Positions 1-39,455 of a DNA stretch of 39,455 nt are shown here, in pieces. The position numbers were made by a program, and so were the translations under genes. The stretch spans positions 1-39,455 of the IMG/VR virus record IMGVR_UViG_3300025141_000265, one strand, 5' to 3'. This DNA is from a virus. How positions within the stretch are numbered: position 1 is the first letter of the stretch; each line of letters begins with the position of its first letter. The notes below the pieces were generated by a model. It did not search any database. It was not told where the DNA came from and was given only the letters and a program-made list of their open reading frames with translations.

Positions 1-421
1 TAAGCCCTGTTTGGTTCTGCGCTAGCAGAATAAGGTGCCGCCGGCGCCGCAAGAGCCCTTGCACCTTCTTGCTGTCATTTTCATCTTCTACAGTTGCGCC
101 TGACGCTGCTGCAGCTTTAGCGGAGCGCGCGCGCTTCTTGTCGGCCATGGCTGCTTCATATTCTTCTCGCCATTCTTCAATAGACGGAATGAAGTAAGCC
201 TCGACGCCGAAAATCGGTTTAAAGTCTTTCCCCTCTGCCTGCATCTTCTTGGCATGCAGAACCTGCCCCGCTAGTCCGTTCATGTTTCCATGGTCCGTGA
301 GCGCTAACGCATCGCTCCCGTTCTCAAAAGCAAAGTCCATATGAGCATCGGGGTACCCGATTGCATCAAAGATAGATCCTGCCACACTGTGGGCGTGAAG
401 CCCTACGAATTTAATCGTCAT
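1..421 (-). CDS. dnaE: DNA polymerase III alpha subunit (DnaE-type), N-terminal part, cut by window edge
   Basis: This is the first 140 residues of a C-family replicative DNA polymerase; the 3' part lies beyond the left edge. The visible part is the PHP domain. It begins FVGLHAHS, with an intact His-x-His metal motif at residues 9-11, followed by ALTDHGNM (40-47), KPIFGVEAY (68-76) and HLILLAQN near the end, all in the family's order and spacing. E. coli DnaE has lost the first His of HxH; keeping both suggests a metal-binding PHP domain, possibly a proofreading exonuclease (inference). A lysine/alanine-rich insert (about residues 92-123) separates the last two motifs. The ATG at 421 overlaps the end of the upstream gene by 11 bases, so translation is probably coupled. 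Together with the family A polymerase at 11.1-12.3 kb the phage carries two unrelated polymerases. Confidence 0.85.
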   Translation of the reverse strand, partial: MTIKFVGLHAHSVAGSIFDAIGYPDAHMDFAFENGSDALALTDHGNMNGLAGQVLHAKKMQAEGKDFKPIFGVEAYFIPSIEEWREEYEAAMADKKRARSAKAAAASGATVEDENDSKKVQGLLRRRRHLILLAQNQTGL

Positions 422-1313
422 CTATTTCTCCCTCTCTATATGGTAATTTAACATGTGTGTGCGCCTTTGTCAAGCTATTTGTCGGCTTTTGTATGAAGTT
501 TTCTGAACCCATAAAAGCTTGATATTCCTCCCACTGTGCGATATCATAATGCCAGTCAATTGTTTCTTTATGGGCATTTTTTTCAGACACCTTCTCGAAG
601 ACTGTGGCTAAATCAAAGTTCCGGGCAGACCAGCGTTCTGCCAAGGGCAGCTTTTGAGTGGGGTACTTTTCGTGAGGCTCAGGATTTATATATTCCCGAG
701 TTGTAATTTTATTAACATGGCGACGGCATTGAATAAAGTCCTCTCCCAACATCGTAAACGCTAAAGGCTTATTATCCTTTATAGTTTTGCCCTCGTGCAT
801 CAAAAAAAAGTTATTTTCAAAATCTGAAATTTTGGGCCGCAAATTTTTTAGGGCATATACGTTATAGGCGCTCATGGGAAAGGCCACAAAATACTTCTGG
901 GGCACCATCCAATGGGAAATAATATTGGCTACGCGCCATGCGGAGTTGATTCCATAAAGCACTGACCATCCGTAGGAATCCCGGCGGTCGCGATCTTTCG
1001 GGTGAACAGGGACATAATAGATTGGAATCTCTTTGCGATTTTCACTGGGATACATTTCATGTTGGCGACAATAGTGAACAGGATCGTATGTCCATTCACC
1101 CACTACTTTTTTGACGATGGGCGCAAGGTCATCATTAGCCACAATCCATATGGTTTGACATCCTGCCATCGCACACTCAAAGACAGCTTTTTGGATGGCA
1201 GTAAAGCCAGGATCCACGGGTAGCAGACAATCGGACACCGGCAATCCTAACTCGGTGCTCAAGTTGGCTAAGGGGATGATCCCGGCTACATGAAGATGTC
1301 TACCATTACTCAT
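411..1313 (-). CDS. Nucleotidyltransferase-like protein (GT-A/sugar nucleotidyltransferase fold suspected)
   Basis: A 300-residue protein. Its N-terminal third looks like a nucleotidyltransferase Rossmann-type fold: AGIIPLA near the start, then VDPGFTAIQKAVFECAMAG, QTIWIVANDD, and later YFVAFPMSAYNVY and FFLMHEGKTI. These resemble the way NTP-sugar transferases lay out the nucleotide-binding sheet, but the usual GxGxRxxPxTxxxPK signature is absent, so activity is uncertain. I chose ATG 1313 because it overlaps the upstream stop as ATGA and follows an AGAGAG ribosome-binding sequence; an earlier in-frame start at 1346 would add 11 residues inside the upstream gene. It lies between an unknown gene and dnaE. 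A role in modifying nucleotides, DNA or a glycan is conceivable; none is shown. Confidence 0.6.
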   Translation of the reverse strand: MSNGRHLHVAGIIPLANLSTELGLPVSDCLLPVDPGFTAIQKAVFECAMAGCQTIWIVANDDLAPIVKKVVGEWTYDPVHYCRQHEMYPSENRKEIPIYYVPVHPKDRDRRDSYGWSVLYGINSAWRVANIISHWMVPQKYFVAFPMSAYNVYALKNLRPKISDFENNFFLMHEGKTIKDNKPLAFTMLGEDFIQCRRHVNKITTREYINPEPHEKYPTQKLPLAERWSARNFDLATVFEKVSEKNAHKETIDWHYDIAQWEEYQAFMGSENFIQKPTNSLTKAHTHVKLPYREGEIDDD

Positions 1314-2191
1314 AATCTCTCTAGAAGTCGATGGTATCCCACGCAAGCTGCCGGCAAATCTTGAAGCAAATCCTCGTGCGTAACTTGCGGAATCTCGACC
1401 GATGCGAGGGTGGGACGTGGGTGTGTCGGTTTCTTGCTTGTCTCGCGGCCGATGATAGCAGTTCTAAAATTATAATATTTCGGATTACCTGTGGGTGAAT
1501 AGCCATTAAACGGTCCTCTCATTCCTCTATCGCGCATCTCTGCTATCATCTTAAATCTCGCCATGGTTTGAGAATAATCAAAATCCAATAGCTGTTCTTT
1601 GGTGAGCGTAGAGACTACGCAAGCATCCTTGACAGGAGAGTTGCCATCAACGCGATCTGTAGGGTAAAACCACATTTGCTTAGCAAAATTATCTGGCGTT
1701 TCAATGAGATCGATTTCATGCTTGCCTCCGCGATTGAATGCTATCCAATCATAACACATGTAACGGGGGTTCGCAAGTGCTTTTTCTCCTACCAGTCCCA
1801 CACAGTTCAGGTCTCCAAAATAATAAGCTTGTTCAAACTTAACCGACGCAATTTTCGAATACTCGTTCGCACAAATCAGATTCTCCCCATTGTGGCGTAT
1901 GCTCTCACACAGATTACTCAAGGGGGCCCGGCCAGAAAGGGCTATTAAAAACATGAGGCGATCCCAGATGAGGGCCTCAGAGGCTCCAACCTTAATATTT
2001 CCCTTGTGAGTGATAAGCTCGCGAGCCTCGCTCTCTAAGTGCAAGGGGGAAAGATCCAGTTCACTATCACAGTAGTCAAAGCGAAAAGGCCGTTGGGGTC
2101 GGGTGTAGAAAATGGGCAATTTATTAGTGAACGCATATAAAACTGCAGTTAAATTGCTCCCGATTACTATTTCTTCATATTCATGAATCAT
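1310..2191 (-). CDS. Protein of unknown function paired with the nucleotidyltransferase-like gene
   Basis: About 293 residues from ATG 2191. Not recognised. The start YEEIVIGSNLTAVLYAF resembles the first strand and glycine turn of a dinucleotide-binding fold (compare VIGSGxxG of flavoproteins), but it lacks a full GxGxxG and no second FAD or NAD motif is visible. The rest is a mixed globular protein with no signal peptide or membrane segment. It ends in an ATGA overlap with the next gene and itself overlaps the endolysin stop by 11 bases (ATGATTCATGA), so the three are probably co-translated. A GTG at 2224, preceded by an AGGAAGAGA-like ribosome site, would add 11 residues and cannot be excluded; I prefer the ATG because the predicted first beta strand then lies at the N-terminus. 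Confidence 0.6.
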   Translation of the reverse strand: MIHEYEEIVIGSNLTAVLYAFTNKLPIFYTRPQRPFRFDYCDSELDLSPLHLESEARELITHKGNIKVGASEALIWDRLMFLIALSGRAPLSNLCESIRHNGENLICANEYSKIASVKFEQAYYFGDLNCVGLVGEKALANPRYMCYDWIAFNRGGKHEIDLIETPDNFAKQMWFYPTDRVDGNSPVKDACVVSTLTKEQLLDFDYSQTMARFKMIAEMRDRGMRGPFNGYSPTGNPKYYNFRTAIIGRETSKKPTHPRPTLASVEIPQVTHEDLLQDLPAACVGYHRLLERL

Positions 2192-3137
2192 CTTCGCAGA
2201 CGTCGCTAGCCTGACTGTAGCCACTCTCTTCCTCTTCTTCTACTTCTTCGAGCAGGGATTTGATATCTAAACCCGCACAATCAATCTTATTTTTGGAAAC
2301 GTGATAATGACTTACAAACCCTTTAAAATCTCCGTACTTAACTTCTTGAGCGTAATGAGTATCAGTATTGCCAAATTGATTCAGGGGCGCCTGATAGGGT
2401 AGGCCTAGGCCAGTGTGGATCGCTTTCCATAACTGTTTGAGGGCGCGGAGTTGAACTGGGTAGAAACCCAAAAAGTCATCAAGGTCTTCTCCGTGACACC
2501 GGATGTTTGTCATCAGGGGCCGTTCGCCATGGCCATTGCGTATATACCATTCTTGATACTTGGGATAATAAGCATTGGAAATCTCCACCCCTACCGATGC
2601 ACGATTAGCCCGTTCGCTGCCAGCGTGCCAGCAGCCATGCTGCATATCAATCGTCTGGTAAATGGTGCCATCATTATCAATAAGAAAGTGCACTGAAATT
2701 CCCCGGTTATCTAAAACCTTTTGGCAGGCGGATGAATTCAAGCACACGTCCCAGTGGTTTACAAAATAACGAATGGAGCGCGCGGGGCGGCCTGTATAGT
2801 CGTAGTGAGTGCCGGCATTAGCCTTGAGGCCTCCCTTCTCGGACCAGAGCACTACCTTATCCCATTCGATAGGAATAAAATTCCCATTGTATACAATATA
2901 GTTAGAATAGGTAGGATCTTCCGGTTTGTGTTCGTCGATATCGGCTTGCCGTTCGGTCCAGACACGACGAAAAGTCATGGGACCTACTAGTCCATCCGCC
3001 GAGAGGCCGCGGCCACGCTGCCACTTTTTAACTGCTCTTACTAATTTGTCGTCAAAATATTTCTCACCGAACCAACTGGGATCCCATCCCAAATTAGCAG
3101 CGGACGACTGATTATAAAAGTTTTTATCGATTGGCAT
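2181..3137 (-). CDS. Endolysin: N-acetylmuramoyl-L-alanine amidase with peptidoglycan-binding domain
   Basis: Predicted lysis enzyme that cuts the amide bond between MurNAc and the stem peptide. Residues about 25-62 (FDDKLVRAVKKWQRGRGL, then SADGLVGPMTFRRVW) form a PG_binding_1 domain. Residues about 120-290 form an Amidase_2 domain, with probable zinc ligands H128 (FVNHWD), H277 (VSHYHVS) and C287 (KIDCAG), and the typical WHAG and VGVEISN segments between. There is no signal peptide, so a holin or similar export is expected; none was recognised in the window. The last 25 residues are very acidic (EEVEEEEE), an unusual tail. The ATG at 3137 lies 16 bases after the co-chaperonin stop and is preceded by ACAGGAAAA. 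Confidence 0.88.
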   Translation of the reverse strand: MPIDKNFYNQSSAANLGWDPSWFGEKYFDDKLVRAVKKWQRGRGLSADGLVGPMTFRRVWTERQADIDEHKPEDPTYSNYIVYNGNFIPIEWDKVVLWSEKGGLKANAGTHYDYTGRPARSIRYFVNHWDVCLNSSACQKVLDNRGISVHFLIDNDGTIYQTIDMQHGCWHAGSERANRASVGVEISNAYYPKYQEWYIRNGHGERPLMTNIRCHGEDLDDFLGFYPVQLRALKQLWKAIHTGLGLPYQAPLNQFGNTDTHYAQEVKYGDFKGFVSHYHVSKNKIDCAGLDIKSLLEEVEEEEESGYSQASDVCEDDS

Positions 3138-3153
3138 ACCATGTGTTTTCCTG

Positions 3154-3432
3154 TCATTTTGTTAAGAGAGCTATAACATAATTATCTTGTATCACAGTAA
3201 GTAGTTCGTTGCCCACCTTAATTTCTTCTATCATAGTATGATCAATAATGGCTGTGCAGCCTTCTGACAGCCGTTCAGCAAACCTCACGTCGGGCGCCCA
3301 GCTTTGAATTTGAACTTGTCGATATCTTTCTTCCTGGGGCTTGAAGTCGGTGGGGAGGAGAATGGTTGTCTCCTCCGGGTTGACTGTGGGCGCTACCACT
3401 ACTTCGATATATCGATTTACGGGTTGTATCAC
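3154..3432 (-). CDS. GroES-like co-chaperonin (T4 gp31 type)
   Basis: A 92-residue protein of GroES length and layout. It opens with INRYIEVVV-type strand VNRYIEVVVAP, has a central mobile-loop-like stretch (EETTILLPTDFKPQEERY), and ends GNELLTVIQDNYVIALL, matching the GroES end that closes with a D-I-L-A-I/V strand. Phage co-chaperonins such as T4 gp31 replace host GroES on host GroEL to fold the large gp23-type capsid protein, and such a capsid protein is encoded here at 29.7 kb. No groEL gene is seen. Translation starts at GTG 3432, four bases after a GGAGG site that lies next to the reductase stop codon. Assignment is by pattern and length, not by strong motif identity. Confidence 0.72.
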   Translation of the reverse strand: MIQPVNRYIEVVVAPTVNPEETTILLPTDFKPQEERYRQVQIQSWAPDVRFAERLSEGCTAIIDHTMIEEIKVGNELLTVIQDNYVIALLTK

Positions 3433-3443
3433 ATATCCTCCAA

Positions 3444-5408
3444 TTAAATTTCACATGTGTCGTTGGTACAAAATTTCGTACCGCTCCCTCCCTCAGTATC
3501 CATTCTCTGAAGAGGGTTAATCTTTGCACTCATGGCTTCATATTCTTTCTTAGTAATCGCTTCATAGGGTGCTTGTTTGTATCCGGTTTCGCTATACTTC
3601 AGAAAGGAAACGGCCTTTAAGCGCGTTTCGTACATTTCTAAGGCATCTTTAAGTTGAGGGGCTTCTTCGTCGTTAAAGGTGACGGTGACAGAAACGGAGT
3701 TGTCGGCCCAATAATGCTGGTATTGAGCAGCGATCTCTAGTTGTTCCCACATTGTAACATGTTTTTTACTCTTGGTAAAGTACGGTTCATGTACGGGAAA
3801 CTCTACTACCATGGTATTAGGAGAGTATGCGTCCTCTTCAATCGTATAGCCTGCCTCCTGGAGCCTAGCCAACACCGTAGAGGTGTGAGAAAAGCGGATG
3901 CGTCTAATATAATATTCACTCTCGGGGAAATGAATACCCGGAGTGGAACCATTGAGAAGTGAGACGGTACCAGAAGGTTTAATAGAAGTGGTGCGAATAG
4001 ATTTGGGAATGCAAAGCCAGTTGGAATATTCTTCGTCCAATTGCTCCACGTATTCATAGCCGCGGTCACACCATTGATACATTGCGCGGCGGCCATGCTT
4101 GTTAAAAGCCTGTACTACACCTGATTGGGAAAGCCCAATGCGCCGGTTCTTCAACATCTTTGCATTAGTCTCTGGCCAATGGGTGTTGGATAAAGTAATG
4201 GTCTTGCCGTATAAATATGCAATCTTTAATGTACGCAAGTAATCTTCTATGTTATCATGCATGGCGGGAAAAGTTTCTACTAGACAGCAGAGTTCCGCGT
4301 CTTCCAATTGCTGTTCAACGCAAGGATTAAATCCAGCTACATTAATATCATCTAGGCGCTCTCCATCTTTGAAGCGGCCGCGGGTGCGCGCATTGTTCAG
4401 CCAGATGTAACCGGGTTCTCCATTGGCTTGAGATTGTGCAGCGTGCCATTCATAATCCATTCCTACTACGGCATGGAAAGAGTTGTTGGAGCCCCATCGG
4501 TGATGATAGAGCTTCTCTTGATCGTTTTTCATCTCCAAGTATAATCTATCATCGTGGCGGCCCATAGCCAAGGCTGCAGACCGACGAACATTCCCCGATA
4601 CGACACACCGACCAATAAGGTTTTCGGTATCCACAATATCCACGGAAGTAATAGGCTCTCCAATACGCTCCGTATAGTGAGCAATCAAGCTTGCATGCAG
4701 TTCCTTCAACGGGGCCGCACCACTCGATGTTCCTCCAAAGCCTGCGATGAGGGCGCCTTCGGGGCGGATGGCTGAATAATCAAACTTGGGCACTTTGCCA
4801 CCAAAGAAAAATCCATCAAGAAGAAGGTGGACCGAATCCACCCATCCCTCTCGGGAATCATCAATCACCAGCGTGTCGTTAGTATAGCTGGGTTCGTAGA
4901 TGGTCAATGAGCCTGCGCCTTCGGTGTCGAATCCTACTCCGATGCCGAGCATTAGGGCGTCCATCATCCATGCAAAGAGATAGCCCCCTTTGTTAGACAA
5001 GTCTTTGGTGGATCGAAAAGCACAGTTAAAAAGGCCGGCGGCTGTCTTCTCTTCCACAAACTTGGTGCCCATCATCCACAGGCCGCGCCCCGGAGGGGTC
5101 CATTTAAGATTAAACAAGCGGTCGTAAGCGTCCTTAGCGGTACGCTGGGCTTTGCCATCATTCCACTCTAAGCCTAACAAAAACACATGCTGCTTCTGCA
5201 TATCAAACATTCCCTCGATAACCCGCTTGCACGTCTGCCACCACTCCTCGGAGCCAGAGGCATCAGTATCAAATTCGCTTAGACGACGGGAGTAGGTACG
5301 TTTATATGTAACATAACCAATAGGCCCCCATGGCACTTCTTTATTTTTATAAGGCTCCAGGAATGCATCTGACAATCTAAATCTGCGAATATTAGCGGCT
5401 GTTCTCAT
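3444..5408 (-). CDS. Adenosylcobalamin-dependent ribonucleoside-triphosphate reductase (class II, monomeric)
   Basis: Reduces ribonucleoside triphosphates to dNTPs using a coenzyme B12-generated thiyl radical; supplies precursors for phage DNA synthesis in the cytoplasm. The N-terminus FLEPYKNKEVPWGPIGYVTY followed by RTYSRRL is the hallmark of the Lactobacillus leichmannii RTPR type. NPCVEQQ (361-367) gives the probable thiyl Cys363 and Glu365, with redox partner Cys374 eleven residues on and Cys129 (LFNCAF) earlier. IKPSGTVSLLNGSTPGIHFP is the conserved late loop, and the C-terminal CTNDTC supplies the swinging thiols. At 654 residues it is somewhat shorter than the roughly 740-residue enzyme. 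The ATG at 5408 uses an AAGGA site inside the end of the helicase gene. No thioredoxin or class I subunit is present in the window. Confidence 0.92.
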   Translation of the reverse strand: MRTAANIRRFRLSDAFLEPYKNKEVPWGPIGYVTYKRTYSRRLSEFDTDASGSEEWWQTCKRVIEGMFDMQKQHVFLLGLEWNDGKAQRTAKDAYDRLFNLKWTPPGRGLWMMGTKFVEEKTAAGLFNCAFRSTKDLSNKGGYLFAWMMDALMLGIGVGFDTEGAGSLTIYEPSYTNDTLVIDDSREGWVDSVHLLLDGFFFGGKVPKFDYSAIRPEGALIAGFGGTSSGAAPLKELHASLIAHYTERIGEPITSVDIVDTENLIGRCVVSGNVRRSAALAMGRHDDRLYLEMKNDQEKLYHHRWGSNNSFHAVVGMDYEWHAAQSQANGEPGYIWLNNARTRGRFKDGERLDDINVAGFNPCVEQQLEDAELCCLVETFPAMHDNIEDYLRTLKIAYLYGKTITLSNTHWPETNAKMLKNRRIGLSQSGVVQAFNKHGRRAMYQWCDRGYEYVEQLDEEYSNWLCIPKSIRTTSIKPSGTVSLLNGSTPGIHFPESEYYIRRIRFSHTSTVLARLQEAGYTIEEDAYSPNTMVVEFPVHEPYFTKSKKHVTMWEQLEIAAQYQHYWADNSVSVTVTFNDEEAPQLKDALEMYETRLKAVSFLKYSETGYKQAPYEAITKKEYEAMSAKINPLQRMDTEGGSGTKFCTNDTCEI

Positions 5409-5413
5409 TTTCT

Positions 5414-6790
5414 TTATTTCCTTTTTAACTTGGTATATTTCTGACGCAACAATTCTTGTTGCTGTTTGACGCCCAGTGCCACAGGGCTTGTCGCTACTCC
5501 TGTAGCCATTGTTGGCATCTGTGCTTTCGGAAGAATCTGAATCTTGACGTTTGAAGTATCCATAAAGATAGGATAAATAATACCGTCTGGGCCGTTGCGG
5601 TTCTTGGCAATAAAGATTTTCCCTTGGTTGTTCTGCTTGTCTTCAATCGTGCGAGAGATCGAAAAGATAAAGTCAGCGACGAAACACTTGTTAAAGGCTT
5701 CGGAGATCTGCTCCATCGTAATGACTTCGGCGTTAAGACCCGAACGATTAGTCTGTGAAGCTGTCCAAATCGGACACTTATATTCTGTGGAGAGAGCACG
5801 AAGTTCCTCGTAAATTGATTCCAGTTCGTTGCGCTTCTCTTTGCGCACGATGACCGGCTTAAGAAGATCCGCATAGTCTACAATGATAAGTCCGGGTTTA
5901 ATATCTCTTTTGATAAGGCGCGCAAGATGGGAGCGTATAGTATTAGTCGTAGCTGATTTGGTCGGATACTCCTTGACGATCAGCGCGCCATCAAGCTCTT
6001 TGATCTCTTCATAGATATCATCTTTAAAATTACGGATATCAGTGAGCGGATAGCCAGTAATACAGCTATCATAGCGTGTTCCGATGACGGTGTCCTGTAA
6101 CTCTAAGGTATAATGAACGACAGTCTTCCCTTCTTTGATGGCCTGGGATCCTAAATGAACCAAGGCCATTGACTTGCCCGCGCCTGTGGGGGCGATGACC
6201 ACGCCCAACTCACTCTTGCCCAAGCCACCGCCAGTAATGGTGTCAATCTCTTTCCACCCAGTAGTAACCGGAGCACGGTGCTTAAGTTTAAAACGCTCCT
6301 CAAAGTCGGCGAGATAATCATAACCAAAGTTGTTCTCGGAGCCGAGCTTAAGCGCATCATTAATGACAGTAGAGATCTCGTCAAAGGAGCAGTTCTGTAA
6401 AAGCCCTACTGATTTCATCATGGCTTCTTTGAGATTTTGCTTCCGACAAAAATCTAGGGAAGTTTCTTTAATATACTCGATGTCAGACATTTCACGAGTA
6501 TGGATACGAGCAAAATATTCTCGCACTTGATTCTGAAGAACCTCATCTTCTGCGTCCATCTCAGTACGAAGAATCGTGAGCATTGCTTGAACCGATGGGT
6601 GAGTCCCGTACTTGGTTCGATAATCCATGACTTTGGAAACAAATGCTCGTAAATATTCAAGCTCAAGGAACTGCGTATCGAGTACTTCCGTAATCTGATC
6701 CGCGAACGGTCTGTCTTCAAAAATAAGTTGTACTAGTCCCTCTTGGAAGGCTTTCCCGTACCTTCCAAAATTCACATTTTCAGTGAGCAT
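5414..6790 (-). CDS. Replicative DNA helicase, DnaB/T4 gp41 type
   Basis: Hexameric 5'-3' helicase that unwinds DNA at the phage fork. Residues 1-150 are an alpha-helical N-terminal domain; the RecA-like motor follows. TGWKEIDTITGGGLGKSELGVV (177-198) leads into Walker A APTGAGKS (200-207), a catalytic Glu in HYTLELQ (about residue 230), Walker B LIIVDYADLL (301-310), and the ASQTNRSG glutamine motif. The 458-residue length fits gp41/DnaB. No primase domain is fused and no separate primase is in the window. Its ATG follows GAGAGGG, and a sigma70-type promoter (TTGACT, 16 bases, TATACT) lies 27-54 bases upstream. The gene probably heads a helicase-reductase-co-chaperonin-endolysin transcript. 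Confidence 0.92.
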   Translation of the reverse strand: MLTENVNFGRYGKAFQEGLVQLIFEDRPFADQITEVLDTQFLELEYLRAFVSKVMDYRTKYGTHPSVQAMLTILRTEMDAEDEVLQNQVREYFARIHTREMSDIEYIKETSLDFCRKQNLKEAMMKSVGLLQNCSFDEISTVINDALKLGSENNFGYDYLADFEERFKLKHRAPVTTGWKEIDTITGGGLGKSELGVVIAPTGAGKSMALVHLGSQAIKEGKTVVHYTLELQDTVIGTRYDSCITGYPLTDIRNFKDDIYEEIKELDGALIVKEYPTKSATTNTIRSHLARLIKRDIKPGLIIVDYADLLKPVIVRKEKRNELESIYEELRALSTEYKCPIWTASQTNRSGLNAEVITMEQISEAFNKCFVADFIFSISRTIEDKQNNQGKIFIAKNRNGPDGIIYPIFMDTSNVKIQILPKAQMPTMATGVATSPVALGVKQQQELLRQKYTKLKRK

Positions 6791-6816
6791 CCATTCCCTC
6801 TCGATAGTGTATTATA

Positions 6817-6844
6817 AGTATAACTGATTGACTGCTAAAGTCAA
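6817..6844 (-). promoter_or_regulatory. Sigma70-type promoter before helicase gene
   Basis: On the minus strand TTGACT (6844-6839) and TATACT (6822-6817) are separated by 16 bases. It lies in the 61-base gap between the exonuclease and helicase genes, the only sizeable gap here. A second AT-rich box, TATAAT, overlaps downstream. Predicted read by host RNA polymerase, hence early or middle. Confidence 0.7.
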
Positions 6845-6851
6845 ATCAATT

Positions 6852-7832
6852 TTAAAATATTTCTTTATTGATGTCAACACAGTCCTTGTTAATCTTGTTT
6901 AAGTTCTCCTTAAGAACCTCCCAATTTAACTCCCCGAATCCATCAGCCCGCATCATCCCAATGATCTCGGTTTTATTAAATTCGCACTCAAAGTTTTCAA
7001 TAGTGTGTTGAACGTGTTGTTTAGATTGTACTGACATCTGCGGAGCATATAATTGCATCATCTTATAGTTGTGTTCGATGAGGCTTTGGTTGTCGCTGAT
7101 GTTAGTAAAAAATTTAAGCTTGGCTTTACTCTTGCCACAATATTCCACCACTTCATCAATGGTGTAGGATTTGCTGTCCTTCAAAAAGTTTAATCTTTTA
7201 CTGACTGTCGCCAACCCGGCGCCTTGGATGCCGGGCAGGTTGTCCGATGCATCGCCGGCAATGGCGCGAGCGAGAGCCATGTTGGTGGGATGGATGCCGG
7301 TCTGCTCAATGATACGTGATTTGTTAAGTAGCTCGTTCTTAGTAGGACGAAGCAATACTGTTTCATCATCGCATAGCTGCATAAAGTCCCGATCATTAGA
7401 AATAATAATCTTCTGCCATCCCTTGTAGTGATGCATATGTGTAAGGTGCGCGATCACATCATCAGCCTCGATCTCTGGGATCATAAACTGGACGATGGGC
7501 ATTTGATTGAAGTACTCAATAACGCGGCTCTGTTGCCACATCTTGTTGTACAACTCTTCATCATCCGTCAGATTATGAAACGCTCGATTTAACCTAATCG
7601 GCTTTCGTCCCGCTTTATAATTTTTATCCGCGCTCTTCCGCTTTTTCGATCCGTTAGGTCCATCCCACACAATCACAATTTGATCCGGTTTAGTCTCTCG
7701 CACATGCCGCTGCAAGATTTTAATGAACCCTTTGATCCCTCCAATGGGATCCCCATTAGTGGATATACTTGGGTCTACGATGTATGCTCTCAAATAGGCA
7801 TTCAACGCGTCAATAATCAATACTCTCTTCAT
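6852..7832 (-). CDS. 5'-3' exonuclease / flap nuclease (Pol I N-terminal domain, T4 Rnh family)
   Basis: Removes RNA primers and 5' flaps during lagging-strand synthesis. The 326-residue protein starts MKRVLIIDALNAYLRAY with the first metal aspartate (D8), then IVIVWDGPNGSKKR, the EIEADDVIA acidic cluster, SNDRDFMQL, and AIAGDASDNLPGIQGAG, which combines acidic metal ligands with the helix-hairpin-helix DNA clamp. This order and spacing is typical of phage stand-alone exonucleases. It complements the family A polymerase, which lacks any such domain. The ATG at 7832 follows a strong AGGAGGGG site, and a near-consensus sigma70 promoter lies just upstream. Confidence 0.92.
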   Translation of the reverse strand: MKRVLIIDALNAYLRAYIVDPSISTNGDPIGGIKGFIKILQRHVRETKPDQIVIVWDGPNGSKKRKSADKNYKAGRKPIRLNRAFHNLTDDEELYNKMWQQSRVIEYFNQMPIVQFMIPEIEADDVIAHLTHMHHYKGWQKIIISNDRDFMQLCDDETVLLRPTKNELLNKSRIIEQTGIHPTNMALARAIAGDASDNLPGIQGAGLATVSKRLNFLKDSKSYTIDEVVEYCGKSKAKLKFFTNISDNQSLIEHNYKMMQLYAPQMSVQSKQHVQHTIENFECEFNKTEIIGMMRADGFGELNWEVLKENLNKINKDCVDINKEIF

Positions 7833-7857
7833 AAAAGAAGCCCCTCCTGTTATTTAT

Positions 7858-7886
7858 AATATAACACAAGGGGCGTTCAATGTCAA
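7858..7886 (-). promoter_or_regulatory. Sigma70-type promoter before exonuclease gene
   Basis: TTGACA (7886-7881), a 17-base spacer, and TATATT (7863-7858) on the minus strand, a near-consensus host promoter. The leader then carries AGGAGGGG before the ATG. TATAAATA (7858-7851) overlaps the end of the -10 box and could suggest a T4-like late promoter, but the strong -35 favours sigma70 use. Confidence 0.75.
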
Positions 7887-7894
7887 GCAGTTTT

Positions 7895-8209
7895 TTAACG
7901 ATATCTGCGTGGGGGTGGCGCCGGCCGGCCGCGGCCTTTGACCTGCCGGACGTAAGTATGCGGATGGCGATTAACCATGTGACGCGGCACTGTACGCAAC
8001 TCCCAATAACCATGAGCCCAGCCGTAACGCGTCTGATGGCCTTTGACCCATACCCAAGCTTTAACTTTCACAGGTTTGGCTTGTGGTGGGGGCGGGCGCA
8101 CGGCCGGCGGTGCTGGCCGGTGAACTGCATGGGGTGCGGGGTGCGGGTGTGCATGCACGCTGCATCCACTTGCAAGTAATGCCCCTATCGTAATAATTAT
8201 TGTTTTCAT
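7895..8209 (-). CDS. Small His/Pro-rich lipoprotein with WVWVKGH..GYW motif
   Basis: A 104-residue protein with a clear lipoprotein signal: MKTIIITIGALLASGC, that is two-residue basic start, hydrophobic core and lipobox LASGC with Cys16 as the acylated residue. The mature part begins with a His/Ala/Pro-rich linker (residues 17-48), then VKAWVWVKGHQTRYGWAHGYW, resembling the YxWGxW repeats of bacterial envelope lipoproteins, and a basic Pro/Arg tail ending PAPPPRRYR. Start ATG 8209 has a GGAGAGAGA site; a longer in-frame reading from 8299 overlaps recA and is rejected. The stretch is visibly richer in G+C than its neighbours, suggesting acquisition. Possible roles are outer-membrane spanin (Rz1-like proteins are small proline-rich lipoproteins) or superinfection exclusion; neither is proven. 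Confidence 0.75.
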   Translation of the reverse strand: MKTIIITIGALLASGCSVHAHPHPAPHAVHRPAPPAVRPPPPQAKPVKVKAWVWVKGHQTRYGWAHGYWELRTVPRHMVNRHPHTYVRQVKGRGRPAPPPRRYR

Positions 8210-8219
8210 TTTCTCTCTC

Positions 8220-9377
8220 CTAAACTGGGTGATGGGCGGCTGGGGTTTCATCTTCTTCTTCATCATAGAAATCCGCTGCTGCTCCGTCACGTTGGTCAAA
8301 CCGTTGAATTACTTCTTCATCCATTAGACGGGTGACGTGGTCTTTAAATTCACTGTCGGAGTGAATAATCTCGGCCCACTTAGAAGGCTGGAACTTTTTA
8401 GTGTATCCGTCCTTAGTGGCCAAAGTATACCATGCACCTTTAGCTGTGAGATACTCCGACCCTTTGATGGCATCAAACCAGCTTTCCTCGTCGCGGATGC
8501 CAACTTCGTCAGTACCCCACATAATGCGGAAAGCACAGTTTCTACCCTGAGTTCCAAAGCGCGACTTCTCTAGTCTCACCTTAACTTCAGATCCAATACG
8601 AAACCCTTTATCGTCCAGCACAAACGCACTCTTGGCTTTGCGTCCCGTGAGCCAGATGCGCAGCGAATAAGAATAGTGCATAGCCTTTCCGCCGGGTGTC
8701 ATATAGGGGGTGGTCATGGCTGTGATGTGAGCCATAGGTCCACTAGTAATGTTAGTCTTAAGCTGGTTAAGAACCAAGAAGGTTGCTTGCTTGTCTGCAA
8801 TAGGGAGCGTCAGCTTTGACATCCCCTTTGCAAGAATGCGAGCCTTCATTGCCATCGAAGATTGAGGATTAAAATCCCCTTCTACATCGGAGACTGCAGG
8901 AGTAAAGGCCAGCGAATCCCAGATGAGCAGCAGCTTTTCGTCAGTTGCTCCCAAGAGTTCCTCAATCGTTTCTAAAACAAACTCGACAGAGGATGCTTGA
9001 ATGTACATTAGACGCTCTAAATCGCACCCTGCTGCTTCCAAAAAAGCAGGGTCGATGGCAGACTCGGAATCAAAATATACGACGAGCTTGCCTTGTTTTT
9101 GGGCGTTGGCTGCAATCTGCGCGGCCATGTAAGACTTGCCTGTGGATGTAAGTCCGGCGATCTCTGTAACTTTGCCGACAGGAATGCCGCCAATGTGTCC
9201 TTTACATATAATACTGTCAAGCCAACGCGATCCTGTCGGGATCCATTCCTTAACTTCCGTGGGGTTGTCCCCGGTTAAATCATGCGCAACGTTACGTCCC
9301 GCTTTCTTGTTTACTAAGGTCATGAGATCTTGCATAGATACACGACCAACCTTGGTTTCTTTTGCCTTTCTGGGCAT
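8220..9377 (-). CDS. RecA/UvsX-like recombinase
   Basis: Forms filaments on ssDNA and catalyses strand exchange for recombination-dependent replication and repair. The 385-residue protein has Walker A GLTSTGKS (75-82), the YFDSESAID segment (101-109) with the catalytic-type Glu105, Walker B LLLIWDSLAF (149-158), and FLVLNQLKTNI matching the L2-preceding strand. MTTPYMTPGGKAMHYSYSLRI matches the RecA TPGGxALxxxxSxR block. A C-terminal acidic segment (YDEEEDETPAAHHPV) ends it. The ATG at 9377 has an AAGGAAGG site. It follows the ssDNA-binding gene, and the pairing matches T4 UvsX-gp32 partnership. I do not assign uvsX as a symbol because the similarity could equally be to bacterial RecA. Confidence 0.9.
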   Translation of the reverse strand: MPRKAKETKVGRVSMQDLMTLVNKKAGRNVAHDLTGDNPTEVKEWIPTGSRWLDSIICKGHIGGIPVGKVTEIAGLTSTGKSYMAAQIAANAQKQGKLVVYFDSESAIDPAFLEAAGCDLERLMYIQASSVEFVLETIEELLGATDEKLLLIWDSLAFTPAVSDVEGDFNPQSSMAMKARILAKGMSKLTLPIADKQATFLVLNQLKTNITSGPMAHITAMTTPYMTPGGKAMHYSYSLRIWLTGRKAKSAFVLDDKGFRIGSEVKVRLEKSRFGTQGRNCAFRIMWGTDEVGIRDEESWFDAIKGSEYLTAKGAWYTLATKDGYTKKFQPSKWAEIIHSDSEFKDHVTRLMDEEVIQRFDQRDGAAADFYDEEEDETPAAHHPV

Positions 9378-9407
9378 TTTGCCTTCCTTTGTTTCTAATT
9401 AATGGGG

Positions 9408-9429
9408 GGCAGACTTTTCCCGGTCTGCC
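9408..9429 (-). other. Hairpin in the ssDNA-binding protein/recA intergenic gap
   Basis: A perfect 7-base inverted repeat, GGCAGAC and GTCTGCC, with an 8-base loop sits in the 64-base gap between the two genes. It is not followed by a T run on the minus strand, so it is not a standard terminator. It could stabilise a processed 3' end or lower readthrough into recA. Confidence 0.5.
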
Positions 9430-9441
9430 AGCGGGGCGAGC

Positions 9442-10209
9442 CTAGCCTGCTACCAGTTCATTAAATGCACGGTCGACGTCAGTAGTTTCGGTTGTGCTGT
9501 ACTTGGCAGTCTCGCGCGAGCGTGACTCAGCGGATCCGTCTCCGGCAAGTTGCTCATCGAGAATAGCGTCTACCTGTTCCGGAGTCAGTCTTTCAAACAG
9601 ACTATCGAAGTCAGGCATACCATCAAGGAGGGCGGGGATGGCTTCAGTATCCTCAAGCAAAGTTGAGGTGTTACGACGCATTTTCAGGCTCGTCTGGGGG
9701 TATGCACCGGGTTTGGTGGGTTTGGTATAGGTGAGAGTCATATCAGTACCCTCAGTGCTATCCGTAATATCACCATACTCGGGGTCAAGGATGTAGCCGA
9801 GAAGGAGTTCATAGGCCGTCTTACCGTAGCCGTAAACCTTAATTCCTTCATCTTCTCGACCACGAACAACTACGGGGCTGAAATAGCGGGTGCGCACAAA
9901 GAGTGACTTTGCAAGCTTTTTGCTCTCCTCGTCGTTGTTATCGCTTCCTTCTCGCCAAAGCGAAGAAGCGAATTCGCAGATAGGACATGCCTCACTAAAA
10001 TTACGCTTAGGACACAAGATTCCGCCCCTGTGGTCCCCTACGTTATAATGAAAGAACATTTCCTTCAGTGGATCTCCGTCGTTAGTTGGAATGATCCGAA
10101 TGTCGGTGTCTCCCTCGTCTGGTTTGAACCAAACAGAGTTAGAATCACCTTTGTTTTCACCGCGCAAAGTTGCGAGCTTGCGGCGCATAAGCTCCATATC
10201 AATTGACAT
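9442..10209 (-). CDS. Single-stranded DNA-binding protein, T4 gp32 type
   Basis: Coats ssDNA at the fork and organises helicase, polymerase and recombinase. The 255-residue protein begins with a basic helix (LMRRKLATLRGENKG) like the gp32 N-terminal cooperativity segment. HYNVGDHRGGILCPKRN and ACPICEF give a zinc site of one His (H54 or H60) and Cys66, Cys75, Cys78, the H-C-C-C arrangement of gp32. The OB-fold core follows (RIIPTNDGD, KSLFVRTRYFSPVVV, IKVYGYGKTAYELLLGYI). The C-terminal 60 residues are acidic and Ser/Thr-rich, as expected for a partner-binding tail. A sigma70-type promoter stands directly upstream, fitting its need in large amounts. Confidence 0.9.
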   Translation of the reverse strand: MSIDMELMRRKLATLRGENKGDSNSVWFKPDEGDTDIRIIPTNDGDPLKEMFFHYNVGDHRGGILCPKRNFSEACPICEFASSLWREGSDNNDEESKKLAKSLFVRTRYFSPVVVRGREDEGIKVYGYGKTAYELLLGYILDPEYGDITDSTEGTDMTLTYTKPTKPGAYPQTSLKMRRNTSTLLEDTEAIPALLDGMPDFDSLFERLTPEQVDAILDEQLAGDGSAESRSRETAKYSTTETTDVDRAFNELVAG

Positions 10210-10235
10210 TATTCAATTTCTCCTTTTGTGAATAA

Positions 10236-10264
10236 AGTATAACACACTCAGCTTTAAGAGTCAA
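10236..10264 (-). promoter_or_regulatory. Sigma70-type promoter before ssDNA-binding protein gene
   Basis: TTGACT (10264-10259), 17 bases, TATACT (10241-10236) on the minus strand. The -35 overlaps the last codons of the tubulin-like gene. The leader contains AGGAG before ATG 10209. It shares the TGTGTTATAYT core with the exonuclease promoter. Confidence 0.72.
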
Positions 10265-11102
10265 GTGTTTCATGTTGTTGTACTACGTTAGTATGGGCAA
10301 CGCAGAACCCAAAGTCTTCATGCTCGGTTTCATATATGGCATATGAAATCTTGCGATAGGCATTTTTTGGCTTTTCTTTTAGCATAGTGACTAACTTTTT
10401 GTGCAACCCTCCTTCGGTCGCTAATTTTTTCTCGTTTATACATATATAATAACCTACTTCGCGAGGGTTGTCAAGCTCAAAAAACCATTTTTCTTCAAGA
10501 TTTTTTATATCTAAGATTCCCAAGCTTCGAATACGATTAACTTCGGCCGGCTTGGCAACTTGGCCAATCTCTGGGTCACTAAATTCAAAATAATTAAGAT
10601 AGTGAATGGTGGAGAAAATTCGTTCATTCAACGTATCATAGTAAGTCTTAATAGGGATCTCATGCAACGTCTTTTCCATGTCAGCATTAGAGATTAAAGT
10701 AATGGTCTTAAACAGGCCAGAGCGCGCGTACTCCTGGAGAACACTAAACGCTATTCTCTCTAGGGCCAGCGGCGTATCCGTAAGCAGTTCTACATCTGGA
10801 CGCATATAAAAGAGATCGATATCCTTTTCTTTCAATTGTTCTAAAATTCCTAGTACATAATTCGAACTCATGGCCGAACCCATTACAAACACTTGAACGC
10901 GGGGGCGTATGCCTTCAAAGAAGGTGTCCAGAGAAGGAATGTTTTGTTCATATTCCTCGGGCGTAGCGAAGGTTTCTAATTTATATTGCTTCTTTCCTGT
11001 CCGCACCGCATCGTTCAACAGATAGACATCGTAGTTGGTGATAGCACCAAACTTTTGAGCTACTGCTGAGCCGGCTGTTCCAATTCCTACTACCGAAATC
11101 AC
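10254..11102 (-). CDS. Divergent tubulin/FtsZ-like protein (putative)
   Basis: A 282-residue protein whose layout follows the FtsZ/tubulin fold. MISVVGIGTAGSAVAQ (1-16) matches the first strand and T1 loop (GxGGAGxN). VQVFVMGSAMSSNYVLGILEQL (69-90) lies where FtsZ has its strand, GGGTGTG loop and helix. IDLFYMRPDVEL matches the VVTxPF strand, LALERIAFSVLQEYARS the helix, ITLISNADME (134-143) the IPND strand, and KTYYDTLNERIFSTIHYL the NxxL helix. The C-terminal part (GYYICINEKKL, ISYAIYETEHEDFGFCVAHT) resembles the FtsZ second domain. The glycine-rich nucleotide loop is replaced by MGSAMSS, so GTPase activity is doubtful. GTG 11102 has an AGGAG site and overlaps the polymerase stop (GTGA). 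No database check was possible; the fold is inferred from pattern. Confidence 0.55.
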   Translation of the reverse strand: MISVVGIGTAGSAVAQKFGAITNYDVYLLNDAVRTGKKQYKLETFATPEEYEQNIPSLDTFFEGIRPRVQVFVMGSAMSSNYVLGILEQLKEKDIDLFYMRPDVELLTDTPLALERIAFSVLQEYARSGLFKTITLISNADMEKTLHEIPIKTYYDTLNERIFSTIHYLNYFEFSDPEIGQVAKPAEVNRIRSLGILDIKNLEEKWFFELDNPREVGYYICINEKKLATEGGLHKKLVTMLKEKPKNAYRKISYAIYETEHEDFGFCVAHTNVVQQHETLDS

Positions 11103-12283
11103 AGTTTTAACTCCTTTAATTCTAGATAATTAGGACCACACATAAGATTCACTAAAAACGTATCTAATTTATTCATCGCAAACAACTCCTTAATCTCGGG
11201 TACCAAATGACGCTCGTCGTCTGCTAGATCGATGACTATTTCATCATGTACGATATGAGAAATAAACGAGCGGTGCTCCTCCAAAAAGCGATCTAATACT
11301 ACGGCCCGGTCTAAGACCAAATCTGCCGTCGTACTCTGTATAAGATAATTCAATGCTTTGGGTTTGTCAACTCTTATTTTGCGTTTGAAAGGGGTGTGGA
11401 TATATTCTCCATCATACCACTGATCAAGGACCTGGGTGCGATGATAGGATTCGAAATCCGCATTGTCGGACCGATAATTGTAGAGCCATGCAAAAAATTG
11501 AATCTTAGCGTCTTCACGACTTAACTCTTCTTGAATGAGGTTCTTGATATGCCACTGATGAACATCTTCTTGGGGCTGTTCTTCGTCAGCTAAGGCAATA
11601 AACGTTCTCACTTCGGCACCATTATAATCAAGCGAGAGAAACCATTCGTTATGCGGCTTTACAAGCTGTCTAAAATCTTTTTGCAGGGTAAGCATCGGGA
11701 AAGAATTTTGCGTCGTCGTGAGGCGCCCTGTGACAGTCCCAAAAAGGTTATAGTCAATATGGCCCGGGCCCTTTAAAAGCTTGTTGGCGCGCGCGGCGTT
11801 TATTGAGGAGTAATACAATGGCCGGCATCCTTCATTAGTGAGGTGCAGATTTTGCTGGCCAATCTTATGTAGAAGGCGGTGCACTGCATCGAGGTGATCA
11901 TAATACGACGGCTTCTCGTGGGTGTCAAAAACGTGTTGAGTAATTTGATTTTTAATCTCACAGAACTCTTTAAGAAAATCTTGAGGCACCAAATCAAAAA
12001 TACAATGCTCGCGCATGTCTACTTTGGCTAATTGAAAAGACTTCAAATATGCTTTCAACCGACGCTGGGCTTTCTCCAGCTTAGGAAGTAGTTGGCTAGG
12101 GCACACCACGTCTAGAGGCTGCCCTTCACAAAACAAATATGCATAATAAGGTTGCATATCTTTAAGAGATCCGGTATGCTTCCAAGTATGGGTTAGCTCG
12201 GAGGGAAAGTCCTCAAAGTAAAGCTTACCATCTCCATAGATTCCAATACATTCTGATTTGTCGTCAATAGCCTGAAATATCAT
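11099..12283 (-). CDS. polA: Family A DNA polymerase, short form lacking exonuclease domains
   Basis: About 394 residues, containing the complete palm-fingers core: TGRLTTTQNSFPML (185-198), motif A LSLDYNGAEVRTF (217-229), motif B RxxxKxxxFxxxY as R256, K260, F264, Y268 (REDAKIQFFAWLYN, with Asn replacing the usual Gly), a helix-Q-like ALNYLIQSTTAD (310-321), and motif C IVHDEIVIDL (344-353). The N-terminal 150 residues are too short for a DEDD 3'-5' exonuclease, and none of its motifs are visible; the 5'-3' nuclease is separate at 6.9 kb. The residue at the E. coli 762 position is Phe, the form associated in marine viruses with fast, virulent replication. ATG 12283 is preferred; ATG 12316 would add 11 residues overlapping the upstream gene. 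Confidence 0.88.
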   Translation of the reverse strand: MIFQAIDDKSECIGIYGDGKLYFEDFPSELTHTWKHTGSLKDMQPYYAYLFCEGQPLDVVCPSQLLPKLEKAQRRLKAYLKSFQLAKVDMREHCIFDLVPQDFLKEFCEIKNQITQHVFDTHEKPSYYDHLDAVHRLLHKIGQQNLHLTNEGCRPLYYSSINAARANKLLKGPGHIDYNLFGTVTGRLTTTQNSFPMLTLQKDFRQLVKPHNEWFLSLDYNGAEVRTFIALADEEQPQEDVHQWHIKNLIQEELSREDAKIQFFAWLYNYRSDNADFESYHRTQVLDQWYDGEYIHTPFKRKIRVDKPKALNYLIQSTTADLVLDRAVVLDRFLEEHRSFISHIVHDEIVIDLADDERHLVPEIKELFAMNKLDTFLVNLMCGPNYLELKELKL

Positions 12284-13574
12284 TGTCTGAATCGTCGTCC
12301 ATCGCTGCCGCAGCATCGTTACTCTTCTTAATATAACTCAAAGAGCCGCGATAGTCAAATGGTTTATTGATAATTCTTTCAAATATGTACAGGGCATCAT
12401 GAGTTCCTTTTTGCGCTGCGATTTCCAGACAGTCATCTATAAGGATAGCCTGTTCGTGTGGAGGCGGAATAACTTCCTGTTCTAATAATCTTAATTCACA
12501 ATACAGCCTCAAAAAATAGTCCGAGGAATATTGGTCAGTTAGTTGTTCTTTCGTGTAAGTCTCGGGACTAATAATCTCGGTGATTTCTTCGCAAGCCGTA
12601 GGAGCGTCATAGCGCGGAGAGGGCCCTAAACCGGCCTCGGGCCACAAGCGGCCGCGGGTATATTTTTTAACAAATTTGCGAACTTTCACCCGATTATACA
12701 ATTGCAGCAATAAATATTTAAATTCATTATAGTTGTCTGTATAAGCCGGCGCAAATCCACGGCGGAGCGTCATGGCGCGACTAGAGAGGCCATAGGGGGC
12801 GCCATATTCATTCATGATGGGGGAGTCAATGTCGGCTACTAAGCGCCATGGCAGACGGGTGTCTATCATAAATCCATAAGCATTGCAGGCATTAACAAAG
12901 AAGAACCAGTTAGGGTTGCTTCCAAATTGTTTCCATTTTTCTTCATCATTAGATGGAGAGAGATCCGCAATTTCTACTACTAACCCGGATACTGTCACGG
13001 GGCAGTGGCGACTTCGTATATATCCCGGGAGCGTCAAGGGATAAGTGAGAATGCCTCGTCGCAGATATACCAGGAGGTGTTGGATAAAGTGATCGAAATT
13101 CTCTACTTTAACGCTATCCGCCACAAACTGTTCGCCTACTACTTGAAAATAATCTGTCAGATATGCCATATAGAGACTTTGGGGGCTCTCATAACCTTTA
13201 TAAATTTTTAAATTGCTTAAAAAGGGATCATCGGCTGTTATTTTTCCGTTCTGTGCGCACCATTGGAGATGGGTAGCTAATGCTTCAAACGCATCCACTA
13301 CAAACGGGAGCCCACTCATCGTGCCCCGATTGACCCGGGTGGGATTATACGTCTTCATTTGCACTCCCGGACCATAGCGGCTTTTTAAAGTGGTAAAAGG
13401 AATTACCGGCACATTAAACTGATCAACGCGACCATACCAATATTTCTCTCCAAAATTAAAATCTACCAAATTGATTATCTGACCCTCACCGGGGGTGCCG
13501 CTGAGATCATAATTAATACGCTTATCGTATAGCTCAATTAAGGACGTTTCTTTATTATCTACAAATTTAGCCAT
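12264..13574 (-). CDS. Conserved-looking protein of unknown function between baseplate and replication genes
   Basis: A 436-residue soluble protein, not recognised. It has no signal peptide or membrane segment. Visible features are an aromatic-rich start (FNFGEKYWYGRVDQF), a central block NPNWFFFVNACNAYGFMIDTRLPWRLVADIDSP that looks like a conserved core, and an acidic C-terminus (DDDSDNDISGY). The ATG at 13574 has a good AGGAG site three bases after the giant baseplate-region gene, so it belongs to that transcript, and its end overlaps the polymerase gene. The context allows a virion (baseplate or injected) protein, but it could also act in replication. No function is claimed. Confidence 0.6.
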   Translation of the reverse strand: MAKFVDNKETSLIELYDKRINYDLSGTPGEGQIINLVDFNFGEKYWYGRVDQFNVPVIPFTTLKSRYGPGVQMKTYNPTRVNRGTMSGLPFVVDAFEALATHLQWCAQNGKITADDPFLSNLKIYKGYESPQSLYMAYLTDYFQVVGEQFVADSVKVENFDHFIQHLLVYLRRGILTYPLTLPGYIRSRHCPVTVSGLVVEIADLSPSNDEEKWKQFGSNPNWFFFVNACNAYGFMIDTRLPWRLVADIDSPIMNEYGAPYGLSSRAMTLRRGFAPAYTDNYNEFKYLLLQLYNRVKVRKFVKKYTRGRLWPEAGLGPSPRYDAPTACEEITEIISPETYTKEQLTDQYSSDYFLRLYCELRLLEQEVIPPPHEQAILIDDCLEIAAQKGTHDALYIFERIINKPFDYRGSLSYIKKSNDAAAAMDDDSDNDISGY

Positions 13575-13577
13575 TTA

Positions 13578-16500
13578 TTAATCTCCTGATGGTTCCGCCG
13601 GATCCGCTACCAGGACCCCCACGGGTTTGGATACCGAATCTGCGTCGGCGGGATCGGCTGCTGCGGCGGGTCCTGCTGCTGCAGCGACGCCGGGCGTCCA
13701 CTCGCTAGTCAACTGTTTGGAGGCGCATTTAGTTGCTTGATCTGCCTTCGCCGTGGCGGAGGTAGCTTTCTTGTGAGCTTTAGCTGCAGCCTCTGCTTCG
13801 CTTTCAATTTGGGCCACCCATTTAGCCGTAATTTTGGTTTCCATTTTACCGGGTGCTAAATCAGTCTGAGCCTTCACTACCATATAATATCCTCCCAGAC
13901 CCAAGTCCGTGAGGTCAATAGTCTCTCCGCTATAATCCGTAATGTAACGAGTGGAACCGGGAGTCCAACTCCGCGGATCGACATAAATATAAATACCAGG
14001 ATAAATCCCCGGAAGAGGATAGGTCTTAATCTCGGCATCATAAGTTTCACGTAGCTGGGTCAAGCCGTCATATCCTTCTTGCTCAAATCGAACCTCTTGG
14101 AGGCCCGGAGCAGTCGATTTTTTCAAACTGATGGTACGCGTAACCCCTCGGTCTAATCCTGTTTGAAAATGCCAGCGCCCATCCGCCATATCTTGATCAT
14201 AGTCTCCCTGCATGCGTTCTTTAGGGCGAATACGGCCGGCGGAGAACACTAGATAATTGAAATTGACGGTAGGATCTGCTAAGACTCGCTGTTTAACTGC
14301 GCGCTCTCCGTTCATATCGAGTAATGGTTGCCATGGTCCACGACCCATGTCATAGGCGTGGTCGTGGACTATCCGTTGCGTCATCTCTAGGTCGAATCGA
14401 TTGGCATCGGGAGGACGATAGTTCCTTTTTAAGGAGTCTGTCCCTGTCTCTAGTTGGTACTCGCTGCTTTTTTGTTCTGCCCAATATTGTGTGAGGCCAT
14501 CGATGGGAGTGGTAACGGCTGCATCGCTAGTTATATTGGTTTGAACGTGATCATTATAAGCACTTAAGGCCGTTTGGGTATTCCGGATTTTCTGTTGAAT
14601 AGGATAATTGAAGCAGCTATCATCATTTAAATAGTTACGGATAAGATCATTAAAGAAGTCGTTTAAGAAGGAGGGTAGGGGATAGACCACTTCTTCTTTT
14701 TTCAATAATTTGTCGGTCATCCATTCCATAAAATATTTAAGAGAAACGGGGACGGCTCCAAAGTTTACAAATTTGGAGGTTACAGGAGAGGCACTGTGAT
14801 CTACAATCTCTAGCGGGCCCAAAACAGCCCGGAATTGTTTAAATTGCGCCTGAAATTTACTTAATTTATCGACTTCATGAGCGATGTCATCTTCGGTGAT
14901 AAATTTAGGTAAGTCAGCCCAGTTTTGGATTAGCTTGGGCAGTTCAGTCAGGTGTGCTTCGATGTTGGCTAAAACCATATCGATTAAATCGGCTACGTAG
15001 AAGAAGGGGAGATTGACGCTATTCATATCTGTTGTGATGTGGGAAAAGACAGCTTGTTGGTCTTCTGCACTTAAGTCGGAAATAGCGCTTCCCTCTTCGT
15101 TTTGTTTACGCTTGAATGCGCCACGCATCGCCTCCACACGAGTATTGATACCACCGCCATGATCGATACCCATTTGAATCTGCTTAGTCGGTGCAGGAGC
15201 AAATGGGCCGCGAGCGCGCCAGTGTTTCAACTCGTTATAACTCATTGATATATAATGAAGGCGCTCGGTGCTATGGAGTTGATGAATTAGGGTAACCAAG
15301 CTGCGGCGCGCATCCTTTTTCGATTCATCCAATTCTTTCTCTTTAAACTCGGACAATTCCTCGTCTTCGCATATAGAAGGCAGCTTTCTAAGTTGTAATC
15401 TTCGCAATAAACCGCGTTGAGCGATCTCGACATTCGTGAAAATGTTAAAAATCGGGGAGTTAAAGAAGTCTTCTACATAAGCCAGATAGTTAATTGTCAT
15501 AGTGACTTGACCACTATCATTAACATTAAATTGATGGGTAGTTGGGGTAAGTTGCAGTGTGGCATAAGAACTTTCCAATGCATCACCTAGCGGTACTCCG
15601 CTTTGGAAGAGAGAGCTTTGTGCGCGCGTATAAGCATTAGGCGACGAGATTCCCACCACAGCCTTGAGCTTAAACCGGAGCTTGTCGAGTGCATCTTCGG
15701 CTGCTTGGGCGGCTATGTGTTCAAGAGACGCCACACCCGTCGTGCCGGCCATGGGGTCCTCGTCGTCCGTTTCCGTGGCGCCGGCAGTCAAGGGCGCGCC
15801 GGTCTTGAGTGCCAAATCTACATATTTATAGCCACCGCGATCCCGGAGCAATTCTTCAAAATCATTAGCAAAGATTACAAGCTGTGCCTTAATACTCTTT
15901 TTGGCCGCAAAAGGGTTATAACCATCATAAGTAAAGGAAAAGCTTTTAATGCCGGCCCCCACCCCGCGTTTAGAGCGCGTTTGAAACAATTGGAGATCGC
16001 GAGGAGTGATGACTGAATCAAAGACAATTTCTCTTTCGGCTAATTGCTTTGACTCCTGATCCATCTCTACTTTAAATAAACGAATTTGAGGCTGTAAGGC
16101 TGATACTTGCCCCGGATCAATTTCCCAGAGGGTCTTTAGATTAGGATTTTGCGTGAGCACATTTATAAAATCATAGCCACCGTCGACGGGAATAGAGGCG
16201 TTTCCCATGTATCCTAAGACCGGATCGCTAGTGTCTTTCATCCAGGCGAGGAGAGTGGCATCCCTCTTTGCATCTAGCTCATAGTCGCGGGTAGCCTGCA
16301 AATAATAGGGCATTCTTTTGCCGGCTTTTTTATAAATTATCTTTTTTTGCCAATCGACAAGGGTAAAAATGCGAGAGAGCAAATAACACTGTTCCCGATA
16401 GGGGGCTTTTTGATAGATACCAAGCGCCAATTCGGCGCGGGCAACGGCTACTTTTTGGCGCCCCTCATTACGGCGTCTGTTACGCATCCATTCTTCCCCA

Positions 16501-17924
16501 AAGTCACCTGAGTCTAAGGCTGCCCTACCGGGGGCGTTGGCCTCGTCGCAGCCATAGGCTGAAAGGGCGGCTATTCTAATCGACCATCTTCGGTATAAGC
16601 CTACGCCCATTTCCTGCGCGGTGGTACCGGGCTTGAAGCCAAAATTATTAAAAGGACTCAGGGTTTCCACAGACGGAGATCTTGGACCCTTCTTATCCCA
16701 GTAAAAGGTACGATAGGGGCCCTTGTGGTCGCCCTCCGCATAAACGGGGAAAAGAGGGACAACGGGCTTGTTTCCTTTAGTCTTGCGCACTTTTCCGACT
16801 TTTCCGTCCTCCGGAAAAAAATGATTAAAATACCAGGACTCCGAATCCGAAAAGGCGAGCGTGAGAAATAGACTGTCCAGAATTCCATTCGCAATAATAT
16901 TAAAACTACGATAATGAAAGTAGGCGGGTTCAAAACGACTCGCAGGCTTGTAGCCCGGCCAGTCTTGGGTGTTATCCTTGGTACCCCATGACCCAATATT
17001 ACTAAAGCTCGGATTCTTGCTGGCCGGAGGGACTTTATCCGGGCCCATATACTTGTACTGCCCCCAGTCTGCTTCGCGGCCGGCGGTGCCCCCCCCACCG
17101 TGGCGGCCCGCGTTCCACTGTTCTGCCTTGTCTTCTTGGTCTTCCCATTCTGCCTTCCCGACGAGGGCGCCGCGGACCCAAGTCCAATACACCAAGCCGG
17201 ATGTGTCCTTGCTAGAACCATAAATTCTCGCATTCATAATGTCGCCCCAATAGTCATCCTCAAGTCCCTGGTGGTAGTCGCTTTGTTTGAACCGGCCGGT
17301 GTGGGTGCCGGCTTGGCTTTTTCGTTCGTACCAAGTTTCGTAAACGCGATTCTTACGACTCGCTACGTTCGAGACGGCATCTCTCGGGCCCTCGCCCTCG
17401 TAGTTCCCATAGTCATAATCATAATCCCCGGCCTCTTGGTGTGCCACCATAGCGCTCCCACCGGTCCCAAGCTCATAGGCCCATACTCCTGTGCGACCTC
17501 CCTTGGCTGGAAGCCCACCCTCTCCACTTTGTCGCGACTCGCGGCCTAGGCCATACGATACAATGCGGGTCTCGACTGCAGCCTCTTGGCCAATTTCAGT
17601 GCCATCGTTATTGGACATTTGGGCCAGGACCTTTTCTTTAGGTTTCTTTACCAGTCGACGGTCCCCATCGGAGCAATTTTCCTCCGAGGCGAATAACACA
17701 TCCCAGCCGGAATCAGCAGGTTGGCCGTCAAGGAGCTTTGTGTGTTCGGCTTGGAGAGTAAAAGTGAGGGCATGCAGAAATTTGGCGATGTGCTTAATAA
17801 GAGCTTCGCCTTTGGGGGTATCCACACGCTGAAACATCCCGGCGTTAATAATGTCTTGATCAAGAGTTATATCGAGATCCACGTTGGTGGAGGTCTCTTT
17901 TAGGATCTCTCTGAGTTTACTCAT
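13578..17924 (-). CDS. Very large baseplate/tail hub structural protein (1448 residues)
   Basis: Placed directly after a gp53/LysM-like protein and the tape measure, so a baseplate or hub component is likely. Residues 1-65 form a helical start. About 95-345 is a Gly/Tyr/Trp-rich, low-hydrophobicity stretch (DYDYDYGNYEGEG, GRHGGGGTAGRE) that looks like a surface insertion. Around 640-700 IRLFKVEMDQESKQ, then GVGAGIKSFSFTYDGYNPF and AKKSIKAQLVIFANDFEELL form a compact domain that I associate with hub proteins of marine myoviruses. A helical middle (850-1120) and a beta-rich end (GGYYMVVKAQTDLAPGKMET) follow, then an Ala/Pro-rich tail of about 75 residues. No lysozyme motif was found. The ATG at 17924 has only a weak ribosome site, 18 bases after the previous stop. 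Confidence 0.72.
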   Translation of the reverse strand: MSKLREILKETSTNVDLDITLDQDIINAGMFQRVDTPKGEALIKHIAKFLHALTFTLQAEHTKLLDGQPADSGWDVLFASEENCSDGDRRLVKKPKEKVLAQMSNNDGTEIGQEAAVETRIVSYGLGRESRQSGEGGLPAKGGRTGVWAYELGTGGSAMVAHQEAGDYDYDYGNYEGEGPRDAVSNVASRKNRVYETWYERKSQAGTHTGRFKQSDYHQGLEDDYWGDIMNARIYGSSKDTSGLVYWTWVRGALVGKAEWEDQEDKAEQWNAGRHGGGGTAGREADWGQYKYMGPDKVPPASKNPSFSNIGSWGTKDNTQDWPGYKPASRFEPAYFHYRSFNIIANGILDSLFLTLAFSDSESWYFNHFFPEDGKVGKVRKTKGNKPVVPLFPVYAEGDHKGPYRTFYWDKKGPRSPSVETLSPFNNFGFKPGTTAQEMGVGLYRRWSIRIAALSAYGCDEANAPGRAALDSGDFGEEWMRNRRRNEGRQKVAVARAELALGIYQKAPYREQCYLLSRIFTLVDWQKKIIYKKAGKRMPYYLQATRDYELDAKRDATLLAWMKDTSDPVLGYMGNASIPVDGGYDFINVLTQNPNLKTLWEIDPGQVSALQPQIRLFKVEMDQESKQLAEREIVFDSVITPRDLQLFQTRSKRGVGAGIKSFSFTYDGYNPFAAKKSIKAQLVIFANDFEELLRDRGGYKYVDLALKTGAPLTAGATETDDEDPMAGTTGVASLEHIAAQAAEDALDKLRFKLKAVVGISSPNAYTRAQSSLFQSGVPLGDALESSYATLQLTPTTHQFNVNDSGQVTMTINYLAYVEDFFNSPIFNIFTNVEIAQRGLLRRLQLRKLPSICEDEELSEFKEKELDESKKDARRSLVTLIHQLHSTERLHYISMSYNELKHWRARGPFAPAPTKQIQMGIDHGGGINTRVEAMRGAFKRKQNEEGSAISDLSAEDQQAVFSHITTDMNSVNLPFFYVADLIDMVLANIEAHLTELPKLIQNWADLPKFITEDDIAHEVDKLSKFQAQFKQFRAVLGPLEIVDHSASPVTSKFVNFGAVPVSLKYFMEWMTDKLLKKEEVVYPLPSFLNDFFNDLIRNYLNDDSCFNYPIQQKIRNTQTALSAYNDHVQTNITSDAAVTTPIDGLTQYWAEQKSSEYQLETGTDSLKRNYRPPDANRFDLEMTQRIVHDHAYDMGRGPWQPLLDMNGERAVKQRVLADPTVNFNYLVFSAGRIRPKERMQGDYDQDMADGRWHFQTGLDRGVTRTISLKKSTAPGLQEVRFEQEGYDGLTQLRETYDAEIKTYPLPGIYPGIYIYVDPRSWTPGSTRYITDYSGETIDLTDLGLGGYYMVVKAQTDLAPGKMETKITAKWVAQIESEAEAAAKAHKKATSATAKADQATKCASKQLTSEWTPGVAAAAGPAAAADPADADSVSKPVGVLVADPAEPSGD

Positions 17925-17942
17925 CGTTTAATCTCGCTCTGC

Positions 17943-18281
17943 TCATGTGTTTAAAACACCCAATAGCTTCTCTAAGTCTAAAGGAATGTAAATAATGGCG
18001 CCGGTCCAAATGTGAGCTTCCGTAGGGTAACCATTATACCATGCGATAGCCCACCAGTAGGTAGGATCTCCGTAAAATTGATTAGCTAGATTATACAAGC
18101 GATCTCCATAAGCCCATACATGCTGGGTTGCTTGAAGTTGGGCGCGTTGTCTCTGCGTAGGGTTTAAGAGTCGCGGGGTTGCGTATTGTACAATCTTTTT
18201 GACGTCTCGCGGCTCGCGCAGAGGTTCATAGTAAATACTAGAATTGATTAGGCGCGGGGTGTTTTTATATCGTGTGCTCAT
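17943..18281 (-). CDS. Baseplate wedge protein, gp53/LysM-like
   Basis: A 112-residue protein. The C-terminal 70 residues, HVWAYGDRLYNLANQFYGDP followed by TYWWAIAWYNGYPTEAHIWTGAIIYIPLDLEKLL, match the LysM-like pattern of T4 gp53-type baseplate wedge proteins: a start helix, FYGDPxxWWxIA, a hydrophilic turn, and the closing IxIP strand. In other contractile tails such proteins link wedge parts or contact the tube end. It sits between the tail-tube-junction-like gene and the giant baseplate gene. Its ATG shares one base with the upstream stop (TAATG), so translation is coupled. Confidence 0.78.
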   Translation of the reverse strand: MSTRYKNTPRLINSSIYYEPLREPRDVKKIVQYATPRLLNPTQRQRAQLQATQHVWAYGDRLYNLANQFYGDPTYWWAIAWYNGYPTEAHIWTGAIIYIPLDLEKLLGVLNT

Positions 18282-19294
18282 TATTCATTATTCTCTTGCC
18301 AGGACACTGATTTTCCGGGGATCCACCATCGTCTAGACTCCCCGGCCCAACGGATTGCTCGGTTCATAGTCTTGGTGCGCGCCTCGAAGTCAATGCCGGG
18401 AGAGAACCCTGTATCAACATTAACTCCTTCCACGAAATTTAAATCAGGCACCATCTCCAATACCGCCTGAGAGGGGTCCTTCCCAGGAACTCTTGGGTTT
18501 TCCTCACCGTTGTGGCTACCGTCGCCATCGATGCCACGGCCGGCCGGGACTTCCATCCACGCAACATTCGGATCGAAGCCGGCTTGCTGTTTTTCAAGAG
18601 CGTCCATGGCCCGGTTGGAGTATTCCAATTCATCCACGTTATACGGAAAGTTGGCGCCTCCGATAAATTCATTCTTTTTGTTCCATCCCAAGGTTTTTTC
18701 ATGGAGAACGCTAAAGTCAAGGTTAATGTCGATAGCTGTAGGCAATATGCCGCGTTCTTTGTCTTCAATGACGGCAGTTTGAGCTTCAAAGTTATAAGCC
18801 ACTGTAAAATTGCTGATCGTTCCCAGAAGGCCGTTCTTGGCGTTTGCTTTGTCAGCATCTTGAACGTTCATTCCTATCGCTTTCGAAAGGAAGTTAACAA
18901 CGCGCAAGCGCACCAGGGGGGAACTAGTAATGTTGTTGGCGTAGGCGCGACCAGAGGTCTCACTCACCTGGGTATCATAATGGGGATAAAGAAACTGAAT
19001 TAAGGTTTGAAGCTTGTTTAGGTTCTCCAAAGCTTCTCGCTGGGATGCGGCTGGAATCTTAAAGCTTAATGTAACACGCCTCTCGGTGTCCTTAAAAAGC
19101 TTAATGGGATCAGTACGTCCAAATACTTTTTCAGATGCCCAGTCGCTATTGTAGCTCTCATTAAAGGCCATAATAAAGGCGTTAAAGTAAACGGCTTTGC
19201 CCGTGCTCTCGGAATAAAACGAAATATTTTCGCCGACTGTTTCGAGGGCTTTGGTACCGTGGATGTTAGTAGTAATGGTGGGGTCTGATGGCAT
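18281..19294 (-). CDS. Baseplate/tail-tube junction-like structural protein
   Basis: A 337-residue protein immediately after the tape measure. VYFNAFIMAFNESYNSDWAS followed by EKVFGRTDPIKLFKDTERRV and TLSFKIPAASQREALENLNK resembles a family of T4-like baseplate proteins (gp48/gp54 neighbourhood) whose core reads FxAxIxxFxDSYSSxW..VYGRxDPIxxYxxTxRxIxLxFxIPA. The LQTLIQFLYPHY helix and LRVVNFLSKAI then TISNFTVAYNFE strands continue the fold. The last 100 residues are more polar. Position between tape measure and gp53-like protein suggests it caps the tube at the baseplate. ATG 19294 follows AGGAAACC. Confidence 0.7.
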   Translation of the reverse strand: MPSDPTITTNIHGTKALETVGENISFYSESTGKAVYFNAFIMAFNESYNSDWASEKVFGRTDPIKLFKDTERRVTLSFKIPAASQREALENLNKLQTLIQFLYPHYDTQVSETSGRAYANNITSSPLVRLRVVNFLSKAIGMNVQDADKANAKNGLLGTISNFTVAYNFEAQTAVIEDKERGILPTAIDINLDFSVLHEKTLGWNKKNEFIGGANFPYNVDELEYSNRAMDALEKQQAGFDPNVAWMEVPAGRGIDGDGSHNGEENPRVPGKDPSQAVLEMVPDLNFVEGVNVDTGFSPGIDFEARTKTMNRAIRWAGESRRWWIPGKSVSWQENNE

Positions 19295-19306
19295 TTATAG
19301 GTTTCC

Positions 19307-21976
19307 TTAGTTTGTGGGGAAGGATTGTGGATATCCGGTGAGTGCGTTACTTCCTACGTCGTTCAGTTTGGTTTCAATTTGTTCATTAGCCAAGCTAATA
19401 ATTAATTCTTGGATTCTTTCTCCGCCTACATCGATGGGGACAGTCACATGATAGACGGTGCCTCCAGCAGCGGCGGCTTTGCCTCCGCCGGCGGTGGTTG
19501 AGGAGCCTGCGGCAGGTGCGGGGTTGGTGCCTCCCACATTCATGGCGCCGGCCATGAGGGCTCCCACCAAGGGATTTGCGCTGGCCGCGGTTAACATTCC
19601 CCCGAGAGCACTCAGCTTCATCAAGCTCATGTCATTAACTTCTTTGCGAATGCCCCCCAGTGCCGTTTTAATGCGCTCAAGATTTTCGGGTTTGGGTTTG
19701 GAGATTTTTTCCATGGCGTTTCCCATTTCCTGATAATTGGTTCTATCTTTACGGAAAGAACCAATCAACATACCCAAGCCGCCGGCAAGTACACCAATGG
19801 CTGCCACGCCCGCCACTGTCATTGGATTACCAAACTTCTTGACTGCCGCGGCGACAACAAAAAGAGCCAGTCCAGTCCCGGTCAAAAAGGCAGGCAGTGT
19901 TTTCCAGTCAATACTTTCCAGATCTTTAAAGCTCCTAACCAATATGGACAATCCGTAGGCTGCTATAGCCGTCGCGGCGCCGATGGCAAGGATTGGAATG
20001 GCCAATGCTGCAACGCCGGCTCCGCCCACGGCAGCCAGCGGGGCTAGTTTGGACATCATAAATATTAATCCCACCATCGTTGCACCGAAGAAGAGGATGC
20101 CGACTGCTGCGGCCGCGGCATTATCTCCCGCCTCGCCGAAAGCTTTGACAAGCTCGGCCATGCCGAGGGCCGCGGCAGCTACACCTACTCCCATAAGCAA
20201 GACGGCTCCCGCAAATTTGAGGGTGCCGCTGCCTGTTTCTTCCGTGGTTTCGATGAACTCTTCAAGAACACCGTTGCCTTCTTCTACGATATCGAAGGTT
20301 TTTTTGGCACTGCCGGTCATCTTCTTCCATATCGCCGTGAGGGGTGAGACGGTCTTCTTAAGCAGACCCCATCCCGTTGTGAAGCCTTTGAGAACCAAAA
20401 TGCCGCCCCCAATCCATGCGAGAGGTTGGCCCCCTTTCTCAATAAGCCATGTAAATTTATCAATCATATTGCCCAGAAATTTAACCACTGGTTCGCCGGC
20501 TTTTACCAATTGAATAAGAGCAAGTTTTAGCTTGGTCGTTACATCCTGCATTTCCTTGGCCATCTCGGCTTGTTTTTTGTAATCTCCGGTGGTTTTATTA
20601 ATGTTTTCATCGAGCATATCATATTCACCCGACATCATCATGGCCAAATCAGCTACACTGTCTAAGCCCATGGATTGTGCATAAAATTTGCGCTGATAAT
20701 AAGACATACTATCAAAGGTGAGGCCCGCATCCAAGAGGGAATCACGCAAGGAATCAAAACGGGCCACCGGATCGGTCTCCATCATCATATCCATTGCATT
20801 GACAAAGTTGCCACCTAATGCAGCATTAAGGTTTCCAGCCATTTCGGCCGCTCCCTCGAAAGTGTCAAACTTTTCTGTGAGGGTGAGCAATTTGCGCATT
20901 TCGAAACCGGTCTTCTTAAACACCACTTCCATTTGTTTAAACGAAGAGATGGCGTTGGGTCCTAGTTTTGCTAATTCGCTTCCCATGGAGGCAAAATCGG
21001 CTGCTACCTGTTCAGGGGCTAAGCCTATTTGGCGTGCCACTGCATTCAAATCTAGCGCATTTTGTTTGGCGGCTGCATTGCTGAGTCCAAAGGCCTTAGT
21101 GGAAAGTTGAATGCCTTTCGCGGTATCGCTAGCCTTAATACCAAATTGAGTGAGCATGGCGGTGGTCTTGGCCAAGCTATCGCGTTGCGTATCGGAAGCA
21201 TAAGTAAAGTCGGTTACAACCCTAAACAGAGTTTCATAACTGGTGCTTACTTCTCTAAGTCCTGCGCCCGTATCGCGTACTTCATGATAAACACGATTGA
21301 GTCCACCGGCAAAAGCTTCACTAGTCCCTGTGGCGCGGCGGAATGCGGATTGAGTCTTATCGAGTTCAAAGGCCAATCCCACGAAACTACTAAGGAGATT
21401 TTTGGTTAAGCCCTGTAATAAGCCCAGTGGAGCCATGAGCAGGCCCGTACCCTTTCCTTTGGCAAGCCCTTTCATAACGCGCCCAAGCTTCTCCATGTTT
21501 AGAAAGCTATGATGAGCATATTCAGCGCCTAGGCTAAAGGTCTCTGTCACTTTGGAAGAAGCATCAAACTGCTGCTTCATAATTTTGACAATGTCAGTTT
21601 CTTCTTTCTTGATCTTCTTCAGAAGCTTGAGGCGCTTCTCTTGTTCTTCGGTGAGATCTTCGCCGGCGCGCAGAGTCAACTCGGCCAATTCTAGCAAATG
21701 TTCATCAACGGCTTCTTGTGCTTCGGCCTTGGCCAGGGCGCCTGTCGCATTTTTTAAATCTTGTTCGAGAATCTCGGCGCGCTGTTGAGCGTTCTCAAGC
21801 TTACGTTCTAGACTGAGGCGCTCCGCTTCGGCGTACTCCGCCAATTCCGCGGTGGTCCCCGAGGCCCTCTCTAGATACTCTAATTGAGCTTTAGTGAGCT
21901 TCTCAAGTTCCGCTCCCATCTTTAGGAGATCTAGCTCCTTTAATTTAGCTAGGAGTTCTTCATTGGAAATGGCCAT
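19307..21976 (-). CDS. Tail tape measure protein
   Basis: An 889-residue protein that sets tail length and is probably ejected with DNA. Residues 1-140 are almost pure coiled coil (heptads in KLKELDLLKMGAELEKLTKA and following). A region with phage tape measure features follows (about 215-480: FRRATGTSEAFAGGLNRVY, KASDTAKGIQLSTKAFGLSN, FASMGSELAKLGPNAISS). About 500-760 is a set of hydrophobic Ala/Gly-rich segments (KFAGAVLLMGVGVAAAALGM; AAAAVGILFFGATMVGLIFM) able to cross membranes. The end is Gly/Ala-rich with a final amphipathic segment. At about 1.5 angstrom per residue it would specify a tail near 130 nm (inference). It is transcribed from its own late-type element behind a terminator. 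Confidence 0.92.
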   Translation of the reverse strand: MAISNEELLAKLKELDLLKMGAELEKLTKAQLEYLERASGTTAELAEYAEAERLSLERKLENAQQRAEILEQDLKNATGALAKAEAQEAVDEHLLELAELTLRAGEDLTEEQEKRLKLLKKIKKEETDIVKIMKQQFDASSKVTETFSLGAEYAHHSFLNMEKLGRVMKGLAKGKGTGLLMAPLGLLQGLTKNLLSSFVGLAFELDKTQSAFRRATGTSEAFAGGLNRVYHEVRDTGAGLREVSTSYETLFRVVTDFTYASDTQRDSLAKTTAMLTQFGIKASDTAKGIQLSTKAFGLSNAAAKQNALDLNAVARQIGLAPEQVAADFASMGSELAKLGPNAISSFKQMEVVFKKTGFEMRKLLTLTEKFDTFEGAAEMAGNLNAALGGNFVNAMDMMMETDPVARFDSLRDSLLDAGLTFDSMSYYQRKFYAQSMGLDSVADLAMMMSGEYDMLDENINKTTGDYKKQAEMAKEMQDVTTKLKLALIQLVKAGEPVVKFLGNMIDKFTWLIEKGGQPLAWIGGGILVLKGFTTGWGLLKKTVSPLTAIWKKMTGSAKKTFDIVEEGNGVLEEFIETTEETGSGTLKFAGAVLLMGVGVAAAALGMAELVKAFGEAGDNAAAAAVGILFFGATMVGLIFMMSKLAPLAAVGGAGVAALAIPILAIGAATAIAAYGLSILVRSFKDLESIDWKTLPAFLTGTGLALFVVAAAVKKFGNPMTVAGVAAIGVLAGGLGMLIGSFRKDRTNYQEMGNAMEKISKPKPENLERIKTALGGIRKEVNDMSLMKLSALGGMLTAASANPLVGALMAGAMNVGGTNPAPAAGSSTTAGGGKAAAAGGTVYHVTVPIDVGGERIQELIISLANEQIETKLNDVGSNALTGYPQSFPTN

Positions 21977-22014
21977 AGATTAAGAATGCCCTTATATTAT
22001 TAAAGTTGCCTATC

Positions 22015-22023
22015 TTAAATAGT
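22015..22023 (-). promoter_or_regulatory. Late-type element ACTATTTAA before tape measure gene
   Basis: Coding-strand ACTATTTAA, 38 bases before ATG 21976 and directly after the T run of the terminator at 22029-22058. It is one of eight similar elements. Confidence 0.55.
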
Positions 22024-22028
22024 TTTAT

Positions 22029-22058
22029 AAAAAAAAAGGATAGAGTCATCTATCCTTT
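22029..22058 (-). terminator. Rho-independent terminator before tape measure gene
   Basis: On the minus strand AAAGGATAGA, loop TGAC, TCTATCCTTT, extended by nine Ts in total. The stem includes the stop codon of the upstream small gene, so it ends the tube/chaperone transcript. Confidence 0.85.
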
Positions 22059-22298
22059 GCTACGATCAAATATGTCGGGAGGTGGGGAAGGCGCATTATA
22101 GGGGTTTAATTGCTGCGTTTGGCTTCCGCCCCCTGATGACTTCTGGGCTGATTCAGCGGCCTCTTTTTCGTCTTTCAGTTGTTTAACGAGGCGCTTGACA
22201 AACCATTCGCGCAAGCCTACAGGGAGGCTATATGCCTCCGTAAAGCTCCAACTACCATAATACTTGAGAAAGAAGAACTGTTCGTAAACGTTCTCCAT
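22050..22298 (-). CDS. Small tail assembly protein (T4 gp51-like neighbourhood), possibly made by frameshift
   Basis: The open frame runs 22050-22364. The segment with protein-like character begins at about FFGLTDNYMENVYEQFFFLK followed by YYGSWSFTEAYSLPVGLREW, a pattern seen in small proteins that precede the tape measure in T4-like marine phages. The C-terminal half is charged, then Ser/Gln/Pro-rich. ATG 22298 lies four bases after the upstream stop with no ribosome site, giving 82 residues by re-initiation. Alternatively a +1 (or -2) slip on a run of seven Ts at 22317-22323 joins it to the upstream protein, giving about 371 residues. Tail assembly chaperones before tape measure genes commonly use such slips. 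Confidence 0.65.
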   Translation of the reverse strand: MENVYEQFFFLKYYGSWSFTEAYSLPVGLREWFVKRLVKQLKDEKEAAESAQKSSGGGSQTQQLNPYNAPSPPPDIFDRSKG

Positions 22299-22302
22299 AT
22301 AG

Positions 22303-23166
22303 TTATCGGTCAGGCCAAAAAAAGTCCGCAGACAGCGGAACCTCCATGTCCGCTTCGTGGTCACATTCTTCGCATGTAAATTCTTGCGTTAAATCAACAT
22401 CGGGAGACATTAACCTATATGCGCTGCGCACATAACGGGAATCAATGGCTGGGAAGTTCTCTACTGCATAGTTGAGGGCTTCCGCCGATGTATCGCCATT
22501 TACTGCAACCACAATATTTCGTAATTGGCGTGTGACCGTGCGATCTCTTTTTTGTTTGCGATCTGCCTGAAGACCATTTATAAATCGTTTTTCGTCTGCG
22601 CCCGTTAAGAGCCGTATGGTGGCCGTGACGTTACTAGCCGGGAGCGCTACATCAAAAGTGCCATCAGCGTTAGGGGTAATGTCCATGTTGCCGGTGTCGG
22701 TGCCATCATAGGGTGCGCAGTCGGTAAGATCAAATGCATACTCTTGAGCCGTGCCGCAGGCGGGGCATACCACTTGCGTGATATAGTCGGTACCATAGGC
22801 GGCTGCGCGGGTGGCGATGATAATAGCGTTTCTATCACCGACTAATAAGTGATCTGCTTTGATGGCCGGATCAACGATTAAACTTTGAATTACGCGATCT
22901 AGTGCTACGCCTTGTTTTAACAAAGTGCGCGATGTAAGCATGTCTTCTTCTTTCGCCGTCATGTGGCGAATTTCCACCGTAGTCATTTGGTGCAGGGGGT
23001 GGGTTTCGGTATAGAAACGGCCTCCCGAGGGTAGCTCTACAAATTCCGTAGGAACTACGAAAGAAAAAGGCGTTGCCTCTGTGTCTCCGCCCATTAAAGA
23101 TTGGGGAGGAGCGTTATCCGGTTGGGGCTGCTTGGTGCCTCCAACTCGATTTTTGTTACGTGACAA
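22303..23166 (-). CDS. T4 gp26-like baseplate hub/tail assembly protein with zinc ribbon
   Basis: A 287-residue protein. VELPSGGRFYTETHPLHQMT, VEIRHMTAKEEDMLTS and LLVGDRNAIIIATRAAAYGT are the signatures of the T4 gp26-type baseplate family. Two CxxC knuckles, CPAC (134-137) and CEEC (265-268), probably bind one zinc. It occupies the place of the first tail assembly chaperone: after the tube gene and before the tape measure. The start is TTG 23166, chosen because GAGAGGTG lies at the right distance and the conserved region needs the frame. The end (DFFWPDR) overlaps the next reading frame at a run of seven Ts, a possible frameshift site. Confidence 0.78.
   Translation of the reverse strand: MSRNKNRVGGTKQPQPDNAPPQSLMGGDTEATPFSFVVPTEFVELPSGGRFYTETHPLHQMTTVEIRHMTAKEEDMLTSRTLLKQGVALDRVIQSLIVDPAIKADHLLVGDRNAIIIATRAAAYGTDYITQVVCPACGTAQEYAFDLTDCAPYDGTDTGNMDITPNADGTFDVALPASNVTATIRLLTGADEKRFINGLQADRKQKRDRTVTRQLRNIVVAVNGDTSAEALNYAVENFPAIDSRYVRSAYRLMSPDVDLTQEFTCEECDHEADMEVPLSADFFWPDR
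22317..22323 (-). other. Candidate programmed frameshift site (seven Ts)
   Basis: In the gp26-like frame it reads GAC TTT TTT TGG, 12 bases before the TAA stop. The next open frame reads ACT TTT TTT GGC, so a +1 or -2 slip would extend the product by about 88 residues. A simple -1 slip meets TGA within three codons. Confidence 0.45.
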
Positions 23167-23204
23167 AATTCACCTCTCAATTATCTATTTTGTCTATTAA
23201 ATTC

Positions 23205-23807
23205 TTATGTGGCAGCGGGCCCGTTGAAGTACGTGGAGTCTGCGCCGGTGCCGCCGGACTTAGAGGATGCTTGCTTGGATTCTAAGGTTGCCCAGTCATA
23301 CTGGAGCGTAATGTCTACCTGAGTTAACTCATCGTTTCCATATTCCAGGGTATCACCAAACTTAACATCTTGAATCCAGGCGTTAACCAGGGTCCAGGTT
23401 TCTAACTCGTTGCCGTCGCCATCCAATTGTTGGATTTTTACCGAGCCCAAACTGCGGGTTACCTTCGATTTGGACATCGTTTGAAGGACATCGGGATTTG
23501 TGGGAGGAGTATATCCCCCAGCTTGCAGAATATCGGCGATAGTGGCCGTAGTATCTACGTCTTGAACAGGATCTACCATACCAATGGTAACAGTATTCCA
23601 GGTAACGGAGCCAGGATAATAAAAAGTATGGTTCAAATACTTATGCTCTGCGGCCGCAATTGTAAATGAAGGCTTCGCGGCGGTTTTTGCCCACCATGCG
23701 GTGCTCTTACCTTGCTCCAGTCCACCGAAGCTCACTATAAATCTAAAATTTCTTTTCGGATCTTTTAGATTGTCGCCGCTTTGTTGATTTTTTCCCCAGA
23801 ATGCCAT
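23205..23807 (-). CDS. Tail tube protein (gp19-like)
   Basis: A 200-residue protein directly after the sheath gene, the usual tube position. It shows the tube fold pattern: DPKRNFRFIVSFGGL (first strands), KPSFTIAAAEHKYLNHTFYYPGSVTWNTVTI (the long loop and strand typical of gp19), and near the end WIQDVKFGDTLEYGNDELTQVDITLQYDWA, where the last strands of tube subunits lie. The C-terminal 25 residues are Ser/Gly-rich and probably disordered. ATG 23807 has a strong AGGAG site. It polymerises as hexameric rings inside the sheath around the tape measure. Confidence 0.9.
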   Translation of the reverse strand: MAFWGKNQQSGDNLKDPKRNFRFIVSFGGLEQGKSTAWWAKTAAKPSFTIAAAEHKYLNHTFYYPGSVTWNTVTIGMVDPVQDVDTTATIADILQAGGYTPPTNPDVLQTMSKSKVTRSLGSVKIQQLDGDGNELETWTLVNAWIQDVKFGDTLEYGNDELTQVDITLQYDWATLESKQASSKSGGTGADSTYFNGPAAT

Positions 23808-23829
23808 AATATAAAACTCCTATCTAACT

Positions 23830-23838
23830 CTAAGTAGT
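23830..23838 (-). promoter_or_regulatory. Late-type element ACTACTTAG before tube gene
   Basis: Coding-strand ACTACTTAG, 22 bases before ATG 23807. A weak hairpin (AAACT, loop, AGTTT) with six Ts precedes it, ending the sheath gene. Variant of the element at eight sites. Confidence 0.4.
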
Positions 23839-23862
23839 GTATTAGAAAAAACTCTATCAAGT

Positions 23863-26745
23863 TTAATCATCAAAAGATGCTCCCGTGGACATAATCACAA
23901 AGTCAATTGCGATATATTCAATGGCCCGAGCGGGCTTCACCATAATCTTCGCATACATGATGTTTTGGTCGATAAGATCGGGGGTCGTTGTCGACTCATC
24001 TAACACCAAGCGATAATCACTGATACCGAATCCGGCGCGCACATTTTGAAGCAGCGGCTCTACCAGACCCTTAAAGCGTAGCCACGTTGCCGGGACATTT
24101 TGCTCAAACAGAACCTGCGTTGACAGAATCGAAATCTGCTTCTTCAGATAAATCACCAGACGGCGCACGTTAATGCGGTCTAGCGCAGACTGGCGCTCTT
24201 GAAGCGTCTTTTGTCCAAAGACCACAATTCCGCTAGAGGGGAATGAGGCAATGGGATTAATGTTAGCTTCATAGAGGCGATCTCGCTGACGCGAGGTCAG
24301 TCGCTCGCTTACACCCGTGATGGGGAGCCCTGCAGCACCTTCGGTAAGGCCACCGCGGTTGAAGCCGGCGGGAGCAAACCAAAGATCCGAGGAGCGCTCG
24401 GAAGACGCTAAGACACCCATCATAGCTACACTGGGTGGAACCCAAAGAAGCTGACCGCTGTTCTCATCGCGGGCCTGAACCCAAGGATAGAACGTACAGC
24501 CATAGCTGGAGTCAATACGTCGGTTGCGCAGTGCGGTGGCTGCTTGTGTAGGATTAGTAGCTACACGATCAGCCTGACTGCTATAATATCTTTCTGCTCT
24601 CGGCACATAGACGTTGGGCAAGTCAATCAGTGCCAACGAATCCGCGCGATCTTCACAGGTATTTACCATATGAGAAGTTAAGCTCTCGATGGTTAATCCA
24701 GGCGCAGCCAATAAGTTCATATCGATAAACTCGGGATCTGCCACTGTATCAATGGCGCGGCGCCAGCTATAATAGCTATAGCTGTTATTCTCGGTGGAAG
24801 TACCTTCTGTCATTCCTAAGTTATAGAGTGGATCTGGCTTCATAATGTTAAAGCCATCAAAGCCACCCCAAACCGGAGCAGTAAACCGGGTATAGCCGGC
24901 ATCGAGCAAGTCGGTATAACTTCCGCTCGAATAAGACCTTTCTGCGGCTCTCGAACCAGAATTATAATAGAATTCTGCGGTGTTTCCGGAAACCTTGGCT
25001 ACCACATCGTCGAGTGAGAAGACATAGCCATAATCATTGACGCCTTGGGCTGTTCCTGCGCCGCCGCCTCCACTAAATCCGGCATAAAGCAAGCGATGCA
25101 AACTAGCCACGCTTCTGTCAGCTTGAGTAGAAGGACTAGTGCGTGTTCCGCGGCGGTTGTCGAAGCCGAAGAATGCGTTGGTCGGGTCGGCCAATCCTGC
25201 GGAGGATGCCGACAAGACTAGACGGTCTGTTGGGAAACTAAAGGATGCGGTCAGACAAGCTGCCAGATGGCCTCCTGATCCGGACACAAAGTTATGGGCA
25301 TCATGAGCCACACCACCAGACACAAATTTGTTGGTCCAGGTGACGCCTGCTGCTGTGGCACCGCCATATGCGCCGGTAACGGTTGTGAAGTTGGGAGGAC
25401 CGAAATAGCCGAATGGCAATAAGGTCGCGTCTGTTCCACCGACTGCAGCGTCGGGGTTCATTTCCACATAGAAGAACTTAGACTGATTAGGATAATCACC
25501 ATAAGTCTTCAATGACTTCGTTTGGGTATCCCATTGAGTATATTGAGTACCAATGCGGCGACCAATGTAATTGGGAGAAGACGGATCGAGAGTCAAGTTG
25601 TCGAAACGCTCCACCACTTGAATAGCGTTATCAGTATCATTAAGGTGGCGCATGATGAGGGAAAAGCTGCCATAATCTGTCTGTGTAGTCATCGATTGAC
25701 GTACATTAGCTACAGATATTTTAACATGTTTTTCAAGCCATTCACCATAGCCGCGGCCGATCAAGCGGAACAACTTCTGTTGATTGAAGGGAACGAAGGA
25801 GGCTGCAGAGCCTAAATCTTGCCCAATAAACCAGCCGGTACGGCCGTCGCGGGAAGCTTGACCCAGCATGTTTTGTGGACCTGTGCCGCCGGACGATCCA
25901 CTACAAATGGGAACAATAATTCCTTGGGCATCACCGGTAAGGCTGTTGTCCCGGAGGGACTGTTCATAGCTCTCACCGAGCCAATAAGTTTTTGCGCTAG
26001 CGCTAGCATAAAAGAAAGCACCGGATACCAATTGAGGATTGGTATTAAAACGCTTACGAACAAAGTTGGCCGAGTTGTCATCAAAGCCGAAGGTAACCTT
26101 TTCTTCGGTGCCTGCGGCGTCTGTGGCAATGATAGTGAACAAGTTACTAGAATCATTGCCGATAACAGCGTTAAGGGCGCCGGTTGTTGGGGCCTGTACG
26201 GTCCCGCCGGTACCACCACCGCCTCGGATTGCGCCACTTAAGCGCATATAACCATCATTCATATAAAATGTTGCTGCAAGGCGCGCCGTACCGCAGTCGC
26301 GGCCGGAGCCACTCGCCATAAGGAAGAGGCCATAAGCTCCACCCGCGGTAGAGATCACCGAGCTATTATAGTTGTTAGTTCGCCAGCCCGCTTGAGCGTC
26401 CAAGGTTCCATCTTGGTTGGGGCTCTGTTCTCCGAGCACACGCACATAAGTTAAGGGGGCCACATTTGCGTTTAAGAAGGCTTTAGCCGCAAACGTTCCA
26501 TACATGGGGGATTGGCGGTTGCCATCCCGGTATACATCTCCACCGCCGTTGCCGGCTACAGTGTCTCCAAACACCTCCACAAATTCCGAATAAGATTCGA
26601 CTTTAACGGGCTGCATGGCAGGGCCGCGCGCTGCGCGCCCAATCACTACGGGGCCAATTGCATCGGGCTGCCTGGGAATAAAGGAGTTGTCTATTTCGTT
26701 TATAAACACTCCGGGGGAAACGAATTTAAAATTCTTTACTGACAT
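23863..26745 (-). CDS. Contractile tail sheath protein (gp18-like)
   Basis: A 960-residue subunit that contracts to drive the tube through the envelope. The start VSPGVFINEIDNSFIPRQPD and IGPVVIGRAARGPAMQPVKV is the classic sheath N-terminal arm and first domain. The last 300 residues hold the conserved C-terminal domain: DRADSLALIDLPNVY, SSYGCTFYPWVQARDENSGQ, WVPPSVAMMGVLASSERSSD, WFAPAGFNRGGL, INPIASFPSSGIVVFGQKTL, RINVRRLVIYLKKQI, and a final strand YIAIDFVIMSTGASFDD. It is far longer than T4 gp18 (659 residues); the surplus lies at about residues 150-620, Gly/Ser/Ala-rich and predicted outward facing. ATG 26745 has a GAAGGAA site. Confidence 0.93.
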   Translation of the reverse strand: MSVKNFKFVSPGVFINEIDNSFIPRQPDAIGPVVIGRAARGPAMQPVKVESYSEFVEVFGDTVAGNGGGDVYRDGNRQSPMYGTFAAKAFLNANVAPLTYVRVLGEQSPNQDGTLDAQAGWRTNNYNSSVISTAGGAYGLFLMASGSGRDCGTARLAATFYMNDGYMRLSGAIRGGGGTGGTVQAPTTGALNAVIGNDSSNLFTIIATDAAGTEEKVTFGFDDNSANFVRKRFNTNPQLVSGAFFYASASAKTYWLGESYEQSLRDNSLTGDAQGIIVPICSGSSGGTGPQNMLGQASRDGRTGWFIGQDLGSAASFVPFNQQKLFRLIGRGYGEWLEKHVKISVANVRQSMTTQTDYGSFSLIMRHLNDTDNAIQVVERFDNLTLDPSSPNYIGRRIGTQYTQWDTQTKSLKTYGDYPNQSKFFYVEMNPDAAVGGTDATLLPFGYFGPPNFTTVTGAYGGATAAGVTWTNKFVSGGVAHDAHNFVSGSGGHLAACLTASFSFPTDRLVLSASSAGLADPTNAFFGFDNRRGTRTSPSTQADRSVASLHRLLYAGFSGGGGAGTAQGVNDYGYVFSLDDVVAKVSGNTAEFYYNSGSRAAERSYSSGSYTDLLDAGYTRFTAPVWGGFDGFNIMKPDPLYNLGMTEGTSTENNSYSYYSWRRAIDTVADPEFIDMNLLAAPGLTIESLTSHMVNTCEDRADSLALIDLPNVYVPRAERYYSSQADRVATNPTQAATALRNRRIDSSYGCTFYPWVQARDENSGQLLWVPPSVAMMGVLASSERSSDLWFAPAGFNRGGLTEGAAGLPITGVSERLTSRQRDRLYEANINPIASFPSSGIVVFGQKTLQERQSALDRINVRRLVIYLKKQISILSTQVLFEQNVPATWLRFKGLVEPLLQNVRAGFGISDYRLVLDESTTTPDLIDQNIMYAKIMVKPARAIEYIAIDFVIMSTGASFDD

Positions 26746-26797
26746 ATCACGGTTCCTTCTTGTAAAATTAAGAGTATATTTGACGCCTTTGTCTTAG

Positions 26798-26806
26798 ATA
26801 AATAGT
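26798..26806 (-). promoter_or_regulatory. Late-type element ACTATTTAT before sheath gene
   Basis: Coding-strand ACTATTTAT in the 112-base gap, 52 bases before ATG 26745. The 20 bases upstream (CGTTTGAGATTGAAAATACT) closely match those before the element at 32721, so the conserved unit is about 27 bases. Confidence 0.6.
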
Positions 26807-26857
26807 ATTTTCAATCTCAAACGTCTCCTGAACTTAAAAGAAATATAGGGGTTCACT

Positions 26858-27751
26858 TCAGGAACTATTCTCAAATATATCTCCAAACAGATTGGGTACA
26901 CCGGGAGGCGCGACACTTTCTTGTGGGAAGCTTACTTCTACCGCGTTTTCGTGAACTTGAACGATAGGGCGATCATCATTATCTCCCTCTCCCATCAAAT
27001 ATCCAATAATCCGAATGCTAATTTGGGTTTGGAACATGCGCATATCTTCGGCTAAGTTGTTGACATTATTAGTTTGACTAAACTCTTGTTCAATGAAGGC
27101 TTCATAAAGATGGCCGTTTTGACGCAACAGAAAGGAGTTAATTTGACCGGTGCGTGCCATGAAAGGGGTTACTAAGTCATTCATCTGTTGTTGGTATTCC
27201 GATTTAATAGTAATGGTATAATCTACATTCACATATACGGGAATGGGGATCGAAAGAGATTGAATGACGATTTTTTTATTGGGGCGCGGATAATAACGTT
27301 GACGCTCACCGCTGGTATTGGTGCGCGTTCCCGTAGCCACGGCGAAATTGCGTGTTTTGTCACGGACAATGCGTTTGGCAATTACCCACCGCCCGGAACG
27401 ACCATTATGCTTATTAGAATATAAGTTCGCTTGAAAGCCTCCCTTTCGTTCGGGATCTTTGACAATACCGGTACGCTCAATACTCACTAAAGGCAGCTTT
27501 AGGGCGCCCGCATCATCTCGTAAGTTTTTCTTGTGCTTGATTTGGTAAGCGCGTTCGGGTGCTTGCCATAAAACAGGCACATGAGTGAACCCTTCGTTAG
27601 TACGAGTCGATAAATTAAGGTCCTCTTTAAGCCAGGAGACAATAGACTGATCGATATTCTCGATAGTCGATGCTAACATCCCTAGTTCTTTTAAGGTTAT
27701 CTTATCTTTGCCCTTGGGCAACATTGCAAAATCAAAATTATCAGGTAGCAT
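26858..27751 (-). CDS. Tail completion/sheath-stabiliser-type structural protein (putative)
   Basis: About 297 residues between a neck protein and the sheath. A T4 gp15 or gp3-like tail terminator is expected at this place. Visible features: a helical start (TLKELGMLASTIENIDQSIV), HVPVLWQAPERAYQIK, strongly basic beta-rich middle (RYYPRPNKKIVIQSLSIPIP, VYVNVDYTITIKSEYQQQMN), then PFMARTGQINSFLLRQNGHLYEAFIEQEFS and FQTQISIRIIGYLMGEG. The VxVDYxxxIxxxYQQQMNxL pattern is shared by neck/tail connector proteins in T4-like marine phages. ATG 27751 overlaps the upstream stop by 11 bases; a TTG at 27796 in frame would overlap by 55 bases and is less likely. Confidence 0.65.
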   Translation of the reverse strand: MLPDNFDFAMLPKGKDKITLKELGMLASTIENIDQSIVSWLKEDLNLSTRTNEGFTHVPVLWQAPERAYQIKHKKNLRDDAGALKLPLVSIERTGIVKDPERKGGFQANLYSNKHNGRSGRWVIAKRIVRDKTRNFAVATGTRTNTSGERQRYYPRPNKKIVIQSLSIPIPVYVNVDYTITIKSEYQQQMNDLVTPFMARTGQINSFLLRQNGHLYEAFIEQEFSQTNNVNNLAEDMRMFQTQISIRIIGYLMGEGDNDDRPIVQVHENAVEVSFPQESVAPPGVPNLFGDIFENSS

Positions 27752-28229
27752 CGAATAGTCCCTTTCTGGCGCGTTTACAAGTAGCTGTAATCTCAAAGCT
27801 ATAGTCTACTTGGCCAAACAGCTTGCGCGGTTCGGACAATTTCACGATTTCGTAGAAGTAGTCTCCATATAACACGAAATCTCCTTCTCTCACATATAAG
27901 TCTTGATCCTCAGTAAGCCGGCGGCGATGAAAATAAACATTAATTTCCCACGATTTGTCAATTCCTGCGTTTTCCATATATTCGGTCACATAGTCGGTAA
28001 ACTCCACCAGGGCGTAAACCCGAATGGGAGCCAAATAAGTTTTCTCGATGGCTTCACCATATAACTCATTAAAATCTGTAGTGGCCATATCAATAGGATA
28101 GTAAAGGATCTGTTGGCCGATGACTTTTTCAATTAGCTCATCATTAACCTGTTTAACGAGATTTCGTTCTTTTTCTCCTAAAAATAAAGGAGGAGGTGGG
28201 GCCGGTGGTCTTTTCCATTCATCTGACAT
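27741..28229 (-). CDS. Neck/head-closure protein (putative)
   Basis: A 162-residue protein. After a proline-rich start (RPPAPPPPLFLG) it reads EKERNLVKQVNDELIEKVIG and QQILYYPIDMATTDFNELYG, then EAIEKTYLAPIRVYALVEF, a pattern I associate with head-tail connector proteins of marine T4-like phages. LTEDQDLYVREGDFVLYGDYFYEIVKL resembles the beta-barrel of head-closure proteins. It lies between a larger neck candidate and the tail completion candidate, as gp14 does in T4. The ATG at 28229 is six bases after the upstream stop, with only a weak ribosome site (AAGATGA). Confidence 0.62.
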   Translation of the reverse strand: MSDEWKRPPAPPPPLFLGEKERNLVKQVNDELIEKVIGQQILYYPIDMATTDFNELYGEAIEKTYLAPIRVYALVEFTDYVTEYMENAGIDKSWEINVYFHRRRLTEDQDLYVREGDFVLYGDYFYEIVKLSEPRKLFGQVDYSFEITATCKRARKGLFDAT

Positions 28230-28234
28230 TCATC

Positions 28235-29503
28235 TTATCCTACAAAAATGGGCAGTGGGGAATACACAAATGTCTCCGCGGTCGCCTTGGCTTTTTCTTG
28301 GTCTTGTTTGACCAATTCTACATATTCTACCTCTTTCAACATCTCTACGAGCTTCTCTTTTAGTGTAGTCTGTTCTTCCTTGGCTTGGCTTAGTAAATCC
28401 GCATAGTTAAGGGTGACGCTCTCACCGGGAATGGGTACGGTCGTAAACTTGCCTCGAATCTGCCCGAGCATCTCTTTACAGACGGCTAATGCATATTTGC
28501 GAATCCACTGTTTACCCATCGAGTTAATATTTTCATAGGGTAAGTTTCCAAAGGGCAGCGTATTCATGTTATTGATACCCGCTTGGGATCCCGAATAATC
28601 CGCCGGTGCGGCCCAAGCATTATCTTCTACATAAAATCTCACCCAAATCCGATCAAAGTCATCAAAGCCCCAATATTCCGGGGTCGGAAAGAGGCGGAGG
28701 CGCCCATCAATCAACTCATATGAATAATTGGAAGTTCGCGTAGTGATCGAGTCTTCATACATAATAGCTTGCATTTTATTCTGCCATGTGGGAATAATTT
28801 CAAAAGTAGAATCATCCGCAAACTGACCATAAGTCGAGTAATTACCTACGACACCCACCCCTCCATAGTAGCCGTAGAAGCGCCACATTGCCCTAGGAGA
28901 CTTGTAAAAAACTTTAGTGACTATGACACGTCTATCATTAACTTTACCGCTATAGTCCACAGCACTGCCGTCATCATCGACCCCCGAATCGGAGGCGCTA
29001 GCAATAATTTCTTGAACATTATAATCCTGCCCGTTGCCGGGCTTAAAGGAGGCGGAATATTCTCGAATGGTTCCACCAAACCCAGCTACAGCAGCTAAGC
29101 CATCGCCGACTTTCTTGGCAACCGACATTTGGAAGCGGGGAAACTTTAGACTAACATCTTGAGGGCCGGTGTGGCGGTCCCCTTTGTGATCGAAAGTGCC
29201 GGTAGCATCCCCCATCACATCTGAAAGGACATTTTTCCCTTGATGCGTGTTGATGATATAAGAATATTCTAAAACAGCTTCTTCGTAGGCTGCATATACA
29301 TTATTAGGGGTTAATTCTATATCAACAACATCGCCCCCTAGTTTGCGATATACATAGCCCACCTGCAGGGCCGCACCACTTAGAAAGGCGGCTGACCCGG
29401 TATACATTCCGAAAGGTAATCCGGCAGCAACGGCAGTTGCACTTCCTGTTGACGTGAGAACAATAGGACTAGTAGTAGATTTAGGGCTTAAGTTAGTTGG
29501 CAT
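28235..29503 (-). CDS. Neck/connector structural protein (gp13-position, putative)
   Basis: A 422-residue protein that follows the major capsid gene across a terminator. It has a low-complexity N-terminal arm (about 45 residues), then ELTPNNVYAAYEEAVLEYSY, IINTHQGKNVLSDVMG, a beta-rich middle (FYGYYGGVGVVGNYSTYGQF), MQAIMYEDSITTRTSNYSYE, and a helical end (MGKQWIRKYALAVCKEMLGQ; coiled coil in the last 70). Order after the capsid and before tail genes suggests a T4 gp13-like neck role; I see no single diagnostic motif. It is expected to be a late virion protein, with a weak late-type element 20 bases upstream. Confidence 0.6.
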   Translation of the reverse strand: MPTNLSPKSTTSPIVLTSTGSATAVAAGLPFGMYTGSAAFLSGAALQVGYVYRKLGGDVVDIELTPNNVYAAYEEAVLEYSYIINTHQGKNVLSDVMGDATGTFDHKGDRHTGPQDVSLKFPRFQMSVAKKVGDGLAAVAGFGGTIREYSASFKPGNGQDYNVQEIIASASDSGVDDDGSAVDYSGKVNDRRVIVTKVFYKSPRAMWRFYGYYGGVGVVGNYSTYGQFADDSTFEIIPTWQNKMQAIMYEDSITTRTSNYSYELIDGRLRLFPTPEYWGFDDFDRIWVRFYVEDNAWAAPADYSGSQAGINNMNTLPFGNLPYENINSMGKQWIRKYALAVCKEMLGQIRGKFTTVPIPGESVTLNYADLLSQAKEEQTTLKEKLVEMLKEVEYVELVKQDQEKAKATAETFVYSPLPIFVG

Positions 29504-29523
29504 AGATTTAAAGTTCCTCTTCT

Positions 29524-29532
29524 CTAATTAGT
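29524..29532 (-). promoter_or_regulatory. Late-type element (variant ACTAATTAG) before neck gene
   Basis: Coding-strand ACTAATTAG, 20 bases before ATG 29503. The most divergent of the eight elements, kept because it also follows a strong terminator. Confidence 0.35.
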
Positions 29533-29621
29533 TTTTTAAAACATAAAAACGAAAATCTCAAAAATTTACCGGAGAAAAAATTTGGCAGATCGACATTTTC
29601 ACTTTTAAACCTCTAAAAACA

Positions 29622-29653
29622 AAAACCCCCACCAAATATTTGGTGGGGGTTTT
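29622..29653. terminator. Strong bidirectional terminator after major capsid gene
   Basis: A perfect 32-base palindrome: AAAACCCCCACCAAA, TA..., and the mirrored TTTGGTGGGGGTTTT. On the minus strand the stem ends with T runs (TTTTTGTTTTTAG). It sits 23 bases after the capsid stop, like the terminator after T4 gene 23. The remaining 118 bases to the next ATG are AT-rich leader. Confidence 0.92.
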
Positions 29654-29675
29654 AAATTTAGCTACTGATTAATTA

Positions 29676-31490
29676 TCAGGCGCCGCTCTGACCAAGGAGT
29701 CCCTCGACGATAACGAGACCGTACATATCGGGACGCACCATCTTCTTGGCGTACCGAGTCATCACGCCCTTGCGGGGCACGAAGTCTTCAGGGCCAAAGA
29801 TAGTGGGAGTAGTCTGCAGTGGTACGTAAGGAGCGTACACGTATCCGCTTTCAAGGAAAGAGGAACCGCGACGTCCAACGAGGACTACAGTCCGTGGGAA
29901 GTACGGGTCTACATAGACATCGAACTTCTTGGAGAGACTACCCACCTTCACAGCACCAGCCGTACCACGGTCACCGTCAGCGGTAACATTGGCACGGAAA
30001 CCAGCGGTGAACTCCAGGATGTTGGCAACTTCAGGTCCACAGACGATGAAGTTAGCGCCACCACGCAGAGTCTTGCGGTGGATTTGTGCAGAGACGTCAT
30101 TGACAGTCTCGATGAGGGTCTCATACCACTCACTCACAGTACCGGTGAAGTCAGGAGCCTTGGCAGATGCGCCAATTTCCTGTCCGGTGGTCCGGTTCAC
30201 GAAGAGACCGGGAGAGCGAGACCAGTAATAAGTACCAGCCTTGGCACCCACAATGAGATCTTCAAGAATTTCTTGATCAATCTCAAGAGCAATCTGCTCA
30301 GAGAGAATCGAGGTCAATTCAACCTCTGCATCAAGGTTGTGGTATGCGTTAAGATCTTGTCCTAACTCAGGGGTCCACTTAGCCTTGAGCTTCTTGCTCT
30401 TCGCTGTGATTGCCACGGAATCGACCTTGATGTCGATTTCGGGGATGCGCTCGTTGTTTTCCAAGCCCCATACGGTCGTACCAATAACGGAACCGAGAGC
30501 AGCACTGCCGCTAAAGTTATCGTTAATGGGGAACGTGAGGTTCAGGTTTTGAGCGGCACCAGTAAGAGCGCTCAACAAGGAGCCGTTGCTTGCTCCGTCA
30601 AAGAGAGGTACCGAACCACTCCTGTTGACGAAAACCAGATTCACCTTCCAGTTGGCAGTTCCGGGATCTTCCGAAGTAGAACCTGAACTTAAACTCGAAC
30701 AACGACGCACCAAGGTGGCGGCGTTCTCAATTGCCGTATCACTCGTAGTGAGCTTCTGGATGGCTACCAAGTTTTCGGTATTAAGCTGCTCCAAGTTACC
30801 GTTACCGGAACCTGTTAACTCAATGACCACAGCGGACGATCCAGAAAGATCCGGATCGTAGTTACACAAACCATCCAACGTTGCTTGGTTAGCAGCGTTG
30901 AGAGGGTTAGGACCTGCGCCAACAGCAGCACCCACAGTACCAGATGAAACCAGTACCAGCGCACTGCACGCGATACCCGTAGCCGAACCAGTCGGAGATG
31001 CATAACCGTTGTTGAGCGCATAAGGCCCAGCTTCAGCATTCGTACCTGTCAAGGTTACACCACCCGTGATCTGGGAACCAATGCGCCCACCACCATAGAG
31101 TGATTCTTCTGTTGCGCCATAGCCCAACCGCGGAAGTCCTGCGCCGTTACCCGACGTAGTGAAATCCAAGAAGAAGATGAGACCCGAGGGGAGACTCATC
31201 GGTTGAACACTAACAAGATCGTTAGCAATCAAACCCGCGAAAACACGACGGACGATGGGGAATGCGACGGCCGCGAAGCCCTCAACATCTCCACCGGACA
31301 TCGTAGATGCCTCACGGAGAAGCTCTTTTGCTTGGTTCTCAAGCAGCCGAGCCATAGCATTGCGGTGACGCTCATTTCCGAGACCTTCAAGAAGTCCCGT
31401 GCGTTCCCACTTTTCTAATAATGCGTGCCCTTCGGCGCGCATGTCACGATTGATAACACCTTCGGTCAATCGTTCAATAATACCAGCCAT
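29676..31490 (-). CDS. Major capsid protein (T4 gp23-like, HK97 fold)
   Basis: A 604-residue protein forming the head shell. The start LENQAKELLREASTMSGGDV, FAAVAFPIVRRVFAGLIAND and LVSVQPMSLPSGLIFFLDF are hallmarks of gp23 proteins. The end DPYFPRTVVLVGRRGSSFLE, SGYVYAPYVPLQTTPTIFGP, EDFVPRKGVMTRYAKKMVRP is equally typical. The first 60 residues probably hold the scaffold-side segment removed by a prohead protease (outside this window). A region of about 250 residues (130-380) is Gly/Ser/Thr/Ala-rich and longer than in T4, probably an outward insertion. The ATG at 31490 has the strongest ribosome site in the window, AGGAGGT. The GroES-like gene at 3.2 kb is its probable folding helper. Confidence 0.95.
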   Translation of the reverse strand: MAGIIERLTEGVINRDMRAEGHALLEKWERTGLLEGLGNERHRNAMARLLENQAKELLREASTMSGGDVEGFAAVAFPIVRRVFAGLIANDLVSVQPMSLPSGLIFFLDFTTSGNGAGLPRLGYGATEESLYGGGRIGSQITGGVTLTGTNAEAGPYALNNGYASPTGSATGIACSALVLVSSGTVGAAVGAGPNPLNAANQATLDGLCNYDPDLSGSSAVVIELTGSGNGNLEQLNTENLVAIQKLTTSDTAIENAATLVRRCSSLSSGSTSEDPGTANWKVNLVFVNRSGSVPLFDGASNGSLLSALTGAAQNLNLTFPINDNFSGSAALGSVIGTTVWGLENNERIPEIDIKVDSVAITAKSKKLKAKWTPELGQDLNAYHNLDAEVELTSILSEQIALEIDQEILEDLIVGAKAGTYYWSRSPGLFVNRTTGQEIGASAKAPDFTGTVSEWYETLIETVNDVSAQIHRKTLRGGANFIVCGPEVANILEFTAGFRANVTADGDRGTAGAVKVGSLSKKFDVYVDPYFPRTVVLVGRRGSSFLESGYVYAPYVPLQTTPTIFGPEDFVPRKGVMTRYAKKMVRPDMYGLVIVEGLLGQSGA

Positions 31491-31524
31491 TTTAAAATAC
31501 CTCCTATAATATATGTATTTGTAT

Positions 31525-32688
31525 CTATTTGATACCTGCTAGTCTTTTCATCCTATCCGCGACGGGATCGGATGGCGTACTTTCCTTGCGGGAAGCACGG
31601 ATAACAGAAGTGCTGCGACGACCAATTGCTTCGCTCAGTGATTGTGGTCCACGTTTTGGGGTGGACTCCACTGCGCTTTCGAGCGTATGGTATATTGTCT
31701 TGGCTTCTGTTACAGAACCAGCTTTCGAAATAGCGTCGGCAATCTTAGTTTTTTGCCGCTCATTTAGGGAGGTATTTCTCAAAACACGGTTCGTGTAAAG
31801 CAAGCGAGCATTCGAAAGGTTCACATCATGTAAACCTTCTTTCAAGCCATTGAGTGCATGCTTATATTGTTCGAGGGTCTCTTTGAGTTGTTTATTTTCA
31901 AAAACCAACTCTTCTTGAGCCTTCTTTAAAGTCTCTAATTCTTCTTCAACATCGGTACTACGACGATGCGCGATTTCGCGTTCCATCTCGTATTTTAATT
32001 GGTCGGATGGGCGGCCGGCCCAGCCAGAGCGATCTGCGCCCATATCGACTGTGAGTTTTTCTACAATCTGATCAACCAGTGCATCCGTAATGTCACTTTC
32101 TTCGAGGCCGGCGTTTTTCATGGCCTCGGAATCGGCTTCTTCTGCAGCGGCAGAACCAGCCAGCGCTTGCGCGCTATTTTCTTCGTCGTCCTCATCATCA
32201 TCGCCTGTTACATCTACATTATAAAGATCGTCGGCGCCGATTTGGGTTTTTTCGTCGAGCTTCAAGAGTTCAGCAATAGTTTCCATGCCGATATCAATCT
32301 CTTGGGCGTCTTGAAGCTGGGTGACAGCTTCTTGGAGTGCGTCCAAATCAATTTGTACTTCTACTTCTTCGCCGCTCTTAGGTAAGTGGCTCAAGTTCTC
32401 ACCTTCGTTCTCGGAGAGGTTGTCCGTGGCCGCTAGGGGGATGTCTGCTGAGACATCTTCACCGGTGCCGACATCTGCCTCTGGGGCGCCCATGTCGCCC
32501 ATGGGATCTCCAAGATCAGCCATGGGTTCTTCAAGGCCGAGTTCATCTTCTTCTTGCTCTAACAGACGATTTAGGGTCTGCCGGACCTCATCCGCATATT
32601 TATCAATAACGGTGGTTTCTGCGTTTTTAAGCGCAGCTTCACGGAGAGCCTTGGCATCCACGATAGCATCTTGTAATAGACTAGACAT
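31525..32688 (-). CDS. Prohead core scaffold protein (gp22-like)
   Basis: A 387-residue internal scaffold, removed by proteolysis during head maturation. It precedes the capsid gene, the standard position. Residues 1-200 are very acidic with Met/Gly/Asp repeats (PMADLGDPMGDMGAPEADVG) and Glu-rich helices. Residues 240-330 form a coiled coil (EEELETLKKAQEELVFENKQ, LKETLEQYKHALNGLKEGLH). The C-terminus (ESTPSDPVADRMKRLAGIK) carries a MKRLAGI end common in head proteins of T4-like phages. ATG 32688 has an AGGAG site and a late-type element 32 bases upstream. Confidence 0.85.
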   Translation of the reverse strand: MSSLLQDAIVDAKALREAALKNAETTVIDKYADEVRQTLNRLLEQEEDELGLEEPMADLGDPMGDMGAPEADVGTGEDVSADIPLAATDNLSENEGENLSHLPKSGEEVEVQIDLDALQEAVTQLQDAQEIDIGMETIAELLKLDEKTQIGADDLYNVDVTGDDDEDDEENSAQALAGSAAAEEADSEAMKNAGLEESDITDALVDQIVEKLTVDMGADRSGWAGRPSDQLKYEMEREIAHRRSTDVEEELETLKKAQEELVFENKQLKETLEQYKHALNGLKEGLHDVNLSNARLLYTNRVLRNTSLNERQKTKIADAISKAGSVTEAKTIYHTLESAVESTPKRGPQSLSEAIGRRSTSVIRASRKESTPSDPVADRMKRLAGIK

Positions 32689-32720
32689 TAATGTACTCCT
32701 AGAAATGACATTTGTTCAAA

Positions 32721-32729
32721 ATAAATAGT
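32721..32729 (-). promoter_or_regulatory. Late-type element ACTATTTAT before scaffold/capsid genes
   Basis: Coding-strand ACTATTTAT, 32 bases before ATG 32688, preceded by CGTTTCGAGATCAATAATACT, which closely matches the sheath element. It would drive scaffold and capsid together to the terminator at 29.6 kb. Confidence 0.62.
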
Positions 32730-32751
32730 ATTATTGATCTCGAAACGACTA

Positions 32752-33522
32752 TTATGTTCCATTCTTTGCGATAACCCACCAACTCTCTCCGTCGCACTGT
32801 AAGGTACATGTCGAATTATTATTCTTAAGTAGGTAGGAATCGTCTCCATCAATTAAATTTCCACGGCAGAGTACCACACATGTGTTAGAGGAGGCTATTT
32901 TCTTAATATTCAGCAGTCGCCCCTTGGCAGTACCGGGAGGGGGAAGGTTAATAACGACATGATTATCTTGCGTATCCCCCAAAATCGTATAATCATAAGT
33001 ATCTACATCATAGGTAGGATCATCCACCTTCTCCATGTTGGCACTCACACTATTGGCTACAGCAAGATGTGTAGTGGCCACCGTCCCGTTAACTGTTAAT
33101 GTTTGATCGCTACTTTTAAATTTTAAATGGCCACTCGTCTGGAAGTTTCCTCCGCCGCCGCCACCCTTGAGTTGTACTTCGCCTTCAGTGCCTTGCGCCC
33201 GTGGGATCTTAGAGTTCAGATAGCGCCGATAGAGTTCATCCACAGTAATACGCCGCAGGAGACTGCGCGACGCATCATAAATTAACATCATATCTGGATC
33301 CGCAACGGTTTGGCCATTAGCGTGAACATTGCGGAGGTTGTCGATGGGGAACAGCTCCAAATTATCTAAGTGTTTCACCGATACCCCATTTAACTGTGCG
33401 CCTTTTCCTTTTAAAAGCTCGCGTACTGTTTGGGATAAGTCAGCTACTTGTTGTCGTAGCTCCGTGAGAGAACAGTTTACTTCTTCTTGGAGGGGTGCGT
33501 GCGCATCTTTGTTATAAGCCAT
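32752..33522 (-). CDS. Virion fibre-like structural protein
   Basis: A 256-residue protein. It begins with a short coiled coil (VNCSLTELRQQVADLSQTVR), followed by a linker and a Gly6 stretch (VQLKGGGGGGNFQTSGHLKF) and the beta module LTVNGTVATTHLAVANSV, typical of phage fibre shafts. The last 85 residues (YDYTILGDTQDNHVVINLPP, IDGDDSYLL, LQCDGESWWVIA) belong to a C-terminal domain also found at the ends of the three larger fibre-like proteins upstream. It may be a head or tail fibre, or a decoration protein. ATG 33522 has a weak site (AAAGGT). Confidence 0.65.
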   Translation of the reverse strand: MAYNKDAHAPLQEEVNCSLTELRQQVADLSQTVRELLKGKGAQLNGVSVKHLDNLELFPIDNLRNVHANGQTVADPDMMLIYDASRSLLRRITVDELYRRYLNSKIPRAQGTEGEVQLKGGGGGGNFQTSGHLKFKSSDQTLTVNGTVATTHLAVANSVSANMEKVDDPTYDVDTYDYTILGDTQDNHVVINLPPPGTAKGRLLNIKKIASSNTCVVLCRGNLIDGDDSYLLKNNNSTCTLQCDGESWWVIAKNGT

Positions 33523-33537
33523 ACTCTATATTTACCT

Positions 33538-33768
33538 TTAGGGAGTTCGGACGGGAGTCTTTGTAGTGATAATTAGGCTTCCCAAATTATAATCGCTCTC
33601 ATAATGAAAACCAAAATCATATCTTTGAAGAATCTGTCCCACTAAATCTTGCATGCGCATTGAATTTCCCGTGATGATACGCAGGGGAGTGTCATAGAGA
33701 AGGACAAAGTTTTCTACTTTAGCTTGAACAGCACTATGATAAAGTCCGTGTAAATCCAGGGTACGCAT
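33538..33768 (-). CDS. Small Smr-like domain protein
   Basis: A 76-residue protein made of a single Smr (small MutS-related) domain: LDLHGLYH (4-11) is the LDLxGxxxxxA strand-turn, VENFV the helix, LRIITGNSMRMQDLV (29-43) takes the place of the IIHGxGxGxLRxxV loop and helix, and SLIITTK the last strand. The catalytic-type HGxG has become TGNS, so nuclease activity is doubtful, while the LDLHG acid/base element is kept. Smr domains cut or bind branched DNA, or act on stalled ribosomes and mRNA. It lies among virion genes with its own element and a terminator just upstream. The ATG is only four bases from that element, so the mRNA may be nearly leaderless. Confidence 0.68.
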   Translation of the reverse strand: MRTLDLHGLYHSAVQAKVENFVLLYDTPLRIITGNSMRMQDLVGQILQRYDFGFHYESDYNLGSLIITTKTPVRTP

Positions 33769-33772
33769 AATA

Positions 33773-33781
33773 ATAAATAGT
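33773..33781 (-). promoter_or_regulatory. Late-type element ACTATTTAT before Smr-like gene
   Basis: Coding-strand ACTATTTAT, four bases before ATG 33768 and directly after the eight Ts of a terminator. If it is a -10 box, the transcript begins at or near the start codon. Confidence 0.5.
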
Positions 33782-33784
33782 CTT

Positions 33785-33819
33785 AAAAAAAAGGACGCCC
33801 CCCACGCGGAGGGGCGCCC
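33785..33819 (-). terminator. Rho-independent terminator after fibre gene
   Basis: On the minus strand GGGCGCCCC, a 9-base loop region, and GGGGCGTCC pair over nine bases (one G-U), followed by TTTTTTTT. It ends the transcript of the fibre gene at 33863-34975. Confidence 0.92.
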
Positions 33820-33862
33820 AGTAAAAAAGATGAAAACATCTCTGTGTTAAAACAAGTTTAAC

Positions 33863-34975
33863 CTAGTAGATTGCCCATCCTACATCTTGCGTACCAGTCC
33901 AGATCAACGAGACCGCACCAGAAACTGATTCGAGTCGAATTGCTTCCGAACGTCCATCGATTTTGTACTTGTTGAAACCACTAGCAGCCGAGCCAGTAAT
34001 AGCACCATAATTACTCACCGATACTCCGCCCATAAGCTTAATATGCACCACGTCACCAGCACTGGGATCCGACGGCAATGTATAAGTCCGCGCGGCACTC
34101 AAACTAGCAGTTGCATAGTTAAAGCCCTCTTTGAGAGCGACATTCAGGTCACCGATACCGTTAGGTGTAGCGGCTGAATCAGCCGAAAGCACACCATTGG
34201 TATTGGTAATACCGGATCCAGCAGCCAATTCCATCACATCATCCCATGTGTCACGCTTCACGGTTCCATCAGAATCTAAGAAATAGATAGAATCGTTAGC
34301 TACAGAGAAGACTGCAGCGCTAGCACCGGGAAGGAAAATGTTTCCTTTCACTTCCAAAGTACCTTGAGCTTGAACACCCGCAGAAGCTGTGAGTCCCGTA
34401 CAGCCGATTGCACCAGCAGCAGTAATAGCACCACCTTGCAATGCTAACGACGTACCCGCAAGCGCATCGAATGTACCAGCAGCACCAGACACAACGCCTT
34501 CAGCCGTTAAAGTACTCGACGCGCTCACCGCACCAGCGGTGCTTACAGTAAACTTGTTACCACCGTTGTCAAGCTCGATACCGCCATCGAGGTTGGCCAA
34601 TCCACTAGCAGCAATCGTTGTTGCACCAGCAACTGCACCAGCGGCAGTAATACCACCACTTTGCAGTGCTAACGATGTACCCGCAAGCGCATCGAATGTA
34701 CCAGCAGCACCAGACACAATGCCTTCAATTGTTGCAGTAGTCGCAGCGGTCACCGCACCTGCTGCAGAAACAGTAAAGTTGGAACCGTTGACGTCGATAC
34801 CGCCGTCGAGGTCCGAGACCAGAGTCGCAGTCATTTTTCCTGCGGTGGAGACCAGAAATGCTGCGTTAGCAATGTCTAATTCGGCACCAGCCAATTCCCC
34901 GCTCCCTGAGAGATCGCCTGTTTGATCCAGGTTTCCGCTCATAATCGCGGCACCCAGTTGAAATTTGTAAGCCAT
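33863..34975 (-). CDS. Virion fibre-like protein with two 73-75-residue repeats
   Basis: About 370 residues, starting at ATG 34975, which follows AGGAGGG; a start 15 codons earlier lacks a site. The N-terminus (MAYKFQLGAAIMSGNLDQTG) is followed by a Gly/Ala-rich beta shaft. Two tandem copies (residues 56-128 and 129-203) contain LDGGI, FTVSxAGAV, and SGAAGTFDALAGTSLALQ, with DNA identity high enough that recombination has kept them alike. The C-terminus (SAGDVVHIKLMGG, YKIDGRSEAIRLESVSGAVS, DVGWAIY) is the domain shared with the adjacent fibre proteins. Repeats of this kind suggest a trimeric beta-helix fibre. Confidence 0.7.
   Translation of the reverse strand: MAYKFQLGAAIMSGNLDQTGDLSGSGELAGAELDIANAAFLVSTAGKMTATLVSDLDGGIDVNGSNFTVSAAGAVTAATTATIEGIVSGAAGTFDALAGTSLALQSGGITAAGAVAGATTIAASGLANLDGGIELDNGGNKFTVSTAGAVSASSTLTAEGVVSGAAGTFDALAGTSLALQGGAITAAGAIGCTGLTASAGVQAQGTLEVKGNIFLPGASAAVFSVANDSIYFLDSDGTVKRDTWDDVMELAAGSGITNTNGVLSADSAATPNGIGDLNVALKEGFNYATASLSAARTYTLPSDPSAGDVVHIKLMGGVSVSNYGAITGSAASGFNKYKIDGRSEAIRLESVSGAVSLIWTGTQDVGWAIY
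34367..34810 (-). repeat. Tandem 225-base repeat in fibre gene
   Basis: Two in-frame copies offset by 225 bases; for example GCTAACGAYGTACCCGCAAG occurs at 34443 and 34668 on the plus strand with near-identical flanks over about 60 bases. Confidence 0.8.
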
Positions 34976-35014
34976 ATTTAATACCCTCCTATAGTTGTAT
35001 TTATTTGGCCACCA

Positions 35015-35060
35015 AGACAAGATACACTTGTCTCAGCGGAGCAACACATAGCATGTGTGC
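35015..35060 (-). promoter_or_regulatory. Two hairpins in the 5' leader of the fibre gene
   Basis: AGACAAG/CTTGTCT with a 5-base loop (35015-35033) and GCAACACAT/ATGTGTGC with a 3-base loop and one bulge (35041-35060). They lie between the late-type element and the ribosome site and have no T run, so they may shape mRNA stability or translation. Confidence 0.5.
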
Positions 35061-35066
35061 TCTCTT

Positions 35067-35075
35067 ATAAGTAGT
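35067..35075 (-). promoter_or_regulatory. Late-type element ACTACTTAT before fibre gene
   Basis: Coding-strand ACTACTTAT preceded by GAG, as in the element at 37969. It is 91 bases before ATG 34975, the longest leader of the set. Confidence 0.5.
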
Positions 35076-35095
35076 CTCAGGGAGTATCTAAAATA

Positions 35096-35842
35096 TTAGC
35101 AGATGAAATATTTACTAATGCCGTCGCAATAAAGCTGAATTGCTGCATAGGGAGATTCTAAAACTATTGAATTTTGGCCATCAATAGTTTGTGATCCACT
35201 GGGATAAATGGTGATATTATTGGTATTGGCGGCGCCGCCTTCGTCTTTAAAGACATAAGTTTGGCCATCCACCAGGGCGGTCGCATCGGCTAATTCGAGT
35301 TGCAGGATACCCGCACTCGAATTTAATCCCACATAATAATCATCGGCGGAAGTGGTCAATTCCGATATTTGGGAGCTAGCTGAGAGTTGGCGCCGGCTGA
35401 GCGACAAGGCTCCGGAGATCGAGAGCAAGCTCCCGTTCCAGGTTAAGGCTGCAGACCCTCCAAAAGAACCCGCATCATTAAACTGAATCTCTGTGGTGCC
35501 ACCACCAGGAGATCCTCCGCCACCACCACCGGTGATACCAGTTAGCCGGCTGCCATCGCCCATTAAATAAGAGGCTGAGAGGCCCAGACTAGCAGTGAGT
35601 TCTCCTGTGAGACTTAAGGTTGTTCCGTCAAAGGTTAGGTTTGACTCACAGGTTAATGTATTGGCATCGCCCCCTACATTAGTGACGAGCGCATTGTTGG
35701 TGGCGTTGGAAACACGCGGCACATATTCTATATTAGAGCCGTCGCCCTTAAAGGTGCCTGAAACCAGATTCTCTACAACGAGATCGCCCGGTATGTATTC
35801 CCTGGAGGCTAGGACAGAGCCTGACAATAAATTGTACGCCAT
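35096..35842 (-). CDS. Virion fibre-like structural protein
   Basis: A 248-residue beta-rich protein. It has a start MAYNLLSGSVLASREYIPGD, a shaft (FKGDGSNIEYVP, GDGSRLTGIT), a Gly-rich hinge of six Gly followed by SPGGG, then TEIQFNDAGSFGGSAALTWN, a module common in phage fibres. The C-terminal 85 residues (DYYVGLNSSAGILQLELADA, TYVFKDEGGAANTNNITIYP, QTIDGQNSIVLESPYAAIQL, YCDGISKYFIC) are clearly homologous to the end of the next upstream gene. ATG 35842 has an AGGAG site. It is probably co-assembled with, or alternative to, its neighbours. Confidence 0.7.
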   Translation of the reverse strand: MAYNLLSGSVLASREYIPGDLVVENLVSGTFKGDGSNIEYVPRVSNATNNALVTNVGGDANTLTCESNLTFDGTTLSLTGELTASLGLSASYLMGDGSRLTGITGGGGGGSPGGGTTEIQFNDAGSFGGSAALTWNGSLLSISGALSLSRRQLSASSQISELTTSADDYYVGLNSSAGILQLELADATALVDGQTYVFKDEGGAANTNNITIYPSGSQTIDGQNSIVLESPYAAIQLYCDGISKYFIC

Positions 35843-35861
35843 TAGGCACTCCTACCTCCAT

Positions 35862-37466
35862 CTAGAAAATAAACCACTTACTGATCCCATCGGAGTAAAG
35901 ATTAATCGATGCCATAGAACCTGTAAGCTTGTAAAAACCTTGACCATCGATAGTGTCCGCACCCGAGGATGACACATAAATTCCAGAGCCAGTTGTGCGC
36001 GCGCCGGTAAACTCATCTTTTAAGACAAGTACCGACCCCACACCTGCAGCGGAGGCACTTAGCACACAGTAAGCAATTTCTGTATCTCCGGTACCAAATC
36101 CTACTATATAATCGGCATTGGACCCAGTTTGGAGATCGGTCGTAATTTGTTGGTAATTGCCCCGGAAGCCTCCAACCGTCGTGGTATAGGTAAGGGGATT
36201 AATTCCAAAGATTTGTTGTCCACTGTCTCGATACACAGCCAGACTGCCAGTTACTTTAGTCGCATCCGAGTTTTGGTTGCCAAAGACACACGATCCCGAG
36301 GACAGTATATCCCCTTGTGCGTGAATGTCGCCCGCCGTAGACACCACAAGTTTGCGGGCTTCGGGGATTCCGATAGTAATACCTCCATCTAGCCCCGAGA
36401 TTCCATCCACGGTGAGGGTAGTGTCGACGTCGACGGCGGCTCCAAAATCCGCATTTCCGGTAACACTTAGTGTGGCGCCCAAGCGGGTGTGACCTACAAT
36501 TTCTAGTTGGTCAGACCCCGATAAAAAGCCTCCGACGATAACTGCCTCGCTGAAAGTGGCGCGGCCCGTGACGGCGGCTCCATTGGATGCGGTGAAATGA
36601 CCGCTTAGGTAGGTAGTATCGGCGCCGATTTGGCCCAGGAAAGTGTTGCCATCAACGAACAAACCTGCGCTAGCTGTTATGTGCCCCCCAAAGGTGGCCG
36701 TGTCCCCTGATACATGGATCCCCTTAGAGGCGCTCAGACGACCCCTTATCGATGTGGTGTCTTCAGGAATCTGACCCAAAATTGTATTGCCATCGACATA
36801 CAACAAACTGCTCGCTGTTACATGGCCTGCGAATGTAGATCTCCCGCTATTCACCAATAAGCCGCAGGACGCCGTAATTTGGGAATTAATAGTGGTAACG
36901 TCGGTACACGCATCTCCCAGACTAGTGTTACCGCCCACAGTCACGGCACCCCCGAACGTTGTCGCCCCTGTGACGTTTAATACGCCTTCGGTAACAAGAC
37001 CGCCGGCAAAGGTACCGACACCAGACCCTGAAACGTTGGCTGTAACGGAGACTGCATCTCCGAGTGTAAGTCCTCCCGAGCCTGTGAGGGCTCCAGTTGC
37101 CGCTGTAGCCTTAAAATATAAAGCGGCGTCGTTATAAAGCTCCAAGCTACCAGTACGGGCATGAATATCGCCCTGATCATCACCAAAGTAGGTAGAACCA
37201 GTAGCATCAATAATAGCAATATCTTCAATGTGATAATTGCTCGCACTAATAGCGCCGGTCACAATAAGAGTTCCCGTTAATACTAAAGTACTAGCACCAT
37301 AGGGATGCTCCGCGGGTGCGGATGCTGTATAATACAGTAGTTTAGTAGATCCCGAGGCTGCTTGGGAACCCGTTAAAAATAATATGGAACCCGTAGGCCC
37401 ATAAATATTAGCGTTTCCCGAACTGGTATCTTCACAGTTTACATATGCCCATCCAAAATTGGCCAT
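35862..37466 (-). CDS. Large virion fibre-like protein with 44-46-residue repeats
   Basis: A 534-residue protein dominated by beta-helix-like repeats. Three successive units, residues about 169-208, 210-255 and 256-301, read TFxGxVTxSxxLxVDGNTxLGQIxxDTTxxxGxxxAS, with looser copies on both sides. LDGGITIG and KLVVSTAGDIHAQG (359-385) match the repeat of the 33863 fibre, showing module exchange. The C-terminal domain (about 450-534, ending TIDGQGFYKLTGSMASINLY, SDGISKWFIF) is shared with the three neighbours. Codes for an elongated trimeric fibre by inference. ATG 37466 overlaps the upstream gap of one base and has an AGGAG site. Confidence 0.72.
   Translation of the reverse strand: MANFGWAYVNCEDTSSGNANIYGPTGSILFLTGSQAASGSTKLLYYTASAPAEHPYGASTLVLTGTLIVTGAISASNYHIEDIAIIDATGSTYFGDDQGDIHARTGSLELYNDAALYFKATAATGALTGSGGLTLGDAVSVTANVSGSGVGTFAGGLVTEGVLNVTGATTFGGAVTVGGNTSLGDACTDVTTINSQITASCGLLVNSGRSTFAGHVTASSLLYVDGNTILGQIPEDTTSIRGRLSASKGIHVSGDTATFGGHITASAGLFVDGNTFLGQIGADTTYLSGHFTASNGAAVTGRATFSEAVIVGGFLSGSDQLEIVGHTRLGATLSVTGNADFGAAVDVDTTLTVDGISGLDGGITIGIPEARKLVVSTAGDIHAQGDILSSGSCVFGNQNSDATKVTGSLAVYRDSGQQIFGINPLTYTTTVGGFRGNYQQITTDLQTGSNADYIVGFGTGDTEIAYCVLSASAAGVGSVLVLKDEFTGARTTGSGIYVSSSGADTIDGQGFYKLTGSMASINLYSDGISKWFIF
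36561..36962 (-). repeat. Degenerate tandem repeat coding for fibre shaft
   Basis: Three units of 120-138 bases code for the VDGNTxLGQI-type repeats of the large fibre protein. DNA copies are diverged but keep GTTTGTTGATGGCAA-like cores. Confidence 0.6.
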
Positions 37467-37467
37467 A

Positions 37468-37941
37468 TTATCCTACTCCTATAGAACCTGACCAGTTGGG
37501 ACCTCCTGCTTCGGTAACCCCATCCGGGCTCCAGTTCCCATCCGCCGAATCCTGGGTAGCGGTATTGGTGCGGCCGGCTGGGATACCCGTCATGCCTGCC
37601 ACAAGATCAAAGGTGTAAGGATCCGAATCTTCGGACATAAACCATACTTCACTTACTTTTAAGTCCAGCGGTCTACATAAACTAGAACTCGCATGTATTT
37701 GAAAATTATAGCCTCCTTTTCCATAAAGGCCATTCTCGCTGAACGCAACGCGCAATCCTCGCAACGAGGACGCACTTAAGGGGGACACCTGGAACCACTT
37801 CGTGACTTGGGGGAATCTCACGACAAGTGTACTTCCACTACCGGGAGCGCTACAAGCGCCGGTAATAAACGGTTGGCCGCTCACTTGATATGAGCCCACA
37901 TTATGTAAGCCAGGGGCTAGTTTCCATGAATCTGCTGGCAT
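37468..37941 (-). CDS. Small beta-rich virion protein (putative)
   Basis: A 157-residue protein that I do not recognise by name. It is rich in Gly, Ser and aromatic residues: WKLAPGLHNVGSYQVSGQPF, STLVVRFPQVTKWFQV, GKGGYNFQIHASSSLCRPLD and VSEVWFMSEDSDPYTFDLVA. The alternation suggests a beta-sandwich, as in decoration or fibre-tip proteins. It stands at the head of the fibre cluster with a good AGGAG site and a late-type element 28 bases upstream. No signal peptide or membrane segment. Confidence 0.55.
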   Translation of the reverse strand: MPADSWKLAPGLHNVGSYQVSGQPFITGACSAPGSGSTLVVRFPQVTKWFQVSPLSASSLRGLRVAFSENGLYGKGGYNFQIHASSSLCRPLDLKVSEVWFMSEDSDPYTFDLVAGMTGIPAGRTNTATQDSADGNWSPDGVTEAGGPNWSGSIGVG

Positions 37942-37968
37942 TATAAAACTCCTAAATTTTTATTATTC

Positions 37969-37980
37969 ACTATAAATAGT
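37969..37980 (-). promoter_or_regulatory. Late-type element ACTATTTATAGT before structural gene
   Basis: Coding-strand ACTATTTATAGT in the 41-base gap between bS21 and the beta-rich gene. The opposite strand reads CTATAAATAG, which contains the T4 late box TATAAATA, so orientation is ambiguous. Confidence 0.55.
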
Positions 37981-37982
37981 CT

Positions 37983-38225
37983 CTAAATCTTTCTATTGCG
38001 TCTTTCTTCCGCTCTTCTTTTTTTTTGTTCTGCACGGACGCGGCGCCGTTCAGCGCGGATACGTTTTTCTTTCTTTGCTACGGAAGGTTTTTTGTAGTGG
38101 CGCTTTTCTTTAGCATCTTCTAGAATGCGCTCTTTTTTAACCTTTTTGATAAACCGCCGAATCATTCGTTCGGTCTGGTTGCGGCACTCCCGCGCTGTTA
38201 CTTTTACATGTACTCCTCTGGCCAT
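37983..38225 (-). CDS. rpsU: Ribosomal protein bS21 homologue
   Basis: An 80-residue basic protein aligned with bacterial bS21 along its length: VHVKVTARECRNQTERMIRR corresponds to the IxVxxxExxxxAxRRFKR start, then FIKKVKKERILEDAKEKRHY and KKPSVAKKEKRIRAERRR match the ExxxRxxYEKPxxxRxRxxxxA region. The tail is longer than usual (71 residues in E. coli) and almost wholly Arg/Lys/Glu. bS21 is the last protein to join the 30S subunit and sits near the anti-Shine-Dalgarno site. Phage copies, reported in several marine viruses, may replace the host protein and bias translation. It is placed among late virion genes, just after two unknown head-region genes. Confidence 0.82.
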   Translation of the reverse strand: MARGVHVKVTARECRNQTERMIRRFIKKVKKERILEDAKEKRHYKKPSVAKKEKRIRAERRRVRAEQKKRRAEERRNRKI

Positions 38226-38231
38226 AATAAT

Positions 38232-38639
38232 TTACTTTAAGGCCTCCCAAATTTTATTTGAGTGACCCATAATTGAACTAATATCGACGCCAGCATCATT
38301 GGGGTTGCCTAAATCAGGATGGCCTTGTTGCGGCTCGGCGGAAGGGGCTGGCTCTGTTCCTTCAAACAGGTTAACACCCTTAAAGGCCTCATGGCCTATG
38401 GATTTCATGAGCGACTGCCGATATTCATCGACTTGTTTGCGTGATTCCCGCGCTTGTTCTTTCATTGCTGGGCGTTCAGGTTTGGCCGGTGCAGTCTTCT
38501 GCTCCGTCAGAACACTGTGTTGCATTCCTTTGGTCACCTCGCTCACTACCGTGGATAATAATCCTTCTTCTAAAAGAACTTCGTGGATACATTCCTTTAC
38601 TAATGGTTTAAGCAATCGTTTTAATTCTGTTTTCTTCAT
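38232..38639 (-). CDS. Small protein of unknown function with conserved phage N-terminus
   Basis: A 135-residue protein. The start MKKTELKRLLKPLVKECIHE and VLLEEGLLSTVVSEVTKGM is an amphipathic helix pair of a type I associate with small proteins near head genes of T4-like marine phages. A charged linker (TEQKTAPAKPERPAMKEQAR) follows, and the end (GVDISSIMGHSNKIWEALK) is again helical. It may be a head-associated or internal protein; function is unknown. The ATG overlaps the upstream stop as ATGA, so it is translationally coupled to the gene at the window edge and reads on into bS21 after six bases. Confidence 0.6.
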   Translation of the reverse strand: MKKTELKRLLKPLVKECIHEVLLEEGLLSTVVSEVTKGMQHSVLTEQKTAPAKPERPAMKEQARESRKQVDEYRQSLMKSIGHEAFKGVNLFEGTEPAPSAEPQQGHPDLGNPNDAGVDISSIMGHSNKIWEALK

Positions 38640-39455
38640 AATACTCTCGGGTTAATTCCTGCTAATTGGTGCCAGCGTTTGAGTTGGGCTTCTTGTCTAA
38701 GGGGCCTCTTGGAGACTTTGGATTCTTCGAGCCCCCCGGTGCCCGGGCCCGGATAGGCGCCGCCGGCGATATCGGCATCTTCAATGGCTGCCTCTTCTTC
38801 CTCGTCGTCGCCCCTTATAAATTTCTCTATTCTCTCTTCTTTACTTAGCCCCTTGTCCTCATTAGCCGCGGCTCTAATCATTTCAACTCTTTCTATCATT
38901 TGACGATAGTCCGCAGCTGAGAGGACTCCAGCTTGATTGGCTAAATACAAAATCATATTAATCTGTGATCCGTTGATTAGGTTCTCATAGTTTTCATCTA
39001 CCACATTAATTCCAAAGTCTTCCAATAGTTTATCCACCTTTTCCACAGCTTCAACTCCCCAAATATCTCTTACGGGCTTGTTTAAAACTGCGTCCATATT
39101 GTCAAAGAATGAATCGGGTAACAAGGCCACCACAGCGTTCACCTGTTCCTTTGTTTTTTCACTTTTAATCGCGTCGATCAGCTTCGTAACATACTTTGCG
39201 GTATATTTGGTGGCAGACTCGGGACCAATAACTTTCCCCAAGACCTTTTCTGTGCTTTTCACAACATCATCAAAACTTTTCAGGATGGCTTTTTCTGCTT
39301 TGCTGAGAACCTTTCCGGCTTTCCTGGCCTGAGCCAATACTTTGGGGCTCTTCCCTCCCCACTTCGCCATCTTAACAGCCAGTTTGAAGAGGCCTTTGGT
39401 GCCGGAAGCGACTTCTCCAACCCCAGAACCACAAATGGGCGGGACAGCAAACACC
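38636..39455 (-). CDS. Protein of unknown function, 5' end beyond window
   Basis: At least 272 residues, open to the right edge; a GTG at 39454 is merely the first possible start and the frame has no stop before the edge. A hydrophobic, glycine-containing start (PPICGSGVGEVASGTKGLF) is followed by a strongly basic helical segment (KMAKWGGKSPKVLAQARKAG), a longer helical body with charged turns, an acidic stretch (GDDEEEEAAIEDADIAG) and a C-terminus ELKRWHQLAGINPRVL-like (QLKRWHQLAGINPRVL). The final LAGI resembles the end of the scaffold protein. Candidate roles are an internal head, ejected or prohead protein; none can be assigned. Confidence 0.6.
   Translation of the reverse strand, partial: VFAVPPICGSGVGEVASGTKGLFKLAVKMAKWGGKSPKVLAQARKAGKVLSKAEKAILKSFDDVVKSTEKVLGKVIGPESATKYTAKYVTKLIDAIKSEKTKEQVNAVVALLPDSFFDNMDAVLNKPVRDIWGVEAVEKVDKLLEDFGINVVDENYENLINGSQINMILYLANQAGVLSAADYRQMIERVEMIRAAANEDKGLSKEERIEKFIRGDDEEEEAAIEDADIAGGAYPGPGTGGLEESKVSKRPLRQEAQLKRWHQLAGINPRVL

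Follow-up and report, generated by a model that had tools for sequence, protein, structure and literature searches.

The window, the 39,455-nucleotide stretch of viral DNA analysed here, carries a minus-strand replication block. A short-form family A DNA polymerase (11099..12316; phrog_17, E 1.4e-18) is followed by a gene for a short tubulin-like protein, hereafter the short tubulin (10254..11102), and then by genes for an ssDNA-binding protein (SSB; 9442..10209; phrog_1192, E 3e-24), a UvsX/RecA-like recombinase (8220..9377; phrog_97, E 2e-61), a 5'-3' exonuclease (6852..7832; phrog_107, E 3e-27) and a DnaB-like replicative helicase (5414..6790; phrog_19, E 9e-73). The order polymerase, short tubulin, SSB and RecA (then exonuclease, DnaB and RNR) is kept across the 126 loci first collected, and loci that lack one of these genes are apparently short fragments. 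The window also encodes a T4-type major head protein (29676..31490, minus strand; phrog_138, E 2e-72) whose best isolate matches are Flavobacterium phage immuto, Microcystis phage Mel-JY01 and RM378, which places the virus among T4-related phages, near the Far-T4 group.

Read in reverse, positions 10254-11102 form an unbroken 282-residue open reading frame with a GTG start, and the plus strand of the same interval is riddled with stop codons. A preliminary description of the window had given these coordinates and this length exactly; the gene lies on the minus strand. Its start codon overlaps the polymerase stop codon (GTGA in the window, ATGA in most relatives), so that the translational coupling proposed in that description holds in the window and beyond it, as does, from the gene order across loci, the neighbouring ssDNA-binding gene. 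The assigned start is supported by the invariance of M1 and I2 in 68 representative sequences. Values of dN/dS between 0.03 and 0.14 (median 0.059) reveal strong purifying selection and thus a functional protein. The short tubulin gene is real and not a chance reading frame.

The polymerase and the short tubulin evolve at equal rates, with mean distances of 0.64 each (SSB, 0.27; RecA, 0.26), and the correlation between the distances of these two is the strongest seen (r 0.835, partial 0.42), which may reflect linkage only. Of the 405-residue polymerase itself, only the C-terminal polymerase part was recognised. The window genes scanned include no recognisable separate proofreading exonuclease, and the genes of the replication block no recognisable clamp.

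Several other features of the region deserve mention. Between SSB and RecA lies a cargo hotspot, which holds 2-4 kb of varying genes in relatives (L008:6664-9449, L060:6693-9971, L455:8720-10999), by eye including Dam-like methyltransferase, ParB-like and GHKL-ATPase-like genes, and is nearly empty in the window. Overlapping the end of the RecA gene, 7895-8299 (minus strand) encodes a small protein rich in His and Pro that begins like a lipoprotein, has YxWxxGxW-like repeats and is 50-64% conserved in some relatives. Beside the endolysin gene, 411-2224 (minus strand) holds two overlapping reading frames (311 and 304 residues) with no significant Pfam or PHROG match.

Predicted fold and altered motifs of the short tubulin

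At least 493 IMG/VR stretches encode relatives of the short tubulin, from which 214 full-length sequences were gathered and 68 taken as representatives (pairwise identity down to 43%). Hundreds of uncultured T4-related phages carry the gene directly behind that of the DNA polymerase. Sequence searches with the protein gave zero Pfam matches at E 10 (PF00091 included, and no Pfam tubulin match in its own record either), no PHROG family, no tblastn match in 50,697 phage records and chance matches only in the PDB. Two narrow patterns scanned against 85,000 cellular species, each represented by a single genome, found no cellular relative, which is weak evidence of absence. By these searches the short tubulin appears to differ from all known tubulin families and to be missed by sequence libraries, in keeping with its earlier characterisation as divergent.

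An AlphaFold2 model built on 39 sequences (the window protein and relatives; mean pLDDT 88.6, pTM 0.88) predicts a two-domain tubulin/FtsZ fold with a central helix H7. A Foldseek search of the PDB with this model returned 733 matches under 1e-3, of which the best 50 are all FtsZ or TubZ; the top matches have a probability of 1.00, E-values from 8e-13 (about 1e-12) and TM-scores of about 0.6-0.7. VIA-align scored CetZ highest (Z 23.6), followed by TubZ (22.8) and Aquifex FtsZ (21.3), with coverage of residues 1-282 and 261-273 residues aligned. In a viral structure library the best matches are phage proteins annotated as FtsZ or cell division. The model and both structural comparisons confirm the tubulin/FtsZ fold first proposed from the window alone, and the structure prediction and fold search suggested at that time returned the tubulin superfamily over the full length. 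The profile search suggested alongside them yielded local matches only, to a T6-H7 segment of FtsZ (hhalign, E 0.06) and to 43 residues of phiKZ PhuZ before and including T4.

A different Rossmann family was considered and ruled out, since the PDB matches listed by Foldseek and VIA-align all belong to the tubulin superfamily and are full-length. Nucleotide-sugar epimerases in the viral library aligned with the short tubulin over ~160 columns at weak E-values. An uncultured phage protein already named FtsZ, UniProt A0A6J5RW92, is the viral structure nearest to both the short tubulin and the second tubulin described below. As to ftsZ genes in phage records, the one record opened (L212, CAKLQH020000013.1) carries ftsA-ftsZ-lpxC and looks like a bacterial chromosome; other such matches may likewise be cellular, and ftsZ from phage-collection records served here only as FtsZ sequences.

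The elements of the model, assigned by order, run S1-H1-S2-S3, an H2 stub, S4-H4-S5-H5-S6-H6-H7, S7, a short hairpin and S8-H10-S9-S10. Helices H3, H8 and H9 are absent from it; the canonical phage tubulin, as modelled, has all three. The motifs first noticed in the window are found at residues 6-13 (GIGTAGSA), 74-80 (MGSAMSS) and 137-142 (ISNADM), and the long H7-like helix (residues 151-173) and C-terminal beta-alpha domain listed with them are present in the model. Across the 68 representatives, M1, I2, G6, G8, G75, P102, D103, N139 and N159 are invariant.

These positions outline a nucleotide pocket that seems conserved on one side and eroded on the other. At the start of the T1 loop (residues 6-8, GxG; 11079..11087, minus strand, as for all motifs here), both glycines are invariant, and other residues stand in place of the remaining FtsZ GGGGN stretch. 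T3 reads PEEYExNIP in place of the Gly/Lys motif (DGxxK....G in the canonical tubulin). The T4 equivalent (residues 75-83, GSAMSSNYV; 10854..10880), which follows strand S4 in the model and aligns locally with PhuZ T4, is mostly G-S-S-x-S-S-N-Y, with G75 as its sole invariant position in the 68 sequences; the glycine-rich box is lost, against GGGGGTGS in the canonical tubulin. The T7 region (residues 174-190; 10533..10583) contains no invariant acid by column counts (E178 is present in 52 of 68) and no helix H8 by DSSP of the model, compared with FDxKDLE in the canonical tubulin. By contrast with these losses, T5 retains an invariant P102-D103, and the T6 SNxxxE segment (residues 138-143; 10674..10691), which hhalign pairs with FtsZ IPND, keeps S138, N139 and E143 in all 68 sequences. 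The start of H7 (residues 151-159, IKTYYDTLN; 10626..10652), placed by the model, the profile alignment and column counts, has invariant K152 and N159 and a 97% conserved Y154. The base-contacting asparagines are thus kept in 68 of 68 sequences (N139 in T6, N159 in H7), in an alignment to FtsZ positions that is local only.

The preliminary description had held that phage tubulins need an intact GGGTGTG loop and that the altered loop marks a non-hydrolysing protein. The first claim is wrong: the 68 short tubulins do not carry a GGGTGTG-type T4 signature, but phiKZ PhuZ also deviates (GGASGST), and PhuZ forms filaments, with catalysis by T7 and a competent GTPase site (PMC3678025). Because PhuZ deviates as well, the T4 loop alone has no force as proof of lost hydrolysis. 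The second claim is better argued from the missing T7 acids and H8. Together, the motifs suggest a pocket that might still bind a guanine nucleotide but lacks the machinery for the phosphates and for activation. Its model and its motifs mark the short tubulin as a degenerate, truncated member of the tubulin superfamily in T4-related (Far-T4-like) phages.

A canonical tubulin in the same genomes

A PF00091 search of long contigs identified a canonical tubulin of about 380 residues in the three longest contigs that bear the short tubulin. One copy per genome, of 375-380 residues, lies at G001:9066-10193, G003:20976-22088 and G029:111917-113029 (L217:1042-2184:-, L219:1318-2445:+, L454:6915-8042). 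The protein meets or exceeds the Pfam PF00091 cut-off and all its GTPase motifs are intact (T1 GVGGGG, T3 DGxxK, T4 GGGGGTGS, T6 DNE, T7 FDxKDLE), with D262, D265 and E267 invariant. It has a long, acidic, disordered N-tail with a DFDF-type motif, and its model is closest to TubZ (Z 33.2), then CetZ2 (Z 32.7). Most relatives retrieved with the L217 query show 88-96% identity, PHROG matches are weak (phrog_4733 PhuZ, E 0.001), and the gene, like that of the short tubulin, is under strong purifying selection. An SbcCD-like gene lies upstream of it, and the terminase and portal genes follow after about 4.5 kb (names assigned from sequence).

The same genomes encode both proteins. The canonical tubulin is encoded on all 12 contigs that carry the short gene and also cover the site 38-42 kb upstream of it. 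The two genes are 37.6-42.0 kb apart and in the same orientation in 11 of these contigs; in G001 the distance comes to about 42 kb only when measured across the ends of the record, which would then have to be circularly permuted. Nine of the 12 were found by the canonical gene search, and two of those nine (G011 and G012) seem to represent a single virus. The short gene led only to G001-G003 and to the cut-off G007, which carries the short gene and begins inside the canonical gene. A further 21 contigs with the short tubulin only end before the canonical site and include no counter-example. Two candidate counter-examples among them, G047 and G051 (40.8 and 41.0 kb upstream with no canonical gene), were rejected, as synteny places the ends of both contigs before the locus. 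The window has 28.4 kb upstream of the short gene, short of the 38-42 kb needed, so its canonical partner is expected outside the window.

A sister lineage (G031, 235 kb, and relatives) contains the canonical tubulin and no detectable short one. The 68-sequence profile matched no hidden short tubulin there, and the slot between polymerase and SSB holds other genes: an HD-type phosphohydrolase (phrog_28876, E 4e-6; L451:5029-5619:+, L452:5712-6314:+) directly behind the polymerase, and another gene. The idea that the short tubulin is a recent duplicate of the canonical one finds no support in their profile alignment, which is local (hhalign E 0.0025).

Possible roles of the short tubulin

We tentatively favour, at somewhat short of even confidence, a reading in which the short tubulin, made with the polymerase, does not hydrolyse GTP and serves the canonical phage tubulin as a partner that caps, nucleates or anchors the filament at replicating DNA. 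The protein keeps the tubulin fold and that side of the pocket which faces the guanine base, and appears to have lost the parts needed to split GTP and activate a neighbouring subunit (the T4 glycine box, the T3 Gly/Lys, the T7 acids, H8 and also H9). Coupled translation within the operon yields it along with the DNA polymerase, so that a cap or anchor would arise at the place and time of phage DNA replication. A subunit with a conserved pocket face and no activating bottom face could sit at a filament end or hold the filament with no hydrolysis triggered, and might thereby cap, nucleate or anchor the canonical filament at replicating phage DNA. This scheme presumes that the short tubulin binds nucleotide without hydrolysing it, that it contacts the canonical tubulin as well as the polymerase or SSB, and that it has an anchoring role, all of which we infer. 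For such a partnership speak the fold, the degeneration measured against the canonical protein, the invariant base-side residues, the coupling to the polymerase, the pairing on all 12 contigs that cover the site, the purifying selection on both genes, and the equal rates and correlated distances of polymerase and short tubulin. Against it, the distance correlation may stem from linkage, most of the paired contigs were found by way of the canonical gene, the two tubulin genes are not adjacent and their profiles reveal no special kinship (the alignment cited above), and the sister lineage, which keeps the canonical tubulin alone, indicates that the canonical protein does not strictly need the short one.

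The strongest rival, which we regard as doubtful, is a polymerase accessory factor that has a tubulin fold and no cytoskeletal role, binds guanine nucleotide or nothing, and acts in the replisome, for example in processivity or in polymerase-SSB contact. The stop/start overlap with the polymerase gene in relatives, the adjacent SSB, the distance correlation, the short-form polymerase with no clamp recognised in its block and the sister lineage with only a canonical tubulin would all suit such a factor. However, the HD-type phosphohydrolase in the same slot of the sister lineage implies that something other than a polymerase subunit can occupy it, a second tubulin is encoded by the genomes, and we know of no polymerase factor with a tubulin fold.

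The preliminary description had also suggested host FtsZ as a target, and a tubulin fold without an activating face could dock on FtsZ ends and block division of the infected cell. Phage FtsZ inhibitors exist. Yet the short tubulin is made with replication proteins and not in a host-takeover block, and it has no sequence affinity to FtsZ outside T6/H7. The canonical tubulin, which lies outside the window and was missed in that description, is available in the same genomes and is therefore the most likely partner, which makes the FtsZ reading improbable. Least probable of all is a self-polymerising, working GTPase of a new type that moves phage DNA or capsids alone, as PhuZ might suggest, since PhuZ without GGGTGTG still forms filaments and has a competent GTPase site (PMC3678025). 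The conserved pocket residues and E178 in 52 of 68 sequences would fit an independent GTPase, but the T7 region has no invariant acid, H8 and H9 are absent, and the genomes already have a complete tubulin.

The partnership reading can be extended to a two-tubulin cytoskeleton in which a dynamic TubZ/CetZ-like filament is capped or anchored on the replisome by a catalytically dead pseudo-tubulin, in abundant T4-related phages without sign of a phage nucleus. We consider this extension possible and hold it less firmly than the partnership itself. The co-occurrence of a short and a normal-looking tubulin nonetheless points to a viral cytoskeleton of two parts with a link to DNA replication. As far as we found, it would be the first replisome-linked tubulin and the first case of a phage with two tubulins of divided roles. 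Whatever its role, the family was missed by sequence libraries, spans hundreds of contigs, and is fixed beside the polymerase and paired with a complete tubulin in phages that gave no chimallin match in the six genomes searched. Should the pairing be functional, it would offer a minimal system for studying how a filament attaches to replicating DNA and how tubulin families evolve non-hydrolysing partners.

Comparison with known tubulin systems

The phage tubulins known to us, also from the reviews consulted, are GTPases that occur singly: PhuZ in jumbo phages that form a nucleus, and TubZ in the partition system of c-st. The tubulin superfamily is familiar. The literature searched, which covered few subscription papers and no preprints, contains no description of the short subfamily, of its coupling to the polymerase or of a genome with two tubulins, so that an earlier description elsewhere is possible. 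Neither the Far-T4 virome paper (PMC4360716) nor the pelagimyophage paper (PMC7029224) mentions tubulin or FtsZ.

The Far-T4 phages RM378, immuto and Mel-JY01 have head proteins related to that of the window virus, and neither tubulin was detected in them with either profile; two huge phages with similar head proteins also gave no match to either profile. The immuto block runs polymerase-x-SSB-RecA-exonuclease-DnaB-RNR, with two other small genes, unrelated to the short tubulin, between polymerase and SSB. In immuto and Mel-JY01, a small unknown protein with a conserved ILVHRKKESNTxYTIN motif follows the polymerase (L129:1346-1801:+, L128:7813-8256:+).

PhuZ of the phiKZ-like nucleus-forming phages shares the tubulin fold and a deviant T4 with the short tubulin and differs from it as a filament former with T7 catalysis (PMC3678025). 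The gene order at the phiKZ PhuZ locus is also unlike that around the short tubulin, a difference already pointed out in the preliminary description. Phages of that kind also encode chimallin, the shell protein; a query with phiKZ gp54 (chimallin) matched nothing in six genomes of the group, in a sequence search that could miss a distant homologue. CetZ, TubZ and FtsZ have the same fold at about 9-15% identity, and differ in that the short tubulin is without H8, H9 and the catalytic motifs. TubZ partition systems have an adjacent tubR DNA-binding gene and a centromere; the immediate neighbours of the short tubulin are the polymerase and SSB genes. The canonical tubulin of these phages belongs to the same superfamily as the short one and is encoded in the same genomes.
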